Assembly: GCF_026240095.1 (NCBI RefSeq) | Contig: NZ_JAPIVG010000004.1 | Coordinates: forward strand, 186,001-250,000 | From: Pedobacter sandarakinus | GTDB lineage: Bacteria; Bacteroidota; Bacteroidia; Sphingobacteriales; Sphingobacteriaceae | DNA length: 64,000 nt | Reading direction: 5' to 3' | In this document: piece by piece, positions 1-64,000 of the stretch | Position numbering within the stretch: position 1 is the first letter of the stretch | Layout of the letters: each line of letters starts with the position of its first letter | The notes under the pieces: generated by a model | The model's database searches: none | What the model was told of the DNA's origin: nothing | Seen by the model: only the letters and a program-made list of their open reading frames with translations | Program-made: the position numbers and the translations under genes

Positions 1-2510
1 TAAAGGTGAAATTTATCCAAAACCGCCGCTGTCGAAGCATCATCCGCATTCCACATCGATGTTATAATGTTATCACATCCTGCGTAAGAAAAAGCCCTGG
101 CTAAACTCATTAATCCTTCTCCATGTACGCTCGCTCCTGTTCCACTCTCACAAGCACTTAAAATCACCAGCCCCGTATTGCGAAGTTTTAAATTATAAAT
201 TTCTGGCAAGTACAGCTTTTTTTCCAAGTCCGAAACATCTGCATCAGGATAGAAAGCAATGTAAGATTTGTTTGGAGAGTCATTATCGACCGTGGCATGG
301 GTGGCCAAATGTATTAAGCCATAGTTTGAAGATAGCTTTAGGAAATTACTTTTACTTGCTGATCTTCCTAGCAACTTCATCCCGATAGGACGTGCTATTT
401 CTTTTGGAGAAGAGGGCAATGCCGGCCAATCCGCACTTCCACTTGCATTAAATGGTGCCACGCCAAGCATTTTAGCTTTATGATAATCGAAATTATGGTT
501 CTCATCTAATAGCAACCTGCAAGCGTAATTATAAGTCACTGAAAACTGACTAATTACGGTGTTTCCTTCATCATCTGCCAGCACCTCGAAAGGAATTTTA
601 TTCAACTCATCATCTGGAATAATATATAAGTGGTGTTTCGCCGAAATATTTGCCTTAGCAGGCTTCACCAGCGAACGATAAATTTTCTGACTGAGCACCA
701 TCACTTCTCTATTATGATTTCCATCCTTTAAGCGAAGAAGTTTTTCGAAACGGTTTAATACTGCAAAGAAATTGGCATCTATTGCGCTACTAAATGTATG
801 GAAGCTGTTATTTGTGATGACAAAACACAATACACTCTTATTCCCGATATGATAAGACAACACGGCTGAGGAAGCAGGTATACTTCTCTGGAAAGCGGCG
901 AGAGATAATGCCTCGGAATGCGACGCAAGCTCTTGATGATTGTCTGCTGCCCTTATTTTCTGTTGGATATCTGTAAGCTTAAGGATGTTATCGTTTAGTT
1001 CCCGCTTAAAAACGCTTAACTTGGCGGTATCAGCTTCAACTGATGCGCTAATTGAAATGCGGGTAATACGGGTTTTAAGTGCATCTTCAAGCGACAAAAG
1101 TTTACCTGAAACCTTGCTGCTGGCGCCCAGTTGCACCGCTGCTCTGGATAAACTCAGGATAGAAGCTTTGTTCTCCTCATCCAGGACGAAAGCTTTCTCC
1201 AGATATGCTGTATTGTGAGTTAACTCAAAAAGCTGCAAGCAAACCGCAATTGCATTTTTATGGACGGTATATTTTCGGTCGCTAATTAATAATCGAGCTT
1301 CGTCATTATCATAAAATCTGGTGACCTGATCTGCCAGGTTGTAGAAAGCCTGGTAAGTATTTAATGCGCCGTCCAAATGAGCTACCTTTCGCCCCTGTTG
1401 ATAGAGCAATGTCTGAATTTTTGCTTTGGCAACAAAGGTTTCCATCAAATCGATGGTATTAAAAACGCCTGAAAAGTGCATTGGGTTTTGATTGATGTAC
1501 TTCGGATTAAATTCCGGATAAAAACACCTGATCGCATACTGATAAAACGATATGGCCTTGATCAACTCTTTTTTCATTGCCCATCCATCCCCTGTAAGTT
1601 TCAAATTATTACCTAGGATACTATTGAAACCTTTATCTTTCGTTAGGCTTCTGCTCAACCGCAAATAGTTGAGCGCAACATCAGGCTGTTTTTTTAACAG
1701 GTACGCGGCCGCCAGATCATTTAATAGTTTAGCACTTTTATCTTTTATTTTCTCAAAATAATATATCGCACTATCAGGCTTGTTCACCGCCAGATAGGCC
1801 GAACCTAGGTTATGATAGATTTTTGTGGTTTCGATTTTATAATGCAACAGGTCTTTATAGATAACGAAAGCTTCTCGAAAGCGTTTTAATTTCCTAAAGG
1901 CAGAGGCCAAGTTACTCTGATAGGTTAAAAGCAAATCCCGGTCGAGACGGGCATTACTTTCGAGTACTGAAATGGCTTTTTCGTAATAGGATACACTTGT
2001 ATTATAATTTCCGGTAGAATAAGCAATGACTCCAAGCGTATTAAACAGCCTTTCTTGTTGATCTACTTTCGGAAATTTATCGGCTATTTTCTTCGCCTTG
2101 AGATAAAAGAGTTGAGCAGAGTCTAGCTTATCCTTTCTAAAATAACTATTACCGCAGTAAACATATGGTGCAAAAAGAATGGAGTCATTTAGTCCGCCAA
2201 TCTTAGGCTTAAGTTCAAAGGATTGCTTAAAAAAACCAATGGCTTCATCTTGCCTATCTAACACCTGCATAAAAGCGCCAACTTCGATGTAGGTTTTAAG
2301 TAAGAACAAATTGTCTGACTGTTTGTTGGTTAAAATCCCAATCACGCTAAGGTAGTGCTTTAGCGCAAGGGCATCGGTGGCGTCAGTTGGAGATGTCGAA
2401 TTAGCATACCTGGCTGCCAGTGAATATTGTTGTTTGTACGAAAGCGATTGTGCTTCCGCATTTGCGGCCAACATAAAAAGCGATAGTACAAAGAGAAGAT
2501 TTTTAACCAT
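1..2510 (-). CDS. Exported TPR-CHAT domain protease, 3' end beyond window
   Basis: The frame is open from an ATG at 2510 to the window edge (836 codons visible), so the C-terminus is missing. Residues 1-22 form a signal peptide ending in an AEAQS-like cleavage site. Residues ~30-330 read as TPR-type helical repeats, followed by more helices and then a CHAT (caspase HetF-associated with TPRs) domain from ~560. The expected catalytic dyad is present: His738 in ATHAT and Cys787 in SACESGTG. CHAT proteins are clan CD cysteine proteases. The signal peptide puts this one in the periplasm or envelope, unlike the cytoplasmic CHAT proteins of known defence systems. Its ATG directly abuts the stop of the upstream lipoprotein gene, so the two are probably translationally coupled. 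The substrate is unknown. Confidence 0.88.
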   Translation of the reverse strand, partial: MVKNLLFVLSLFMLAANAEAQSLSYKQQYSLAARYANSTSPTDATDALALKHYLSVIGILTNKQSDNLFLLKTYIEVGAFMQVLDRQDEAIGFFKQSFELKPKIGGLNDSILFAPYVYCGNSYFRKDKLDSAQLFYLKAKKIADKFPKVDQQERLFNTLGVIAYSTGNYNTSVSYYEKAISVLESNARLDRDLLLTYQSNLASAFRKLKRFREAFVIYKDLLHYKIETTKIYHNLGSAYLAVNKPDSAIYYFEKIKDKSAKLLNDLAAAYLLKKQPDVALNYLRLSRSLTKDKGFNSILGNNLKLTGDGWAMKKELIKAISFYQYAIRCFYPEFNPKYINQNPMHFSGVFNTIDLMETFVAKAKIQTLLYQQGRKVAHLDGALNTYQAFYNLADQVTRFYDNDEARLLISDRKYTVHKNAIAVCLQLFELTHNTAYLEKAFVLDEENKASILSLSRAAVQLGASSKVSGKLLSLEDALKTRITRISISASVEADTAKLSVFKRELNDNILKLTDIQQKIRAADNHQELASHSEALSLAAFQRSIPASSAVLSYHIGNKSVLCFVITNNSFHTFSSAIDANFFAVLNRFEKLLRLKDGNHNREVMVLSQKIYRSLVKPAKANISAKHHLYIIPDDELNKIPFEVLADDEGNTVISQFSVTYNYACRLLLDENHNFDYHKAKMLGVAPFNASGSADWPALPSSPKEIARPIGMKLLGRSASKSNFLKLSSNYGLIHLATHATVDNDSPNKSYIAFYPDADVSDLEKKLYLPEIYNLKLRNTGLVILSACESGTGASVHGEGLMSLARAFSYAGCDNIITSMWNADDASTAAVLDKFHL

Positions 2511-3332
2511 TTAATTTCCGACAACAATGATGCACGGTGGTCTAGGCCTGGCCAAACTTACTGATTTTGAAGCTAAACTGAGTAAGTTCTGGGTACTGGT
2601 TGCTGTGCTTTGCGCATCTGTGCCCGCTGCCAATACCGTGGTTCTTCTGGTGGCAAGCAGTTCCGTTAAATATTTCGGAATTTCTCCGGCATTGCGGTAA
2701 AAGTAAATTTTTATGTTAATGCCATTAACAGTCCGGTTACTACCATCATTTAATCGGTAAACAAGCTTAACCTGTTCTGTAGCACCTGTATCAATCGCTT
2801 GGTTTCTTATAGATTGTGCAAGATTAATTACCCCGTTCTCTCCATTCAAAACAATACCGGCCTTCTTGCAACTGCCACCTTCATCAAAAACATTGTTTTT
2901 GCCAGCATTGGGAAATGATAACTTTGCATCAGCGTTGTATATTGGCCTTGCAATAGAATCACCCAAAGCAAGATTAAAAATTTTATCGGCATAGTTGATA
3001 CCCGAAATGGTGAGGTAACTCTTCTGAGTTTCTGTAGAACCATCTGGCGTGAACAGCACCAGGTAACGCAAGCCAGTTTCGCTTTGGTTAACATCGATGT
3101 AGCCAGTTCTCTTATCAATCTTTAACCCCTCTGGTAGAGAAACATAACTACCAGATAAAGCCTGAACAGGTTTTACAACCACATTACTACTTTGAATGTA
3201 GAAGATAGAATCTGGATATAATTTCTGGCTCTGGACTGTAGGTTCATCTATATTTTTACTTGATTTTTTACAAGCCCCAAAGCAAAATACCAGAATAAAA
3301 ACCCACGCCGTATTAAAATTTCTACCTAACAT
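2511..3332 (-). CDS. Lipoprotein of unknown function, coupled to the CHAT protease
   Basis: 273 residues. The N-terminus is a lipoprotein signal with lipobox FGAC (Cys21), then a Lys/Ser-rich linker. The body (~35-235) is predicted mostly beta (VSLPEGLKIDKRTGYID, then repeated short strands), resembling Ig/cadherin-like domains of Bacteroidota surface lipoproteins. The last residues are an unusual tail, RPRPPCIIVVGN, with a single Cys near the C-terminus. The stop codon (2511-2513) directly precedes the CHAT gene's ATG. I do not recognise a named family. The coupling suggests a partner, anchor or substrate of the CHAT protease, which is inference from context only. Confidence 0.85.
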   Translation of the reverse strand: MLGRNFNTAWVFILVFCFGACKKSSKNIDEPTVQSQKLYPDSIFYIQSSNVVVKPVQALSGSYVSLPEGLKIDKRTGYIDVNQSETGLRYLVLFTPDGSTETQKSYLTISGINYADKIFNLALGDSIARPIYNADAKLSFPNAGKNNVFDEGGSCKKAGIVLNGENGVINLAQSIRNQAIDTGATEQVKLVYRLNDGSNRTVNGINIKIYFYRNAGEIPKYLTELLATRRTTVLAAGTDAQSTATSTQNLLSLASKSVSLARPRPPCIIVVGN

Positions 3333-3394
3333 GTTAAATATGAATAATAAAATGAGTCGCCTGCCACAAACTAAATTTAAGCATTAATCTCTAA

Positions 3395-3402
3395 CAAATT
3401 TA
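3395..3402 (-). promoter_or_regulatory. Candidate -7 element for the lipoprotein/CHAT pair
   Basis: On the minus strand this octamer reads TAAATTTG, matching the Bacteroidota -7 consensus TAnnTTTG, about 60 bases before the lipoprotein start. I do not see a good TTTG -33 element at the normal spacing, so this is only a candidate. Confidence 0.3.
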
Positions 3403-3613
3403 AGCTTTGATTCCAAGATTAATCATTGAGGTTTAAAAATACTATAAAATATTTCTGCGCCTAATAACTGTTTACGCGATTGCATTTTATTGTTAGTAAA
3501 CGCACACACAAAAAATGTAACCAATAAAATATTAAATCAAAGCAATCGTAAAACCATCATCCGAGCGAGAACTTATCACCCAAATCTTTAGAGATTAGCC
3601 TTCGTTTGCAAAG

Positions 3614-4066
3614 TTAATCGCGTTCACAATGTTGCCTAAGCTGTTTCGGACCTTGTGGCCAGATGAATGCTGTAGTTTGCTTCTTCCAGCCCATGCTTTT
3701 GTAAAATGCATCTGCACCGGGTGCGGCACTTAGATTCACAAAGTGATAATCAACCAGCATCTGGTTGAGCGCAGTTACTAAATATTTACCCAGGCCTTTC
3801 CCCTGATAATCAGGGTCTACTACGATATCTGCCAGCATGGCGTAATAACGTCCGTCTCCCACCACCCGGCCAAAAGCAATGATAACGTCTTGATGATAGA
3901 TAAAAACGGTAATGGAACTCATTTGAAAGGCTCGCTTGATCTCTTCCTCTACACGATGTTTCCAATTTATTTTTTGAAACAACTGATGAACTCTTTTCCA
4001 ATCAACGGCATCGAGGTTGGGATTAAACTGGTAATCAAATTCAGGATTCTGCGTAAGGGTCGTCAT
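3614..4066 (-). CDS. GNAT family N-acetyltransferase
   Basis: 150 residues, the usual size for a single GNAT domain. The acetyl-CoA pyrophosphate-binding loop is visible as QGKGLG (88-93) after the beta-4 strand MLADIVVDPDY. The C-terminal part (AAPGADAFYKSMGW) matches the final beta-alpha-beta unit of the fold. GNAT enzymes move an acetyl group from acetyl-CoA to an amine. The substrate cannot be read from the sequence. No signal peptide is present, so it is cytoplasmic. It stands alone, divergent from the large DUF3857 gene. Confidence 0.9.
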   Translation of the reverse strand: MTTLTQNPEFDYQFNPNLDAVDWKRVHQLFQKINWKHRVEEEIKRAFQMSSITVFIYHQDVIIAFGRVVGDGRYYAMLADIVVDPDYQGKGLGKYLVTALNQMLVDYHFVNLSAAPGADAFYKSMGWKKQTTAFIWPQGPKQLRQHCERD

Positions 4067-4472
4067 TGGTTAAGGATGAATATTATTTGTAAATGTATTA
4101 ACAGTTTTAACATTATGTACCACCGAACAACCCTAAAATTTAGATAAAAGTTTGCATCATACTTTGGTTAAAAAAATGATGCACTGAAAGTGTTGGCAAA
4201 TAAAACAAATAGTATTCCTGAGTTTCGAATTTGTACTATATTTTTTCGATGCTACCTAAATAGGCCAGAGCACAGAGAGGAGCCCCCTCTGCAGTCGGTT
4301 AATTTTCACAAACACTTACTTTCCATTTGATTGCGCATCAGAAGACGAGCATTCATAAGTTTGATTTAGCCAATCCACGGCTTAAATTTTAGCTCTGGAA
4401 GCGTTTCTGATGGACTCAAATATTTTTCAACAAAAAAATAATCTTTATCAAAAAAATATTTATCATTGAAAC
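4067..4472. other. Gene-free divergent intergenic region
   Basis: This 406-base AT-rich spacer separates the divergent GNAT and DUF3857 genes and must hold both promoters. I see no good TAnnTTTG element at normal distance from either start, no convincing ORF and no strong hairpin. Confidence 0.5.
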
Positions 4473-7400
4473 ATGAACAAAACTCTCTCTCTGCTCTCTG
4501 CGCTACTATTGACTTTTTTTTATTCTAGCGCTCAAGACCTCAATTCTGCATGGCAAAGTTTTTTTAAAAACGATACTGAACAAGCCACGAAAGCTTTTAA
4601 AGAACTAGCTAACAAGCCCGAAACTGCCGAAAATGCGTATTTAGGCCTAAGCTTAATCTCTGATTTGACCTATTCGAGCGCTGATGCACTAGACTATTTT
4701 AAAAAATTTTACGGCCTTTCCAAAAACCAGGAGCCGTATATCTTCGCACTTTGGAAAAGCCCATCGATACATGATCAACCCAGCAAGGTTGGACCGGCTA
4801 ACTTCGCTTTAATCAACGAAATTGCAGTCAATAAAAATTTTGATGGTGCGATACACGCCATGGCCTATGGATCTATGGGATCGAAATATGAAAGTTCAAA
4901 AAAGATTGCAGAAGCGGATAAAGCTTATGCCCAAATTGGTTCGATAGACAACTGGCAAATCACCAGCCGTTTCGAAAATATTTCTACCAGTGGCTTCGAT
5001 AAAACTTACGATGTATTAGATAAACCACAAGCGGATGCTGTTTTTAGCGGAAAGCGCAATCTTAAGTTCGGATGGAGAAAAGTTCCGGCTACAAAACATA
5101 GTAAATGGTTCGATTTTACTTTTTATGATGACCCATATCAAGCCATTATGTTTGCGCAAACCTTTGTAAATGCTCCTGCAGAAATTAAAGGTCAGCTTCG
5201 AATTGGTGTTTCAGGTTCGGTAAAAGTGTGGGTGAATGACCAATTATTAATTAGTGAGGCGGAAGAAAGAAATAATGATCTTGACGCATATATTTCAACA
5301 GTGAAACTGAATGCGGGTTACAATAGAATCTTAGTTCAGGTTGGTGAAAGTTATGCCGGAAGCTCTAACTTCTTATTGCGGATAACCGATGAAAAAGGAC
5401 AGCCCATAAGTAACCTAACCAATGTGGACGAATATCAGCCCTATCAAAAAGAAACCGCATTTAAACCGGCACGATTAGATGCCCGTGCTTACGAGTTTTT
5501 TAGAACCGCGATAAAAAAAGACTCTTCCGATGTGCTTAGCCAAGTGCTAATGGCAAAGATGTACTTGCGTGATGACATCATTTTCGAGGCCAGAAATATC
5601 TTGGAGCAGTTGAGAAGTAAATTCCCAGAAAGCACTTACTTAAATGCGATGATGATAGAACTTCATGCAAAAGAAGAAAACAGAACGGGAATTACTACTG
5701 CACAAGAACAAATTAAAACTGCCGACCCTGAAGGTGCCCTTGGCTTAGATTTGCTTTTCGAAGAATACTATTCGCAAGATAATTTCGATAAAGCTGAGGA
5801 AGTTTTACAACGGATAGAGAAGCGCTTCGGACAAACAGAGAATGTTACTGCCAAACAAATTAAAATTGCCAGCAAGAGGAACAACCAGGATAAAGTTATT
5901 GAACTGGCAGAGAAGGCATATAAACAATGGCCAGACAACAACACTTTCATGTACCTGAAATATGTAATAGAGAACGAAGTAAAAAAGAATGCGCAGGCGC
6001 TAAATGTTGTTAAAAAATATGTAACGGAAAACGATGCCTACAACTATTCTAAATTCCTATCAGGGATTTATCTTGATAAAGCGGATGTGAATAATGCTGT
6101 CAACATCTATCTTCAGGAAATCAAAAATGATCCTATTGCAACAGGCATTTATAATGATTTAGCCAATGTCTACTATAAAATTCAAAAATATGATAAGGCA
6201 GAAGAGTACATGCTTAAAACAATAAAGCTCTCGCCATATATCAGTTCTTACTACCATACTTTAGGCCTTATTTACGAGGCCAAAAAAGATAAGGCAAAGG
6301 CCGATGAAAATTATAAAAAAAGCTTAAGTATTAACCCCAATAACTATGCGGCGCTTGAACAGTTAAGGAAATTAAACAATAAAAAAGATGTTTTCGAATA
6401 TTTTGAGCAGCCTGATATTAGTCAGTTAATTAAAAACGCACCGGGTTTGAAAGAGTATCCGGATGATCATAGCGTAATTTTAAATGAAGAAGTACAAGCC
6501 GTTGTATATGAAAACGGCGGTTCCGAAGAAAAACACTTTTATACTACAAAAGTACTTACCCAAAAAGGTTTAGAAGGTTTAAAAGAATATGATATCGCTT
6601 ACAATGGCGATCAAACACTGATTGTAGAGGTTGCCGAAGTTATTAAACCATCAGGCGTGAAAACACCTGCTGAACAAAACAACAATAACATGGTATTTAC
6701 GAATCTAGAAGTTGGCGATATCATCAACATCCGATACAAGTTACAGAATTACAATATCGGCAGCCTGGCCGCTCACTTTTGGAGTAGTTTTTACTTTACT
6801 CATGGCAATTCGTATGTAAACACCAAATATTCTCTATTAATCAATAAGGATAAAAAATTTAGCTACAAGTTTTCTGAAAATCCAATCGAAGTTCAAAAAA
6901 TCAGCATTGATGAATTCGATAAATATGTATGGCATGCTAAAAATCAAATAGCGCTTAGATATGAAGATAAGATGCCCCCACAAGATGATGTGACAAACAT
7001 ACTTTACGTTTCTACTATTCCTGATTGGAAATTTGTTGCAGACTGGTATAATAATATTGCCGCGGCAAAAGCCCGAAGCAGCTACGAAGTAAAATCTGTT
7101 ACCAATCAGTTATTTGGCAGCAAAAATGGAGATGATTTGCAGAAGATAAAAACAATTTACAAGTACATCACCCAAAATATTGCCTACAGCTCGGTTTCGT
7201 TCAGGCAAAGTGGTATCATTCCTCAGAATCCGGCAACGGTACTTAATACCCGAATTGGCGATTGCAAAGACGTATCTACCCTATTTGTAACCATGTGTAA
7301 AGAGGTGGGCGTAAATGCAGAACTTGTATTGGCAAAAACTAGAGATAATGGGCAAAATACACTGTTACTGCCAAGTATCGATTTTAACCATTGCATTGCC

Positions 7401-8201
7401 AAGGCGAATATCAACGGACAGGATTATTACTTAGAACTAACTTCAAATTCGTTGCCTTTCGGAACCTTTTACAATAGCGATCTCAGTTCGCCAATTTTAA
7501 ACATCAATAAAGCTACATCCACGCTAACCAAGCTAAACCCAACCAACCGAAGCGTTAATGCGATGAGTTACCAGACGGCTATCAAAATCAACGACAACAA
7601 CATGGAAATTACAGAGTCGAATTTTGATACCGGTGCAGCAGTAAGCTTTTTAATAAATGATTATAACAACCTATCATTGAAAGATCAGATCAAAAAAATG
7701 AAAGAGCAGTTATCCTCTCAATATCCTGAAAATGACGTGGCAGATTTAAGTTTCACCAACCTTGACCCGAAAAGTGCACTATCAGATACCATCGCTGCCA
7801 AGTCTACTTACACGCTTAAAAACGTATGCAAACCCGTTGCGGGAATGTCTATTTTTGCACTTCCATGGTCTGCCGCTATTTACCCTGCTGGTTTAACCAT
7901 TACCGAACCGCGAAACTTTGGTATCGACTTAACCCAACTATTTTATACAGATAAAACGAATGAAGAAATTGCGCTTGAACTTCCAACAGGTAAAAAACTA
8001 ATTGAACCAGTAAAGCCTTTAACAATCGACAATGAATACTTCAAATATGCATTGAGCAGCAAATCGCTAAATAACAAAGTAATTATTAACAGGACATTTA
8101 TCCTTAAAAAAGACTTTGTTGCCAAAGATAAAGTACAGGAATTCCACAGTTTGTACAAGAAATTGGCTGAATCAGACCAGCAACAATTGGCCTTCAAATA
8201 G
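4473..8201 (+). CDS. Exported TPR protein with DUF3857 and transglutaminase-like domains
   Basis: 1242 residues. Residues 1-20 are a signal peptide (ends SSAQ). Residues ~30-650 are largely helical with TPR repeats (e.g. NDLANVYYKIQKYDKAEEYM). A DUF3857 beta domain follows at ~670-850, then a transglutaminase-like domain with Cys931 in GDCKD and His973 in FNHC. Glu988 stands where the third catalytic residue is usually Asp. The C-terminal part is a beta domain of the DUF3858 type. This domain order is common in Bacteroidota. The proteins are exported, and no reaction is firmly established for the group. The gene is single and ends at a strong terminator. Activity is plausible but unproven because of the Asp-to-Glu change. 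Confidence 0.9.
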   Translation: MNKTLSLLSALLLTFFYSSAQDLNSAWQSFFKNDTEQATKAFKELANKPETAENAYLGLSLISDLTYSSADALDYFKKFYGLSKNQEPYIFALWKSPSIHDQPSKVGPANFALINEIAVNKNFDGAIHAMAYGSMGSKYESSKKIAEADKAYAQIGSIDNWQITSRFENISTSGFDKTYDVLDKPQADAVFSGKRNLKFGWRKVPATKHSKWFDFTFYDDPYQAIMFAQTFVNAPAEIKGQLRIGVSGSVKVWVNDQLLISEAEERNNDLDAYISTVKLNAGYNRILVQVGESYAGSSNFLLRITDEKGQPISNLTNVDEYQPYQKETAFKPARLDARAYEFFRTAIKKDSSDVLSQVLMAKMYLRDDIIFEARNILEQLRSKFPESTYLNAMMIELHAKEENRTGITTAQEQIKTADPEGALGLDLLFEEYYSQDNFDKAEEVLQRIEKRFGQTENVTAKQIKIASKRNNQDKVIELAEKAYKQWPDNNTFMYLKYVIENEVKKNAQALNVVKKYVTENDAYNYSKFLSGIYLDKADVNNAVNIYLQEIKNDPIATGIYNDLANVYYKIQKYDKAEEYMLKTIKLSPYISSYYHTLGLIYEAKKDKAKADENYKKSLSINPNNYAALEQLRKLNNKKDVFEYFEQPDISQLIKNAPGLKEYPDDHSVILNEEVQAVVYENGGSEEKHFYTTKVLTQKGLEGLKEYDIAYNGDQTLIVEVAEVIKPSGVKTPAEQNNNNMVFTNLEVGDIINIRYKLQNYNIGSLAAHFWSSFYFTHGNSYVNTKYSLLINKDKKFSYKFSENPIEVQKISIDEFDKYVWHAKNQIALRYEDKMPPQDDVTNILYVSTIPDWKFVADWYNNIAAAKARSSYEVKSVTNQLFGSKNGDDLQKIKTIYKYITQNIAYSSVSFRQSGIIPQNPATVLNTRIGDCKDVSTLFVTMCKEVGVNAELVLAKTRDNGQNTLLLPSIDFNHCIAKANINGQDYYLELTSNSLPFGTFYNSDLSSPILNINKATSTLTKLNPTNRSVNAMSYQTAIKINDNNMEITESNFDTGAAVSFLINDYNNLSLKDQIKKMKEQLSSQYPENDVADLSFTNLDPKSALSDTIAAKSTYTLKNVCKPVAGMSIFALPWSAAIYPAGLTITEPRNFGIDLTQLFYTDKTNEEIALELPTGKKLIEPVKPLTIDNEYFKYALSSKSLNNKVIINRTFILKKDFVAKDKVQEFHSLYKKLAESDQQQLAFK

Positions 8202-8243
8202 CAGATAAATCTCTGGAATTCAGAGTCTGTTCAAAGCTGTACT

Positions 8244-8281
8244 GCCCCCAAAAAGTTATACACTATTTGGGGGCTTTTTTA
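8244..8281 (+). terminator. Rho-independent terminator of the DUF3857 gene
   Basis: Perfect 9-bp stem GCCCCCAAA (8244-8252) with TTTGGGGGC (8266-8274), a 13-base loop and a run of seven T after it. Confidence 0.9.
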
Positions 8282-8475
8282 TGGCAAATTCCTATGGAAC
8301 TAAATCACGATAGCATCTCGTAATTAAAGTTATCACCTTTAATGCCGCATCTTTTAGACCATTTTCATCATAAAATGATATCAATATGCCTTAATTATTT
8401 ATAGTTTTAAAAAATTGCAGCATTCATTGATTCCAATTCAAACAAAACAAAGGTTTGCGGCATTTAATTAGCATC

Positions 8476-9576
8476 ATGAAAGAAATCAGGGAAATATTAT
8501 CGAGCTATGCCAAAGCACAAATTGATCGTAAACAATGTGCTTTGGCTACGGTAGTGAAGGTAGAGGGCTCTTCTTATCGAAGGCCTGGTGCCAGGATGTT
8601 GGTAACCGAAGATGGAATGCTCACTGGCGCCATCAGTGGTGGTTGCCTCGAAGGAGATGCGTTAAGAAAAGCCCTAACGGCAATCCTCCAACAAAAAAAT
8701 AAACTGGTTACCTACGATACAACAGATGATGACGATGCAAAGTTCGGTGTGCAATTGGGTTGCAACGGCATTGTACATATCTTGTTTGAGCCGATTCATA
8801 ACGATAATTTAAACAATCCCATCGAACTGCTAAGGAAAATTTCGGCTCAGCGACAACCTGCCGTATTGGTAACGCTCTTTTCGCTTAGTGGAATTAACCA
8901 ACCAGGCACCAGTATGCTATATACCGGGCTGCAGCAAATCGTCGCCAATGAAAATACCAGTAATGATCAGTTACTTGAAGATACCCGAAGAGTATTTGCT
9001 GAAAAAGACAGCCAGTTTAAAATTTACGATTTGGAAGGGCAAACAACAGATGCTTTTATTGAGTACATTAATCCACCTATTGCGCTGGTTATTGCAGGTG
9101 CAGGCAATGATGCACAGCCATTAGTAGAGATGGCAAACCTGCTGGGTTGGGAAATTACTGTTGCCGATGGCAGACCAGCACAAGTAACACAGGCACGTTT
9201 CCCAAAGGCAAACCACCTGGTGTTGGCAAATGCAGAACAACTTCTGAATAAAGTGGAGATTGATGATCAAACAGCTTTTGTTTTGATGACACACAACTAC
9301 AACTACGACCTGGAATTACTTGGAAATTTACTAAAAAGAGAAGTGAAATACATCGGGGTGCTAGGTCCAAAAAAGAAGCTACATCGCATGTACGATGATC
9401 TAAAGCTTGATAGATACGATGATCTTAACCAAGTGCATGGTCCTGTTGGGCTCGATATTGGAGCAGAAACCGCTGAAGAAATTGCCCTATCAATAGTAAG
9501 TGAGATAAAGGCGGTTTTCTCTGGTGCTTCCGCGAAACTGCTAAAAAACAAAACCACTCCAATTCACAACCTCTAG
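8476..9576 (+). CDS. XdhC/CoxI family molybdenum cofactor chaperone
   Basis: 366 residues from the ATG at 8476. An in-frame TTG at 8455 is less likely because it adds unconserved residues. The N-terminal XdhC/CoxI domain shows ATVVKVEGSSYRRPGARMLV and GAISGGCLEGD. The C-terminal Rossmann-like XdhC_C domain shows VIAGAGNDAQPL and VLMTHNYNYD. Proteins of this family (XdhC, PaoD) bind the cofactor, assist its maturation (sulfuration or cytosine-dinucleotide form) and insert it into xanthine-dehydrogenase-family enzymes. This gene opens the cofactor operon and probably serves the PaoABC-like enzyme encoded at 16.0-19.9 kb. Confidence 0.92.
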   Translation: MKEIREILSSYAKAQIDRKQCALATVVKVEGSSYRRPGARMLVTEDGMLTGAISGGCLEGDALRKALTAILQQKNKLVTYDTTDDDDAKFGVQLGCNGIVHILFEPIHNDNLNNPIELLRKISAQRQPAVLVTLFSLSGINQPGTSMLYTGLQQIVANENTSNDQLLEDTRRVFAEKDSQFKIYDLEGQTTDAFIEYINPPIALVIAGAGNDAQPLVEMANLLGWEITVADGRPAQVTQARFPKANHLVLANAEQLLNKVEIDDQTAFVLMTHNYNYDLELLGNLLKREVKYIGVLGPKKKLHRMYDDLKLDRYDDLNQVHGPVGLDIGAETAEEIALSIVSEIKAVFSGASAKLLKNKTTPIHNL

Positions 9577-9586
9577 AACCAATATT

Positions 9587-10180
9587 GTGCATACTGCAAT
9601 AATTATTCTTGCCGCCGGCAGTTCTTCAAGGCTCGGCCGACCTAAGCAGCTACTAAAAGTGGGTGGTAAATCCTTGCTCCAACATGTAATTGATGAAGCC
9701 CAATCTGCACAGCTTTCGCCAATTCTGGTAGTTGTAGGTGCATCAGCTGAAGAAACGGTCTCCTGCTTAAATCCTGGTAAAGCACAAATAGTAGTAAATA
9801 GCAATTGGCAAAAAGGTATGTCCACAAGTATTATTTCAGGCTTGGCGCAACTAGACGATGGAAACCTGCCAAAACAAGTTATATTTGCTGTATGCGATCA
9901 ACCTTACATATCGGCAAAGGTATTTGAACAATTGGTCGCGAAAGCAGCGGAAAGTAAGGCAGGAATTGTTTCTGCCGCATACGGTAAAACATTGGGCACC
10001 CCTGTATTGTTTAGTTCAAAGTATTATGATGAACTACTGAAGCTTGCTGGCGATGAAGGTGCCAGGAAGCTGATAAAGAAACATCGATCTGATCTTGCCA
10101 CCATAAATTTCGAGGGCGGAGCATTTGATATTGATACGGAAGCCGATTACATAAATTATAAAAACACACAGCATGATTGA
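9587..10180 (+). CDS. mocA: MocA/MobA-like molybdenum cofactor nucleotidyltransferase
   Basis: 197 residues, starting at GTG 9587, ten bases after xdhC. The N-terminus carries the MobA-type nucleotide-binding signature LAAGSSSRLGRPKQLL and later VCDQPYIS, which holds the metal-binding Asp. MobA adds GMP and MocA adds CMP to Mo-molybdopterin. The LGRPKQLL form and the setting beside xdhC and a xanthine-dehydrogenase-family enzyme favour the cytidylyltransferase (MocA) role, as that family uses molybdopterin cytosine dinucleotide. It overlaps moaA by 8 bases. GTP versus CTP choice is inferred from context. Confidence 0.88.
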   Translation: MHTAIIILAAGSSSRLGRPKQLLKVGGKSLLQHVIDEAQSAQLSPILVVVGASAEETVSCLNPGKAQIVVNSNWQKGMSTSIISGLAQLDDGNLPKQVIFAVCDQPYISAKVFEQLVAKAAESKAGIVSAAYGKTLGTPVLFSSKYYDELLKLAGDEGARKLIKKHRSDLATINFEGGAFDIDTEADYINYKNTQHD

Positions 10181-11153
10181 AGATTCATTCGGAAGGGTTC
10201 ACGACTATCTGCGAATTTCGCTAACCGATAATTGCAACTTCCGCTGCTTCTACTGCATGCCAGAAGAGGAATACGATTTCACCCCAGCATCACGCCTAAT
10301 GCAGGCAGATGAAATTGTAAAGCTAGCCACCATATTTGTTGAAAATGGCGTAAAAAAGATCAGGCTGACTGGTGGCGAGCCACTTGTAAGAAAAGACGCC
10401 GGTGAGATTATTTTGGCGCTGGCCAAACTTCCTGTAGAATTGGCCATTACCACCAATGGCACCCGAATTAACGATCTTTTACCGACACTCCTGGCTGCCA
10501 ACATCAAAAGCATCAATATCAGTCTGGATACGCTCCAACCAGAAAAGTTTAAATTGATTACCCGTCGCGATGTTTTCCACTTGGTGAAAAGCAATATTGA
10601 GCTACTGCTTCAACATAAAATAATGGTTAAACTCAATATGGTGGTAATGAAGGGTATGAACGATGATGAAATCCTCGACTTCATCGCCTGGACACAACAT
10701 AACCCCATTCAGGTTCGGTTTATTGAGTTTATGCCTTTTAGTGGCAACCGGTGGACAAGCAATAAGATGTGTTCGCTGGCCGAGATTTTAGCCATTATAG
10801 AGGAAAAACATACCGTGTTTCCAGTAATTGCAAAGGCTAACGATACGGCAAAACATTTTATGGTGGCTGGTCATGAAGGTTCTTTCGCCATCATCAGCAC
10901 CATGACGCAACCTTTCTGTAGCACCTGCAACCGGATGCGTTTAACGGCAGATGGTAAATTAAAAAACTGTCTTTTTTCTGCAGGAGAAACCAACTTGTTG
11001 GCACCTTTAAGGGCTGGAGAAGATGTTCTTCCATTGATAAAAGCTTCCATTTGGAGCAAAGCAAAAGAATTGGGCGGGCAGCTCAATACAGATTTCGAAA
11101 AATTGGATGCAGGCGCAATCAATAATCGAAGCATGATTACCATTGGAGGATAG
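10173..11153 (+). CDS. moaA: GTP 3',8-cyclase MoaA
   Basis: 326 residues. MoaA is the radical-SAM enzyme that, with MoaC, turns GTP into cyclic pyranopterin monophosphate, the first step of molybdopterin synthesis. The N-terminal cluster motif is C21-x3-C25-x2-C28 (CNFRCFYC). LTGGEPL is the SAM-binding GGEP motif. The C-terminal second cluster is in FCSTCNRMRLTADGKLKNC, and the chain ends in the conserved GG tail. Length fits the family. The start overlaps the end of mocA by 8 bases, which argues for one transcript and coupled translation. Confidence 0.97.
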   Translation: MIEDSFGRVHDYLRISLTDNCNFRCFYCMPEEEYDFTPASRLMQADEIVKLATIFVENGVKKIRLTGGEPLVRKDAGEIILALAKLPVELAITTNGTRINDLLPTLLAANIKSINISLDTLQPEKFKLITRRDVFHLVKSNIELLLQHKIMVKLNMVVMKGMNDDEILDFIAWTQHNPIQVRFIEFMPFSGNRWTSNKMCSLAEILAIIEEKHTVFPVIAKANDTAKHFMVAGHEGSFAIISTMTQPFCSTCNRMRLTADGKLKNCLFSAGETNLLAPLRAGEDVLPLIKASIWSKAKELGGQLNTDFEKLDAGAINNRSMITIGG

Positions 11154-11156
11154 TTG

Positions 11157-12335
11157 ATGATTAGTGTAACAGAAGCCAAAGCCATTCTCGCTAAAAATAT
11201 TAATCCCCTTAAGCCTGTAACCCTGTCGCTCGAAAAGGTAGGGGGGCATATATTGGCAGAAGATATTTTTGCCATTTGCGATATTCCGGCATTTTCACAG
11301 TCGAGTATGGATGGCTATGCATTTAATTTCAAAGATAAAGACCAGCATCTGAAGCTAAATGGCGAGATGGCTGCTGGTACAAGCCAACAAACTGAAATTG
11401 CCGCTGGGGAAGCCTCTCGGATTTTTACGGGGGCGCCGCTACCAAATGGAGCGGATACGGTTGTTATGCAAGAAAAGGTGCATTTTGAAAACGGATTCCT
11501 GGTAGTTGGTGATGAACACCTTAAATTAGGTTCAAACGTTCGAAAGGCAGGTGCGGAAGTAACGAATGGCACTTTGGCAATGGAAAAAGATACCCTGCTT
11601 AGCCCGGCGGCCATTGGCTTCCTTGCACAGATTGGTATCCAAAGTGTTTCCGTTTACCCGATGCCGAGCGTAGCCATCATCCTTACCGGGAAAGAATTGC
11701 AAACACCGGGACAACCGCTAAGTTTTGGTCAGGTGTATGAGGCGAATTCTTTCTCACTCGCAACAGCGCTCACACAAGCGGGCATCAATGACATCGAAAT
11801 TATGATGGCAGATGATGATCTTGAAATACTGAGAGATGTGCTGCAACAGGCAATAGAAACAAAGGATGTAGTGTTATTAACAGGTGGCGTAAGTGTAGGC
11901 GATTACGATTTCGTGATCCAAGCATCGCAGCTTTGTGGGGTGCAGCAACTCTTCCATAAAGTAAAACAGAAACCGGGAAAACCATTATTCATAGGCAAGA
12001 AGAACGATCAATTTGTCTTTGGTCTTCCGGGAAACCCCTCCTCCGTTCTTAACTGCTTTTATAATTATGTTCTGCCAACGCTGCATCAACTTTCAAATAA
12101 AAAGAACTCGGTACAGGAGTTAACGGCAATACTTACTACTAGCTATGAAAAACCCAAAGGGCTTACTCATTTTCTAAAAGGATTTTATGCCGATGGAAAA
12201 GTAACGCCATTAGCAGAACAGGAATCTTTCCGCCTTTCTGCATTCAGCCAAGCCAATTGCTTAATCTGTCTGCCAGAAGATCGCGAGATTTTCAATGCCG
12301 GCGATCAAATAAACATTTTACATTTACCACACTAA
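11157..12335 (+). CDS. moeA: Molybdopterin molybdenumtransferase MoeA
   Basis: 392 residues from ATG 11157, three bases after the moaA stop; a TTG at 11154 would add one residue. MoeA inserts molybdate into adenylated molybdopterin. Family motifs in order: PAFSQSSMDGYAF, FTGAPLPNGADTVVMQE, TGGVSVGDYDFV, KPGKPLFIG and FGLPGNPSSVLNCF, followed by the small C-terminal domain IV. The stop codon shares bases with the start of the TauE/SafE gene (TAATG-type junction), so the operon continues through it. Confidence 0.96.
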   Translation: MISVTEAKAILAKNINPLKPVTLSLEKVGGHILAEDIFAICDIPAFSQSSMDGYAFNFKDKDQHLKLNGEMAAGTSQQTEIAAGEASRIFTGAPLPNGADTVVMQEKVHFENGFLVVGDEHLKLGSNVRKAGAEVTNGTLAMEKDTLLSPAAIGFLAQIGIQSVSVYPMPSVAIILTGKELQTPGQPLSFGQVYEANSFSLATALTQAGINDIEIMMADDDLEILRDVLQQAIETKDVVLLTGGVSVGDYDFVIQASQLCGVQQLFHKVKQKPGKPLFIGKKNDQFVFGLPGNPSSVLNCFYNYVLPTLHQLSNKKNSVQELTAILTTSYEKPKGLTHFLKGFYADGKVTPLAEQESFRLSAFSQANCLICLPEDREIFNAGDQINILHLPH

Positions 12336-13081
12336 TGCCAATGCAGATAGATCTTTTACTTTTTTTTGGATTACTATTTATTGTTGCCTTCCTCTATTCT
12401 TCGGTTGGCCATGGGGGTGCAAGTGGCTACCTGGCTTTGATGGCCATCTTTGCCATCTCGCCTTTAATCATGAAACCAACGGCATTATTGCTAAACCTTT
12501 TTGTTTCATCGGTATCGTTTATTCAATTTTATCGAGGTGGTCATTTTCGATGGAAAACTTTTTGGCCTTTTGCAGCTGCATCTATCCCAATGTCGTTCAT
12601 TGGTGGCACAATGGCCATCGAAAGTGCTGTTTACAAAAAAATCCTGGGTGTACTGTTGCTCATCCCCGTTATTCGTTTTTTTTTCTTTAAGGATGCTGGT
12701 CCGGATGAGCGAAAAACACCAAACATCCCGTTGTCTCTGGCAATAGGAAGTATTATTGGTTTACTTTCTGGGATGATTGGTATTGGTGGTGGAATTATTC
12801 TTTCGCCAGTGCTGTTGCTGTTGAAGTGGACTGATCAAAAACAGGCCGCAGCGATAAGTGCAGCATTCATTTTTGTCAACTCCGTTGCCGGACTTGGCGG
12901 TCAGCTTGTAAAAGGTTTCGTTTTTAGTCCTGATATGCTTACCTACGTGGGCGTGGCATTTTTAGGGGGGCTTTGTGGTGCATACTTCGGCGCCCTCAAA
13001 TTCCCACAAACGGTATTAAAAAACGTATTGGCAGTTGTACTGGCCTTGGCGGCCTACAAACTATTATTCACCCATGCATAA
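12335..13081 (+). CDS. TauE/SafE family membrane permease
   Basis: 248 residues from ATG 12335 (ATG 12341 is also possible). It is very hydrophobic, with about eight membrane segments. The two halves carry the family's related glycine motifs, VGHGGASGYLALMAI near the N-terminus and GMIGIGGGIILSPVLLL near residue 150. TauE/SafE proteins carry sulfite, sulfonates or other small sulfur anions across the inner membrane. It overlaps moeA, so it is cotranscribed with cofactor genes. A role in sulfur-oxyanion or molybdate handling would fit, but the substrate is not shown by the sequence. Confidence 0.9.
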   Translation: MPMQIDLLLFFGLLFIVAFLYSSVGHGGASGYLALMAIFAISPLIMKPTALLLNLFVSSVSFIQFYRGGHFRWKTFWPFAAASIPMSFIGGTMAIESAVYKKILGVLLLIPVIRFFFFKDAGPDERKTPNIPLSLAIGSIIGLLSGMIGIGGGIILSPVLLLLKWTDQKQAAAISAAFIFVNSVAGLGGQLVKGFVFSPDMLTYVGVAFLGGLCGAYFGALKFPQTVLKNVLAVVLALAAYKLLFTHA

Positions 13082-13244
13082 AATTTAGTACTGATCATCC
13101 TGCTTAATCTGAACGTTAGAAAATGTGGAATGAGTTAAATCTTCATTCAAATAGGTTAGAAGAGATATCATCCAAACAGCAAGCGAATTGCAAGATTTAA
13201 AGATCAATTAGTAAAAAACAAGCATTTACAGGTAAATTAGTATA

Positions 13245-13478
13245 ATGGAAATCAATTTAATCACCTTCGGAAAAATTACTGACTTTGCAAAGCCCCAAAC
13301 GTTGCTCGTTAACAATGTCAATAACTCTGATGAATTAAAAAATCATTTGGAGGAACGTTTTCCGGAATTGAGGCAGATTAAATATAAATTGGCTGTAAAT
13401 GAAGCATTGGTACAAACAAACGTTCCGGTACCAGAAAATGCCACAGTTGCAATTTTACCACCCTTTTCTGGAGGATAA
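13245..13478 (+). CDS. moaD: Molybdopterin synthase small subunit MoaD
   Basis: 77 residues, a ubiquitin-fold sulfur carrier. The chain ends in PPFSGG. The C-terminal Gly-Gly is the site that MoeB adenylates and that then carries the thiocarboxylate used to make the dithiolene of molybdopterin. The N-terminal strand MEINLITFGKITDFA and VNEALV are typical. The next gene (moeB) starts only two bases after its stop. The 163-base gap before it could hold a separate promoter. Confidence 0.95.
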   Translation: MEINLITFGKITDFAKPQTLLVNNVNNSDELKNHLEERFPELRQIKYKLAVNEALVQTNVPVPENATVAILPPFSGG

Positions 13479-13479
13479 A

Positions 13480-14583
13480 ATGAAGAACGAACGATATCAG
13501 AGGCAAGAAATTCTTGAGGGCTTCGGCGTAGCAGCACAAGAGTTGCTTTCAAAAGCAAGCGTTTTGGTAATTGGTGCTGGTGGACTCGGATGTCCGGCAT
13601 TGCAGTACCTTGCTGGCGCTGGCATTGGAAAACTTGGCATTATCGATCATGATCGAATTTCATTGAGCAACCTGCACCGACAGGTTTTATATTCCACGGC
13701 AGATATAGGCAGGCTCAAAGTAGACATTGCCGCACAGCATCTAGCGGCGCTCAATCCAGAGATTTCTATTAATAAATATCCTGTACGTCTTGATGCCAAC
13801 AATATCATCGAACTTTTCGAAAAATACGATTATATCCTGGATGGAACAGATAACTTCGAATCGAGATATCTGATTAATGATGCCTGCATCTTGCTAAATA
13901 AGCCATTGGTTTTTGCCGCAGTTTCTGGTTTTGAAGGTCAGCTGGCTATTTTTGGTGTAGAAGATCAATACGGTCAAAAAACAAACTACAGAGACATTTT
14001 TCCCATTCCTCCAGGCGAAGGAGAAATTCCCAATTGTGCAGAAAACGGAGTTTTGGGCGTTCTACCAGGCATTATAGGTATCATGCAGGCTGCAGAAGCG
14101 ATCAAACTGATCACCCGCATCGGGCAGCCTTTGGTCAATAGCATACTTACCTACAATTTGCTTCAACAAAAAGGATATGAAATTTCGATAATTCCTTCTC
14201 CCGCAGGGAGTTACCACCTTCCATCCAGCGCAGCTGAATTAATCCAAATACATCAAACTAAAGAAGAGGAGATTGAAGAAATCGACGCAGCGAAATTGGC
14301 TAAGCTGGCAGCAGATGGCCAGGCCTTGTTAATCGATGTACGGGAAACAACCGAACTGCCCGCGTTAGATTTGCCTAACATAGTAAAAATCCCAATGTCT
14401 GCGATAGACGGTTTATTGGCACTTGAAATCGACCAGCCACATATCGTTTTAATTTGCCAGCACGGCATTCGCAGCATGGCAGCAGCGGCACTTCTAAGGG
14501 AAAAATACAGCAACACCAAAAAAATTTATAGTCTAAAAGGCGGCATAGCCCGATACCCATATTTTTATTCACTTACACGATGA
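13480..14583 (+). CDS. moeB: MoaD adenylyltransferase MoeB fused to rhodanese
   Basis: 367 residues from ATG 13480, chosen because GGAGG lies ten bases upstream and RYQRQEI is the usual N-terminus; an upstream in-frame start would overlap moaD. The E1-like domain (1-~245) shows GAGGLGCP (ATP binding), DGTDNFESRYLIND and NCAENGVLG. A rhodanese domain (~270-367) carries a Cys in ICQHGIRS. It activates the MoaD C-terminus with ATP, and the rhodanese could supply sulfur. The usual zinc CxxC pair after the catalytic region is absent (YRDIF in its place; the domain has no CxxC at all). It overlaps moaE by 4 bases. Confidence 0.93.
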   Translation: MKNERYQRQEILEGFGVAAQELLSKASVLVIGAGGLGCPALQYLAGAGIGKLGIIDHDRISLSNLHRQVLYSTADIGRLKVDIAAQHLAALNPEISINKYPVRLDANNIIELFEKYDYILDGTDNFESRYLINDACILLNKPLVFAAVSGFEGQLAIFGVEDQYGQKTNYRDIFPIPPGEGEIPNCAENGVLGVLPGIIGIMQAAEAIKLITRIGQPLVNSILTYNLLQQKGYEISIIPSPAGSYHLPSSAAELIQIHQTKEEEIEEIDAAKLAKLAADGQALLIDVRETTELPALDLPNIVKIPMSAIDGLLALEIDQPHIVLICQHGIRSMAAAALLREKYSNTKKIYSLKGGIARYPYFYSLTR

Positions 14584-15023
14584 GCGGACACCAATTTAAA
14601 AACATTTTTAAGGAAGGGACTATTTCTCCAACCTTTATTGCCGATAGTATTAGCAAACATCAGAGCAAAACCAATATTGGCGCACATAGTATTTTTTTAG
14701 GTCAGGTGCGGCAGGATGAGATCGATGGAAATCAGGTGCAAGCCATTGAGTACACCACTTACCAGGAACTTGCACTGGCAAAAATGCATGAAATTCGGGA
14801 AGAAATGTTTCAAAAATATTCGCTTACATGCCTGCACGTGTACCATAGCCTGGGCAAGGTTAATGCTGGCGAGATTTGCCTTTTTATATTTACCTCATCG
14901 GTACGCAGAAAAGCTGCAATGGCTGCCTGCGAGGAACTGGTAGAACGCATCAAAGCAGAATTGCCAATTTGGGGTAAGGAAATTTTCGACAACGAAACCA
15001 TACAATGGAAAGAAAATAGCTAG
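14580..15023 (+). CDS. moaE: Molybdopterin synthase large subunit MoaE
   Basis: 147 residues. MoaE pairs with thiocarboxylated MoaD to convert cyclic pyranopterin monophosphate to molybdopterin. Characteristic stretches are GAHSIFLGQVR, AIEYTTYQELA, HSLGKVNAGEICLFI and RRKAAMAACEELVERIKAELPIWGKE, the last holding the conserved basic residues of the active site. The start overlaps the moeB stop by four bases (ATGA), and the MoaC-Mog fusion gene starts one base after its stop. Confidence 0.96.
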   Translation: MSGHQFKNIFKEGTISPTFIADSISKHQSKTNIGAHSIFLGQVRQDEIDGNQVQAIEYTTYQELALAKMHEIREEMFQKYSLTCLHVYHSLGKVNAGEICLFIFTSSVRRKAAMAACEELVERIKAELPIWGKEIFDNETIQWKENS

Positions 15024-15024
15024 A

Positions 15025-15933
15025 ATGGTAAATATCACACACAAATCAAACACCTTGCGCATTGCAGTAGCGACGGCAACCGTTAGGGTATCTAAACAAG
15101 AAACGATTGAAGCCTTGGTGCAACGCAAAGTACCCAAGGGCGATGTATTTGAATTTGCTCGTGCAGCGGGACTTTTTGGCGTTAAAAAAACCAGCGATGT
15201 CATCCCAGACTGCCACCCACTTCCTATTGAATTTACGGCTATTACTTTCGAAATTATCGAATTAGCAATCGTGATTGCTGTAGAAGTCCATACTATTTAT
15301 AAAACCGGAGTGGAGGTTGAAGCCATGCATGGCGCAAGTGTAACGGCGCTTACTATGTATGATATGCTGAAACCAATTGATAAAGGTATCACGATTGAAA
15401 ACATCGGTTTGGTTAAAAAGTCTGGCGGAAAAACCGATATGAAACATTTAAAGTTTCCAGAACTAAAAGCTGCTGTAGTAGTTTGTTCTGATTCCGTTTT
15501 TGAAAAAAAGGCAGAAGATCGTTCTGGAAAAGCAATTATAGCGAGATTGGAAAGCCTTGGAATTGAAACGCTGAGCTACGACGTACTTCCGGATGATCTC
15601 GAAACCATTCGGGAAAAAGCTTCGTCACTGGCCACCAGCGAACATCAGCTGCTCCTATTTACCGGCGGAACTGGCCTCTCTCCACGAGATGTAACCCCAG
15701 AAGCTATTGCACCACTTATCGATAGAAAAATCGACGGAATTATGGAAACAGCACGTAGGTACGGACAAGATAGGATGCCTTACGCCATGTTATCGAGAGG
15801 TGTCGCAGGATTTATAAAAGATACTTTGGTTATCACATTACCCGGATCGAAAAGTGGTGTGACTGAAAGTATGGATGCATTATTCCCTCAAATCTTGCAC
15901 CTGTTTAAAATAGCCAAAGGCGAGGGTCATTAA
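15025..15933 (+). CDS. moaCB: Bifunctional MoaC-MoaB/Mog fusion
   Basis: 302 residues with two enzymes in one chain. Residues ~1-148 are MoaC, cyclic pyranopterin monophosphate synthase, with KKTSDVIPDCHPL, AVEVHTIYKTGVEVEAM and ALTMYDMLK. Residues ~150-302 are a MoaB/Mog domain, molybdopterin adenylyltransferase, with VVVCSDSV, LLFTGGTGLSPRDVTPEA and ITLPGSKSGV. The fusion places an early step and a late step of the pathway on one polypeptide. It is known in other bacteria and ends the cofactor operon here. The adenylated product is the substrate of MoeA. Confidence 0.95.
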   Translation: MVNITHKSNTLRIAVATATVRVSKQETIEALVQRKVPKGDVFEFARAAGLFGVKKTSDVIPDCHPLPIEFTAITFEIIELAIVIAVEVHTIYKTGVEVEAMHGASVTALTMYDMLKPIDKGITIENIGLVKKSGGKTDMKHLKFPELKAAVVVCSDSVFEKKAEDRSGKAIIARLESLGIETLSYDVLPDDLETIREKASSLATSEHQLLLFTGGTGLSPRDVTPEAIAPLIDRKIDGIMETARRYGQDRMPYAMLSRGVAGFIKDTLVITLPGSKSGVTESMDALFPQILHLFKIAKGEGH

Positions 15934-15951
15934 CCGTCGCCAGGTATATTC

Positions 15952-15992
15952 AAAAAGCCTCATCAGTGATCAATTATAGGATAACTGATGAG
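15952..15992 (-). terminator. Terminator of the molybdoenzyme operon
   Basis: A perfect 9-bp inverted repeat, CTCATCAGT (15959-15967) with ACTGATGAG (15984-15992), lies between the convergent MoaCB and PaoC-like genes. On the minus strand it is followed by GCTTTTTG, so it fits a terminator for the minus-strand operon. It may also slow readthrough from the plus strand. Confidence 0.65.
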
Positions 15993-16003
15993 AGTGAAAG
16001 CAT

Positions 16004-18130
16004 CTAAAGTAGTTTATCTGGTGTAATTGGCAAACTTCTAACCCGCTTTCCGGTAGCATTGAAGATTGCATTTGCTACGGCTGCCGCTACCCCAACAATG
16101 CCGACTTCGCCAATGCCTTTAACACCCATCTTGTTTGGGATGGGATCGTTCTCACGGATAAAAATGGTTTCAATATCGCCAATGTCGAGATTTGCAGGCA
16201 CATGATAATCTCCAAAAGATCGGGTAGCGAAATTGCCCCAACGTGGATCAATAACCGATTCTTCTGTAAGTGCCATGCCAATTCCCCAAACATTTCCCCC
16301 AATAATTTGAGAGCGTGCTGTTTTGGGGTTTAAAATTTTTCCGGCACCCGTAACGGCTAAAAAGCGTGAGACCCTGGCTACTCCGGTGTACTTGTTTACC
16401 CTAACCTCTGCAAAATTGGCGTTGAAGCTATGACTAGAATAATCGCCTGCATTAACAGGAGGCTTAGCATCTACCCTCGATTCAAATTCACGAAAGTTTT
16501 CACTCAACATCAACTGCGCTGCCGTTGGGCGGACGAAAAACTGCTTATCTGATTTGGCCAAAAGTTCATCTGTTATTTTAATACAGGCATCGTTTACTGC
16601 ATTTGCAAAACTGGACGCACCAACAGAACCGACAGAACCTGCCGCAGGGGGCAAGTCAGAATCTCCAATAGAAATGGTTATGTTAGCCAGCGGTATACCC
16701 AAGCCATCCGCAGCAGTTTGAGCCAATATTGTATTCGTACCCGTACCCAAGTCTGAAGCTGCCAGCGCTACACTTGCCAGAACCACATCTCCATTGCGTT
16801 TTAATTTTATAAGTGCCGAGCTTTCTCGCTGTCTCGCCGGATAGGTACCACAGGCAACGCCATAGCCTATCCATTCATCACCCGACTGCTGCTGCCTCGG
16901 CTGGAACTTCCGTTTTTCCCAACCGAAAGCCTTAGCCCCCTCTTCTAAACATTGCACCGTAGTGCGTGATGACCATGGCTTATTGTTAGATGGATCTTTA
17001 CTGGGTTCATTTTTAATTCGAAATGCAATCGGATCAATCTTGAGTTGATAAGCCAGTTCATCCATAGCAGATTCAAGCGCAAAACTTCCTGTAGATTTTC
17101 CCGGCCCGCGAGTGTATGTAGGCAGAATCAAGTTCATTGGCACTACACGATAGCTGATTAGCGAATTGGGAGTGTCATACATAATCTTCGAACCGTCGCC
17201 ACACCCTTCTATATACTCGTTGTCAATCGCGGTATGTGTGGTGGTTTCATGCGCTAAAGACAACAATTTACCTTCTTTGGTTGCTGCCAGACTAATGCGT
17301 TGAAAATTTCTTTGACGAAATCCTACTGAATTGAACATTTGCTGACGGGTAAGGGCAAGCTTAACAGGTCGATCAACCATTTTTGCAGCAACCGCTGCCA
17401 ACACCATATTTGCCCATTGCCCCCCTTTTGAACCGAATCCGCCCCCAATAAATGGAGAAATAATTCGCACATCTTCAGGTTTAATATTCAACGTTGCCGC
17501 AGCAGCCATTTGTGCGCCATTTACAATCTGAGAAGCATTATACAAAGTGAGCTTCTCACGTTCCCACACGGCAATACTTGAATGAGGTTCTAAGGGATGG
17601 TGGTGTTCTATTGGTGTTTGATAAACTTCAGAAATCTTATAAGTTGCATTTGCATAGGCTTGTTTCACATTGCCCCTCACAAGATCTGCCATCGCTTTAT
17701 CCTTGGGCATTACAGCTGTTTTGGCCAGTTCATCAAAATCAGTTCTTCCGTTGGCTTTTTGATATTCTACCTTGATTAGCTTAGCAGCATGTGTGGCTTG
17801 CTCGAAAGTTTCTGCTACTACCATACCAATATGTTGACCATGGAAAACAATCTCCGGACTTTGCAGTAAGGCCCCGCCCCTCAAACCTCCCTTCTCATTT
17901 AATTTCGGCGCATTTTCATGTGTGATGATCGCCAGAACACCCGGAGTGGCCTTTGCCGCGGAACTGTCTATGCTCGTGATTTTACCTGCAGCAATCGTAC
18001 TCTTGAAAATCACGGCATATGCCATGTCTTTCATCGGGTAGTCTGTTGCATATGTAGCTTTTCCTGTTACTTTTAGGATACCATCTATGCGGCTAATTGG
18101 GGTACCAGTTACTTGATCTAAGTTTTGCAT
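16004..18130 (-). CDS. paoC: Molybdopterin-binding large subunit, PaoC-like aldehyde oxidoreductase
   Basis: 708 residues, a complete xanthine-dehydrogenase-family catalytic subunit. The aldehyde-oxidase a/b hammerhead domain is at ~15-120 and the two cofactor-binding domains follow. Visible landmarks are GGGFGSKGGQW (cofactor binding), TRGPGKSTGSFALESAMDELA, GVGASSFAN-like glycine loops near ~485, and Glu675 in KGIGEVG, the catalytic base. The length near 700 and KGIGEVG form match the PaoC/YagR group better than xanthine dehydrogenase proper. It oxidises aldehydes (likely aromatic, by analogy) with water as oxygen source. It is the last gene of a three-gene operon. No signal peptide is seen; export would occur as a complex with the Tat-tagged subunit. 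Confidence 0.92.
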   Translation of the reverse strand: MQNLDQVTGTPISRIDGILKVTGKATYATDYPMKDMAYAVIFKSTIAAGKITSIDSSAAKATPGVLAIITHENAPKLNEKGGLRGGALLQSPEIVFHGQHIGMVVAETFEQATHAAKLIKVEYQKANGRTDFDELAKTAVMPKDKAMADLVRGNVKQAYANATYKISEVYQTPIEHHHPLEPHSSIAVWEREKLTLYNASQIVNGAQMAAAATLNIKPEDVRIISPFIGGGFGSKGGQWANMVLAAVAAKMVDRPVKLALTRQQMFNSVGFRQRNFQRISLAATKEGKLLSLAHETTTHTAIDNEYIEGCGDGSKIMYDTPNSLISYRVVPMNLILPTYTRGPGKSTGSFALESAMDELAYQLKIDPIAFRIKNEPSKDPSNNKPWSSRTTVQCLEEGAKAFGWEKRKFQPRQQQSGDEWIGYGVACGTYPARQRESSALIKLKRNGDVVLASVALAASDLGTGTNTILAQTAADGLGIPLANITISIGDSDLPPAAGSVGSVGASSFANAVNDACIKITDELLAKSDKQFFVRPTAAQLMLSENFREFESRVDAKPPVNAGDYSSHSFNANFAEVRVNKYTGVARVSRFLAVTGAGKILNPKTARSQIIGGNVWGIGMALTEESVIDPRWGNFATRSFGDYHVPANLDIGDIETIFIRENDPIPNKMGVKGIGEVGIVGVAAAVANAIFNATGKRVRSLPITPDKLL

Positions 18131-18152
18131 GAAATTTCTTTTATGTGAACGA

Positions 18153-19145
18153 TTAAGCCATTTTTCTCATCGCCATTTCTAGCGCCAGCGCAATGCTCTT
18201 TCTTCCCAATTCTATCTTGAAACGATTGTGCTCAAAGCCTTTAGCCTGTTTCATCTCTGCATCTGCAGCAAGTTTAAAATTTGCAGCAGATGGCGACTTT
18301 CCTATCAGCATCTTCTCCGCCGCTAATGCTCGCCATGGCTTATGTGCTACACCACCCATCGCTATGCGTACCTTGGTAATCTTGTTATTTACAACTGCAA
18401 GAGCAGCCCCAACAGAAACTAATGCGAATGCATAAGATGCCCGGTCTCTCACCTTAAGGTAATAAGAATGGTTTGCCATCTCATTTTTGGGAATGCTAAT
18501 TGAAGTAATGATTTCTCCCGATTTTAAGGAATTGTCCTTTTCAGGTGCATCACCTGGAAGGCGATGAAAATCGCCGATGGCAATCGCCCTTACTTGGCCG
18601 TCCGCTCCTTGGACATGGACTACAGCCTCTAAAGCAGATAAAGCAACGGCCATGTCTGATGGGTACACCGCAATACATTGATTTGACCACCCAAATATTG
18701 CATGCATGCGGTTAATGCCTTCGATAGCGCCACATCCCGTACCTGGCGCTCGCTTGTTGCAGGGCATATTTACATCGTAAAAATAACTACAACGAGTGCG
18801 CTGCATTAAATTGCCACCATTTGTAGCCATGTTTCTAATCTGCGCAGAAGCACCGGCAAGTATCGCCTGTGTGAGTAAAGGAAAATGTTGCCTGATGAGT
18901 GGATGGTTTGCCGTTTCCGTATTTTTGCCCAAAGCACCAAGCTCAACGCCATTGCCAGCCAACTCTTTAACGTAATCTAATTGAATACCGTCGATAGAAA
19001 CCAATTCATCTGGTCGCTCTACATCTTCCTTCATCAGATCAATAAGATTTGTTCCGCCCGCCAGGAATTTTGCGTTCGAATTATTGGAGGCAAGTCTTGT
19101 CGCTTCGGAGACTGCTTTCGCCGGTGTAAATTTAAAAGGTCTCAT
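18153..19145 (-). CDS. paoB: FAD-binding subunit, PaoB-like
   Basis: 330 residues of the FAD_binding_5 plus CO-dehydrogenase flavoprotein C-terminal type. FLAGGTNLIDLMK (27-39) and NMATNGGNLMQRTRC are the FAD-binding loops. It carries an insertion with four cysteines (119, 129, 138, 157) around YFYDVNMPCNKRAPGTGCGAI. This is the pattern of PaoB-type subunits, which bind an extra 4Fe-4S cluster not found in ordinary xanthine dehydrogenase. It passes electrons from the molybdenum centre via 2Fe-2S clusters to FAD. The gene sits between the other two subunits with short spacers (22 and 5 bases). Confidence 0.92.
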   Translation of the reverse strand: MRPFKFTPAKAVSEATRLASNNSNAKFLAGGTNLIDLMKEDVERPDELVSIDGIQLDYVKELAGNGVELGALGKNTETANHPLIRQHFPLLTQAILAGASAQIRNMATNGGNLMQRTRCSYFYDVNMPCNKRAPGTGCGAIEGINRMHAIFGWSNQCIAVYPSDMAVALSALEAVVHVQGADGQVRAIAIGDFHRLPGDAPEKDNSLKSGEIITSISIPKNEMANHSYYLKVRDRASYAFALVSVGAALAVVNNKITKVRIAMGGVAHKPWRALAAEKMLIGKSPSAANFKLAADAEMKQAKGFEHNRFKIELGRKSIALALEMAMRKMA

Positions 19146-19150
19146 GGCAT

Positions 19151-19948
19151 TTATGCTTTAAATTGTCCGGCAAATTGCCAGGTTTGTTCCACCGGCATGC
19201 CACTATTAATTTCTTGTATTGCAGCAACAATGTTTGGATATGCACCACAGCGGCATATATTTCCAGACATCCGTTCTCTAATCTCTTCCTTAGAAAGCGC
19301 AGTCGTTACAGGTTTACGCACATCTTTAGTTACATAGCTCGCATGCCCATCCTTCGCTTCTTTTATTAAGGCAACTGCTGAGCAAATTTGTCCGGAAGTA
19401 CAAAAACCGCATTGAAATCCATCATGTTTTAAGAATGACATTTGCATCGGATGAAGTTCATTTCCTTCTGCCAAGCCCTCAATTGTTACCACCTCTTTTC
19501 CTGTACAAGTAGCCGCCAGTGTTAAACATGAGAGCACTCTTCTGTCATCAACAATTACGGTACATGCGCCACACTGACCATGATCACATCCTTTTTTCGA
19601 GCCTGTTAGTTCTAATCTTTCCCGAAGTGTATCTAATAGGCTCATTCGTGAATCTACCGTAACCTTTTTGCTAACGCCGTTAACTTTAAACGTAACATCT
19701 ACACCGTTTTCTATAGCCAAAGGGTTAAGCTTTGAAGGGTTTGTAGACTCAATGGATCTGGCAAAAGCTTGCTCAGCACCTATGAGGTGTGTAATTAGGG
19801 CACCGCCGGCTGCAAAGCCCATTAACTTCATAAAATGCCTGCGGTTAACACCTTTCTCAATGATCTCTGTGAGGTCTTCAGGCATAAGTTCACTAAAGAG
19901 TTGTTTCTCCTCTTCAGTCAACTTGGTTTTTTTGTATTCATCGTTCAT
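19151..19948 (-). CDS. paoA: Tat-exported 2Fe-2S subunit, PaoA-like
   Basis: 265 residues from ATG 19948; an in-frame GTG at 19975 is less likely. An unusually long N-region (1-34) precedes a twin-arginine signal, RRHFMKLMG (36-44), and a hydrophobic stretch ending AEQAFA. The first 2Fe-2S cluster is plant-ferredoxin-like (Cys121, 126, 129, 141). The second helical one uses Cys180, 183, 232 and 234 (CGFC and CRC). The Tat signal implies that the folded, cofactor-loaded complex goes to the periplasm, as for E. coli PaoABC. It is the first gene of the operon. Confidence 0.93.
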   Translation of the reverse strand: MNDEYKKTKLTEEEKQLFSELMPEDLTEIIEKGVNRRHFMKLMGFAAGGALITHLIGAEQAFARSIESTNPSKLNPLAIENGVDVTFKVNGVSKKVTVDSRMSLLDTLRERLELTGSKKGCDHGQCGACTVIVDDRRVLSCLTLAATCTGKEVVTIEGLAEGNELHPMQMSFLKHDGFQCGFCTSGQICSAVALIKEAKDGHASYVTKDVRKPVTTALSKEEIRERMSGNICRCGAYPNIVAAIQEINSGMPVEQTWQFAGQFKA

Positions 19949-20368
19949 ATCAATCAAAGAAAGTAGGTTTAGCACATGGCATAATATACCTTATCATAAC
20001 AAGGCTTCAGGCAATTAGTTTTTGAAATGGGCACCAAGCATTGTAACTAATCAATGCATTTAGATGGATGCATTTCGGCACAATGCCACCGCTATTGGCA
20101 AAGGTTTGGAAAAAAATTCGGGTGCAACCAGCTTCCGAGTCTTAGTTGGAGATGGGTACTATCAGCATAGTATAAGCATAGCTTAAGTAGGGATAAAGCA
20201 TAGATAGTGTACTACAATAGTACTAAATTGGTTTTCCTTCGAAATAAAGCACATTAAAGTTCAGTATGGATTGAAGAGATGAAAAGGGCAGATGGAGAAA
20301 CTATCAACAAGCTAACATTATCCCACTATCAATTTTTACCTATCAGGTCTTCCTGCTTCCTTATTGAT
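19949..20368. other. Upstream region of the molybdoenzyme operon
   Basis: 420 bases without a gene, between the GH32 stop and paoA, so it must hold the paoABC promoter. I find no clear TAnnTTTG on the minus strand. It contains three copies of AGCATAG at 20164, 20175 and 20197, spaced by 11 and 22 bases, and a direct repeat ATGCATTT at 20054 and 20068. These could be regulator sites on one face of the helix, but this is only a suggestion. Confidence 0.35.
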
Positions 20369-22030
20369 TTATTTCCAAATGGGTTTGACTGAAAAAACTT
20401 CCAGCGTTTCAACGTTAATGTTATTGCCCCAAAATTTAAACCCATCTTTATTGTTCCCGTCTACTTTCCTTTCCATTGAATACGAGTAGGCACCGCCATC
20501 AATAAATACTTCGATGGAAGTTTTATCGATATATATGTCAGCGCTAATTTCCATACTCGTCATTTCTTCCGGTGAATAAAACACACCATTGACCAGGTTA
20601 AAATTCATATCATAATCCAAAATCTTCTGTCCGTTTAAACTGATGCCTGCACTGGTAGCATGAGAAAGTTTTATCTTGGTTCTGATACGACATGTTGCCA
20701 CGTTATTATAGGCTCTTAAATGCTCATTTGCAGCATCACTTTTTAGGTTGGTCCATTTGTTCACGCTCGAGAAAAGCTGATTTGTTTCTTTGATAGGCTC
20801 ACTGAATAAACGAACACCATCTTTTGTCGATTTTAGCTTAAGTTCAGTCGGCATCAGCATCATGCCATTGAAAGGCATCCCCTTATGACTAATTCTACTC
20901 CATCCTATCTGTATCCTTCTGCCGTCAGACTTGGGGATATTGGTAAAAGTTTGGGCCGCATAGATGGAACCGGTAACGTAGTAATGTTTACCAGACTCCG
21001 GGATAAACTTCTGTCCATCAAAAGAACCGATCATATAGGTATTGGAGGCGCCATACATTACCCATTTTGTTTTTTTGGGGTCGTCATCAATTGGTAGTTC
21101 AAATAAATCGGGGCATTCCCAAAACCCTGTTGTGTGGCTTTTGTAATTCCATTCTTTCAAATTAGTTGAATTATAGATTGAATGCCCATCCCTTTCATTT
21201 AAAACCATTACCCAATGATTTCCTGGCGCATACCAAAAAACCCTTGGATCTCGGGTATCTACACTGTTCCATTTTGCTTTCGAATCGATAACTGGATTCT
21301 GAGTATATTTAGTCCATGTTCTACCCTTATCCAAACTATATGCTATACATTGCGTTTGTTTATCTGCTGTATTTGCAGTATATGTGGCCACCATTGCAGG
21401 TGTTTTACCTTTATTAAATCCGGCAGTATTGTTATAATCTATAACTGTAGAACCAGAAAACATCGTACCATGTTCATCAGGAAGCAAGGCGGTTGGTAAT
21501 TCTTCCCAATGAACCATGTCTTTGCTTACAGCATGTCCCCACGACATGTTTTCCCACTCTCTTTCGAAAGGGTTATGTTGATAGAAAAGGTGATACTCTC
21601 CCTCATAGTAAATCATTCCATTTGGATCATTAATCCATCCTCTCTTAGAGGTGAAATGAAATTGAGGCCGGTTTTCTTCATGATAAAGCATAGCCTGGGC
21701 GTTAATTTCATCAGCCTGATAAATCTTGCTCAAAGCAGCTCCGTCTCCTTCATAAGAAATTTTAACCGTTTCCCCCTTCAACGCAGAAACATCACAAAAA
21801 ACCCAATATTCTGGTTCGCCAGCTGCCAAACGGATTACAAAGTACCGTTCCTGCTTACCGTTAACTTCAAAAACCATCTTTTTACGCTCCTGTTGGTGTG
21901 AAACCGGTAGGTTTAGATATCTCTTACTAATTGCTATGCTAATCTCTGAAGCAGATCCAACAAAGCTGGTGCATAAGGCAATAATGGAAAGTAATACTGC
22001 TTTCGGCAGAATTGAGGTATTTATCATCAT
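20369..22030 (-). CDS. Exported glycoside hydrolase family 32 (levanase/fructanase-like)
   Basis: 553 residues with a signal peptide (1-27, ending VGSAS). A small N-terminal beta module (~30-115) precedes the five-blade propeller. Catalytic motifs of GH32 are intact: WINDPNG with nucleophile Asp135, RDP (260-262) with transition-state Asp261, and EC (305-306) with acid/base Glu305. A C-terminal beta-sandwich ends with IDKTSIEVFIDGGAYSYS. The enzyme hydrolyses beta-fructosides such as levan, inulin or sucrose, outside the cytoplasm. No SusC/SusD pair or fructokinase is adjacent, so it is an isolated gene here. ATG 22027 is an equally good start. Confidence 0.94.
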   Translation of the reverse strand: MMINTSILPKAVLLSIIALCTSFVGSASEISIAISKRYLNLPVSHQQERKKMVFEVNGKQERYFVIRLAAGEPEYWVFCDVSALKGETVKISYEGDGAALSKIYQADEINAQAMLYHEENRPQFHFTSKRGWINDPNGMIYYEGEYHLFYQHNPFEREWENMSWGHAVSKDMVHWEELPTALLPDEHGTMFSGSTVIDYNNTAGFNKGKTPAMVATYTANTADKQTQCIAYSLDKGRTWTKYTQNPVIDSKAKWNSVDTRDPRVFWYAPGNHWVMVLNERDGHSIYNSTNLKEWNYKSHTTGFWECPDLFELPIDDDPKKTKWVMYGASNTYMIGSFDGQKFIPESGKHYYVTGSIYAAQTFTNIPKSDGRRIQIGWSRISHKGMPFNGMMLMPTELKLKSTKDGVRLFSEPIKETNQLFSSVNKWTNLKSDAANEHLRAYNNVATCRIRTKIKLSHATSAGISLNGQKILDYDMNFNLVNGVFYSPEEMTSMEISADIYIDKTSIEVFIDGGAYSYSMERKVDGNNKDGFKFWGNNINVETLEVFSVKPIWK

Positions 22031-22491
22031 CTGACTTTTTTTATTTCCTGTTTGATAAAATTTCTTTTGAATATAATATCATTGTATTAATGCATAGTGT
22101 AATAGCTAATCCAAAGGGTTGATTGCTGTCAGTACAACTTTAAGTCTTTGGCGAGATTAAACACCTACTAATTTTTAAATATAAATCTTTGTTATAGTAA
22201 TCAAAAACACCTGGGTTTTGCTAGACACATTTATTTCCTGTTTTTGATTCGGTAGATTGTAACTAAAATGCACCTTAAACATTGTTAGCCTAAATATTAT
22301 GCATAGAATTTTATGATACAGGTTCTTATAACAACAACAAAGATGATACAATCATTAGATTCAAAATAGCGAAGTATTGATGATTTGATCCCTATTATAT
22401 TCGAGCGACATTTAGCGTTAAGGAATATGAAATCTGTTCGACTTTGCGTGGTTCACCAATTATTCAATACTAACATTTAGTACCTTTACGA
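22031..22491. other. Divergent intergenic region with an inverted repeat
   Basis: 461 AT-rich bases between the divergent GH32 and NTF2-like genes. A 10-bp inverted repeat, AATCAAAAAC (22199-22208) and GTTTTTGATT (22240-22249), lies about 170-220 bases upstream of the GH32 start and might be an operator. No consensus promoter or ORF is convincing. Confidence 0.35.
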
Positions 22492-22818
22492 ATGAAAACA
22501 GGGAAACAGGAATTAATTGAGAAAGCTTACGCTGCTTTTAACCGGAGAGATATTGACGAGGCACTTATGACCTTTCACCCAGATGTGGAATGGCCAAAAG
22601 CATTTGAAGGTGGTTATGTGCAGGGGCATAGCCAAGTAAGATCTTACTGGACCAGACAGTGGAGTTCCATTAATCCAACCGTTGATCCAATACAATTTTC
22701 GGAAAGAGAAGATGGAACCATGGAAATTACCGTACATCAAAAGGTAAAAGATCTCGAAAATAATATCATTTTCGATGGACTTGTGAAGCATATTTACACC
22801 GTGGTAAATGGCCTATAA
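22492..22818 (+). CDS. NTF2-like/SnoaL family protein, apparently truncated
   Basis: 108 residues with the typical start of a nuclear-transport-factor-2-like domain (LIEKAYAAFNRRDIDEALMTFHPDVEWP) and its strands to HIYTVVNGL. Family members normally continue with a final strand ending in a sequence like RMEIE. Here a TAA (22816-22818) interrupts, and the same frame reads on as RKMEIEGK to a second stop at 22843-22845. A point mutation has probably removed the last ~10 residues. The protein may still fold, as only the edge strand end is lost. Small cytoplasmic proteins of this fold have varied, mostly unknown roles. Confidence 0.75.
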   Translation: MKTGKQELIEKAYAAFNRRDIDEALMTFHPDVEWPKAFEGGYVQGHSQVRSYWTRQWSSINPTVDPIQFSEREDGTMEITVHQKVKDLENNIIFDGLVKHIYTVVNGL

Positions 22819-23020
22819 CGAAAAATGGAGATCGAAGGAAAATAACATCGTAACAACCGCAAAGTAATGAACTCAAAAATACTGGGTAGGTTGAAAGGCT
22901 TATCATTGCGGCATGCTGGCTAAAGGTATCATCAGATCTACTTAACTTGAACATGGAGAAGGCTTGTCTATTGCAATGAATCCAGACATCAGCCTAAACA
23001 TTTTTCATTGATGAAACTTA

Positions 23021-23046
23021 GGTAGGAAAGGCGAACCTTCCCTACC
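23021..23046 (-). terminator. Hairpin after the Lys/Met-rich gene
   Basis: GGTAGGAAAGG (23021-23031) pairs with CCTTCCCTACC (23036-23046) with one mismatch and a four-base loop (TTCG on the minus strand). It lies just downstream of the minus-strand gene ending at 23053. The T-run after it is weak, so termination is likely but not certain. Confidence 0.5.
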
Positions 23047-23052
23047 CGCTTT

Positions 23053-23337
23053 CTACATTTTTCCTTTAGCGTCTTTGCTATCAGACATTTTGCCGTCGGA
23101 CATTTTGCTGTGAGACATTTTTGCTTTTTCCATTTTAGCTTTTTTCATTGAATCAGCTTTCATTTTAGACATCTTACTTTTATCCATTTTATCCTTGCCC
23201 ATCTTATCTTGTTTCATTTTAGACATTTTCTCTTTCTCCTGTTGCGGATTGCTTGCGAAAGTTGATGTAGAAAGTGTTACTACTACCATAGCTGAAAGAA
23301 ATAATTTACCTAACGATTTTAAAATGTGATTTTCCAT
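23053..23337 (-). CDS. Exported Lys/Met-rich low-complexity protein (MXKDX-like)
   Basis: 94 residues. A signal peptide (~1-29, ending TSTFA) is followed by ~65 residues made almost only of Lys, Met, Ser, Asp and Ala in short imperfect repeats (KMSKMK, DKMGKDKM, DKSKMSKM, KKAKMEKAKM, SHSKMSDGKM). It resembles the described pentapeptide MXKDX repeat family of small exported bacterial proteins, whose function is unknown. Spaced Met residues could bind copper or act as an oxidant sink; both are guesses. It lies 0.8 kb from the molybdenum Msr-like locus. A stem-loop follows the stop. Confidence 0.75.
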   Translation of the reverse strand: MENHILKSLGKLFLSAMVVVTLSTSTFASNPQQEKEKMSKMKQDKMGKDKMDKSKMSKMKADSMKKAKMEKAKMSHSKMSDGKMSDSKDAKGKM

Positions 23338-23544
23338 GTTGTTATGTTTTTGTTTCTCTCGTAGTCGAATCGTCTGCTAGGTCCTTACAAAAAAAATTAT
23401 GAACTTTGTCTTCGGTGATACGTCCACTTACAATAATTTGCTATGCAATTCGATTTTTCTAAATCAGACCAGTGAACCAAAGCTGCAACCGATGACTTCA
23501 AATCTTAATTGCAGAGGCAATTGGTAAATCTATTAACCTTATTG

Positions 23545-23573
23545 AATCCGATGTTGGGGTTATACATCGGATT
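23545..23573. repeat. Perfect inverted repeat, stem-loop
   Basis: AATCCGATG (23545-23553) pairs with CATCGGATT (23565-23573), with an 11-base loop, and can extend by TTGA/TCAA outside one bulged T. No T-run follows on either strand and no gene end is near, so it is not an obvious terminator. Confidence 0.6.
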
Positions 23574-24130
23574 TCAAATAAATGAGGTGAAATTTGCTTG
23601 TGGTAACACTTCACCAATAAGTTGCAATCAAAGCAGGGTTAGCTATAACCTACGCTAGCGGCGCTTGTTGGGCCACTATAAATAATGATTTTTTCTTATT
23701 CTATTAATTTGATTACCTTACGTATGAGATAGCAGCTAACAACCAACTATTTACGTAAATAACACCAAATATTTTTTATTTTTCTGTAAGGAATTTCTGA
23801 TTACAACGACAAATGCGTCATGGGCATATGTTCAAAATAGCTGCATCGTTGCTTGCTGCAAGATTGCTTTAAATTGGATTGAAAAATTGAACGTTTGATA
23901 TCGATAAAAAGATTATGTTTCTGATGGATTTATTATGCGTAGAACACCCATGTTCGTAAAGCGGATGGAAGAGCCTAAACAATTATAGAATATCTGGTAG
24001 ATTTATTAGTGAAAGTTTAAGATACAACCAAGGCCTTGCCTATACCAGCAAGTTTAGCAAAAAGAATAGGGTTATTGCCTAATTGATGCGAAATTTTAAA
24101 GAACTTCAAGAATTAGCAACCAGATAACGG

Positions 24131-24163
24131 TTTGAAAAAATAAAAATTAGGCAGGTAAATTTG
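24131..24163 (+). promoter_or_regulatory. Bacteroidota-type promoter of the cytochrome/molybdoenzyme pair
   Basis: TTTG (24131-24134) and TAAATTTG (24156-24163) match the -33 and -7 elements with a 21-base spacer. Transcription would start near 24170, about ten bases before the ATG at 24179. Confidence 0.65.
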
Positions 24164-24178
24164 ATACAACATATTTAG

Positions 24179-24901
24179 ATGAAAGAAATTAAAGAAAAGC
24201 ATGCATTTCTAATGCGTTGGACACACTGGGTGAACTTCCCAGTGCTCACAATAATGATCTGGAGTGGGCTATTTATCTATTGGGCAAATGATGCTTATGG
24301 CATTTCTATTTTTGGGTTTACGCTGATCAAATTTTTTCCTGAATGGTTTTATAAGTATTTTCATATCCCCCACCGGCTTGCCGAGGGTATGGCATTCCAT
24401 TTTCTTTTTATGTGGTTCTTTTTTATAAACGGATTACTCTACATTAGTTACACCATTTTCTCTGGCGCATGGAGATCACTTCTTCCTAACAAAAACTCGT
24501 TTAAGGAAGCTTGGCAAGTACTACTCCACGACTTACACATCAGAAAAACCATCCCACCTCAAAAAAAATACAATGCAGCCCAGCGGATTGCCTACAGTGC
24601 TATCATCTTAATGGGTGCTGGCTCTATCATTACAGGCCTGGCCATTTATAAGCCTGTGCAATTCTACTGGCTCTGTTGGATTTGTGGTGGCTATCACTTT
24701 GCCAGGATTATTCATTTTGCACTAACCATTGGCTATGTCCTATTTTTCGTGATACACATCCTTCAGGTGGTTCTGGCTGGATGGAACAATTTCCGTTCTG
24801 TAATATCCGGATTTGAGGTTGTAGAAACCGAACCTGCCATCAAGGAGCAAGAAACATTAATACCAAATAACGAAGATAATGAAAGCAACAGACCAAGATA
24901 A
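24179..24901 (+). CDS. Cytochrome b561-like membrane subunit
   Basis: 240 residues with four membrane helices and four well-placed haem-ligand histidines: His16 (helix 1), His74 (helix 2), His179 and His193 (helix 4). This is the bacterial cytochrome b561/Ni-hydrogenase b-subunit type that shuttles electrons between quinol and a periplasmic partner. The C-terminal tail is charged and cytoplasmic. It overlaps the molybdoenzyme gene by 23 bases, so the two are coupled. The likely role is to feed quinol electrons to the exported molybdoenzyme (or accept them from it), like MsrQ for MsrP, although it is not an MsrQ homologue by its N-terminal layout. Confidence 0.9.
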   Translation: MKEIKEKHAFLMRWTHWVNFPVLTIMIWSGLFIYWANDAYGISIFGFTLIKFFPEWFYKYFHIPHRLAEGMAFHFLFMWFFFINGLLYISYTIFSGAWRSLLPNKNSFKEAWQVLLHDLHIRKTIPPQKKYNAAQRIAYSAIILMGAGSIITGLAIYKPVQFYWLCWICGGYHFARIIHFALTIGYVLFFVIHILQVVLAGWNNFRSVISGFEVVETEPAIKEQETLIPNNEDNESNRPR

Positions 24902-25670
24902 AATCAAAAAACCCCTCAGCATCGAGGAGAAAATAAAGCGAAGAAATTTTATTTCCTTTGGTGCTTTCATCGCCCTTGGTGGAGGTGCTGCGGCAGGCTG
25001 GAAGTGGCTTCTAAACTCGCCCGAAGAAAATGCGGGCATAACTGGTGGAGCGAAGGCACCGCTTAGAAAGGCGCTAAATAAAACTGAGGTCTTCTTCCGG
25101 AATTTTTTTAGCAATAATCATTTGGTTAAAACCTATCCAAAAGAGCGGGCGGCAAAAACGGTTAGGGTTAATAGTTTAATTGGCATTAATAACGACCAAG
25201 ATTTCGACATCGGCACTTGGAAACTGGAAGTTAAACTCAATAGACTGGAATCACTAAAGATTGGTATAGATGAGATTAAAGCATTACCAAAAACTGAGCT
25301 TATTTTTAGTTTCAAATGCGTGGAAGGTTGGGATCAGATCCAGCACTGGGGTGGAGTCAAAATGAGCGAGTTTTTAAGCCATCATAAATTAGATAATCTG
25401 GCGAAGAAAAACTACATGGGACTGGGAACGCCAAATGGCGACTATTATGTTGGGCTTGAGCGTGACAGTGTGCTCCATCCTCAAACAATTTTAGCCTATG
25501 AAATGAACGGAAAGCCTATAACCAATGATCATGGTGCGCCATTGAGATTAATCATTCCGGTAAAATATGGTATTAAAAATCTGAAAAGAATTGGAGTGAT
25601 GTCTTTTAGCGACCAACGGCCTAAGGACTACTGGGCAGAACAGGGCTACGATTACTATTCCGGTTTATAA
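24879..25670 (+). CDS. Tat-exported sulfite-oxidase-family molybdoenzyme (MsrP-like)
   Basis: 263 residues. A cytoplasmic N-region is followed by a twin-arginine signal (RRNFISFGAF, 21-30) and a hydrophobic glycine-rich stretch. The mature part is a single oxidoreductase molybdopterin-binding domain, with Cys147 in FSFKCVEGWDQ as expected for the molybdenum ligand. There is no haem or dimerisation domain. The sulfite-oxidase fold includes sulfite dehydrogenases and the methionine-sulfoxide reductase MsrP (YedY). Coupling to a b-type cytochrome and the convergent exported MsrA/MsrB genes favour a reductase acting on oxidised envelope proteins, which is inference. It would use the cofactor made by the operon at 8.5-15.9 kb. 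Confidence 0.88.
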   Translation: MKATDQDKIKKPLSIEEKIKRRNFISFGAFIALGGGAAAGWKWLLNSPEENAGITGGAKAPLRKALNKTEVFFRNFFSNNHLVKTYPKERAAKTVRVNSLIGINNDQDFDIGTWKLEVKLNRLESLKIGIDEIKALPKTELIFSFKCVEGWDQIQHWGGVKMSEFLSHHKLDNLAKKNYMGLGTPNGDYYVGLERDSVLHPQTILAYEMNGKPITNDHGAPLRLIIPVKYGIKNLKRIGVMSFSDQRPKDYWAEQGYDYYSGL

Positions 25671-25694
25671 AAAAGGGGGATCCAAAAATCCCCC
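25669..25694 (-). terminator. Terminator of the msrB-msrA operon
   Basis: GGGGGAT (25675-25681) pairs with ATCCCCC (25688-25694) with a six-base loop. On the minus strand six T follow directly, so it ends msrBA transcription. It abuts the stop of the convergent molybdoenzyme and may serve both directions. Confidence 0.85.
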
Positions 25695-25701
25695 ATATGT
25701 A

Positions 25702-26364
25702 TTAACTTTTTTCTTTAAACGCGGGCTTAATCAGCTCGCTCATGCTTTTTCTTAATTTCAAAACTTTCGGCCTAGACACATTTTGAATGTACCCGCTGTT
25801 GGGATTCAGCTTGTAGTAATCTTGATGGTACTTTTCCGCGGGATAGAACACTTTGATGGGTACAATCTCCGTTACGATTTTATCACCATAATGGTGACTG
25901 GCATTTACCTTGGCTTCCACCTGTTGTAGTATTTTCTTTTCTTCAGGAGTTCTATAAAATGCTACCGAACGATAATCCTCCCCTTCATCAGGACCTTGTC
26001 GGTTTAATGTGGTGGGGTCGTGGGCATAAAAGAATGCTTCTGAAAGCTGTGCATAGCTAATTACCGTTGGATCGTAGTAAACCTGCACCGATTCTGCATG
26101 GCCGGTTTTATCTGAGCAAACTTCTTCGTAAGTAGGATTTTTCAAGGTTCCACCAGCATAGCCAGACACCACCTTATTTACTCCTTTCAATTCGCTCATA
26201 CCTTCAGATAAGGCCCAAAAGCATCCGCCAGCAAAAGTGGCCACTTGCTCACCGGCATTGGGCTCAGGTAACGTAGCAAACCCTTTCTGACTTCTGGTGG
26301 TCTGCGCATCTGTACATGAAGCAAGGAAAACAAATCCAAGCAACCATAATTTATATATTTTCAT
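25702..26364 (-). CDS. msrA: Peptide methionine-S-sulfoxide reductase MsrA, lipoprotein
   Basis: 220 residues from ATG 26364, chosen because it gives a good lipoprotein signal with lipobox LASC (Cys17); the frame extends upstream into the msrB end without need. The catalytic motif is GCFW with Cys48. Further family stretches are SGYAGG, NPTYEEVCSDKTGHAESVQVYYDP and YHQDYY. It reduces the S-form of methionine sulfoxide in proteins, here in the envelope. Only ten bases separate it from the msrB stop, so they form one transcript. Two C-terminal cysteines for thioredoxin recycling are not seen. Confidence 0.95.
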   Translation of the reverse strand: MKIYKLWLLGFVFLASCTDAQTTRSQKGFATLPEPNAGEQVATFAGGCFWALSEGMSELKGVNKVVSGYAGGTLKNPTYEEVCSDKTGHAESVQVYYDPTVISYAQLSEAFFYAHDPTTLNRQGPDEGEDYRSVAFYRTPEEKKILQQVEAKVNASHHYGDKIVTEIVPIKVFYPAEKYHQDYYKLNPNSGYIQNVSRPKVLKLRKSMSELIKPAFKEKS

Positions 26365-26374
26365 GGCATTAAAA

Positions 26375-26884
26375 TTATTTGGAAGGAACAAACTTAAGTG
26401 CATACGAATTCATGCAGTATCGTAAGCCGGTAGGTTTCGGACCATCGTCGAATACGTGGCCCAAATGCAGGCCAGTACTTGCCTCAACCACTTCGTCTCT
26501 AACCATGCCATCAGATGTATCACCAACAATTTTGATGGCACTCGGATCAATAGGTTTAAAAAAACTGGGCCAGCCCGTACCAGATTCAAATTTGGTATCT
26601 GAACTGAATAGTGGCTTACCCGTGGCGGCACTTACATAAATTCCTTTCTTATGATTATTCCAAAAAGGATTTTTGTATGGCGTTTCCGTTCCGCTATTTA
26701 CCATGATCTCATAGGCCTCTGCAGAGAGTATCTTCCTCCAGTCGGCTGATGTTTTAGCCTCGGGATATTTTTTAATATCTCTAGACATGGTCTGTGCTTC
26801 TGTGCTTTTATTCTGTCCACAGGCATTTAATGCCAGTCCCAGAAAAAGGGTGCTTAATAATCTTAAATTTCTCATATCTCCCAT
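26375..26884 (-). CDS. msrB: Peptide methionine-R-sulfoxide reductase MsrB, lipoprotein
   Basis: 169 residues (ATG 26875 is an alternative start). A lipoprotein signal with LNAC (Cys22) precedes the MsrB domain. Motifs are FESGTGWPSFFKPI, GLHLGHVFDDGP and RYCMNS, with catalytic Cys157. The two CxxC pairs that bind zinc in many MsrB proteins are absent (AATGKPLF and ASTGLHLGH in their places), as in the zinc-free subgroup. It reduces the R-form of methionine sulfoxide, complementing MsrA from the same operon. Confidence 0.95.
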   Translation of the reverse strand: MGDMRNLRLLSTLFLGLALNACGQNKSTEAQTMSRDIKKYPEAKTSADWRKILSAEAYEIMVNSGTETPYKNPFWNNHKKGIYVSAATGKPLFSSDTKFESGTGWPSFFKPIDPSAIKIVGDTSDGMVRDEVVEASTGLHLGHVFDDGPKPTGLRYCMNSYALKFVPSK

Positions 26885-27314
26885 TGGTAGTTATAAAACT
26901 TAAATCCTTACAACAGCAAGCGAAAAATATTTAATTAATTGCGCTCACCTACATTAAGTTACGAATAAACTTATGTGGCGGTTCTTCATGAAACTGTAAA
27001 CCTAATACGTAAGAGATCGATAAGTGATTTGTATTTTGGGGAAGATTTATTCCAGGAAGATTTAAGGATAACAGCATCAAGTGCCTGGGATTACGGCGAT
27101 TTTATTCAAAAAACCAATATGAACGTACCTGATTATATGTTTTTGTGAAGCAAATGGCAACCAGGATAATAAGATTAACTAAAGCTTTTCGCGGTGTTTG
27201 AACAATGTTTAAACAAAACTCTAGTTTTTTATTATTTGTGCTAAGATAAAAGCGGCTCTAAAAGTGTTTAAAGCCGCTTTTAAATTTTTTCTTTTCTAAG
27301 TAAGAAAAGAACCG
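26885..27314. other. Intergenic region with a possible gene remnant
   Basis: 430 bases upstream of msrB. The plus strand has a 57-codon open frame (26975 GTG to 27148 TGA) whose later part (ISDLYFGEDLFQEDLRIT, ASSAWDYGDF) looks protein-like, but it has no ATG, promoter or known family. The right part holds the terminator hairpin near the tRNA gene. Confidence 0.35.
27248..27281 (-). terminator. Terminator-like hairpin after tRNA-Leu
   Basis: AAAAGCGGCT (27248-27257) pairs with AGCCGCTTTT (27272-27281), 10 bp, and the loop holds a further TAAA/TTTA stem. On the minus strand the stem runs into TTTTATCTT, about 35 bases after the tRNA end. T-rich sequence on the other side makes it possibly bidirectional. 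Confidence 0.75.
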
Positions 27315-27394
27315 TACCCAGCGCCGGAGTCGAACCGGCACGGTTTCCCACAGGTGTTTGAGACCAGCGCGTCTACCAATTCCGCCAGCTGGGC
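27315..27394 (-). tRNA. tRNA-Leu (anticodon CAA)
   Basis: 80 bases. The acceptor stem GCCCAGC pairs with GCTGGGT (one G-T), with discriminator A. D-arm TGGCGGAATTGGTAGACGC is typical for Leu. The anticodon loop is CTCAAAC, giving CAA, which reads UUG. A variable arm (about CTGTGGGAAACCGT) of class II type follows, then the T-arm GCCGGTTCGACTCCGGC. The anticodon stem has one T-T mismatch. CCA is not encoded. Confidence 0.93.
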
Positions 27395-27474
27395 ATGTGT
27401 TGGACGGGGTTGCAAATGTAGATAACGGTTATCAAAATCACAAAATTATTTTCAAATAAAATGTAATCCTTTCA

Positions 27475-27780
27475 CTATATGCCACTTGCATTTCTAGGGC
27501 GTTCGTCTTTCAACCGCTTATCAACAATAAATGGGGCAAACGGTAAAAGTGAAGCCACAAAGATGGTGAGTGCTTTGGTAAACTTCCATTTCTGCTCTTG
27601 CCAAGCCATAATCAAAGTTGAACCATAGGCAATAAATAATATTCCGTGTACCCACCCGGTATATTTTACCACTTCATTGTAATGCAAAAGGTATTTAATG
27701 GGCATAGCAATAAAGAGCAAAGCGAGGTACGAAATACCCTCTGCTACAGCAACTTTTCGAAATAATGAAAGTGAACTCAT
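27475..27780 (-). CDS. DUF3817 family membrane protein
   Basis: 101 residues from ATG 27780 (MSSLSLFRKVAVAEG); the frame is open further upstream but without conserved sequence. Three hydrophobic helices (EGISYLALLFIAMPIKYLL, GWVHGILFIAYGSTLIMAW, ALTIFVASLLPFAPFIVD) match DUF3817, a small integral membrane domain of unknown function. The charged tail KRLKDERPRN would be cytoplasmic. It lies 99 bases downstream of hscB on the same strand. Confidence 0.82.
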   Translation of the reverse strand: MSSLSLFRKVAVAEGISYLALLFIAMPIKYLLHYNEVVKYTGWVHGILFIAYGSTLIMAWQEQKWKFTKALTIFVASLLPFAPFIVDKRLKDERPRNASGI

Positions 27781-27878
27781 AGATACTATTTTCGTGCGAA
27801 TGTAGTGCTTAGTTACAACCAAACAAAACCGGCCGCGATGTTTTGACAATGTTGTGTTAGGCAAAACCTATCACCATG

Positions 27879-28418
27879 CTACACCTTGGGTAGGCGTTCG
27901 CGAATGCGGGCAATATATTTTTGCCGGTAATACAAATCTTTGATAGACGCAAAAAAAGTTTCAGACTGTTTGGGCTGGGCATCAGATTGTTCCATCAATG
28001 AATTTAATTCTTCTTTCAAGGATTGATCAATCTCATCAACCTCCATAACAATAGCGGTCATTTTGGACGGGTCTGGATCGAATTCTAAATCCATCAGCGC
28101 TTCATTCACCTCCATCATATCCATTAAAAAAGATTGCGGCAGCTGATAGCTTTCATCTGGCTTCACAATATTATTGATCTCCAGAACATATTTCAAGCGC
28201 TTTTGCTTATTGCTTAAAGTCTGGAACGCTTTATTGTTAAGCGTAGATAGTTCCAACACCTCCTGCTGCTTTTCCTCGCTTTCGTTAGCATAAAAATCGG
28301 GGTGAAATTGCTTACTTAACGCATAGAACTTGGTTTTAATAAGCTGCTGATCTGGATTAAATTGCACAGGCAATTCGTAAAAATCAAAGTAATTTGGTTG
28401 TTGTTGTTCTTCGCTCAT
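27879..28418 (-). CDS. hscB: Fe-S cluster co-chaperone HscB
   Basis: 179 residues. An N-terminal J-domain with HPD (39-41) inside KFYALSKQFHPDFY is followed by the C-terminal three-helix HscB oligomerisation domain (residues ~95-179). The J-domain start NYFDFYELPVQFNPD is typical of HscB rather than DnaJ. HscB delivers the IscU scaffold to its Hsp70 partner for cluster transfer. No isc genes are adjacent. Confidence 0.93.
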   Translation of the reverse strand: MSEEQQQPNYFDFYELPVQFNPDQQLIKTKFYALSKQFHPDFYANESEEKQQEVLELSTLNNKAFQTLSNKQKRLKYVLEINNIVKPDESYQLPQSFLMDMMEVNEALMDLEFDPDPSKMTAIVMEVDEIDQSLKEELNSLMEQSDAQPKQSETFFASIKDLYYRQKYIARIRERLPKV

Positions 28419-28435
28419 AAAGAGATTAAATTAAA

Positions 28436-28481
28436 ATGCCGCAGTAGTTTAGGTTACAATTAACCTACACACCTGCGGCAT
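28436..28481 (-). terminator. Terminator between rseP and hscB
   Basis: The outer stem ATGCCGCAG (28436-28444) pairs with CTGCGGCAT (28473-28481). The inner stem TAGGTTA (28450-28456) pairs with TAACCTA (28461-28467). On the minus strand TTTTAATTT follows, just after the rseP stop. Confidence 0.8.
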
Positions 28482-28497
28482 AAAACTATCTAGGACG

Positions 28498-29889
28498 TTA
28501 CTTTCCGAAAGATTTTAAAATATCGTTACCAAAAGCAAATACCATCAAACAAATTAAAATTACAAAACCTACAATTTGTGCCTTTTCAAGCACTTTTTCG
28601 CTCACCGGTTTACGTTGTACCATTTCAATTAATAAGAATACCACATGCCCGCCGTCTAAGCCAGGTATTGGAAGCAAGTTCATAAATGCAAGTGCCATTG
28701 AGATTAGTCCAGTTAGCGTCCAGAATTTAACCCAGTCGAAAGTGCTGCCATATACCTTAGCAATACCAATCGGACTGCTAATATTCCGAGCACTAAGCTT
28801 GCCGGTAACCATTTTCCCGATACCTTTAGCATTATCTACAAAAGTACTCCAAGCCATTCCGGCACCAATTGGTAACGATTCGGCAAAGTTGAAATCTACA
28901 TGCGCAGTTTCAGGCATGTTGCTAAAGTTCTGTGCTACACCAACAGTACCTTCTTTACTCACCTTTACGTTAAAAGTAATTGGTTTACCCTTACGCAATG
29001 CACTAATCGCAATTTGCTTATTTTTATTTTGCGCAACCTCTTCTTTAAACTGATCGAAAAAAGTAATGGGCTTTCCATTTACAGCTAGAATGCTATCTCC
29101 AGGTTTTATTCCCGCGGCATAGGCCGGATATACAGGTTTCTCAAACTTCCTTCCAAAGATTTTGTCTAAGAACGACTGGCGATCTGCTTTCTCATCTGGT
29201 GCCAATACCGTAGATATGCTCCCCATTTTGTACCTCGGGGTAATAAAATTCTCCTTATCGTTTTTAGATATTTTGTTTAAAATGGTATCTGGAACCGTTA
29301 CGTACAACGTTTTATTGTCACGAAGCACAGTAAGCTGGGCGCCGTCGAAAAGCACCTTGCTCGAGATGGCATCCTCAAACTTAATCAGTTTACTGCCGTT
29401 AATTGCCAAAATTCTATCGCCATTTTGCAAGCCTATTTCCTTACCAATATTGCCTACAGAGATTCCATCTGTCAATTTTTCGTTTACCGTATAGGTTTGT
29501 CCGTATTTAAAAGTAAGCATCCAGAAAATAAAGATTCCCACAATTACATTTACGATAATACCACCAAGCATTACAATTAAACGCTGCCAGGCCGGTTTAG
29601 AGCGGAATTCCCAGGGCTGCGCAGGCAAAGCCATCTGTTCAGTATCCATGCTCTCATCAATCATTCCAGCAATTTTTACGTAGCCGCCTAAAGGAAGCCA
29701 GCCCACACCGTATTCTACATCACCCTTTTTAAAACTAAATAGCTTAAAACCCCAGGCATCGAAGAACAAATAGAACTTTTCTACTTTAATACCAAACGCC
29801 CTAGCCGCCAGGAAATGCCCTAATTCGTGGAGTATTACCAATAAAGACAATCCGAGCAACAACTGCCCCGCCATAATCAATCCATTCAT
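28498..29889 (-). CDS. rseP: Site-2 zinc metalloprotease RseP
   Basis: 463 residues. The zinc motif HELGH (21-25) is in the first membrane helix and the third ligand is in NLLPIPGLDGGH near the C-terminus. Two PDZ domains lie between (around GLQNGDRILAINGSKL and GIKPGDSILAVNGKPI). Four membrane helices fit the family. RseP cuts membrane-embedded segments such as anti-sigma factors and signal-peptide remnants. It lies 29 bases downstream of dxr on the same strand, a neighbour pair common in bacteria. Confidence 0.96.
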   Translation of the reverse strand: MNGLIMAGQLLLGLSLLVILHELGHFLAARAFGIKVEKFYLFFDAWGFKLFSFKKGDVEYGVGWLPLGGYVKIAGMIDESMDTEQMALPAQPWEFRSKPAWQRLIVMLGGIIVNVIVGIFIFWMLTFKYGQTYTVNEKLTDGISVGNIGKEIGLQNGDRILAINGSKLIKFEDAISSKVLFDGAQLTVLRDNKTLYVTVPDTILNKISKNDKENFITPRYKMGSISTVLAPDEKADRQSFLDKIFGRKFEKPVYPAYAAGIKPGDSILAVNGKPITFFDQFKEEVAQNKNKQIAISALRKGKPITFNVKVSKEGTVGVAQNFSNMPETAHVDFNFAESLPIGAGMAWSTFVDNAKGIGKMVTGKLSARNISSPIGIAKVYGSTFDWVKFWTLTGLISMALAFMNLLPIPGLDGGHVVFLLIEMVQRKPVSEKVLEKAQIVGFVILICLMVFAFGNDILKSFGK

Positions 29890-29918
29890 ATTCTATTATA
29901 AAATTTTTAGGTTAGATG

Positions 29919-31079
29919 TTAAACTATATTTTTTGTTACTAATTCGCCGGCTAAGATACGGCTATGTTTATCAGTTTCTAAATAATCGGCCAATTGTGGT
30001 TTTTCTATGAAGCTAATTTCCTCCATGCATCGCTCAATAACATCGCTCATTTGCAAGAAACCTATTTTATCATGTAAAAATGCTTCCACCACAATTTCAT
30101 TCGCCGCATTTAAAATACAAGGCATATTACCGCCCTTTCTTAACGATTTAAAGGCTAAACTCAAATTCCTGAATGTGTCTATGTCTGCCTTTTGAAAGCT
30201 AAAATTTGGATAATCTAAGAAATTAAAACGCTTAAAATTGTTTTTTAGCCTATCGGGATAATTTAAAGCATACTGAATCGGAAGTTTCATATCTGGCACC
30301 CCCATTTGCGCTTTCATAGAGCCATCGGTAAACTGCGCAATAGAGTGGATAATAGACTGCGGGTGTACAATGACATCCACCTGATCTACATCCAGGTTAA
30401 AAAGCCACTTCGCCTCTATCACCTCTAAACCCTTGTTCATTAAGGATGCCGAATCTATGGTAATTTTGGCACCCATTACCCAATTAGGGTGCTTCAGGGC
30501 CTGTTCTTTAGTCACCGATGATAGAAACTCTTTTGTCTTTCCTAAAAAGGGACCTCCAGATGCAGTGAGGTAAATTTTCTCAATTTCATTTTGCTCCTCT
30601 CCTACCAAACACTGGAAAATAGCCGAATGCTCCGAATCAACAGGAAGAATTTTCACCTGGTGTTCCGCAGCCAAAGTGGTAATATACTCGCCAGCCACCA
30701 CCAAGGTTTCTTTATTGGCTAGCGCAATGTTCTTGCCTGCTTTAATAGCAGCAATAGTAGGCCTTAAACCCACCGAACCCATTAAAGCCGTTAATACGAT
30801 ATCACTCGCGGGGTAAGCAGCCACCTCGGTTAATGCTTCCTCTCCAGCCAAAACATTAATACTCAAAGATGATAATGCATCCTTAACATACAGATACCTG
30901 GTCTCATCACAAATTACAACCAGCTCAGGTTTAAATTCCTTTGCCTGTTGAATCAGTAATTCAGCATTTCTTAATGCAGATAATACAGAAACCTTAAATA
31001 TGCCAGGGTTATCCCGAACCACTTCGAGCGCCTGCGTACCAATGCTACCTGTTGAACCTAATATGGTTATGTTTTTCAA
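29919..31079 (-). CDS. dxr: 1-deoxy-D-xylulose 5-phosphate reductoisomerase
   Basis: 386 residues, the usual length. The NADPH-binding GSTGSIGTQAL is at the N-terminus. Active-site stretches are ALANKETLVVAG, LPVDSEHSAIFQCL, LTASGGPF and HPNWVMGAKITIDSASLMNKGLEVIEA, and metal ligands Asp and two Glu are in place. It makes 2-C-methylerythritol 4-phosphate, the committed step of the MEP isoprenoid pathway. It is followed by rseP. Upstream lies a decayed reading frame. Confidence 0.97.
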   Translation of the reverse strand: MKNITILGSTGSIGTQALEVVRDNPGIFKVSVLSALRNAELLIQQAKEFKPELVVICDETRYLYVKDALSSLSINVLAGEEALTEVAAYPASDIVLTALMGSVGLRPTIAAIKAGKNIALANKETLVVAGEYITTLAAEHQVKILPVDSEHSAIFQCLVGEEQNEIEKIYLTASGGPFLGKTKEFLSSVTKEQALKHPNWVMGAKITIDSASLMNKGLEVIEAKWLFNLDVDQVDVIVHPQSIIHSIAQFTDGSMKAQMGVPDMKLPIQYALNYPDRLKNNFKRFNFLDYPNFSFQKADIDTFRNLSLAFKSLRKGGNMPCILNAANEIVVEAFLHDKIGFLQMSDVIERCMEEISFIEKPQLADYLETDKHSRILAGELVTKNIV

Positions 31080-31090
31080 TTCTTATTTTT

Positions 31091-31342
31091 TCAATTTTCC
31101 TCAATGGAAATAAATTTCAATACCTGGGTTTCTATATTTAGAAAAGCAATTTGCTGCTCATCGGTTTCGAAAGCCCCGCTGTACGTTTCAATCTTTTTTA
31201 ACTTCCTGTCATACTTTCCCTAAATTGGAAGAAGGTGTACTTCAGCATCACAGCTTATTCAGGGTCGCTACAATAAAAAAGTATTTTCACTCCCATCGGG
31301 TTTATTCAGCAATGTAAGTGATAAATACCCACTCTCCCACAT
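31091..31342 (-). pseudogene. Remnant of an unidentified coding sequence
   Basis: Reading one frame on the minus strand from 31342 to the TGA at 31091-31093 gives 84 codons of protein-like sequence: WESGYLSLTLLNKPDGSENTF, then ISCDAEVHLLPI, then KLKKIETYSGAFETDEQ and LNIETQVLKFISIEEN. It is interrupted by in-frame TAG (31268-31270), TGA (31259-31261) and TAG (31220-31222). The preserved frame across several stops points to a decayed gene end, not chance. I do not recognise the family. It lies just upstream of dxr and leaves no functional start. Confidence 0.6.
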
Positions 31343-31432
31343 CTACTGTCTATTTTTATCTTAAAACTACACTTTGCTAGAACAAAACATCATCAGATCA
31401 TCACGCTATGCCTTCACACAACAATTTGATGA

Positions 31433-32932
31433 TCAGACAATATACCTTTCTAATTCATCCGCCAATTTTCGATCATTACTTAATCTCGGCACTTTATTCT
31501 GTCCACCTAGTTTGCCCACACGCTTCATGTAGTTTACAAAAGCATCTTTCTGTAAAGTGCGAACAATTAACGGCTGCAAAATACTTCCCTCAATGAGGTC
31601 AAAATAATAAATATTTTTCTTTTGCAAAGCTTCATCTACCTTTTTACTAAATGCCATTACATCTTGTGGAGGTTTAGAAAACTCAATAAACCACTCGTGA
31701 TAAGGCAATTCTCCTGCCTTAGGGTTTACCTGTGGGGCAACAGTAAATTCCGTAATCTCAACCTTTTCCTCATTGGCTACCGTTAAAAGCGCATGCTCTA
31801 CTTCCTCTCCTATAACATGCTCGCCGAAGGCAGAAATAAAATGTTTAATACGGCCGGTAACCACAATTTTGTAGGGGTTTTTAGATACAAACTTCACGGT
31901 ATCGCCAATGCTATATCCCCAGAGGCCGGCATTAGTGTTTAAAATTAGAGCGTAATTGGTGTTTAGATCAATTTCGCCTAATGATAATCTTGTCGGCTGA
32001 TCGTTGTAATATTCATCAGCCGGAATGAATTCATAAAAAATACCCGCATTTGCTAACAGTAGTAAGCCCTTATCGCCTTGCTGATCTTGGTAGGCAATAA
32101 AACCTTCGGATGCAGGATAAGTCTCTATTGAATCTATCCGCCTGCCTATACTTTGTTCTATCTTCGCCCGATATGGCTCAAAATTTACGCCGCCATAAAT
32201 GAACAGACTAAAATTCTTAAATAAATCTGCAATCTTTTTACCGCCAGCCTTAGCGCTAAGTTTATCGAAATACATTTGCACCCAGGGAGGAATTCCCGAA
32301 ATAAGCGTCATGTCCTCGCTGATGGTTTCTTCCACTATCGCATCTACTTTCTGTTCCCAATCTTCTATGATATTGGTTTGATAGGAAGGAAGCCTGTTTT
32401 TCTGTAGATAGGCAGGAACGTGGTGGGCCACAATGCCCGACAAGCGACCTACGTTGATACCATTTTTTACGGTAAGTACGGGACTTCCTTGTAGAAAAAT
32501 CATTTTGCCGTTAACAAAATCTGCCTTACCTGTTTCGTTAATATAAGTTAAGATCGCGTTTCGAGCTGCCTTAATGTGCTCAGGCATCGATTCTTTAGTA
32601 AGTGGAATGTATTTTACGCCAGATGTTGTACCAGAAGTTTTGGCAAAGTACAAGGGTTTGCCCGTCCAAAGCACATCAGACTCCCCCGCCACTACCCGAT
32701 CAACGTAAGGCTTTAATCCCTCATAGTCCTGAATAGGAACATGTTTTTTGAAATCAGTATAATCTTTTATATGAGAAAAATCGTGGTCTTTACCGAAAGC
32801 AGTAAGAGCTGCTGTGGCAACCAGTCTTTTTAAGATTTGTTGTTGGGCATTTACTGCGTTATACTTCCATTTATTAATCTGCCAGACCGCAAAAGCTGCA
32901 AATGGTTTACTTAATGCCGATTTTAATCCCAT
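31433..32932 (-). CDS. GH3 family acyl-adenylate-type enzyme
   Basis: 499 residues from ATG 32932; an in-frame TTG at 32941 would add three. It matches the GH3 (auxin-responsive promoter) family, which bacteria also carry. The phosphate-binding loop reads AKTSGTTSGVKYIPLT, with later SEGFIAYQ and TGRIKHFISAFGEHVIGEEVE, equivalent to motifs II and III of the ANL adenylase fold. Plant members conjugate amino acids to jasmonate or auxin. The bacterial substrate is unknown. No secretion signal is seen. Neighbours give no hint of its pathway. Confidence 0.92.
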   Translation of the reverse strand: MGLKSALSKPFAAFAVWQINKWKYNAVNAQQQILKRLVATAALTAFGKDHDFSHIKDYTDFKKHVPIQDYEGLKPYVDRVVAGESDVLWTGKPLYFAKTSGTTSGVKYIPLTKESMPEHIKAARNAILTYINETGKADFVNGKMIFLQGSPVLTVKNGINVGRLSGIVAHHVPAYLQKNRLPSYQTNIIEDWEQKVDAIVEETISEDMTLISGIPPWVQMYFDKLSAKAGGKKIADLFKNFSLFIYGGVNFEPYRAKIEQSIGRRIDSIETYPASEGFIAYQDQQGDKGLLLLANAGIFYEFIPADEYYNDQPTRLSLGEIDLNTNYALILNTNAGLWGYSIGDTVKFVSKNPYKIVVTGRIKHFISAFGEHVIGEEVEHALLTVANEEKVEITEFTVAPQVNPKAGELPYHEWFIEFSKPPQDVMAFSKKVDEALQKKNIYYFDLIEGSILQPLIVRTLQKDAFVNYMKRVGKLGGQNKVPRLSNDRKLADELERYIV

Positions 32933-33046
32933 AATCCACAAACCTTAAACAGGTTTCTCCTTTCTAATATGAATATTTACTTTATAATTGTGTACCAGCA
33001 TAGCCCTAAATGATTTTGGCCATCTCCTGTTTAGGAGTCTTTGGGC

Positions 33047-33874
33047 TTAAACAATATTATGCAAAATATCTGGGTGCTGCTCGCCTTTGTACTCTGATGC
33101 AATTTTACGATAGGCAACCGTTAAAGCCACGCTAGATAACGGAACAATAATAAATGAACTCAAAATGTTAACAATAAACGCAATAAAAGGCCAGTGCAAT
33201 AAATTGAAGAGCAGGTAAATTAGATATCCACCTCCCAATACCAGTAGCAGCAACAGAATTTTTGTAAAGTTGCCTTTTGTAATTGCCAGGCTAAGTTTAA
33301 TCGACTCGAAAGGCGCCGCATTCTTATCAATAATAAAAAAGGGGAAAAAAGAAATTCGTAGCCAGGTGATAAATAATGCCAAAATAGCAACGCCTACTGC
33401 AACTTGTGTAATGATTACTCCAGTCGCTTTGAAGCTTGCTACCCATCCAATTTGCACCAAATAGCGTAAAACAGGATCTAAAATATAAAGCACCGGAAAT
33501 AATATTAAACCAATGAATAATATACAACCGATAAAGTAAAGTGTCGCAATTAAAAATCTGATAATTTGCTGCCTGGTGGGTAAGGTATCTACAATTTTAA
33601 CGTCGTGCTCTTCATCATCCATTAAATGAAAAATATATTTAAAAAGCGATAGATTGATAGTAAAATATAAGAATACAAATACAATAGCCATTACCACACT
33701 TAAAATTTTGCTTACATCTTTAATAAAAAAAGCCATCAGGCTAGATGCGCTAGCGGTAATAAACATTAGAAAGCATAACGTAGCGATAGAAAAGTAATGT
33801 TTTCTGGTGATTCCCCATGCCCTTTGAATCACATCATTAACTGCAAAAGTACTTTCTTTTAGATAGTTGATCAT
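33047..33874 (-). CDS. Polytopic membrane protein of unknown function
   Basis: 275 residues with about six hydrophobic helices (around 28-52, 57-75, 103-128, 150-170, 200-220, 225-250). The N-terminal part FAVNDVIQRAWGITRKHYFS and a FESIKLSLAITKGNF stretch recall bacterial membrane proteins related to the glycerophosphodiester phosphodiesterase membrane domain. It has no catalytic motif I can name. It lies 50 bases downstream of a glycosyltransferase on the same strand. Confidence 0.8.
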   Translation of the reverse strand: MINYLKESTFAVNDVIQRAWGITRKHYFSIATLCFLMFITASASSLMAFFIKDVSKILSVVMAIVFVFLYFTINLSLFKYIFHLMDDEEHDVKIVDTLPTRQQIIRFLIATLYFIGCILFIGLILFPVLYILDPVLRYLVQIGWVASFKATGVIITQVAVGVAILALFITWLRISFFPFFIIDKNAAPFESIKLSLAITKGNFTKILLLLLVLGGGYLIYLLFNLLHWPFIAFIVNILSSFIIVPLSSVALTVAYRKIASEYKGEQHPDILHNIV

Positions 33875-33924
33875 TATTGTTTTTAATTTTCTGGACGTTG
33901 GTTTTCTAGTAGTGTTTCAAACTT

Positions 33925-34908
33925 TTAACTTTTCACTTTCTCCTTCCAACTAAAAACCACCCGCTTAAATAAATCTTGTATAAACCCTAAGCCGTACGCT
34001 GTTAGTTGGATGAATGAAGAAATAATGCTCAAAAATGCAACTTTTACAGCTTTATTTACAGCCCAGGAATGAAAAAATATTAACAAAAAGTAGATTAGCA
34101 ATAAGAAGTTACAAACATATGCAAGCGGTAGATAGAACAAGTTGCACAGTATACTAAAGCACAGAAACATTGTAAAAGCTGACGGAAAAAAATGTACCAA
34201 TTTTAATTCTTTTGGAAAATGTTTGTAAATATTGATTCTGGCTCTTCCAAAGAAGTGCAGCTGTTTATAGAACTGGCTAAAACTTGTTCGGCGCTTATGA
34301 AAAACTTTTGCCTCTGGAATGAGGCCAATTTTAAAACCGTTTTCGTGGATGCGAATGCTATATTCAATATCCTCGCCCAATCTAGTTAAGATGAATCCAC
34401 CAACTTTTTCCCATACCTGTCGGGATAGACCCATGTTAAAACTGCGTGGGTGAAATTGTCCCATATGTTTTTTATTACCACGAATACCACCTGTGGTAAA
34501 AGGTGAAGTCATGGCATAACTTATGGCTTTTTGTACTGGCGTAAAACTCTCATGGGCCGCATCGGGGCCGCCAAAGGCGTCTAGATCGTGTTCGTACAAA
34601 TAATTTTTTACAATTTCCAGGTAATCGGGAGGCACTAGAATATCGGAATCGAAAATAATGAAGTAATCTCCATTAGCTCGCTCAAAGGCATAATTGCGGG
34701 CAAAGCCCTGACCAGCATTTTCCTTTACATAGTATTTGATATCCAGTTTATCGGCGTAAGTGTTTACAATGGCTTCTGCATCGAGCTTAGACCCATCTTC
34801 AATAACCAAAACCTCAAACTGCAAATAAGTTTGCTTGGTTAGGGTGTACAAAAGCTCGTCAATTTCTTGCGGACGATTATAAAGGGGAATAATGATGGAA
34901 AAAAACAT
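33925..34908 (-). CDS. Family 2 glycosyltransferase with membrane helices
   Basis: 327 residues. The GT-A domain begins SIIIPLYNRPQEIDELLYTL, has the DxD-type metal motif FDSDILVPP and the ED acceptor motif in LGEDIEYSIRIHENG. Two or three hydrophobic helices follow (~235-305). It would transfer a sugar from a nucleotide donor at the inner membrane face. It follows a second family-2 enzyme with a 62-base gap, suggesting a shared surface-glycan role, but no polymerase or flippase is near. Confidence 0.92.
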   Translation of the reverse strand: MFFSIIIPLYNRPQEIDELLYTLTKQTYLQFEVLVIEDGSKLDAEAIVNTYADKLDIKYYVKENAGQGFARNYAFERANGDYFIIFDSDILVPPDYLEIVKNYLYEHDLDAFGGPDAAHESFTPVQKAISYAMTSPFTTGGIRGNKKHMGQFHPRSFNMGLSRQVWEKVGGFILTRLGEDIEYSIRIHENGFKIGLIPEAKVFHKRRTSFSQFYKQLHFFGRARINIYKHFPKELKLVHFFPSAFTMFLCFSILCNLFYLPLAYVCNFLLLIYFLLIFFHSWAVNKAVKVAFLSIISSFIQLTAYGLGFIQDLFKRVVFSWKEKVKS

Positions 34909-34970
34909 TGCTAAAGCTTGAGGGTTGAGGACAGAAGCTGGAAGGTTGGCCGGATATACCTTTCAACCTC

Positions 34971-35921
34971 CTACTTTAATTCCTTTTCTATTAGATATTG
35001 ATTTCGTTCTGGTGCGTTACGCGACAGGAGCTCCGCAATAAAACCCGCCAGAAACATTTGTGAACCTACAACTATGGCTACAAGAGATAGATAGAATAAC
35101 GGCTGTTGGGTTACATCTCGGTAGGGTAATCCCTTCCAAATGAGAATTTGCTTTTCAATTAACACATATACGGACATTACAATCCCAATAAAAAAACTGA
35201 GTACCCCTAGCGAACCGAAAAAATGCATTGGTCGCTTGCCGAATTTCCCGACAAAAAATATGGAGAGTAAATCTAAAAACCCATTGATGAATCTGCTAAA
35301 ACCAAATTTGGTAGTGCCGTACTTGCGGGCACGGTGCTCCACCACTTGTTCTGCAATTTTGTTGAAACCTGCCCACTTGGCAATTACCGGAATATATCGG
35401 TGCATTTCGCCATACACTTCTATTGTCTTAACAACGTCGCTACGGTAAGCTTTTAAACCACAGTTGAAATCATTTAATTCAATCCCGCTCATTTTACGTG
35501 TGGCAGCGTTAAATAATTTTGTAGGTACAGTTTTGGTGATCGGATCGTAACGTTTCTTTTTCCAGCCAGAAATTAAATCAAGCTTTTCTTCCTTAATGCG
35601 GCGATACAATTCAGGTATCTCGTCTGGGCTATCCTGCAAATCGGCATCCATGGTAATTATGACATCGCCTTTTGTAGCCTCAAAACCGACATTTAAAGCC
35701 GCCGACTTGCCGTAGTTTCTTCTGAACTTAATGCCTTTTATAGCTTGGTTCTGTATCCTGAGTGCCTCTATCACTTCCCAAGAGCGATCTGTACTCCCAT
35801 CATCAACCAAAATAATTTCATAGCTGAAATTATTTTCGAGCATAACTTTGTCAATCCAAGCCGTTAATTCGGGTAAAGATTCATCTTCATTAAACAAGGG
35901 TACTACAACTGATATATCCAT
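34971..35921 (-). CDS. Polyprenyl-phosphate glycosyltransferase (DPM1/GtrB-like)
   Basis: 316 residues from ATG 35921 (MDISVVVPLFNEDESLPEL); the frame extends upstream only through a low-complexity repeat. GT2 motifs: VDDGSTDRSWEV, FRRNYGKSAALNVGFEATKGD, and MDADLQDSPDEIPEL. Two C-terminal membrane helices (~235-300) are typical of GtrB/DPM1-like enzymes, which load a sugar on undecaprenyl phosphate. It probably works with the next glycosyltransferase in envelope glycan modification; this is inference. Confidence 0.93.
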   Translation of the reverse strand: MDISVVVPLFNEDESLPELTAWIDKVMLENNFSYEIILVDDGSTDRSWEVIEALRIQNQAIKGIKFRRNYGKSAALNVGFEATKGDVIITMDADLQDSPDEIPELYRRIKEEKLDLISGWKKKRYDPITKTVPTKLFNAATRKMSGIELNDFNCGLKAYRSDVVKTIEVYGEMHRYIPVIAKWAGFNKIAEQVVEHRARKYGTTKFGFSRFINGFLDLLSIFFVGKFGKRPMHFFGSLGVLSFFIGIVMSVYVLIEKQILIWKGLPYRDVTQQPLFYLSLVAIVVGSQMFLAGFIAELLSRNAPERNQYLIEKELK

Positions 35922-35929
35922 TTTAAGTA

Positions 35930-35955
35930 GAAAGTAAAAAGTGGAAAGTAAAAAG
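35930..35955. repeat. Short direct repeat GAAAGTAAAAAG
   Basis: Two copies of the 12-mer at 35930-35941 and 35944-35955, period 14, just upstream of the DPM1-like gene. A related T-rich run (CTTTTAACTTTTCACTTTC) occurs at about 33920-33940. Confidence 0.6.
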
Positions 35956-35979
35956 AATACATCTTCAAACAAAAAACTT

Positions 35980-36031
35980 TTAAAATAAAACGTGCAAATT
36001 TCATCAAATTAAATGATAAAACCTGCACGTT
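35980..36031 (-). terminator. Terminator of the DUF4199 gene
   Basis: AACGTGCA (35989-35996) pairs with TGCACGTT (36024-36031); an inner ATCA/TGAT pair can stack within the loop. On the minus strand it is followed by TTATTTTAAAAG, and it lies right after the stop at 36051. Confidence 0.65.
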
Positions 36032-36050
36032 GAAAATATTACTAGAATAA

Positions 36051-36653
36051 TTAAACTGTAGTCGGAAATTCTTCGAACCTTAATGGTCTCTCTTTTTTGA
36101 AAATTGCTGCAAAAATTAGTGCAAACACAAAAATTATTGAAATACCGATAGTGATGTTCTTGAATAACGATCCTGCGGTTAATTCGTTCTGTTTGGCAAA
36201 TTGCTCATCCATATTAGCACGCTGCTTATCTAATTCTTCCTGGTCTACATTTTTATCTTTCATAAAGGTAAGCGTTCGTTCCTTAATGTGATCTTGCATC
36301 TTCTCGGTTGCAGTAGTATCAATTACTTTTGTGTATAAGAGGTTAAGCCCGAAAGATACAAGCCAACCTACAAAAAACACAATAAAGATCGACTTTAATG
36401 CCTGCCTAAATGTCCAGTATCCACCAATATTTTTTCTTAAACTTCTAATTACAAAAACCGACAAAGTAACAGGCGCTAAAAACAAGAATATTGCAGGATA
36501 GATAATGACCAGTGACCAAAATGAATCTGCACCTTGCATTACAAAAAGTAAGGAAATACCCAAGATAAACATGGCGATGCCAAGTATTAATCCGCTTTTA
36601 AAAATTTCTTCGTAAACTTTAGGCTGAGCGTTGCCTTCATTAGATGTTATCAT
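36051..36653 (-). CDS. DUF4199 family membrane protein
   Basis: 200 residues with four membrane helices (about 15-37, 43-68, 88-108, 163-188) and a long charged stretch between helices 3 and 4 (KMQDHIKERTLTFMKDKNVDQEELDKQ). This layout matches DUF4199, a Bacteroidota membrane family of unknown function. It starts 10 bases after the stop of the acidic protein gene, so both are cotranscribed. A terminator follows. Confidence 0.85.
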   Translation of the reverse strand: MITSNEGNAQPKVYEEIFKSGLILGIAMFILGISLLFVMQGADSFWSLVIIYPAIFLFLAPVTLSVFVIRSLRKNIGGYWTFRQALKSIFIVFFVGWLVSFGLNLLYTKVIDTTATEKMQDHIKERTLTFMKDKNVDQEELDKQRANMDEQFAKQNELTAGSLFKNITIGISIIFVFALIFAAIFKKERPLRFEEFPTTV

Positions 36654-36663
36654 AATATTGAGT

Positions 36664-37332
36664 TTAGTTATTGATTGTTGTAATCAATGTGTAAGATGCA
36701 GCATCGAAGGCTTTGTTACTACTAAATTGGACTAATTCTTTCCCAGTTGTTGCACTTCCCTCCACATCTAAAAAAAACGCCATAAATGGCACAAAAAGTT
36801 CTTGCATTTCTTCACTTAAATTTAGAGTAGGAGCAGTTTTGCAAATTTCTTCGATGCTACTTTCTGCCAGTTGTTGGTTGCTAATCATTTCCTCGTATAT
36901 CTCAAACTCATCTTGAAATTCATCATCCTCTACCAATAAAAATTCTTTCAAGAAATCGCCTAACTCTGGCTCAATATCTTCGTCTTTACACTCTTTGATG
37001 TACAGCAGCAAATTAAGCAACTCGGTACCACGCTCAATGGTTTCCTCTTCAATATTCGCCCATTCATCGCTTTCTAAATAGTCATCTTCTAGTTTCTGAA
37101 CATCACTACTGAAGAAATTCACCATTAAAAGATCGAAAAATATTTCTCTCAGCTCTTCAAACTTCTGATGAGAATCGAAAACATCATCAAAAGCCTTTAC
37201 CTTTTCTAGGAAATTGATGTCGAGCTCGAATGTAGCAATCAAAGCCGTATCAAAACCGTCAACATTTATCTTCGCAACTTCAGCATATTTATTGATTGAT
37301 GCGCTTAGCGCCGTCTTTACTCTATTGTCCAT
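36664..37332 (-). CDS. Acidic helical protein of unknown function
   Basis: 222 residues, no signal peptide or membrane helix, very rich in Glu and Asp (e.g. EDDYLESDEWANIEEET, LVEDDEFQDEFEIYEEM) and strongly helical by composition. I recognise no domain. The start ATG 37332 is clean, and the DUF4199 gene follows within 10 bases. The pairing of a soluble acidic protein with a small membrane protein suggests a common role, but nothing more can be read. Confidence 0.8.
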   Translation of the reverse strand: MDNRVKTALSASINKYAEVAKINVDGFDTALIATFELDINFLEKVKAFDDVFDSHQKFEELREIFFDLLMVNFFSSDVQKLEDDYLESDEWANIEEETIERGTELLNLLLYIKECKDEDIEPELGDFLKEFLLVEDDEFQDEFEIYEEMISNQQLAESSIEEICKTAPTLNLSEEMQELFVPFMAFFLDVEGSATTGKELVQFSSNKAFDAASYTLITTINN

Positions 37333-37424
37333 AAGTTTAATATTAAGTATCTAGTATCAATTATTTAGTTTAAGAACAAAAATTTATTCCTATCCAATAA
37401 ACTGGGTTCGTTCCATATAATCCT

Positions 37425-38681
37425 CTAGCTTTTTTTGTACTGACTATTATTATACACCAACGTCACTCTACCCGTTAATTCTGTATTTAAAAGTGGGTTA
37501 TTTGCAGATTTTGAATAGTTACTTGCTTCATTATACATCCATTTCTGGTTAGGGTGATAAACCGTAAAATTTGCTTCTGCTCCTTCCTTAATTTCTGGAA
37601 TAGATAAATTTAATAATTTACGTGGATTAATGGCTAGTTTTTCGGCAATTAAGCCAACGTCTAAACCAGCACGCAACAACAATGGAAGAACCGTTTGCAA
37701 CGCAATGATACCATAATGTGCAATTTCAAATTCTACATTTTTGTATTCAATTTCTTCTGGTCGGTGTTGCGAAGTTATGGCATCGATGGTACCATCTTTC
37801 AAACCTGCAATAAGCGCCTTAACATCAGATTTACCGCGTAAAGGTGGCTTAACTTTATAATTGCTATCAAAATCGTTTAAAAGTTCTTCCGTAAAAACAA
37901 GGTGATGCGCAGTTACATCGCAGGATATTTTTACGCCATCTTTTTTTGCCTTGCGAATAAGGGCAACCGATCCGGCGGTTGAAACACTGCTAATATGGAT
38001 TTTAGTTTCATTATAAGTAGCCAAAAAAATATCTCTGGCAATTTGCATTTCTTCTGCCAGTGCTGGCAAACCTTTCATCCCCAAAAGTACAGCGTTTTTA
38101 CTCTCATTAATCTGAGATTTGCCTGCAATCGATTTGTTTTCCGGGTAAACCATCAATAAAGTGTCGATGCCTCTAGCATATTGGAGTGCCCTGCTCATAA
38201 AGCCGTCATCTTGTAAAGGTTTATCGCCATCAGAAAATGCAACGGCTCCTGCCCTTTGCATATCAAAAAGCTCTGCGAGTTCTTTGCCTTCCCTATTTTG
38301 GCTGATGGCTCCAACGGGCAAAACGTCAACCAAATTATTTTTGGCCCTGTTAACGATGTAGGCTACGTGAGATTTTGACTGCACCACAGGATTTGCCTGC
38401 GGCAACAACGCTAATCCGGTAAAGCCGCCTGCCATTGCTGTAGCAGTTAAGGTTTCAATATCTTCTTTGGTCTCAAAACCAGGATCACCACAAGCGCAGT
38501 TCAGATCGAAAAAACCTGGTGTCAAAAACGCACCTTCAGCATCAAAAACAGTCTCGTTCTCTCCTGCAGATAGTTTCCCTATGCTTTGAATTTTGCCATC
38601 TATTACCCTTACATCGCATTTTTGATGATTAAAACTACTTTGCGGATCGGCAATGGTTGCATTTTTAACTAAGAGATTCAT
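37425..38681 (-). CDS. Dihydroorotase homologue lacking metal ligands
   Basis: 418 residues with the amidohydrolase/dihydroorotase layout (TPGFFDLN, then AGGFTGLALLPQANP, CDVTAHHLVFTEE, LPLLLRAGL). The zinc motif HxH plus substrate Arg, normally DxHxHxREPG, reads DLNCACGDPG: both His and the Arg are gone. The FSDDG region is FSDGD, the next His position is Tyr (VYPEN), and the catalytic Asp region TDH is SQH. Only the HH pair survives. It resembles the inactive dihydroorotase-like PyrC'/PyrX proteins that support aspartate transcarbamoylase assembly. It overlaps the BatA-type gene by four bases. Dihydroorotase activity is unlikely. Confidence 0.88.
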   Translation of the reverse strand: MNLLVKNATIADPQSSFNHQKCDVRVIDGKIQSIGKLSAGENETVFDAEGAFLTPGFFDLNCACGDPGFETKEDIETLTATAMAGGFTGLALLPQANPVVQSKSHVAYIVNRAKNNLVDVLPVGAISQNREGKELAELFDMQRAGAVAFSDGDKPLQDDGFMSRALQYARGIDTLLMVYPENKSIAGKSQINESKNAVLLGMKGLPALAEEMQIARDIFLATYNETKIHISSVSTAGSVALIRKAKKDGVKISCDVTAHHLVFTEELLNDFDSNYKVKPPLRGKSDVKALIAGLKDGTIDAITSQHRPEEIEYKNVEFEIAHYGIIALQTVLPLLLRAGLDVGLIAEKLAINPRKLLNLSIPEIKEGAEANFTVYHPNQKWMYNEASNYSKSANNPLLNTELTGRVTLVYNNSQYKKS

Positions 38682-40717
38682 ATTGTTTTTCTAGGATGGT
38701 TAAAAAATTTGATAAGCAAAATTTCTGCTGCAATAAAAATCAGCGACAAAATTAGACAAAGTTTCCACAAAGTTTGTCCGATTCTATCGTTACCGGAAAT
38801 TAATTTCACAGGGTCTTTCTCGGTATCAAAAACTTTAAAATTGGATTGATTTGCTAATTTGCCTAATGCTGGTTTGCTTAAATAATGCAAATCAGATTCA
38901 GATCTACCAGCATTGAAAGCGTAAACGGCTAAAATAGAATCGGCTTGACTAAGTTGATAAAAACCAGCCTGCTTAACTTGGTCCGAAATGTAAATGAACG
39001 TTTTTCCTCCAGCCTGTCTTATCTCAGGAATGGCATCAAACCCTGGCGCTTTTAATCTCAATGTCTGATTTTTTCCTACCGCTATTTTGCTACTATGTAA
39101 GGCGTTATCTACCCCCACATGGTAATAAAGCGCTGGATCGTAGCCTGTGTTTAGCGCCATGCGATACATAACAGGAACAAATACCGGGTGGCGTGGCAAA
39201 TTGCCATCGCTATCGTTTAAGCCTATTGCGCACAAGTAAGCAGCGCCTTCGCCAATTCCAAATTTGGCTAAGAATAACTTCCTGCCTGGAAAGGTTAAAA
39301 TAGATTCCTTATTGGCGGCATTATTCTCCGCGAAAGCAAAGAAACGTTTAGCAACCGGCAAATCGATATTCTTTGGAACTTCCTCGAAAACTGTTTTAAA
39401 GATGGGGTTTTGAAGATCGATTTGATCAACCCTTGTTTCATTTGTAACTAAGGATTGAATCGAGGGCAACGACAGGCTGCTTAAAAAAGCATTGTAGTTT
39501 ACAATATCGGCATCCAAATCTGGGAAAATTACAACCGAACCGCCACTTTTAAGGTAAGTTGCAAGCTGCTGTGCCAACCCTGTTGATGGATTTTTAAGTC
39601 CGTTCAGGATAATCAACTTGTAGCCCGCAAAACCATTGTAGTTAATGCTGCTTTCAGGATTTTCAGTTAATTGGTAATAAGGATCTGCAGCAAAAAGTGC
39701 CTTAACATAATTTCCGCTGGCTGCGCCATTGATGCTTAAAACTGGCAAATTTTGATCAACCTTAAATGCAAACGACAGTGTGTCATCAAACGTGATTGGA
39801 AAGTCTTTTATGCTTACAATACCTTTTTGCCAGCCTGGTACCAAGCCAGAAAAGCTGAGCGTATCGTTAAAAGTTTTTCCTCCGCTTATGTTGGCACTGC
39901 TTAACGCTTTCTGCTGATTATTGATTGTTAACTTAATCGGGATATTGTTGGCCGGCTCAATAGAATAATTTCTTAACTGCACAACAAGCTTCTCGGAGCC
40001 ACCTGGTTGATGGTTAGGAGATAAATTCCAAACACTATCTACCCCGATGTTAGGTAAGGTAGTGGCATTCAATTTTAATAGTGCATATTGGGTATCATTT
40101 TTGGTATCTAATTTTCTTGCGCTGGCCATGTTGTTTTGAAAATCGGAAATGATAAAGGAATATTTATTTGACGAACCACTGAGCAAAGTTCCTTGCCTAT
40201 TGATAATTTGTTGCAATGTGCGGCTTGCAGCCGATATTTTTACCCCCTCCAGGGCCTTTATAAATGCTTCTTTGTTTAACAGCCGTTGATGTTTGCCTTC
40301 AAAATCATTAGTTAATAATTGAAATCGGTCATTTACCCCAAATCCCTTAACCACTTCCTGCGCCCTTTTCTTGGCCTCATCGAGCAAACTACCATCTTGG
40401 TTAATCGTTTCCATGCTATATGAATTGTCGATAAACACGCTGACAACATTATTTAAGGAAACATTTTTTTGTTCTGACAGTGGAATATATGGTTGCGCAA
40501 AAGCCAACACAAGAAAAATAATGGCAACAATTCTGGTCAGTAAAATCAGTAAATTCTTTAGCTTTTCCCTTGAAGAATGTTGCTGTTCTACTTCCTTCAG
40601 GAGCTGGACATTTGAGAAATAAATTTTCTTGAACCTACGAAAATTAAATAAATGAATAATAACCGGGATTGCAACCGATAATAGCGCGAAAAGAAAGCCC
40701 GGATAAAGGAAATTCAT
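38678..40717 (-). CDS. BatA-type membrane protein
   Basis: 679 residues. The N-terminus is the double-membrane-helix BatA domain of Bacteroidota (MNFLYPGFLFALLSVAIPVI, HLFNFRRFKKIYFSNVQLLKEV, second helix ~58-77). A von-Willebrand-like region follows (VVSVFIDNSYSMETINQDGS, with part of a DxSxS-type site), then a beta-rich periplasmic portion and a last membrane helix near the C-terminus (~650-670). The function is unknown; relatives sit in aerotolerance (Bat) clusters. It overlaps the pseudo-dihydroorotase by 4 bases, so both are coupled. Confidence 0.88.
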   Translation of the reverse strand: MNFLYPGFLFALLSVAIPVIIHLFNFRRFKKIYFSNVQLLKEVEQQHSSREKLKNLLILLTRIVAIIFLVLAFAQPYIPLSEQKNVSLNNVVSVFIDNSYSMETINQDGSLLDEAKKRAQEVVKGFGVNDRFQLLTNDFEGKHQRLLNKEAFIKALEGVKISAASRTLQQIINRQGTLLSGSSNKYSFIISDFQNNMASARKLDTKNDTQYALLKLNATTLPNIGVDSVWNLSPNHQPGGSEKLVVQLRNYSIEPANNIPIKLTINNQQKALSSANISGGKTFNDTLSFSGLVPGWQKGIVSIKDFPITFDDTLSFAFKVDQNLPVLSINGAASGNYVKALFAADPYYQLTENPESSINYNGFAGYKLIILNGLKNPSTGLAQQLATYLKSGGSVVIFPDLDADIVNYNAFLSSLSLPSIQSLVTNETRVDQIDLQNPIFKTVFEEVPKNIDLPVAKRFFAFAENNAANKESILTFPGRKLFLAKFGIGEGAAYLCAIGLNDSDGNLPRHPVFVPVMYRMALNTGYDPALYYHVGVDNALHSSKIAVGKNQTLRLKAPGFDAIPEIRQAGGKTFIYISDQVKQAGFYQLSQADSILAVYAFNAGRSESDLHYLSKPALGKLANQSNFKVFDTEKDPVKLISGNDRIGQTLWKLCLILSLIFIAAEILLIKFFNHPRKTI

Positions 40718-40776
40718 TAAAAACCAAAGTTAGAAAAAATATTCAAAAGGGGCGAATGTGAAGAATAAATTGCCAC

Positions 40777-41181
40777 CTAATATTCGAAACCTGGAAATTC
40801 TATATTGACAATCTTCCAGCCCGCCTGGCTCAATGCGAAATAAAGTTTGAATGGTCCACTTACAATTTTTCCTTGCTTACGAATCATCGCCCTATATCCG
40901 GCAACCCCTTCAACAACGCCCATTCCTTTTCCTTCATCCAGTAATTCGAAATTTACATCGATAATATCATATCTGCCACCTACAAATTCATCAGCTTTTC
41001 CAAAAATTCCTTTTAACCTGGCTATGATAAGATTTTTATCTACAATCTTATTCCCAGGGAGCATAAAAAAGTCGTTTAACTCGCTTACAATCATTTTGGA
41101 TTGCTTAAACCATGCATTGATAAATCTGACAGCACTATTAACAATATCAGCTTGATGGTTAAATCCTAAATTTTCCTGCAT
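40777..41181 (-). CDS. Small NTF2-like-fold protein, unknown
   Basis: 134 residues, no signal or membrane helix. The order of a long N-terminal helix (ADIVNSAVRFINAWFKQSKM) and four C-terminal strands ending FYALSQAGWKIVNIEFPGFEY-like sequence suggests a SnoaL/NTF2-like fold, but I cannot name a family. It lies 18 bases downstream of the L,D-transpeptidase stop codon, on the same strand, so it may share its transcript. Confidence 0.75.
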   Translation of the reverse strand: MQENLGFNHQADIVNSAVRFINAWFKQSKMIVSELNDFFMLPGNKIVDKNLIIARLKGIFGKADEFVGGRYDIIDVNFELLDEGKGMGVVEGVAGYRAMIRKQGKIVSGPFKLYFALSQAGWKIVNIEFPGFEY

Positions 41182-41199
41182 TGGGCAAAGCTACATGTT

Positions 41200-42780
41200 C
41201 TATCGAAATTTTTTCATTGCCGTCCAAAGTTTTTCGTCCATATCATAAACATCCGGACGGTATTGAATGCGATCATTTTCTGCCCATGCAGTAAAATAGG
41301 TAATAATTAGAGGAACGGGTTTCTTCGGACCAAACCAGGCAGGCTTAAGTTTGAAAGTTTTAGTTGTATCTGCTTTTGCGGCCAAACGTTTTTTATACCA
41401 TTTACTACGGGTAGTATCTACAGGTGGCAAATCTACCTCTGCCCTAAGCTTATCGTAAGTATAATCATCGTTAACCAACTTTTCTGCAAGTTCGAGTGGC
41501 TTCTCTACGCGTACGCACCCATGACTGATGGCCCGGTTGGCTAAACCAAATCCACTTTTATTATTTGTATCGTGAAGGTAGATGCTGGAACTATTATCGA
41601 AAATAAACTTGAATTTCCCTAAAGCATTTCCCCCTCCAGAGCCTTGTTTAAATTTAAATGGTAACTTATCTCTTGTGTAACGATTCCAATTGATGGTATC
41701 AGGCTCGCCAATCAACTTGTCTTTGTAATAAACATTAATGTTGCTATTAGAAAGATAATAAGGGTCTTTCCGAGCCATCCAATAAATTTCACTTTGGGCA
41801 ATACTTACCGGAATATTCCATATTGGATTAGCCTGTATGGCATTAATTTTACTCACTAAGAGCGGCGTTTCATGATTCTTAGGCTTATCATCTAAGTTAC
41901 CAGATTTCACAAAAGTTTTAAGCTTCTCATCATAGCCGTTTTCCCGCTTTCCACCTACACAAACTTTCATGCTGATAATGGTGTCTTGGTCATCAAGCCA
42001 AGTAAGTCTAAAATCAGGAATATTAACTTGTACAAAGTTGTTTCCAGAAACTGGCATTTTCCACCTGAACCGTTCCATGTTCAAGGAAAGAATTCGCTTT
42101 TCCTGAGCGCCACTTGCTTTTAAAAATGCAGCCTGAAGCGCCTTATATTGGAGGGATTTTGGTTCAGCAGCCTTTAATGAATCTATAAGATTTTCGGTGG
42201 CAAGGCGACTAGCCATGCCTGCACTATCCGGGCGCTTAACTTTTATATAATATCTGGCGAAAATATTTCTAGGGTTCACCAGTCCGTAGCGCATAAAATT
42301 AGTGTAATTTAGATAAGCATTTGCGCTCAAAACCTCCAGTCTGGCAATAACAGGATATGCTTCAGCAACAGTTTTAAAGTGGTTAGCATTTAAGGTATCT
42401 AACAGCGATTGAATCTCTTCCGTATCGAATACAGCTGGATTAATGCCATGTCTTCTACTATTTTGCAGATAAGAGGTCAGCGAATCAAGCTGTCCGTCAA
42501 TCAAAAATTTGCTTACAAATTCAGGTTCATTATTATTGCCAGCATAAAAGTTCTTTATCGTTTTAGGGTTGATAAAATGATTAGCGTGCTGGGCAAATAT
42601 TTTGGTAAAAACGCTATCGTAAGCAAGCGTATCAAAGTCTTTATAAATTTTATTTTGGTAATGCTCTGCTAAAATTTTTCCAATTTCTGGGGGCGAATTA
42701 AACCAGTTACAGGCAGAAATGGTAATGATAAAGGGTATAAGGATGTATCGTAAGTTCTTCAACACGTAGGTATTTAACAC
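41200..42780 (-). CDS. YcbB-type L,D-transpeptidase, lipoprotein
   Basis: 526 residues. The N-terminus has a lipoprotein signal (FIITISAC). A helical scaffold domain (~40-260) precedes the YkuD catalytic domain with SHGCVRV and Cys422. Such enzymes form 3-3 cross-links in peptidoglycan or attach proteins to it. The frame starts at GTG 42780; GTG 42765 gives a shorter signal and is about as likely. It is divergent from the his operon, whose promoter is only ~80 bases away. A small NTF2-like gene follows it. Confidence 0.92.
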   Translation of the reverse strand: MLNTYVLKNLRYILIPFIITISACNWFNSPPEIGKILAEHYQNKIYKDFDTLAYDSVFTKIFAQHANHFINPKTIKNFYAGNNNEPEFVSKFLIDGQLDSLTSYLQNSRRHGINPAVFDTEEIQSLLDTLNANHFKTVAEAYPVIARLEVLSANAYLNYTNFMRYGLVNPRNIFARYYIKVKRPDSAGMASRLATENLIDSLKAAEPKSLQYKALQAAFLKASGAQEKRILSLNMERFRWKMPVSGNNFVQVNIPDFRLTWLDDQDTIISMKVCVGGKRENGYDEKLKTFVKSGNLDDKPKNHETPLLVSKINAIQANPIWNIPVSIAQSEIYWMARKDPYYLSNSNINVYYKDKLIGEPDTINWNRYTRDKLPFKFKQGSGGGNALGKFKFIFDNSSSIYLHDTNNKSGFGLANRAISHGCVRVEKPLELAEKLVNDDYTYDKLRAEVDLPPVDTTRSKWYKKRLAAKADTTKTFKLKPAWFGPKKPVPLIITYFTAWAENDRIQYRPDVYDMDEKLWTAMKKFR

Positions 42781-42837
42781 AAAGATAAATTAATTGCAAT
42801 TTTAAAACCCAATAAGGCAAATTAAGTGCCATTATTT

Positions 42838-42867
42838 TTTGATTTCCAGTTTCAAACACTATATTTG
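42838..42867 (+). promoter_or_regulatory. Promoter of the histidine operon
   Basis: TTTG (42838-42841) and TATATTTG (42860-42867) match the Bacteroidota -33 and -7 elements with an 18-base spacer. Transcription would start near 42874, about 40 bases before the leader peptide. Confidence 0.7.
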
Positions 42868-42912
42868 CCGACGCTAGTCAGCTAAAGGATTGATACTGGC
42901 AGAAATAAATTT

Positions 42913-42960
42913 ATGAATTTAACTTTGAACCATCACTTACATTTACACCATCGCCGATAG
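42913..42960 (+). CDS. hisL: His operon leader peptide
   Basis: A 15-codon frame, MNLTLNHHLHLHHRR, ending in TAG. Five of 15 residues are His, in a cluster. It lies between the operon promoter and a terminator-like hairpin upstream of hisG. This is the standard layout of a ribosome-mediated attenuator: shortage of charged His-tRNA stalls the ribosome in the leader. The frame is too short and too His-rich to be chance in this position. Confidence 0.85.
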   Translation: MNLTLNHHLHLHHRR

Positions 42961-42965
42961 GCGAT
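42950..42965 (+). promoter_or_regulatory. Leader hairpin overlapping the leader stop
   Basis: ATCGCC (42950-42955) pairs with GGCGAT (42960-42965) around a GATA loop. It covers the leader's last codons and TAG. A ribosome that finishes the leader would block it, and one stalled at the His codons might not, so it may be the pausing or switch element. Confidence 0.5.
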
Positions 42966-42976
42966 ATGATATGTTT

Positions 42977-43000
42977 GTTTTGTACTTCAAAACTTTTTTT
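42977..43000 (+). terminator. Attenuator terminator before hisG
   Basis: GTTTTG (42977-42982) pairs with CAAAAC (42988-42993), a five-base loop, followed by seven T. It lies between the leader peptide and hisG, 38 bases before the start. I see no clear mutually exclusive antiterminator pairing. Confidence 0.65.
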
Positions 43001-43038
43001 CCGTAAAATTATTTTCTGTTCACTCTATATTCAATACT

Positions 43039-43890
43039 TTGAAAACACTCAAAATTGCTATCCAAAAATCGGGTAGGTTAAACGAAAAATCTGTAGAAAT
43101 ATTAAAGAACTGTGGTCTTTCTTTCGAGAATTATAAGAGCTCACTAATTTCAACTGTCCAAAATTTTCCTTTGGAAATTCTTTTTCTTCGAGATGATGAT
43201 ATCCCAGAATATGTACAAGATGGCATCGCCGACTTGGGGATTGTTGGGGAAAACGTTATCACTGAAACTAAGGCTGGGGTGGAATATCTACAGCGTTTAG
43301 GTTTCGGAAAATGCACCCTAAAAATAGCTGTGCAAACCGGAAGCGAAATTCAAAATCTGGAAGATTTAAACGGGAAGGCAATCGCCACTTCTTATCCTGT
43401 AATACTCGAAAAATTCTTGACTGAAAAAGGAATAAAATCAGAAATCAGAACCATCTCCGGTTCGGTAGAAATTGGACCTGGCTTGGGGTTAAGCGACGCC
43501 ATTTTTGACATTGTTTCTACAGGCGGAACGTTGAAAAGTAATGGCCTGAAACCTTTCGCAGATGTGATGCAATCGGAAGCTGTTTTAATCGGAAATAAAT
43601 CCATTTTAGATAACCCGGAAGTTGCAGAATTGTTGCAAAGAATTCGTTCGGTTTTAAGTGCCAAATCGAATAAATATGTCGTGCTAAATGTTTCGAAAGA
43701 TAATTTACAAAAAGTAGTTGATTTACTACCCGGGGTTAAAAGTCCGACGGTGGTTCCGCTCTATGAACCCAACTGGGTTGCGGTACATTCTGTAATTGCC
43801 GAAGCCGATTTTTGGGATAAAATAAACAGTCTAAAAGCAGCTGGCGCTGAAGGCATTTTAGTAATGCCAATTGAGAAGATTATTACTTAA
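43039..43890 (+). CDS. hisG: ATP phosphoribosyltransferase HisG (long form)
   Basis: 283 residues, starting at TTG 43039 (MKTLKIAIQKSGRLNEKS by translation). This is the long HisG with a C-terminal regulatory ACT-like domain (~205-283), so no HisZ is needed and feedback by histidine is expected. The phosphoribosyl-pyrophosphate loop lies at ~155-180, around LGLSDAIFDIVSTGGTLKSNGL. It catalyses the first committed step of histidine synthesis. It is the first structural gene after the attenuator. Confidence 0.96.
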   Translation: MKTLKIAIQKSGRLNEKSVEILKNCGLSFENYKSSLISTVQNFPLEILFLRDDDIPEYVQDGIADLGIVGENVITETKAGVEYLQRLGFGKCTLKIAVQTGSEIQNLEDLNGKAIATSYPVILEKFLTEKGIKSEIRTISGSVEIGPGLGLSDAIFDIVSTGGTLKSNGLKPFADVMQSEAVLIGNKSILDNPEVAELLQRIRSVLSAKSNKYVVLNVSKDNLQKVVDLLPGVKSPTVVPLYEPNWVAVHSVIAEADFWDKINSLKAAGAEGILVMPIEKIIT

Positions 43891-43916
43891 AATTCAGTCA
43901 AATTCATGAAAATATC

Positions 43917-43935
43917 AATTAACTAATAGTTAATT
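43917..43935. repeat. Palindrome between hisG and hisD
   Basis: AATTAACT and AGTTAATT around AAT form an 8-bp inverted repeat in the 60-base gap. No T-run follows. It might mark an RNA processing site but is weak because it is AT-rich. Confidence 0.4.
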
Positions 43936-43950
43936 ATAAAATATAAAGCA

Positions 43951-45246
43951 TTGAAAGTCTATAATTACAAGGATTTATCTAAAGACAACGTAGAGGAAAT
44001 CTGTTCCAGGCAAATCGGAGATGATAAATTGATCGAAGAGCGAGTTTTAGCGATCATAAAAGAGGTTAAAAAAGAAGGCGATTTGGCGCTTCTAAAATTT
44101 GCAAAAGAATTTGATAAGGTCGAATTAGGAAAGTTGTTTCTTGATGCTGCTGAAATTAAGCAGATTGCATCGACTATTCCAGCTGAAGCGAAGAAGGCTA
44201 TAGAAACGGCGTATGCTAATATCCAAAAGTTCCACCAGTCACAACTTAAAAATGAAGACAAGGTTGAAACCATGCCTGGCGTAGTTTGCTGGAGAGAATC
44301 TAGAGGAATCGAAAAGGTAGGGCTTTATATTCCAGGCGGTACAGCGGTATTACCCAGTACATTCTTAATGTTAGCGACTCCCGCAGTTATTGCAGGATGC
44401 AAGGAAATTGTAGTTTGTTCGCCACCACAGGCAGACGGCAAAACGAACTGCTATTTGGCTTACTGTGCTTTACTGCTTGGGATCGAAAAGGTTTACCTTG
44501 TTGGTGGTGCCCAGGCAGTAGCTGCAATGGCGTACGGAACAGCAACAATTCCGCAAGTATACAAAATTTTCGGACCTGGAAACCGCTACGTTACCACAGC
44601 AAAAACAATGGTACAAAGTAAGGTTGCAATCGACATGCCGGCGGGACCATCAGAGGTTTTAGTGGTAGCAGATGAGACTGCCAATCCGTCATTTGTAGCT
44701 GCAGACTTACTAGCACAAGCAGAACATGGTATTGATAGTCAGTCTATTTTGGTTTCTACCTCAGCTGAAATAATAAATGAAATATTGAAACAAGTTGATA
44801 AACAGCTTGATGTACTACCTAGAAAGGCTATTGCAACTAAAGCAATAGACAATTCGTATGCTATTTTGGTTGACGACCTCGCGTCAGCAATGGATTTTTC
44901 AAACCAGTATGCACCAGAACACCTCATTTTGGCAACAGATAATTTTGAAATGCTTATCCCCTTGATAATCAATGCCGGGTCTGTATTTTTAGGAAATTTA
45001 ACTCCGGAGAGCGTGGGAGATTATGCATCTGGAACAAATCATACCTTGCCCACAAGCGGCTTTGCTAAAGCTTATTCCGGTGTTTCAACTGATGCTTTTC
45101 TTAAAAAGATAACCTTTCAGTATTTAACTGACAATGGTTTAAAGAACATTGGTGCAACGGTAGAAACACTTGCGGCGGCCGAAAGTTTACAAGCCCACCG
45201 AAACGCTGTAACCCTAAGATTAAAGGATATAATAAAAAACGATTAA
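43951..45246 (+). CDS. hisD: Histidinol dehydrogenase HisD
   Basis: 431 residues from TTG 43951. It oxidises histidinol to histidine in two NAD-dependent steps. Family stretches are GLYIPGGTAVLPSTFLMLATPA, VYLVGGAQAVAAMAYGT, KIFGPGNRYVTTAK, AIDMPAGPSEVLVVAD and the zinc-site QAEHGIDSQS, and the C-terminal SGTNHTLPTSGFAKAYSG. Length is normal. Like hisG it uses a TTG start, as no ATG lies near. Confidence 0.97.
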   Translation: MKVYNYKDLSKDNVEEICSRQIGDDKLIEERVLAIIKEVKKEGDLALLKFAKEFDKVELGKLFLDAAEIKQIASTIPAEAKKAIETAYANIQKFHQSQLKNEDKVETMPGVVCWRESRGIEKVGLYIPGGTAVLPSTFLMLATPAVIAGCKEIVVCSPPQADGKTNCYLAYCALLLGIEKVYLVGGAQAVAAMAYGTATIPQVYKIFGPGNRYVTTAKTMVQSKVAIDMPAGPSEVLVVADETANPSFVAADLLAQAEHGIDSQSILVSTSAEIINEILKQVDKQLDVLPRKAIATKAIDNSYAILVDDLASAMDFSNQYAPEHLILATDNFEMLIPLIINAGSVFLGNLTPESVGDYASGTNHTLPTSGFAKAYSGVSTDAFLKKITFQYLTDNGLKNIGATVETLAAAESLQAHRNAVTLRLKDIIKND

Positions 45247-45310
45247 ACTTTCACTTAGCAATAGGGTTTTGAAATACAAATCCTGGCGCTGGTTGAAATA
45301 AAGATATAAT

Positions 45311-46351
45311 ATGGACATTAACGATTTAGTAAGAGAAAATATTAAAAAACTGAAACCTTATTCTACGGCAAGAGATGAGTTTAAAGGGCAAGCTTCAGTT
45401 TTTCTAGATGCCAATGAAAACAGTTATGGTTCTCCCCTACCTGCAAACTATAATAGATATCCTGATCCATTGCAGCTTGATTTGAAAGATGCAATAAGTA
45501 AGATTAAGGGCGTACCTATCGAAAATACCTTCTTGGGAAATGGTAGCGATGAAGCAATAGATTTGCTATTTCGTGCTTTTTGTAACCCTGGAAAAGACAA
45601 CGTTATTGTACTGCCGCCAACTTACGGTATGTATGAAGTTTCGGCCAATATCAATGACGTAGAAATCCGAAAAGTAAGCCTTTTGCCAAACTTCCAGTTA
45701 GACATGGAAAAGATTGCAGAAAGCATAGATGAACATACCAAATTAATCTTCATTTGCTCACCGAATAATCCAACCGGAAACTCTATCAATCGCGAAGATA
45801 TCGAGACCATTTTAACCAACTTTAAAGGCATTGTTGTGGTTGATGAAGCGTACATTAATTATGCCCGCCAAAAGACCTTTATTCAAGAGCTAACTGAGTA
45901 TGCAAACCTGGTTGTTTTGCAAACATTTTCTAAAGCCTGGGGACTTGCAGCTTTGCGTTTGGGCATGGCATTTTCTTCGCGAAAAGTTATCGATATTTTA
46001 AATAAAATTAAACCGCCATACAACATCAACCAGGCTACCCAGGATTTAGCTTTCGAAGCCCTTAAAAACATCGGGCAGGTGAACCAGTGGATCAAAGAAT
46101 CTGTTGCAGAAAGAGACCGACTTTCTGTTGAATTAAATACGCTAAGTTTGGTTAAAAAAGTGTTTCCATCTGATGCTAATTTTATACTGGCTGAAGTGAG
46201 CGATGCAGAAGGGATTTACAACACTTTGGTAACCGAAGGAATCATTGTCCGCGATAGATCTAAGGTTACTTTGTGTGAGGGTTGTTTGAGAATTACTGTT
46301 GGCACCTTAGAAGAAAATGATAAATTGATAAGCATTTTGAAAAAATTATAA
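45311..46351 (+). CDS. hisC: Histidinol-phosphate aminotransferase HisC
   Basis: 346 residues, a class I PLP aminotransferase. Visible are [24 protein letters not shown] (cofactor phosphate), [18 protein letters not shown] and the Schiff-base Lys in [14 protein letters not shown]. It converts imidazole-acetol phosphate to histidinol phosphate using glutamate. Its stop is one base before hisB. Confidence 0.96.
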
Positions 46352-46352
46352 A

Positions 46353-47486
46353 ATGAAGAAAGTACTATTTATAGATCGTGATGGGACGCTAAATATAGAA
46401 CCCGATGATGAGCAGGTAGACAGTTTTGCAAAACTGAAATTTTATCCACGTTCACTTTATTATCTTTCGAAGATTGCTGCAGAAATGGACTATGAATTGG
46501 TAATGGTTACTAATCAGGACGGCTTGGGTACATTATCAAATCCTGAGGAGAACTTTTGGCCTATTCATCATTTCATGTTAGATACCTTAGCGGGCGAAGG
46601 CGTAAACTTTAGCGAAGTTGTAATTGATAGAACCTTCGCCAAAGACAATGCCCCTACCCGTAAGCCTGGTACTGCCCTACTTACAAAATATTTCGGTGAA
46701 GAATATGACCTAAAAAACTCATACGTGATTGGTGACAGGCTTAATGATGTGGTGTTGGCCAAAAACTTAGGCGCTAAAGCCATCTTCCTTCGTCAAAACG
46801 ATGCATTGGGTTCCACAGAAGCTTTAGATAAACATGAAACCTTGTTGGATGTTATCATTCTTGAAACACAAAAGTGGGAAGACATCTACAATTTGCTTAA
46901 AGGTGGTAGCAGAAAAATTAGCCATGTTCGCAAAACAAACGAAACTGACATTACTGTTAATTTAGATCTGGATGGTACGGGCAAGGCGAAAATAGAAACA
47001 GGCTTAAACTTTTTCGACCACATGCTCGACCAAATTGCCAGGCATGGAAGTGTAGATTTGGAATTAATTGCCAAAGGCGATTTACATATAGATGAACACC
47101 ATACAATTGAAGATACTGGAATTGCCCTAGGTGAGGCATTTGCAAAAGGTTTAGGCAATAAGTTAGGGATAGAAAGGTATGGATTTTGTTTGCCTATGGA
47201 CGACTGCCTGGCGCAGGTTGCCATTGATTTTGGCGGCAGAAACTGGATTGTTTGGGATGCGGAATTTAAACGTGAAAAAGTTGGCGATATGCCTACCGAG
47301 ATGTTCTACCATTTCTTTAAATCTTTCAGCGATGCTGCAAAATGCAATTTAAACATCAAAGCTGAAGGCGATAATGAACATCATAAAATTGAAGCGATCT
47401 TTAAAGCTTTTGCAAAAGCAATTAAAATGGCAATAAAACGAGATGCTGAAAAAATGGTTTTACCAAGCACCAAAGGAATGCTTTAA
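46353..47486 (+). CDS. hisB: Bifunctional histidinol phosphatase / IGP dehydratase HisB
   Basis: 377 residues. The N-terminal HAD phosphatase (1-~165) begins [14 protein letters not shown], with the nucleophile Asp, and ends with [17 protein letters not shown]. The C-terminal imidazoleglycerol-phosphate dehydratase (~185-377) carries [30 protein letters not shown] and [14 protein letters not shown], which provide the His/Glu manganese ligands. The fused form supplies two pathway steps. It is followed by a 333-base gap before hisH. Confidence 0.97.
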
Positions 47487-47819
47487 AAATAACAAAGGCG
47501 AAACCGCCGATGAATAACGAAAACTTTATTTTTTACCAAAGCTTGAAAACATTTTCCGTAAGCTAATTTTAAAGGACTTGCAACGGAAAATCGGTTTAAT
47601 TTGCGGGTGATTGTGAAGATTTCATTTGAAATGGAGAACCTGGTTAAATAAACCCGATAGCAGTGGAAAGCTCCCGATTTTTCTTCGGGACTTGAAACGA
47701 ATAGCGGGGCTGCAATGGCCATAAAAAACTGACATTCGTTTTCAGATGTTATAAATAAATTAATTAACCGGCGGGTGATGGACTTTTGTTCTGGAGCCTA
47801 ATAAGAAACACCAAAAAAA
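47487..47819. other. Gap within the his operon with a repeat-like element
   Basis: 333 bases between hisB and hisH, unlike the 1-60-base gaps elsewhere in the operon. The core (47653-47710) contains TCCCGA (47672-47677) paired with TCGGGA (47685-47690), flanked by CCCGATAGC and AATAGCGGGG, so it can form a two-part palindrome of the kind seen in dispersed extragenic repeats. No plausible gene is present; a 79-codon minus-strand frame over it looks accidental. Confidence 0.45.
47653..47710. repeat. Candidate dispersed palindromic repeat
   Basis: An imperfect palindrome with outer CCCG/CGGG and inner TCCCGA/TCGGGA stems around a T-rich loop. Its form matches repetitive extragenic elements of Pedobacter-type genomes as I recall them; a single copy is seen in this window. 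Confidence 0.4.
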
Positions 47820-48413
47820 ATGATTGGAATAGTAAACTACGGAGCGGGCAATATCTTCTCCCTTACCGCAGCATTAGACCGTTTAATGGTTGGCTACGGT
47901 ATGGTTAACACAGAAAACGACCTCGAAAAGTATAGTCATATCATTATTCCAGGTGTGGGCCATGCAGGCGCTGCCATGGAAAAATTAAAAAGTACCGGCC
48001 TGGTTGATGCAATTAAAAAGTTAACTAAACCAGTTCTTGGGATTTGTGTGGGCATGCAGCTCATTACGGCGCATTCTGAAGAAGGCGATGCCGATTTATT
48101 GAACGTTGTACCAGTGAAAACCAGAAAATTTGATAAGTTGTTGAACATCAAAATACCGCACATGGGTTGGAATGCTGTTGCACATGAAAACAACCCGTTA
48201 TTTTTGGGTGTTGAAGATAATGCACAATTTTACTTTGTTCATTCGTACTTTATTGAATATAACCCTACTTTTGATATTGCGGCGGCTAGTTATGGATTAA
48301 AATTCTCTGCGGCAATACAAAAGGACAATTTTTACGGCGTACAGTTTCACCCAGAGAAATCTGGAAAGGCTGGCGAACAGATTTTAACGAATTTTTCAAA
48401 CTTAAGCTTATAA
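47820..48413 (+). CDS. hisH: Imidazole glycerol phosphate synthase subunit HisH
   Basis: 197 residues, a class I glutamine amidotransferase. IVNYGAGNIFSL is the N-terminus, the nucleophile Cys is in GICVGMQL, and the catalytic His/Glu pair is in GVQFHPEKSG. It releases ammonia from glutamine and channels it to HisF. The gene is one base from hisA. HisF is further on, after a small insert. Confidence 0.97.
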   Translation: MIGIVNYGAGNIFSLTAALDRLMVGYGMVNTENDLEKYSHIIIPGVGHAGAAMEKLKSTGLVDAIKKLTKPVLGICVGMQLITAHSEEGDADLLNVVPVKTRKFDKLLNIKIPHMGWNAVAHENNPLFLGVEDNAQFYFVHSYFIEYNPTFDIAAASYGLKFSAAIQKDNFYGVQFHPEKSGKAGEQILTNFSNLSL

Positions 48414-48414
48414 G

Positions 48415-49164
48415 ATGTACATAATTCCTGCTATTGATATTTTGGATGGAAAAGTGGTTCGCCTGCGTGAAGGGGATTACAACCAAAAAACCGAGTATGA
48501 TGTTTCTATTGCAGAGATGATCGAAAAATACCGCTCGAACGGAACAGACTTTATCCATATTATCGATTTAAATGGAGCTAAAGGCGATTTTAGCAATCAA
48601 AAATCACTTTTCGAGATCATTAAAAAGACCGAAATGAAAGTGCAATATGGTGGTGGCATTCGTACAATTGAGCAGGTGACAAATCTGCTGGATGCGGGAA
48701 TTCACAGGGTGATTGTAGGTACCCAAGCGATTACCAACCCAACGTTTTTGCAGCAACTGAGTGAGGCTTTTGCTAAAAAAGACAACTATGCCAACCGCAT
48801 TGTAATTGCTATTGATGTTTTAGATGAGGTAATTAAATACTCAGGTTGGATGGAAAGTTCGCCGATTAAACTGATGGATTACGTTGATAAATGTTTGGCT
48901 TTAGGTTTCTTCCGTTTCTTGTGTACAGATATTAGTAAAGATGGAAAATTAGGCGGTGCTGCTATAGAGCTCTACAAAAAACTACTAGAGCACTCTCCAA
49001 TGATAAAGTTAATTGCATCGGGTGGTGTAAGTTCGATGGATGACATTTACGAGTTAGCGAAATATCCAATAAGAAGCGTTGTTGTAGGCAAAGCAATCTA
49101 CGAAGACAGAATTACCATTGAGCAAATTAAAGAGTGGAATTTGAAAGCCTTGAGTAGTATATAA
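48415..49164 (+). CDS. hisA: ProFAR isomerase HisA
   Basis: 249 residues, a TIM barrel. The N-terminal catalytic Asp is in IPAIDILDGKVVRLREGDY, the second in FLCTDISKDGKLGG, and phosphate-binding loops are VQYGGGIR and LIASGGVSSMDD. It opens the phosphoribosyl ring of ProFAR to the ribulosyl form. HisA and HisF are paralogues with similar Asp pairs. Confidence 0.96.
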   Translation: MYIIPAIDILDGKVVRLREGDYNQKTEYDVSIAEMIEKYRSNGTDFIHIIDLNGAKGDFSNQKSLFEIIKKTEMKVQYGGGIRTIEQVTNLLDAGIHRVIVGTQAITNPTFLQQLSEAFAKKDNYANRIVIAIDVLDEVIKYSGWMESSPIKLMDYVDKCLALGFFRFLCTDISKDGKLGGAAIELYKKLLEHSPMIKLIASGGVSSMDDIYELAKYPIRSVVVGKAIYEDRITIEQIKEWNLKALSSI

Positions 49165-49196
49165 GTAATGATCGCAAAAAAAATTTCGAGAATTGG

Positions 49197-49415
49197 ATGG
49201 GCCTTACTACCAACCAGTTTTTGATGTTTCTGTGGGGCATGCACATGTTTACCTTTCAAGGAGATTATACGAAGATTATGGGTGCCACCGGATTATGGTG
49301 TTTCCTTCTTTGCATACCAGTTTTTATAATTGCAATAGTTTTGATCATTAGCGAATTAAGAAAAAAAATTAATACACTCGTTATTGCTAGGCACGAAGTA
49401 GTGTTACCAGGGTAG
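49197..49415 (+). CDS. Small single-helix membrane ORF, uncertain
   Basis: 72 codons, MGLTTNQFLMFLWGMHMF... with one likely membrane helix (GLWCFLLCIPVFIIAIVLII) followed by positive residues (RKK), giving a plausible inner-membrane topology. An overlapping frame from ATG 49168 (MIAKKISRIGWALLPTSF) stops at 49224 and may be its former start before a frameshift. The last 15 codons run into repeat-like sequence. It lies between hisA and hisF, where no gene is expected. It could be a real small gene or a remnant. Confidence 0.35.
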   Translation: MGLTTNQFLMFLWGMHMFTFQGDYTKIMGATGLWCFLLCIPVFIIAIVLIISELRKKINTLVIARHEVVLPG

Positions 49416-49436
49416 CTGGTTGCTTTGGTTTCGCAC
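49380..49436. repeat. Degenerate repeat-like segment
   Basis: GTTATTGCTAGGCACGAAG here resembles a degraded form of dispersed repeats of the kind CATTGCGAGGCACGAAG found in many Bacteroidota genomes (from memory). The second half GGTTGCTTTGGTTTCGC is partly its inverted complement. Confidence 0.25.
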
Positions 49437-49466
49437 TGTGGCCCTTTATAACGAAAACCCAAACAA

Positions 49467-50222
49467 ATGCTGAGTAAAAGAATAATCCCCTGTTTAGATG
49501 TTAAAGACGGTCGCACGGTAAAGGGCGTAAACTTTGTTGATTTACGCGATGCAGGCGACCCGGTAGAACTGGCAGCACAATATGCACAACAAGGCGCAGA
49601 TGAGTTGGTTTTTTTAGATATTACCGCTACCCACGAGCGACGAAAAACGATGATTGAAATGGTGAAATCAGTTGCCAGGCAATTGAATATTCCCTTTACC
49701 ATTGGTGGTGGCATTACTGAAATTGCCGATGCAGAAGCTTTGTTAAACGCCGGCGCAGATAAAATTAGCATCAATTCTGCTGCTGTTCGTAATCCAAAAC
49801 TTATTGAAGAACTAGCCAAAGCATTTGGCGTTCAGTTTGTAGTTTTAGCGGTCGATACCAAATATGTGGATGGCAAAAACATGGTACACTTAAACGGAGG
49901 AAGGTTGATAACTGAATTGGAGACGGAGACTTGGATTAAGCAGGCTGAAGACTTAGGCGCAGGAGAAATTCTACTAACATCAATGGATCATGATGGTACC
50001 AAAGCAGGCTTCGATTGCGGTTTGCTTGGTAAAATCAATGAAATGATCAATATTCCAATTATCGCCTCTGGCGGTGCCGGAAGTATGGATCATTTTACTG
50101 AGGTGTTTCAAAAAGCGAATGTTGATGCCGCGCTGGCTGCATCGGTTTTTCATTATGGTGAAATCTTGATACCTGATTTGAAACAAGAGTTGAAAAGCAA
50201 TAATATCCCTGTAAGGTTATAA
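49467..50222 (+). CDS. hisF: Imidazole glycerol phosphate synthase subunit HisF
   Basis: 251 residues, TIM barrel. Catalytic Asp residues are in [17 protein letters not shown] and [14 protein letters not shown]; phosphate loops are [15 protein letters not shown] and [11 protein letters not shown]. It joins PRFAR with HisH-derived ammonia to give IGP and AICAR. Its start is 302 bases after hisA, with the small ORF in between. Confidence 0.97.
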
Positions 50223-50282
50223 ATAAGGCTGAAGTTGGCAGTTCATCGCAAGGTGTTGACTTTTCCGAAATAAAGAAATAAA

Positions 50283-50885
50283 ATGACAATTAATACCAGT
50301 TCCCTTGATTGGGAAAAAACGGGAGGCTTGCTTCCTGTAGTTATTCAAGACTATAAAACGCTAGAGGTTTTAATGCTGGGTTACATGAATGCTGAAGCGC
50401 TAGAAAAAACGCAGACTGAAGGCAAAGTAACTTTCTTTTCACGGTCGAAGAACCGCCTATGGACAAAAGGGGAAACCAGCAACAATTTTCTATATGTTAA
50501 AGAGCTTTTTGTAGATTGTGATAACGATACGATTTTACTTAAAGCAGATGCCGTAGGACCAACGTGCCATACGGGAAGTCGTAGTTGTTTCAAAACAGAA
50601 TTTAATCAAAATTTTATTTTCGAGCTTGAAAACATTATTGCTGACCGTTATGAAAACCCCGTTGAGGGTTCATACATCAATAAGATGCGTGGTAAGGGCT
50701 TGAATAAAATTGCACAAAAAGTAGGCGAAGAAGGTGTTGAGACTGTTATTGCCGCATTGGCAGAAACCGAAGAAGAGTTAATCGGTGAAGCATCGGATTT
50801 GGTTTTTCATTTGTTGTTCTTATTAAAAGAAAAAGGCTTATCAATCGCAGATATCGCTAAGCATTTGGAGAAGAGGCACAAATAG
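50283..50885 (+). CDS. hisIE: Bifunctional HisI-HisE
   Basis: 200 residues. The N-terminal phosphoribosyl-AMP cyclohydrolase (1-~105) has RSKNRLWTKGETSNN, zinc/magnesium ligands in DCDNDTILL and Cys residues in GPTCHTGSRSCF. The C-terminal phosphoribosyl-ATP pyrophosphatase (~110-200) shows KVGEEGVETVIAAL and EASDLVFHLLFLL. It performs pathway steps two and three and closes the operon. Confidence 0.96.
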   Translation: MTINTSSLDWEKTGGLLPVVIQDYKTLEVLMLGYMNAEALEKTQTEGKVTFFSRSKNRLWTKGETSNNFLYVKELFVDCDNDTILLKADAVGPTCHTGSRSCFKTEFNQNFIFELENIIADRYENPVEGSYINKMRGKGLNKIAQKVGEEGVETVIAALAETEEELIGEASDLVFHLLFLLKEKGLSIADIAKHLEKRHK

Positions 50886-50962
50886 AGATAAAGGGCTGGA
50901 AGGTTTAATTATGTTAACCATTCGCAAAGAAACTAAACTTCATAAAATCCAGATTATTAAAA

Positions 50963-51337
50963 ATGCTTAAATACCTTAGTTATTTAAACCTTTTCTTAGG
51001 AATTATTTTCATTGCATTAGCAAAAAACAATGGCGATTACCTAGATTTGGCATTGCTTTTACCAACAGTGTTCTTCAATTGGCTTACGCTATTTCACTTG
51101 CTAAGAAATGACCAAAAATTTGAAAAATGGCACCTTTATGTAGGAATTCTCAGTACGTTTTTCGCTATAGCAACCATACTCATTATGCTTCAATCTTTGT
51201 TTACGTTTTTATCAAGAGAAGTGATGGGTAATTTCCCGACCTTTATAATCGCCACCAGGATAATATTTGGCATGCTCATCATCTACCAATTTGTAGTCGC
51301 ATTTAAGGCAAGCAAAAAATTAGCTACCAAACTTTAA
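50963..51337 (+). CDS. Small four-helix membrane protein, unknown
   Basis: 124 residues with four hydrophobic helices (about 3-20, 26-46, 56-80, 95-115) and short loops; no signal cleavage site. The charged segment RNDQKFEKWHLY lies between helices 2 and 3. No family is recognised. It starts 77 bases after hisIE and 12 bases before the WD40 gene, so it may be cotranscribed with either. Confidence 0.75.
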   Translation: MLKYLSYLNLFLGIIFIALAKNNGDYLDLALLLPTVFFNWLTLFHLLRNDQKFEKWHLYVGILSTFFAIATILIMLQSLFTFLSREVMGNFPTFIIATRIIFGMLIIYQFVVAFKASKKLATKL

Positions 51338-51349
51338 AGACCCCACCTT

Positions 51350-52249
51350 ATGTTGCAACACCTACAAACACTTCCAGGCCACCAAAATCCGGTTTATGCA
51401 TTAGCAAATGCTGATGAGGACGGCATTTTTTTTAGCGCCGGGAACGATAAAGGCGTTGTAGAATGGTCGCTACAGGCAATGGCTTTTGTGAAAGTAAAAA
51501 TGCCTGTGCAAAGTTCGGTTTACTGCATTCATCATTACGATAGCCAACTCTTTATTGGCGAACGCAGTGGTGCTTTTAGTGTGTACGATCTAACATCGCA
51601 AACGGTTGTTGCCAGAATTAGTGCCCATAGCAAGCCAATCTTTAATATTAAAACGATTGAATCTAAGAATGAACTCTTAACAACAGGCGAAGATGGCACC
51701 GTTGCAGTTTGGTCGTTAACAGATTTTACTGAAATTTATCGCTTTCAGGCAGCTTACGATACCGTTCGGACAATTGCCGTATCACCTGATGAATGTGAAG
51801 TTGCCTTCGGATGTAAAGACCACCTGATAAAAATATACCACTTGGCTGATTATAGTCTTAAACAAAATTTAGAGGGACACACCCTACCTGTTACGGCTTT
51901 AGCCTACCACCCAACAGGGAAATACTTGATATCTGGCTGCAGAGATGCTCAATTAAAGGTCTGGAGTTTACCAGAATATGAGCTGATGCAAACGATACCT
52001 GCACACATGTTTACCGTTTATGACATCGTCTTCCACCCTAGTTTACCGTACTTTGCAACAGGTAGTCAAGATAAAAGTATTAAAATTTGGGATGCTGAAA
52101 ACTTTAAACTTTACAAAATCCTAAGCTTGGAGAAAACGGGGATTGGGCATACCCATTCCATTAATAAACTGCTTTGGAGCCCAAACGGAAAGTATTTGAT
52201 TTCTACGGGCGACGATAGGCAAGTAATGGTTTGGGAGATGGAAGAGTAA
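51350..52249 (+). CDS. WD40 repeat beta-propeller protein
   Basis: 299 residues, no signal peptide. About seven WD40 blades are visible, e.g. VAVWSLTDFTEIYRF, SCRDAQLKVWSLPEYE-like, SQDKSIKIWDAENF and DRQVMVWEM at the C-terminus, each with the GH...WD spacing. These propellers act as protein-binding platforms. Bacterial soluble ones of this size have no assigned role. It is convergent with the NlpC/P60 gene (16-base gap). Confidence 0.9.
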   Translation: MLQHLQTLPGHQNPVYALANADEDGIFFSAGNDKGVVEWSLQAMAFVKVKMPVQSSVYCIHHYDSQLFIGERSGAFSVYDLTSQTVVARISAHSKPIFNIKTIESKNELLTTGEDGTVAVWSLTDFTEIYRFQAAYDTVRTIAVSPDECEVAFGCKDHLIKIYHLADYSLKQNLEGHTLPVTALAYHPTGKYLISGCRDAQLKVWSLPEYELMQTIPAHMFTVYDIVFHPSLPYFATGSQDKSIKIWDAENFKLYKILSLEKTGIGHTHSINKLLWSPNGKYLISTGDDRQVMVWEMEE

Positions 52250-52265
52250 TCTCTAACCCAATTGA

Positions 52266-53051
52266 CTATTCCACAAATCGTTTTATAATCCTTAACTTGT
52301 GACTGTAAACACCAAGTTCGAGGTTAAAGATTCCCTGATCATCAATAGGATCGATCTTAACTTTAGCCGAAGCATGGATAATTTCATTCGGGCTAAGCAT
52401 TATGCCAACGTGCGTAATCTTTCCTTCTGCATTATCAAAAAAAGCAACATCACCAGGCCGGCATTCTGCTAAGAAACCTACCAGTTCTCCCTGCTCTGCC
52501 TGTTGCGAAGCATCCCTATTTAGCTTAATACCTAAAAGTTTAAAAACTGTTTGCACAAATCCAGAGCAATCCATCCCGTATAAATGTCTTCCCCCCCATA
52601 AATATGGCACATTCTGGAAAAAATGGGCTGTAGATATAATATTTTTATCGAAAGCTATCTGACTGTTATTATGTGGCTCAAAATTTAATTTAAATTTTTC
52701 TGCCCCGGCAAAGCAAAAACCATCATTTGAAAATGGTAGGTTACTAGCCGGACTCAAATGATACAAGCTACCATCCGCAGCAGTTAGAACGTTATTAAAG
52801 CTTAACGGAGCCATTAAACTGCAGTTTTGTAATTGCACAAATTGATCTTTAGAAATTGCTGCCAGTTGTCTAAAATCCATCCAACCTTGGTATCCATCAT
52901 AACCATTCTGGATAAGCCACCAGCGCTCTTCTTTCCCAACTACTTCAACATGATCGCCAAATAACAACTGTGAAACAATTTCTGCCTTGTCTGATGCTTC
53001 TGCCCTTAGGGGTGCAACTGCAACCCTGCAAATTCCATATTGATTTTCCAT
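52266..53051 (-). CDS. NlpC/P60 (C40) cysteine peptidase with SH3-like domain
   Basis: 261 residues. N-terminal SH3-like domains (~5-70, e.g. EIVSQLLFGDHVEVVGKEERWW) precede the NlpC/P60 fold. Catalytic residues are Cys162 in GMDCSGFV and His214 in ITHVGIML. Such enzymes cut D-Glu-diaminopimelate bonds in peptidoglycan peptides; the YkfC-like layout suggests a recycling or muropeptide role. No signal peptide is seen, so it is probably cytoplasmic or exported by an unseen route. Confidence 0.9.
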   Translation of the reverse strand: MENQYGICRVAVAPLRAEASDKAEIVSQLLFGDHVEVVGKEERWWLIQNGYDGYQGWMDFRQLAAISKDQFVQLQNCSLMAPLSFNNVLTAADGSLYHLSPASNLPFSNDGFCFAGAEKFKLNFEPHNNSQIAFDKNIISTAHFFQNVPYLWGGRHLYGMDCSGFVQTVFKLLGIKLNRDASQQAEQGELVGFLAECRPGDVAFFDNAEGKITHVGIMLSPNEIIHASAKVKIDPIDDQGIFNLELGVYSHKLRIIKRFVE

Positions 53052-53161
53052 TTAATACTTGTGATAAAAGGTGCGGTAAAACTAATAAATTAATTTGTAG
53101 GCTAACATTTTGCAGCTTAAATTGTTATTTTTATAACAAACGAAACCAAAATCTTCTCTAT

Positions 53162-53611
53162 ATGAATTTCAAGAAAATATTAATTGCCGTTGATAACAGT
53201 ACCTGTTCTGAGAAAGCTGCCAGAGCTGGATACGAGATGGCCGAAAAGTTTGGAGCAGAAGTAGCCTTGGTAAATATTATCGAACCTGCACCAGCTAATG
53301 TAAATCCAGATTTAACCCTGGCACCCGTGTTCTTAGAAACTTACGACAACAGCGAAGAAAACAGCCACATTTTGTTAAAGGAAATAGAAAACAAGTTCAG
53401 TGGTGGTATTAAAACTCAGTATTTGAGTGTGATTGATACGGCCGCACACGGTATTATCCAGCAATCTGATGAGTGGGGGTCTGACTTGATCGTGATCGGC
53501 ACCTATGGTAGAACCGGTTTATATCATTTTTTAATGGGAAGCGTTGCGGAACACGTTGCCAGAAAATCTGCTTGTCCGGTACTTATCATTCCGAATAAAG
53601 CCGATGTTTAA
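53162..53611 (+). CDS. Universal stress protein (UspA family)
   Basis: 149 residues from ATG 53162; the frame is open upstream without conserved residues. The Usp fold starts KKILIAVDNSTCSEKAA. The C-terminal ATP-binding loop G-2x-G-9x-G-(S/T) reads GTYGRTGLYHFLMGSVAEHV, so it is likely of the ATP-binding type. The stop overlaps the region just upstream of the next gene. A 7-bp hairpin TTGTTAT/ATAACAA (53122-53139) precedes it. Confidence 0.93.
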   Translation: MNFKKILIAVDNSTCSEKAARAGYEMAEKFGAEVALVNIIEPAPANVNPDLTLAPVFLETYDNSEENSHILLKEIENKFSGGIKTQYLSVIDTAAHGIIQQSDEWGSDLIVIGTYGRTGLYHFLMGSVAEHVARKSACPVLIIPNKADV

Positions 53612-53624
53612 TGTTAGTACAACC

Positions 53625-54881
53625 ATGCGGAAGAGTTGCCTGACAATGCTTTTTGCGTTCTTATTTGTTATTTCGAACGCTAATGGACAAGCGCAAGTTC
53701 AAAAACAATCCATTTCTAAAAGCCAGCTGGCGAAAATAGATATTCTCCTTAAACAGTATTTAGATAGTGGATGGATTAAAGGTGTAACTGCAAACATCGC
53801 TTTTGAAGGCAAAACAGTATACAACAAAGCGTTTGGTAACCAGATTGGCAAGCCATTTAGAACAGATGACATTTTAAGGATAGCTTCCCAAACTAAGGCC
53901 ATCACCAGTGTAGCGATAATGATGCTATATGATCAAGGTAAACTGAAACTTGAAGACCCGATTAGTAAATATATCCCGGCATTTCAGTCGCCGAAGGTAT
54001 TGCTAAAATTCAACGCTCTAGATACTACCTACACCACTACGCCCGCAAAGAGAGAAATCACCATAAAAGATTTACTTACCCATACATCGGGCTTAGGTTA
54101 CGCACAAATTGGTTCGCCCGAAATGAATGCCATTTACGCCAAAGCGGGCATAGAGGCGGGTTTCGTAATCAACAAAAAACTTTTAGCAACAGAAATTGAT
54201 AAGCTTGCAAAGCTCCCATTAGCAAACCAGCCAGGTCAAAAGTGGCAGTACAGTCTGAGTGTAGATGTTTTGGGTAGATTAGTTGAGGTAGTTTCGGGCC
54301 TAACACTCGACAAGTTTTTCAGCACGAAAATTTTCGCTCCTTTGGGTATGGACGATACCTATTTTGCCCTTCCAAAGGAGAAACAAAATCGGTTAGCATC
54401 AGTATATACCGAAGATCCTCGATCTGGAACAGTAAAACCGTGGAAAGATGGCGCATTTCCTGGGGCAACAATCAATTATCCTATTAACAACAATGGCTAC
54501 TTTGCAGGTGGCGCAGGTTTGGTTTCCACCTCTAAAGATTACGGCACCTTCTTGCAAATGCTTTTAAATGGCGGGGAACTAAATGGTAAGAGGATATTAT
54601 CGAAACAAAGTGTAGCGTTGATGACAGAAAACCAAATCGGGAAGATTCCTTTCGGCGGTAATTATTTTGGTTTAGGATTTGAGATCACATCGCCGCAGGG
54701 AAGTAAAAAACTCGGGCAAAGTGCTGGCTCTTACGGATGGGGTGGATTTTTCGGATCAACCTATTGGGTAGATCCAGAGAAAAAGATTGTGGCGCAAATT
54801 TACATCCAACAATGGCCGTTTAAACATGGTGAGCTTTCAGATCGATTCAAAAAACTTATTTACCAAGCTTTTGAAAAATAA
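53625..54881 (+). CDS. Exported serine beta-lactamase-like hydrolase
   Basis: 418 residues from ATG 53625, which gives a signal peptide (ending NANGQA); ATG 53604 would overlap the Usp gene. Class C/esterase motifs: Ser88 in SQTK (SxxK), Tyr209 in YSL (YxN position), HTSGLGY and GWGGFFGSTYWVDP near the C-terminus, in place of KTG. Family members include esterases, D-aminopeptidases and penicillin-binding-like hydrolases. True beta-lactamase function should not be assumed. Confidence 0.9.
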   Translation: MRKSCLTMLFAFLFVISNANGQAQVQKQSISKSQLAKIDILLKQYLDSGWIKGVTANIAFEGKTVYNKAFGNQIGKPFRTDDILRIASQTKAITSVAIMMLYDQGKLKLEDPISKYIPAFQSPKVLLKFNALDTTYTTTPAKREITIKDLLTHTSGLGYAQIGSPEMNAIYAKAGIEAGFVINKKLLATEIDKLAKLPLANQPGQKWQYSLSVDVLGRLVEVVSGLTLDKFFSTKIFAPLGMDDTYFALPKEKQNRLASVYTEDPRSGTVKPWKDGAFPGATINYPINNNGYFAGGAGLVSTSKDYGTFLQMLLNGGELNGKRILSKQSVALMTENQIGKIPFGGNYFGLGFEITSPQGSKKLGQSAGSYGWGGFFGSTYWVDPEKKIVAQIYIQQWPFKHGELSDRFKKLIYQAFEK

Positions 54882-54892
54882 ATAATAAACAC

Positions 54893-54920
54893 AAAAAATC
54901 CCGCCAGAAGCGGGATTTTT
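54893..54920. terminator. Bidirectional terminator
   Basis: ATCCCGC (54898-54904) pairs with GCGGGAT (54910-54916) around CAGAA, with six A before and five T after. It lies between the convergent hydrolase and ferredoxin genes and suits both. Confidence 0.9.
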
Positions 54921-54935
54921 AATTATTTATAAAAC

Positions 54936-55286
54936 TTAGTTTTCCTGGTGTAACCAAGCTTTCTTTGTTAGTAACTCCTCTTCTGTCTCCCGGATATCCT
55001 CATCATCCACACAACAATCTACCGGACAAACAGCAGCACACTGAGGTTCATCATGAAATCCTTTACATTCTGTACACTTATCAGAAACGATATAATATAC
55101 TTCATCAGAAACTGCTTCCTGAGCGGTATCGGCTTCGATTTGTTGATTACCAAAATCGATGATCCCATTAAGATTGGTACCATCAGAGAAACGCCATGCA
55201 GTTCCGGCATCGTAAATTGCATTATTTGGGCATTCTGGTTCGCAAGCCCCACAATTTATACATTCGTCTGTTATTTTAATCGCCAT
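54936..55286 (-). CDS. 2x[4Fe-4S] ferredoxin
   Basis: 116 residues. The first cluster motif is Cys9-x2-Cys12-x2-Cys15-x3-Cys19. The second is Cys71-x2-Cys74-x8-Cys83-x3-Cys87, with an 8-residue insertion between the second and third Cys, as in Alvin-type ferredoxins. A Cys pair (91-92) follows. It is a soluble low-potential electron carrier. It is divergent from the acyl-CoA reductase gene, and its promoter overlaps the latter's. A functional link is inferred from this arrangement. Confidence 0.94.
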
Positions 55287-55289
55287 GTC

Positions 55290-55321
55290 TTCGTCTAATT
55301 CTTTTGCTTAGTTTACCTTTG
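55290..55321 (+). promoter_or_regulatory. Promoter of the acyl-CoA reductase gene
   Basis: TACCTTTG (55314-55321) matches TAnnTTTG; a weak TTCG lies 20 bases upstream. Transcription would start near 55328, leaving a leader of about 37 bases. Confidence 0.5.
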
Positions 55322-55326
55322 CGCTG

Positions 55327-55334
55327 CAAATATA
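55327..55334 (-). promoter_or_regulatory. -7 element of the ferredoxin promoter
   Basis: On the minus strand it reads TATATTTG, a full TAnnTTTG match. It lies only six bases from the opposing plus-strand element. No clear -33 TTTG is seen. Confidence 0.5.
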
Positions 55335-55364
55335 AGATATAATCCATTAATAATAATTCTAAAT

Positions 55365-56384
55365 ATGTCAGCATTAACTCAAGAAAAAGCAATTTCTGCA
55401 TTTAAAGCACTTGGTATTAAGCTTACTCAACCATCAGAAAAGTTGGAAGCAATCATAGCTCGTGCAGAAGGTAGCAATGCTTGGTTTACTGCAGATAATA
55501 TTAAGAAAGCTATTCTTTCCTTTGCTGAAATGCTCAATAGCGCTGATATTGATGCCTGGTTTGCAAACATGTCTTACACCAATACGCCGAAAAAAATTGG
55601 TTTGATATTGGCGGGAAACATCCCAATGGTAGGCCTACACGATGTACTTTGCGTACTGGCTACCGGAAATGTTGCGCTCATCAAACTTTCCTCAACAGAT
55701 GATCAATTGATCAAAGCGGTTATCAATCTACTTACCGAGATTGAACCTTCGTTCGAGAATAAAGTTGTTTACGTAGAACGCCTCAAAGATTTCGACGCGG
55801 TTATTGCTACTGGGAGCAACAATTCATCAAGATATTTTGATTACTATTTTGGCAAGGTACCCAATATCATCAGGAAAAACAGAAATAGTATTGCTGTTTT
55901 AGATGGCACGGAAACTACTGCAGATTTCGCAAATCTTGGTTTTGATATATTTGATTATTTTGGTTTGGGCTGTAGAAATGTATCCAAGATTTTCTTCCCT
56001 AAAGGATACGATATTGCTAAGTTCTATGAGGGGATTGAACATTTCCTACCAGTGATTAATCACTTCAAGTATCAAAATAATTACGATTATAACAAATCTA
56101 TCTACCTGGTTAACGCTGCGAAACATTACGATAACGGGTTTCTCTTACTAAAGGAAGACGTTAACTTAGCTTCTCCGCTAGCGGTTTTATTTTACGAGGA
56201 GTATTCAGATCTAATATCTTTAAAAGAAAGATTACAGCAAGAAACACAAAACATACAATGCATCGTTACTAAAGGTAACTTAGAAACAAAGACCTTTGCT
56301 TTTGGAGAAAGCCAACATCCAAAGCTATGGGATTATGCAGATAATGTTAATACGATAGATTTTCTAAAAGATTTAGAAAATTAA
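55365..56384 (+). CDS. LuxC-type acyl-CoA reductase
   Basis: 339 residues, related to the LuxC/aldehyde-dehydrogenase superfamily. GLILAGNIPMVGLHDVLCVL and ATGNVALIKLSS form the nucleotide-binding part, VIATGSNNSSRYFDYYF and GLGCRNVSKIFFP the region with the catalytic Cys (GLGC). Such enzymes reduce acyl-CoA to aldehyde with NADPH. It is divergent from the ferredoxin. No fatty-acid or wax gene is adjacent, so the natural acyl group is unknown. Confidence 0.88.
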   Translation: MSALTQEKAISAFKALGIKLTQPSEKLEAIIARAEGSNAWFTADNIKKAILSFAEMLNSADIDAWFANMSYTNTPKKIGLILAGNIPMVGLHDVLCVLATGNVALIKLSSTDDQLIKAVINLLTEIEPSFENKVVYVERLKDFDAVIATGSNNSSRYFDYYFGKVPNIIRKNRNSIAVLDGTETTADFANLGFDIFDYFGLGCRNVSKIFFPKGYDIAKFYEGIEHFLPVINHFKYQNNYDYNKSIYLVNAAKHYDNGFLLLKEDVNLASPLAVLFYEEYSDLISLKERLQQETQNIQCIVTKGNLETKTFAFGESQHPKLWDYADNVNTIDFLKDLEN

Positions 56385-56423
56385 ATCTACAATTTAATCA
56401 CTTTTTTATACACATCCTCGTCT

Positions 56424-58334
56424 ATGCGTTGTATCGCTAAGCTCATTATTTTCATGCATTTTGCACTGTGTGGGAGTATTGTGTCTGCACAGGAATGCAA
56501 TGGTGCGCTTGGCGATCCGGTCGTTAACTTCAATTTTGGCTCTGGCACATCAACTATAGGCCCCAGTTTAGGCAGCGTTACCAATTATAAGTTCATAAAC
56601 GGTTCGCCAGATGATGGACAATACACTATTGCAAAGAATACCTTTGGCATGCATAACGAGCCTAGAGGTTGGCACCAAATTACCAATCATACACCGAACG
56701 ATCCAAATGGTTATATGATGGTGGTAAACGCATCCTTCACTTCTGACATATTTTACCAGACAAATTTACCTCCACTTTGCTCGGGCACCACTTACGAATT
56801 TGCAGCGTGGGTGATTAACATATTAAATTATTCGGGCATCAAGCCAAACGTTACTTTTCAAATTGAAACCAGGGGTGGCCAGATTTTAAAAACATACAAT
56901 ACTGGCGATATTCCTGAGCGAACAAGCCCTACGTGGATTAAATATTCAACGGTATTTACCACAGGAAGCGAAACCGATTTGGTGTTAAAAATTATAAATG
57001 CTGGTCAAGGCGGAATTGGTAACGACATTGCGCTTGATGATATTACATTCAGGGCTTGTGGCCCCATCATCACATCGACAGTAAATAATGTAAGTACCGA
57101 TCATTTTAGTTTATGTGAGGGAGAAAGCGATACTTTTGCAATCAAAGCAGACGTGTCTACAGGTGTTTATGCCAATCCCAGATACCAATGGCAACTAAAT
57201 AATGGCAATGGATGGAATGATATAGCTGGCGCCAATACAACGGCATATCTCGCTGAATTTCTGCAAGCAAAGCCTGGAAGCTATCAATATCGATTGGTAG
57301 TGGCAGAAGCAGAAAACATCAATTCACCCAATTGTAGGGTTGCCTCATCACCAATTAGCATACTCGTAAATCCCACTCCTGTGGCTGTAGCAACCAATAG
57401 CGGACCAGCATGTTTGGGGCAAAATATCCAACTTAGTGCAACAGGAGGAACAAGTTACGAATGGGTTGGTCCTAACTTCACGTCTAACCTCCAAAATCCC
57501 ACGTTGCCAAACGCAGATTTTTCCATGGCAGGTACATATACTGTTACGGTAACGCAGAATGGATGTACTGCAACAGCAAGCACAACGATATCTGTATTTC
57601 CACCCGTCGAGATTTCTACAAGTGAAGACACCGTAACGATTTGCGAAGGCACCGCTATCCCATTAATGGCAAGCGGTGGCACAACCTACCAATGGAGCCC
57701 GGCGATCGGCTTATCGAACGACAGGATTGCCAACCCAATTGCATCTCCGAAAGATACCACAACTTACACGGTAACGGTATCAAACGGTGGATGCTTTGAA
57801 ACAGCAACGATAACGGTGAATGTAGTTAAAAATGCAATTGCTAATGCAGGAGCTGACCAGAAGATTATTTCAGGACAATCAGTGATCTTAGACGGTAAAC
57901 TCTCTGGAGATTATGAAACTTTCTACTGGACACCCTCAGATTACCTTGATGATCCCAATAGTTTAACGCCAACTGCCAGTCCACCTACCGATATTACTTA
58001 CACGCTTAATGCTACCACAAAACTGGGGTGTTCGATGAGTAGCGACGCTGTATTTATTAGGGTTTATCCTAAAATTGTAATTCCCAATACTTTTTCGCCA
58101 AATGGCGATTCGGTTAACGATACCTGGAACATTCCAGCCGCCGCAGCATTCCCCAACCCCATTTTAAAGGTTACTAATCGTTATGGCAAATTGGTTTACG
58201 AAAGTACGGGCACCTTTAAACCCTGGGATGGAAAAAGCAATGGTAGGGAATTACCTCCGGCGGTTTACTATTACACTATTTATTTTAATGAAGATTTTAA
58301 AACTTACACCGGCTGGATTAATTTAATTCGTTAA
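56424..58334 (+). CDS. T9SS-secreted Ig-like repeat protein, type-B sorting domain
   Basis: 636 residues with a signal peptide (ends VSAQE). The first ~210 residues are a beta-jellyroll (FNFGSGTSTIGPSL, ALDDITFRACGP). Several Ig-like/PKD-like domains follow (~215-530), with repeats such as ATGGTSYEWVGP and ASGGTTYQWSPAIGLSN. The C-terminal ~85 residues are the gliding-motility-associated domain (IPNTFSPNGDSVNDTWNIP ... GWINLIR), the type-B signal for the type IX secretion system. It is a surface or released adhesin-like protein; ligand unknown. Confidence 0.93.
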   Translation: MRCIAKLIIFMHFALCGSIVSAQECNGALGDPVVNFNFGSGTSTIGPSLGSVTNYKFINGSPDDGQYTIAKNTFGMHNEPRGWHQITNHTPNDPNGYMMVVNASFTSDIFYQTNLPPLCSGTTYEFAAWVINILNYSGIKPNVTFQIETRGGQILKTYNTGDIPERTSPTWIKYSTVFTTGSETDLVLKIINAGQGGIGNDIALDDITFRACGPIITSTVNNVSTDHFSLCEGESDTFAIKADVSTGVYANPRYQWQLNNGNGWNDIAGANTTAYLAEFLQAKPGSYQYRLVVAEAENINSPNCRVASSPISILVNPTPVAVATNSGPACLGQNIQLSATGGTSYEWVGPNFTSNLQNPTLPNADFSMAGTYTVTVTQNGCTATASTTISVFPPVEISTSEDTVTICEGTAIPLMASGGTTYQWSPAIGLSNDRIANPIASPKDTTTYTVTVSNGGCFETATITVNVVKNAIANAGADQKIISGQSVILDGKLSGDYETFYWTPSDYLDDPNSLTPTASPPTDITYTLNATTKLGCSMSSDAVFIRVYPKIVIPNTFSPNGDSVNDTWNIPAAAAFPNPILKVTNRYGKLVYESTGTFKPWDGKSNGRELPPAVYYYTIYFNEDFKTYTGWINLIR

Positions 58335-58450
58335 CTGCTGGAGATAACATTTTTTCCAATCCTAAAATGGTTCGTTATGGTTCAGTACTTCGTCTTTATA
58401 AAGCCTGTTACAATTAGTCTCCTGGGAGATAAATTCATTTTAAACTGATT

Positions 58451-58484
58451 TTTGAGGATTTTAAAAATTGAAATGCTATTTTTG
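58451..58484 (+). promoter_or_regulatory. Promoter of the small gene-ftsE pair
   Basis: TTTG (58451-58454) and TATTTTTG (58477-58484) match -33 and -7 elements with a 22-base spacer. The predicted start falls close to the ATG at 58491, so the transcript would be nearly leaderless. Confidence 0.55.
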
Positions 58485-58490
58485 GGCACA

Positions 58491-58694
58491 ATGTATATCG
58501 TCAAAGTTAAAGGCATCGCCAAAATTCCAGATTACGTGCAGTTGAGAGATGATAAGTTTACCCTCTTGGCCTATTTTCGCGTAGACAGACCCGATAAATC
58601 TTTAGAAAAGCTGGGCTTGGGAGACAAACAACAATACATTATGGAAATGGTTAAAGATTTGCCTTTCGGGCAAATTGCTAAATTAGAAATATAA
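58491..58694 (+). CDS. Small conserved-looking protein of unknown function
   Basis: 67 residues from ATG 58491 (upstream frames begin within the promoter). MYIVKVKGIAKIPDYVQLRDD and the tail FGQIAKLEI look like a small mixed alpha/beta fold, with no signal or membrane helix. It ends one base before ftsE, so the two are translationally linked. I do not recognise its family. A role connected with the FtsE transporter or cell division would be a guess from position. Confidence 0.7.
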   Translation: MYIVKVKGIAKIPDYVQLRDDKFTLLAYFRVDRPDKSLEKLGLGDKQQYIMEMVKDLPFGQIAKLEI

Positions 58695-58695
58695 T

Positions 58696-59379
58696 ATGGC
58701 AGGAAACGCAGTAATCCACTTGAGCAATGTTGATGTATTTCAACAAAAACACTTAGTACTATCAAATGTAAATTTACACATCGAGAAAGATGAATTTATT
58801 TTTCTAATTGGGCAGACAGGTTCGGGGAAAAGTAGCTTGCTTAAAATCTTATATGGCGATTTACATATTGGTAACGGCGAAGGAAATATTGCAGGTTTTG
58901 ATCTTAAAAACCTAAAAGAAAGTCAGGTGCCTTTCTTGCGCAGGAAACTCGGTGTTGTGTTTCAAGATTTTCAATTACTAACTGATAGAACGATTGAAAA
59001 AAATCTTGAATTTGTACTAAAGGCAACAGGATGGAATGATCAAAAACTGATTAATGAGCGTATTAAAGATGTTCTAGACAAGGTGGGACTTCGCTCTAAA
59101 ATAAAAAAAATGCCTCATGAAATTTCTGGTGGAGAGCAGCAGCGTATTGTTATTGCAAGGGCGCTTCTTAACGATCCAGAAATTATTCTCGCTGATGAGC
59201 CAACAGGTAATTTAGACCCGGAAACATCAGAAGAAATTGTTACGCTACTAAAGCAAATTAGTCAGAACGGCACCGCAGTTTTAATGGCGACACATGATTA
59301 CCACATTATCCGCACCTATCCATCTCGTATTATCAAATGCGAAAATGGCCTTGTACAAGAGGGGGCTCAGATCGCATAA
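58696..59379 (+). CDS. ftsE: Cell-division ABC transporter ATPase FtsE
   Basis: 227 residues. The Walker A is GQTGSGKSS (39-47), the signature ISGGEQQR, Walker B ILADEP and the D-loop GNLDPETS are intact, then the switch His in MATHDYH. Length and sequence fit FtsE, which with FtsX regulates peptidoglycan hydrolases at the division site. FtsX is not in the next gene position, which is grpE after a 190-base gap. A related MacB/LolD-type ATPase is an alternative. Confidence 0.88.
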
Positions 59380-59462
59380 AATATAATCCGCTAGAAAATG
59401 GTTACGCTTGTAAGCATGACCATTGACGAGGATAAACCCAAATCATTAATTTGTTGTCAGCT

Positions 59463-59515
59463 AATCAGCCAAACTGTTCAGATAAATCAACTCAAATCTG
59501 ACAGCTTGGCTGATT
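59463..59515. repeat. Long imperfect inverted repeat upstream of grpE
   Basis: AATCAGCCAA (59463-59472) pairs with TTGGCTGATT (59506-59515), then CTGT with ACAG, then CAGAT with ATCTG, about 19 bp with one mismatch and one bulge, and a 12-base loop. It lies 55 bases before grpE. No T-run follows. It is not the CIRCE sequence. Confidence 0.7.
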
Positions 59516-59569
59516 TACGTTTATGGCAAAATAGTTGAGAATACCCTCAAAAAAATTCAGCCTAGTATT

Positions 59570-60151
59570 ATGTTCAATAAGAAGAAAAATAACGATAAAG
59601 AAGAAAATATAACTAATCCTGAAAACGCATCGGAAAATATTACAGAGAATTTAGAAAATGCTGATGCTACAACAAATGAAACAGAACCTGTTGTTGAGTT
59701 AAGTGCAGAAGATAAGTTACAAGCAGAAGTACAGCAACTTAACGATAAATACTTAAGATTATATGCCGAGTTTGATAACTATAAACGCCGTACGCAAAAA
59801 GAGCGTGTAGAGTTATTACAAACTGCCGGGAAAGATGTCATCGTATCTTTATTGCCTGTTCTAGACGATTTCGATCGTGCCTTAAAAGCTATGGAAACTG
59901 CAGCAGATGTAGCTCCAGTTAAAGAAGGCATTTTACTGGTAAGCACTAAACTAAAAAACACTTTGGCTCAAAAGGGCCTGAAAGATGTAGAGAGCATTAA
60001 TCAGCCTTTTGATACGGATTACCATGAGGCTATTACCAATATCCCTGCACCTACTGAAGACTTGAAGGGAAAAGTAATTGACGAGGTGGAGAAAGGATAT
60101 ACATTAAATGATAATGTAATCCGCTTTGCTAAAGTTGTTGTTGGGGCATAA
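59570..60151 (+). CDS. grpE: Nucleotide exchange factor GrpE
   Basis: 193 residues. A long acidic, Asn-rich N-terminal region (1-50) is followed by the coiled-coil (LQAEVQQLNDKYLRLYAEFDNYKRR) and the C-terminal beta-wing domain (FDTDYHEAITNIPAP, GYTLNDNVIRFAKVVVG). GrpE stimulates ADP release from DnaK. The dnaJ gene follows after 171 bases. dnaK itself is not in the window. Confidence 0.96.
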   Translation: MFNKKKNNDKEENITNPENASENITENLENADATTNETEPVVELSAEDKLQAEVQQLNDKYLRLYAEFDNYKRRTQKERVELLQTAGKDVIVSLLPVLDDFDRALKAMETAADVAPVKEGILLVSTKLKNTLAQKGLKDVESINQPFDTDYHEAITNIPAPTEDLKGKVIDEVEKGYTLNDNVIRFAKVVVGA

Positions 60152-60322
60152 AAAAATTGTTAAATGATAATGCTTAAACGATTGAATCTATTTTAGTTTT
60201 TAAAGCAGTTGATCATTTAAATATTTATACAGACATAATTATTGAGGGGAGAATTATTGAAACGTTGAATCTTAGGATTCTGTGTTTTTAGCTTTCTACC
60301 ATTCAATCATGCTATAAAGAAG

Positions 60323-61489
60323 ATGAGTAAAAGAGATTATTACGACGTCCTGGGCGTTAACAAGAGTGCCGCAGCTGATGAAATAAAAAAAGCTTATCGT
60401 AAGATGGCTATCAAATATCACCCAGATAAAAATCCGGGAGATAAGGCAGCCGAAGATAAATTTAAAGAAGCAGCAGAGGCTTACGAAGTCTTAAGCAATG
60501 CCGATAAAAAACAAAGATACGATCAGTTTGGCCATGCGGGTGTTGGGAGTAGTGCATCTGGAGGCTACGGTGGCGGCAATATGAACATGGATGACATCTT
60601 CAGTAACTTTGGAGATATATTCGGTGGCCATAATCCATTCGAAAGCTTTTTTGGTGGCGGCGGCGGTGGTGGCCAGCAACGCGGGGGAAGACGTGTAGCC
60701 AAAGGCACTAACTTACGTATTAAGGTTAAGCTTACCTTAGAAGAAATTGCACATGGTGCTGAGAAAAAAATAAAAGTTAACAAATTAATCGTTTGTAAAA
60801 CTTGTGATGGTTCTGGCGCAAAAGATAAATCATCAGTAAGTACTTGCGGTACTTGCGGTGGCAGTGGCCAGGTACGCCGAGTAACCAACACCATTTTAGG
60901 TCAAATGCAAACAGCTTCTACTTGTCCTACCTGCAACGGAAGTGGTCAGCAAATTACGTCTAAATGTAATGTTTGCCATGGTGATGGTGTAGTACGTGGA
61001 GAAGAAACCATTACGATTAACATTCCTGCCGGTGTTAGCGAAGGCATGCAGTTAAGCATGAGTGGAAAAGGCAATGCAGCGCCTAATGGCGGCATACCAG
61101 GCGATTTAATTATCTTAATTGAAGAAACGCCACACGAAACGCTAAAGCGAGAAGGCAATAATATTGTTTACGATTTACACCTCAGTTTTGTAGATGCAGC
61201 GTTGGGTATGAGTATTGAAGTACCAACAATTGATGGTAAAGCAAAAATAAAAATAGAACCTGGTACGCAAAGTGGCAAATTGCTCCGTTTAAAAGGGAAA
61301 GGCTTACCAGAAGTAAATTCATACCATAGAGGCGATGAAATTATTCACATCAACATTTGGACGCCAAAAGCTTTAAGTAGTGAAGAACGTTCCGCATTGG
61401 AAAAACTTCGTGAATCGCCAAACTTTAAGCCACAGCCAGGAAAAAACGACAAGAGTTTCTTCGAAAAAATGAAAGAATATTTTGAATAG
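60323..61489 (+). CDS. dnaJ: Chaperone DnaJ
   Basis: 388 residues with the complete type I layout. The J-domain (1-70) has HPD inside [11 protein letters not shown] Gly/Phe-rich region with a [12 protein letters not shown] stretch follows. The zinc domain has four CxxCxGxG repeats ([32 protein letters not shown]). The C-terminal substrate domain ends near 380. It delivers unfolded proteins to DnaK. It stands alone with its own terminator. Confidence 0.97.
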
Positions 61490-61512
61490 TTAATGTTTTT
61501 GAACAACGTTTT

Positions 61513-61544
61513 AAAAAACCAATGGCTTTACCATTGGTTTTTTT
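61513..61544 (+). terminator. Terminator of dnaJ
   Basis: A 13-bp stem, AAAAAACCAATGG (61513-61525) with CCATTGGTTTTTT (61531-61543), around CTTTA, with T after it. It is about 20 bases from the dnaJ stop. Confidence 0.9.
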
Positions 61545-61641
61545 ATATGCGAAAATTTATCCATCAATTTCATTCACCATAATGATGATGGACCAAATGG
61601 TTTTCCCAAGGCTTTCGTTACACCAATATTCGGCAAATAAG

Positions 61642-64000
61642 TTAAAAAGGCATACCTATACCAAAATTGTACTGTAAGAAACGGTAAGTATCTGGCGAGT
61701 GGGTATTATAATAGTTATCTTTAAAGTCTCTACCACCAGATAAAAATTTGCCAATAACCCATTGTTCACTTCCATTGAATTGTGGGTCTTTGAGTTTTAG
61801 GCCAATATCGAACCTAAAAACAAAGTATTGTACATCGTACCTAAAACCAACACCCGTACCAATTGCTAATTGCTGAGCCAGTTTACTTAGTTTAAATAAG
61901 GCTTTTTCTCTTACCGAATCATCGGTAACAGGCAAGAAGCTAGAGTTATTCAAATTCCAAATATTTCCGGCGTCTACGAAAGCGGCTCCCTTAAGCGTGC
62001 CTCCAAAAAACTTCTTCAGCATGGTGTATCTATATTCGAAATTGGTTTCGATTTTCATCTCCCCTAGCTGGTCTAGACCAAAAAAAGCACGACGGCCTTC
62101 GGGAGTTTTAATTACCTCCCGATTATAATTACCTGGTCCAAGTGTTCTGGCCTGCCACGCCCTAATTCCGCTTGCGCCACCTGCGAAAAACAACTTCTCG
62201 AATGGAATGCCATAATCTATCGAATTACCATAAGCGTAACCTACACCAGCATTTACCCTTGCTATAAATTGCTTTTCGCCACCCAAATGCTTGTACCATC
62301 TTAAATCTATTTCAGGCCGCACATACTGGTTAAAGGGAAGACCTAAAAACTTTGCAGTATTACTGTTCTCAGGATCGCGTTGCGCACCCGTAATACTGGT
62401 AATGGCCTGTAACAGGTTGCCGGCAATGTCAATTCCTCCCCTTAAATAAACAAAAGTTCTATACTGATTTAATTTATCGTTATTTAAGGTGTATACATAT
62501 TTCATGCCCAGGGTAAAGTCTTTCCGATCTAACAGTGCGGCATAATATAGGTTATTAATCAGCGTGGTTTGGTCTATACCCGGTTGCAGGTTTCCAAACC
62601 GGTATTCGAAATTTAGGGGCGTAAATGAGTGGAGCTTAGACTTGGTTTCGAACCAATCGTAGGTTATCGAATTTATAAATATATTCCGTACCGAAACATC
62701 TTTCTGCAAGGCATAAATATAACTGGAAGAGAATGTGGTGTGCGGCATGCCATTGGCACCCAATACAGGGTTGTAGAAGGGGATAATCAACCGAGGTACA
62801 GAAATGCTGGCGCTGATGGAAAAATCCCTTTGGTAAATATCGCTGAAGGGTTTCGACCCATTACCAAGCCGAGACTGCAAACCACCTTTCACCTGCAACT
62901 CGAAACGCTCTGCCCCACCAAACAAATTATTGTTAGAATAGGTATTACTTAGGTTAAAACCAACCGTTCCGCCATTAAAGGGCACCTCTCCCTCTACCCT
63001 ATTACTCATCACTTTTTGTGGCGTAAGTAAAATAATGGGAATAATTTTATTTGATGTGCTATCGCGATTATAATAATCTATTTTAACATTTTTAAAGATA
63101 TTAAGCTCATAAAGCCGATCGTAAGTTAAATTTTCATTTCTGATGTCGTAGCGTTCACCCCGTTTTAAAAAATCATACCGCACAATTGGGTTGCGTCGGT
63201 ATCGTTTAGAAAAATCGGTAAAAATTATGCCGTTAACGGTATCCTTGCTCAATTTTGTGCGCACAGAATCTGGAAACCCATCAGGACTTGGTGCAATGAT
63301 CATATGCGTGTAATCGATATTATACTGCTTGTGTGGTCCGGTTGCAGGATTGGTAATATTCAGTCTTAAATCAACTTTTTCCGGCTTCTCTGTTTCAATA
63401 ACATCGAAGTTCACATATGGTCGTAAAAAATAAAAGTAGCCATTTTCCTTCATCACGCGGTAGATTTGTTCACGCTCGTAGGTGAGCGAATCTACATCGT
63501 ACTGCATCCCTTCGTGTAAGCGTGTGAAAGCTGGCTTATTAGCATGATATGTGTCTTTAACTGTGTTGTTGGAAATTTCATCAGATATCTGATCAATATA
63601 TGACGCTTTACCCTGATCGGCTTTAAAATTAATTTCTGCCTTTTTATTTTTTACCTGGATGTTGGCGGTTACCTTCGCCTGGAAATACCCTTTACCTTTT
63701 AAAAACTTCTCTATCTGGTTTCTGGAAATCTCTACGAGTGTACTATCCAATATTGCCGGGGGTGTACCAAAAGATTTGATGTTGCTGGTTTTATATCTGC
63801 CATCTTTGGTGTTGAAAAGGTTATAAAGCGGCACATTGATACTGAATGCAGAAATTGGCCTGATATCTTTTTGCACATAGTTGTAAGCCTGCTCCTCAAA
63901 TCTTGTGTCTACACTATCTATGGTAACTTTTTTAACGATTGCCTGATAATCTGCGATGTATTTTGTTGAAGAGCAGCCCTGAATTAAAACAATAATTAAT
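61642..64000 (-). CDS. tamL: TamL-like BamA/TamA outer membrane lipoprotein, 5' end outside window
   Basis: The minus-strand frame stays open to the right edge (position 63999), so the extreme N-terminus is missing. The first visible residues contain a lipobox, LIQGC. POTRA-like domains follow (ISRNQIEKFLKGKGYFQAKVTANI and later). The C-terminal half is a BamA/TamA beta-barrel, ending in FLQYNFGIGMPF with the terminal aromatic typical of outer-membrane proteins. Lipoprotein members of this family in Bacteroidota are called TamL, which together with TamB moves barrel proteins or lipids. TamB is not seen in the window. An internal GTG at 63876 is not the start. Confidence 0.9.
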   Translation of the reverse strand, partial: LIIVLIQGCSSTKYIADYQAIVKKVTIDSVDTRFEEQAYNYVQKDIRPISAFSINVPLYNLFNTKDGRYKTSNIKSFGTPPAILDSTLVEISRNQIEKFLKGKGYFQAKVTANIQVKNKKAEINFKADQGKASYIDQISDEISNNTVKDTYHANKPAFTRLHEGMQYDVDSLTYEREQIYRVMKENGYFYFLRPYVNFDVIETEKPEKVDLRLNITNPATGPHKQYNIDYTHMIIAPSPDGFPDSVRTKLSKDTVNGIIFTDFSKRYRRNPIVRYDFLKRGERYDIRNENLTYDRLYELNIFKNVKIDYYNRDSTSNKIIPIILLTPQKVMSNRVEGEVPFNGGTVGFNLSNTYSNNNLFGGAERFELQVKGGLQSRLGNGSKPFSDIYQRDFSISASISVPRLIIPFYNPVLGANGMPHTTFSSSYIYALQKDVSVRNIFINSITYDWFETKSKLHSFTPLNFEYRFGNLQPGIDQTTLINNLYYAALLDRKDFTLGMKYVYTLNNDKLNQYRTFVYLRGGIDIAGNLLQAITSITGAQRDPENSNTAKFLGLPFNQYVRPEIDLRWYKHLGGEKQFIARVNAGVGYAYGNSIDYGIPFEKLFFAGGASGIRAWQARTLGPGNYNREVIKTPEGRRAFFGLDQLGEMKIETNFEYRYTMLKKFFGGTLKGAAFVDAGNIWNLNNSSFLPVTDDSVREKALFKLSKLAQQLAIGTGVGFRYDVQYFVFRFDIGLKLKDPQFNGSEQWVIGKFLSGGRDFKDNYYNTHSPDTYRFLQYNFGIGMPF

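Follow-up and report, generated by a model that had tools for sequence, protein, structure and literature searches.

The stretch of DNA analysed here (the window) comprises 64,000 nucleotides from Pedobacter sandarakinus and carries a his operon. hisG is located at 43039-43890 on the forward (+) strand and has a predicted TTG start, according to the NCBIfam model TIGR00070 and to alignment of the first codons. The eight genes behind the leader are hisG, hisD, hisC, hisB, hisH, hisA, hisF and hisIE, all scoring above the NCBIfam cut-offs, and the HisG protein is 98% identical in three named Pedobacter records, with P. rhodius heading the list. A divergent gene on the reverse strand (41200-42780) resembles L,D-transpeptidase genes with an NCBIfam score below the cut-off, and its upstream region is common to the his promoter. 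Of note, the window contains two matches to the Flavo-1 RNA (RF01705), one inside the his operon, where it separates hisB from hisH (47646-47715, +), and one at 31168-31307 (-).

The region upstream of hisG contains several features, all on the + strand. A predicted -7 promoter box of the Bacteroidota type, TATATTTG, lies at 42860-42867, and in 86 of 88 own-genus loci the same or nearly the same box precedes the leader by 35-51 nt, L049 and L068 being cases in which the leader or the box was mis-called. The call relied on the -7/-33 consensus, and both the his promoter and its transcription start are predictions from sequence. The leader ORF (42913-42960; ATG at 42913, TAG at 42958-42960) encodes the peptide MNLTLNHHLHLHHRR. 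Its stop codon is spanned by hairpin H1 (ATCGCC-GATA-GGCGAT, 42950-42965), which is followed by hairpin H2 (GTTTTG-TACTT-CAAAAC, arms D and E, 42977-42993) and a run of seven T residues (42994-43000). Thus, the elements listed by an earlier sequence-only reading, i.e. a promoter, a 15-residue leader with five His codons, a hairpin over its stop codon and a T7-tailed hairpin ahead of hisG, are all present.

Conservation of the leader was assessed with the regions preceding hisG in 88 loci of the own genus, 50 of other genera in the same family and 22 of other families in the same class (L089-L110, fetched out of 28 genomes of the class in which hisG was matched). Named records were added to this set and mostly represented the same loci again; an order-level search returned 61 genomes, all of the same family, and one own-genus genome (G040) yielded no hisG match. 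A His-rich ORF precedes hisG in every one of the 88 loci of the own genus and, with a single exception, in the remaining family loci. A permissive search for His-rich ORFs covered 240 loci, with named duplicates counted in, and detected a leader in 239 of them, L207 being the exception; among the class loci the matches in L098, L101 and L108 look spurious. The core HHxHxHHR is present in most Pedobacter loci, while the position of the leader stop varies from the H1 loop to just upstream of H2. The leader codons, whose lack of conservation would have refuted the earlier reading, are thus retained, and sensing of histidyl-tRNA by this His-codon leader, as judged from sequence conservation, is well supported.

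For the structural analyses a list of 142 family loci was compiled (L001-L088, L191-L240, L168, L172, L176 and L187). L207 (leaderless), L049 and L068 (leader or promoter mis-called) as well as L197, L209, L212, L213, L214, L224 and L230 (promoter unrecognised) were dropped and identical pairs merged, leaving 121 loci as the base set of the fold, T-run and null analyses. The H2 finder was negative in 11 of these, and L085, in which H2 was mis-found, was removed, resulting in 109 loci. Among the negatives, H2 is visible by eye with a different loop in L005, L014, L193 and L223; in L191, L192, L199, L219, L221, L226 and L176 a His-rich leader is present and H2 is absent by finder and by eye, and these seven loci possibly have another architecture. 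Ribosome simulations and openness calculations omit L205, L231, L232, L233, L176 and L193, which have a distant hisG or an unclear element. Two alignments were used: A1 consists of 40 Pedobacter sequences with less than 93% mutual identity, and A2 of 25 of 39 sequences from other genera, chosen without Mucilaginibacter-like, distant-hisG or H2-less loci and therefore biased to loci in which the pairing P1 (see below) is visible.

Conserved hairpins and two further pairings

Both hairpins are conserved. All six pairs of H1 are kept in 40/40 non-redundant Pedobacter sequences, and compensatory changes occur in other genera. The H2 stem is paired in 99.6% of the alignment cells in Pedobacter and is kept with compensatory changes in both the Pedobacter and the other-genus alignments, and the UAC that opens its loop is nearly invariant among the loci listed. 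In the window, H2 has a predicted energy of -2.9 kcal/mol and contains two G-C pairs. Its end is separated from hisG by 43-57 nt in 76 Pedobacter loci, a tight spacing when compared to the terminators of the class loci, which end 12-113 nt before hisG. In L205, L231, L232 and L233 the leader, H1 and H2 are kept, and extra sequence places the hisG ATG 85-296 nt past H2.

When the window leader was folded without constraints (z-score -2.47), a long rod with H1 at its tip was obtained, which includes two further pairings. In the first one, P1, the 5' UTR extending into the leader start codon (42882-42915) pairs with the region upstream of and over the hisG TTG (43001-43042). In the second one, segment A (42923-42930, codons 4-6 of the leader) provides an alternative partner for the 3' arm of H2, with 42924-42929 pairing to 42986-42991 (A:E). 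Two other candidates noticed by eye only, a helix between the 5' arm of H2 and the hisG start and a kissing interaction between the H2 loop and the His codons, fail in other lineages and were rejected.

RNAalifold, when unaided, predicts H1 and H2 only; P1 required partner-swap tests. Among 35 representatives the own partners of P1 yielded -12.3 kcal/mol on average, as compared to a mean of -8.8 for permuted partners; the best of 5000 permutations reached -10.7, and none was as low as the own pairing. Individually, 14 of the 35 rank below 0.05, and in four (L176, L221, L231, L239) P1 is unsupported, the own partner being no better than half of the others. For A:E the corresponding values are -6.1 versus -3.6 kcal/mol (sd 0.35), and 0/20000 permutations were as good (27 representatives). 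In six of the 27 (L037, L042, L083, L084, L086, L087) the best duplex of A involves the bases just downstream of H2 and not the arm.

The alignments (MAFFT) point in the same direction. The rod including H1 has 86.4% of cells paired in Pedobacter versus at most 49.0% when the strands are slid, with 42 double-change cells; in other genera 80.1% are paired versus at most 44.7%, with double changes in 12 of 25 pairs. The two helices of P1 alone reach 85.7% and 66.9% in Pedobacter and 78.3% and 54.3% in other genera. The P1 and A:E columns were chosen by hand from rows of the same alignments, which biases the percentages upward and is why slide and shuffle controls accompany them. For the whole structure in Pedobacter, two of five measures did not exceed shuffled alignments, namely double-change pairs (288/500) and pair types (415/500). 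Against shuffles of the 3' strand, P1 ranked at or below 0.05 in 16/30, 32/49 and 12/42 loci of three groups; the dinucleotide shuffles revert to plain shuffling where no path exists. Finally, A:E was compared with a synonymous-codon null. In Pedobacter the means were -5.1 versus -2.5, and 8 of 51 sequences had p<0.05; in other genera A:E was weakly favoured (-6.9 versus -5.8; 4/30 with p<0.05), and there the leader peptide itself fixes much of the pairing.

Ribosome position and the hisG start

Stalling was simulated by making the ribosome footprint unpairable in loci with a located H2. In Pedobacter, mean H2 formation was 0.08 in the free RNA, 0.92 with a ribosome stalled at the first His codon and 0.13 with the ribosome at the stop codon; in other genera the values were 0.09, 0.84 and 0.13, respectively, and in the window 0.01, 0.99 and 0.53. 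Hence the fold depends on ribosome position in silico, as in a translational attenuator. In 30 chosen loci, mean free-state H2 rose from 0.10 to 0.40 upon synonymous randomisation of only the codons before the first His codon and to 0.22 upon shuffling of the 5' UTR. Taken together, A:E and H2 very probably represent alternative folds, and the two folds are computationally well supported. Two observations count against the switch proposed below. In a codon scan of the window, H2 was at least 0.89 with the A site at any of codons 2-15, so that the model tells an occupied from an empty leader and not the His codons specifically, and in L083, L087 and L088 H2 is already at 0.68-0.89 in the free state.

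How such a switch would act on hisG was addressed by calculating the accessibility of its start. In the free state, the stretch between about -36 and -19 relative to hisG is for the most part paired in Pedobacter, and the same applies, in the window's clade, to the six bases that precede the hisG start. With some exceptions, P1 thus provides a conserved pairing predicted to occlude the downstream start. According to the fold model, which ignores the bulk of the ribosome, P1 stays closed when a single ribosome is stalled at the first His codon: mean openness from -20 to +10 was the same in the free and the single-stall state (0.48/0.48 in Pedobacter, 0.63/0.63 elsewhere). The bases upstream of hisG become accessible when a ribosome occupies the leader start or a second one queues, and with a queued ribosome mean openness was 0.59 in Pedobacter and 0.64 elsewhere.

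Based on these data we propose the following model. When histidine is plentiful, the ribosome would clear the leader; segment A would then engage the 3' arm of H2, and P1 would form between the 5' UTR and the start region of hisG. The resulting long rod, capped by H1, would mask the leader start together with the stretch immediately ahead of hisG (off). Under a shortage of histidyl-tRNA, the ribosome would halt on the first His codons and cover A, and because A is covered, H2 would replace A:E. The rod would lose its middle, P1 would be weakened, or blocked by one or more ribosomes sitting on the leader start, and translation of hisG would become possible (on). We infer the on/off sign, repression by P1 and opening of P1 through stalling. 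Control of hisG translation is favoured by the spacing between H2 and hisG, by the start codons, as residue 1 of HisG aligns with a TTG or GTG codon in 88/88 Pedobacter loci and 44 of 54 other family loci, and by the available text of a study on Flavobacterium johnsoniae, which reports that structure in the start-codon region tunes initiation in a phylum without Shine-Dalgarno sites (PMC6847099). Other findings speak against it: in the model a single stalled ribosome does not change the openness around the hisG start and a queued one raises it little, hisG lies 85-296 nt past H2 in 4 of 33 other-genus loci, P1 in other genera is mostly upstream of -12 and off the start codon, the window's clade does have a T-run, and in that clade a queued second ribosome leaves the first six hisG bases more paired (0.52 to 0.20). 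On balance, a ribosome-sensing His leader that switches hisG translation, and does so other than through an intrinsic terminator, has slightly less than an even chance of being correct in our estimation.

The same two folds may instead act elsewhere, by way of Rho access, RNA decay or a protein reading the H2 loop, with P1 being a scaffold that holds A and E close to each other. The nearly invariant UAC of the loop and the persistence of P1 in both modelled states would fit such a role, but the 3' strand of P1 is located just ahead of hisG and the spacing of H2 to hisG is tight in Pedobacter. We regard this explanation as unlikely.

Possible terminator-type attenuation at his, and attenuators elsewhere

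The sequence-only reading had taken H2 and its T7 tail for a terminator. This interpretation was examined first and was set aside because the T-run is mostly unconserved, because H2 is a weak hairpin and because the sign comes out wrong, H2 being predicted to form during starvation. The T-run is kept mainly in the window's clade, as at least five T residues follow H2 in 26 of 28 loci of this clade, in 12 of 48 other Pedobacter loci and in 2 of 33 loci from other genera. A consensus terminator scan demanding at least three G-C pairs did not report H2 in the window, and in the 121 family loci this strict scan produced eight matches, all at H1. When only two G-C pairs were demanded, 89 of the 121 loci were accepted, the window's H2 included, so a loose criterion would label H2 a terminator. 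As in his-type transcription attenuators, the leader is rich in the regulated amino acid. However, there is no family-wide intrinsic terminator between leader and first gene, and no antiterminator that is favoured by stalling and faces the 5' arm of a terminator, since the competitor takes the 3' arm. In Rfam 15, no family matches the leader at gathering scores; two matches (E 0.76 and 0.97) are far under gathering and concern unrelated families, and a match of the T-box type, as expected for a T-box riboswitch, is absent.

Relatives of this bacterium provide the contrasting picture. Of the 22 loci from other families of the class, 19 carry a terminator, chosen by eye, whose energy lies between -10.6 and -23.0 kcal/mol and which has a T-rich tail (exceptions L101, L102 and L108), and the strict scan reported 10 of 19 class loci in the set without L098, L101 and L108. 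A candidate antiterminator against the 5' arm, of -9.7 kcal/mol or better, is present in 16 of the 19 loci with a terminator chosen by eye, a count obtained with no control. The own genome contributes a further example: upstream of a trpE-like gene (locus L242, contig C30) a WLW leader peptide, MISNIHTWLWQGNSKKDCAGCL, precedes a classical-looking trp attenuator with a terminator of -19.6 kcal/mol and a possible antiterminator of -14.8 kcal/mol. A short search at ilvD and at a second trpE-like locus of this genome revealed no convincing leader. In view of the class loci and the own trp leader, this bacterium and its relatives appear to possess attenuators of the terminator type, but at his these are not seen in a recognisable conserved form.

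Classical transcription attenuation could still operate in the window's clade, where H2 and T7 would be a weak terminator, with readthrough when histidine is short. The T-runs of this clade, the acceptance of H2 by the two-G-C-pair scan and the rule of terminator-type attenuators in the other families looked at and at trp of the own genome are in line with this idea. The energy of H2, by contrast, falls far short of the class terminators, and outside of the clade the T-run is mostly lost while the hairpin is retained. Moreover, H2 is predicted to peak in the starved state, and in transcripts ending just after the T-run (28 loci) it formed to 0.82 when stalled, 0.12 when free and 0.59 at the stop codon. 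We consider this mechanism improbable. That the His-rich upstream ORF has no regulatory role and that the pairings arise by chance is hardly credible: the sequence is AU-rich and RNAalifold misses P1 and A:E, but the partner-swap, slide and shuffle controls argue against chance pairing, and the leader is retained in nearly all hisG loci examined.

Comparative folding of Pedobacter his leaders, which the earlier reading had proposed as a check, confirmed both hairpins; the T-run is kept mainly in the window's clade. Its statement that a clear antiterminator is missing is right for the enteric type facing the 5' arm, but overlooked the competitor A:E as well as P1. Its suspicion that the switch may differ from the enteric one agrees with our results, as the competing segment A targets the 3' arm of H2, and this pairing disappears from the modelled fold once a ribosome stalls.

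Relation to known leader-peptide systems

A further-reaching reading, to which we give somewhat less than an even chance, is that the family has swapped a terminator-type his attenuator for a terminator-free, Shine-Dalgarno-independent translational attenuator, in which the 5' end would lock the hisG start and a ribosome held at His codons would unlock it through a small anti-lock hairpin. If true, this would provide a mode of amino-acid attenuation for a phylum without Shine-Dalgarno initiation, and would demonstrate that a terminator-based switch can become translation-based while the sensor peptide remains unchanged. The question is directly testable, because the trp leader of the own genome and the sister families represent built-in controls. 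Annotations of weak hairpins followed by T-runs in Bacteroidota need comparative support.

The enteric his attenuator has a leader peptide with His codons and alternative folds set by ribosome position. It shares with the present system the His leader before the first his gene and folds chosen by the ribosome; however, here a conserved intrinsic terminator and an Rfam match are lacking, and in the second hairpin it is the 3' arm, not the 5' arm, that the competitor takes up. The class loci (L089-L110) likewise have a His-rich leader before hisG, but differ by G-C-rich terminators with T-rich tails in 19 of 22 cases. The erm and cat translational attenuators resemble the proposed mechanism in that a stalled leader ribosome refolds the RNA and frees a downstream start. 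They differ in that stalling is antibiotic-induced, the Shine-Dalgarno sequence is sequestered and His codons are not involved.

The architecture was not found described in a search of full-text literature, the scope of which excluded most subscription journals. For Flavobacterium psychrophilum, the accessible portion of one report presents strong indications that operons for amino acids are preceded by leader-peptide attenuators, and describes a conserved structured 5' element ahead of hisG in Flavobacteriaceae, which by its description is comparable to the region studied here in being structured, conserved and located before hisG (PMC9723704). A map of Bacteroides thetaiotaomicron mentions leader-like small ORFs, the word histidine being absent from its available text (PMC7366714), and the available parts of two further papers contain no Bacteroidota his case (PMC4833913, PMC8632094). 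The nearest idea found is the LEU element before leuA in Actinobacteria, which, according to the part of the paper at hand, comprises a leader ORF and a base helix over the Shine-Dalgarno box (PMC1262725). Both systems thus have a leader ORF and a base helix covering the downstream start. In the LEU element, the Shine-Dalgarno box is paired by the Leu codons themselves, and its authors also propose a pseudoknot (PMC1262725), whereas at his the 5' UTR is predicted to pair with a start region lacking a Shine-Dalgarno sequence and the switch would consist of A:E versus H2. We read the his leader described here as a Sphingobacteriaceae variant of leader-peptide attenuation that most likely acts on hisG translation.
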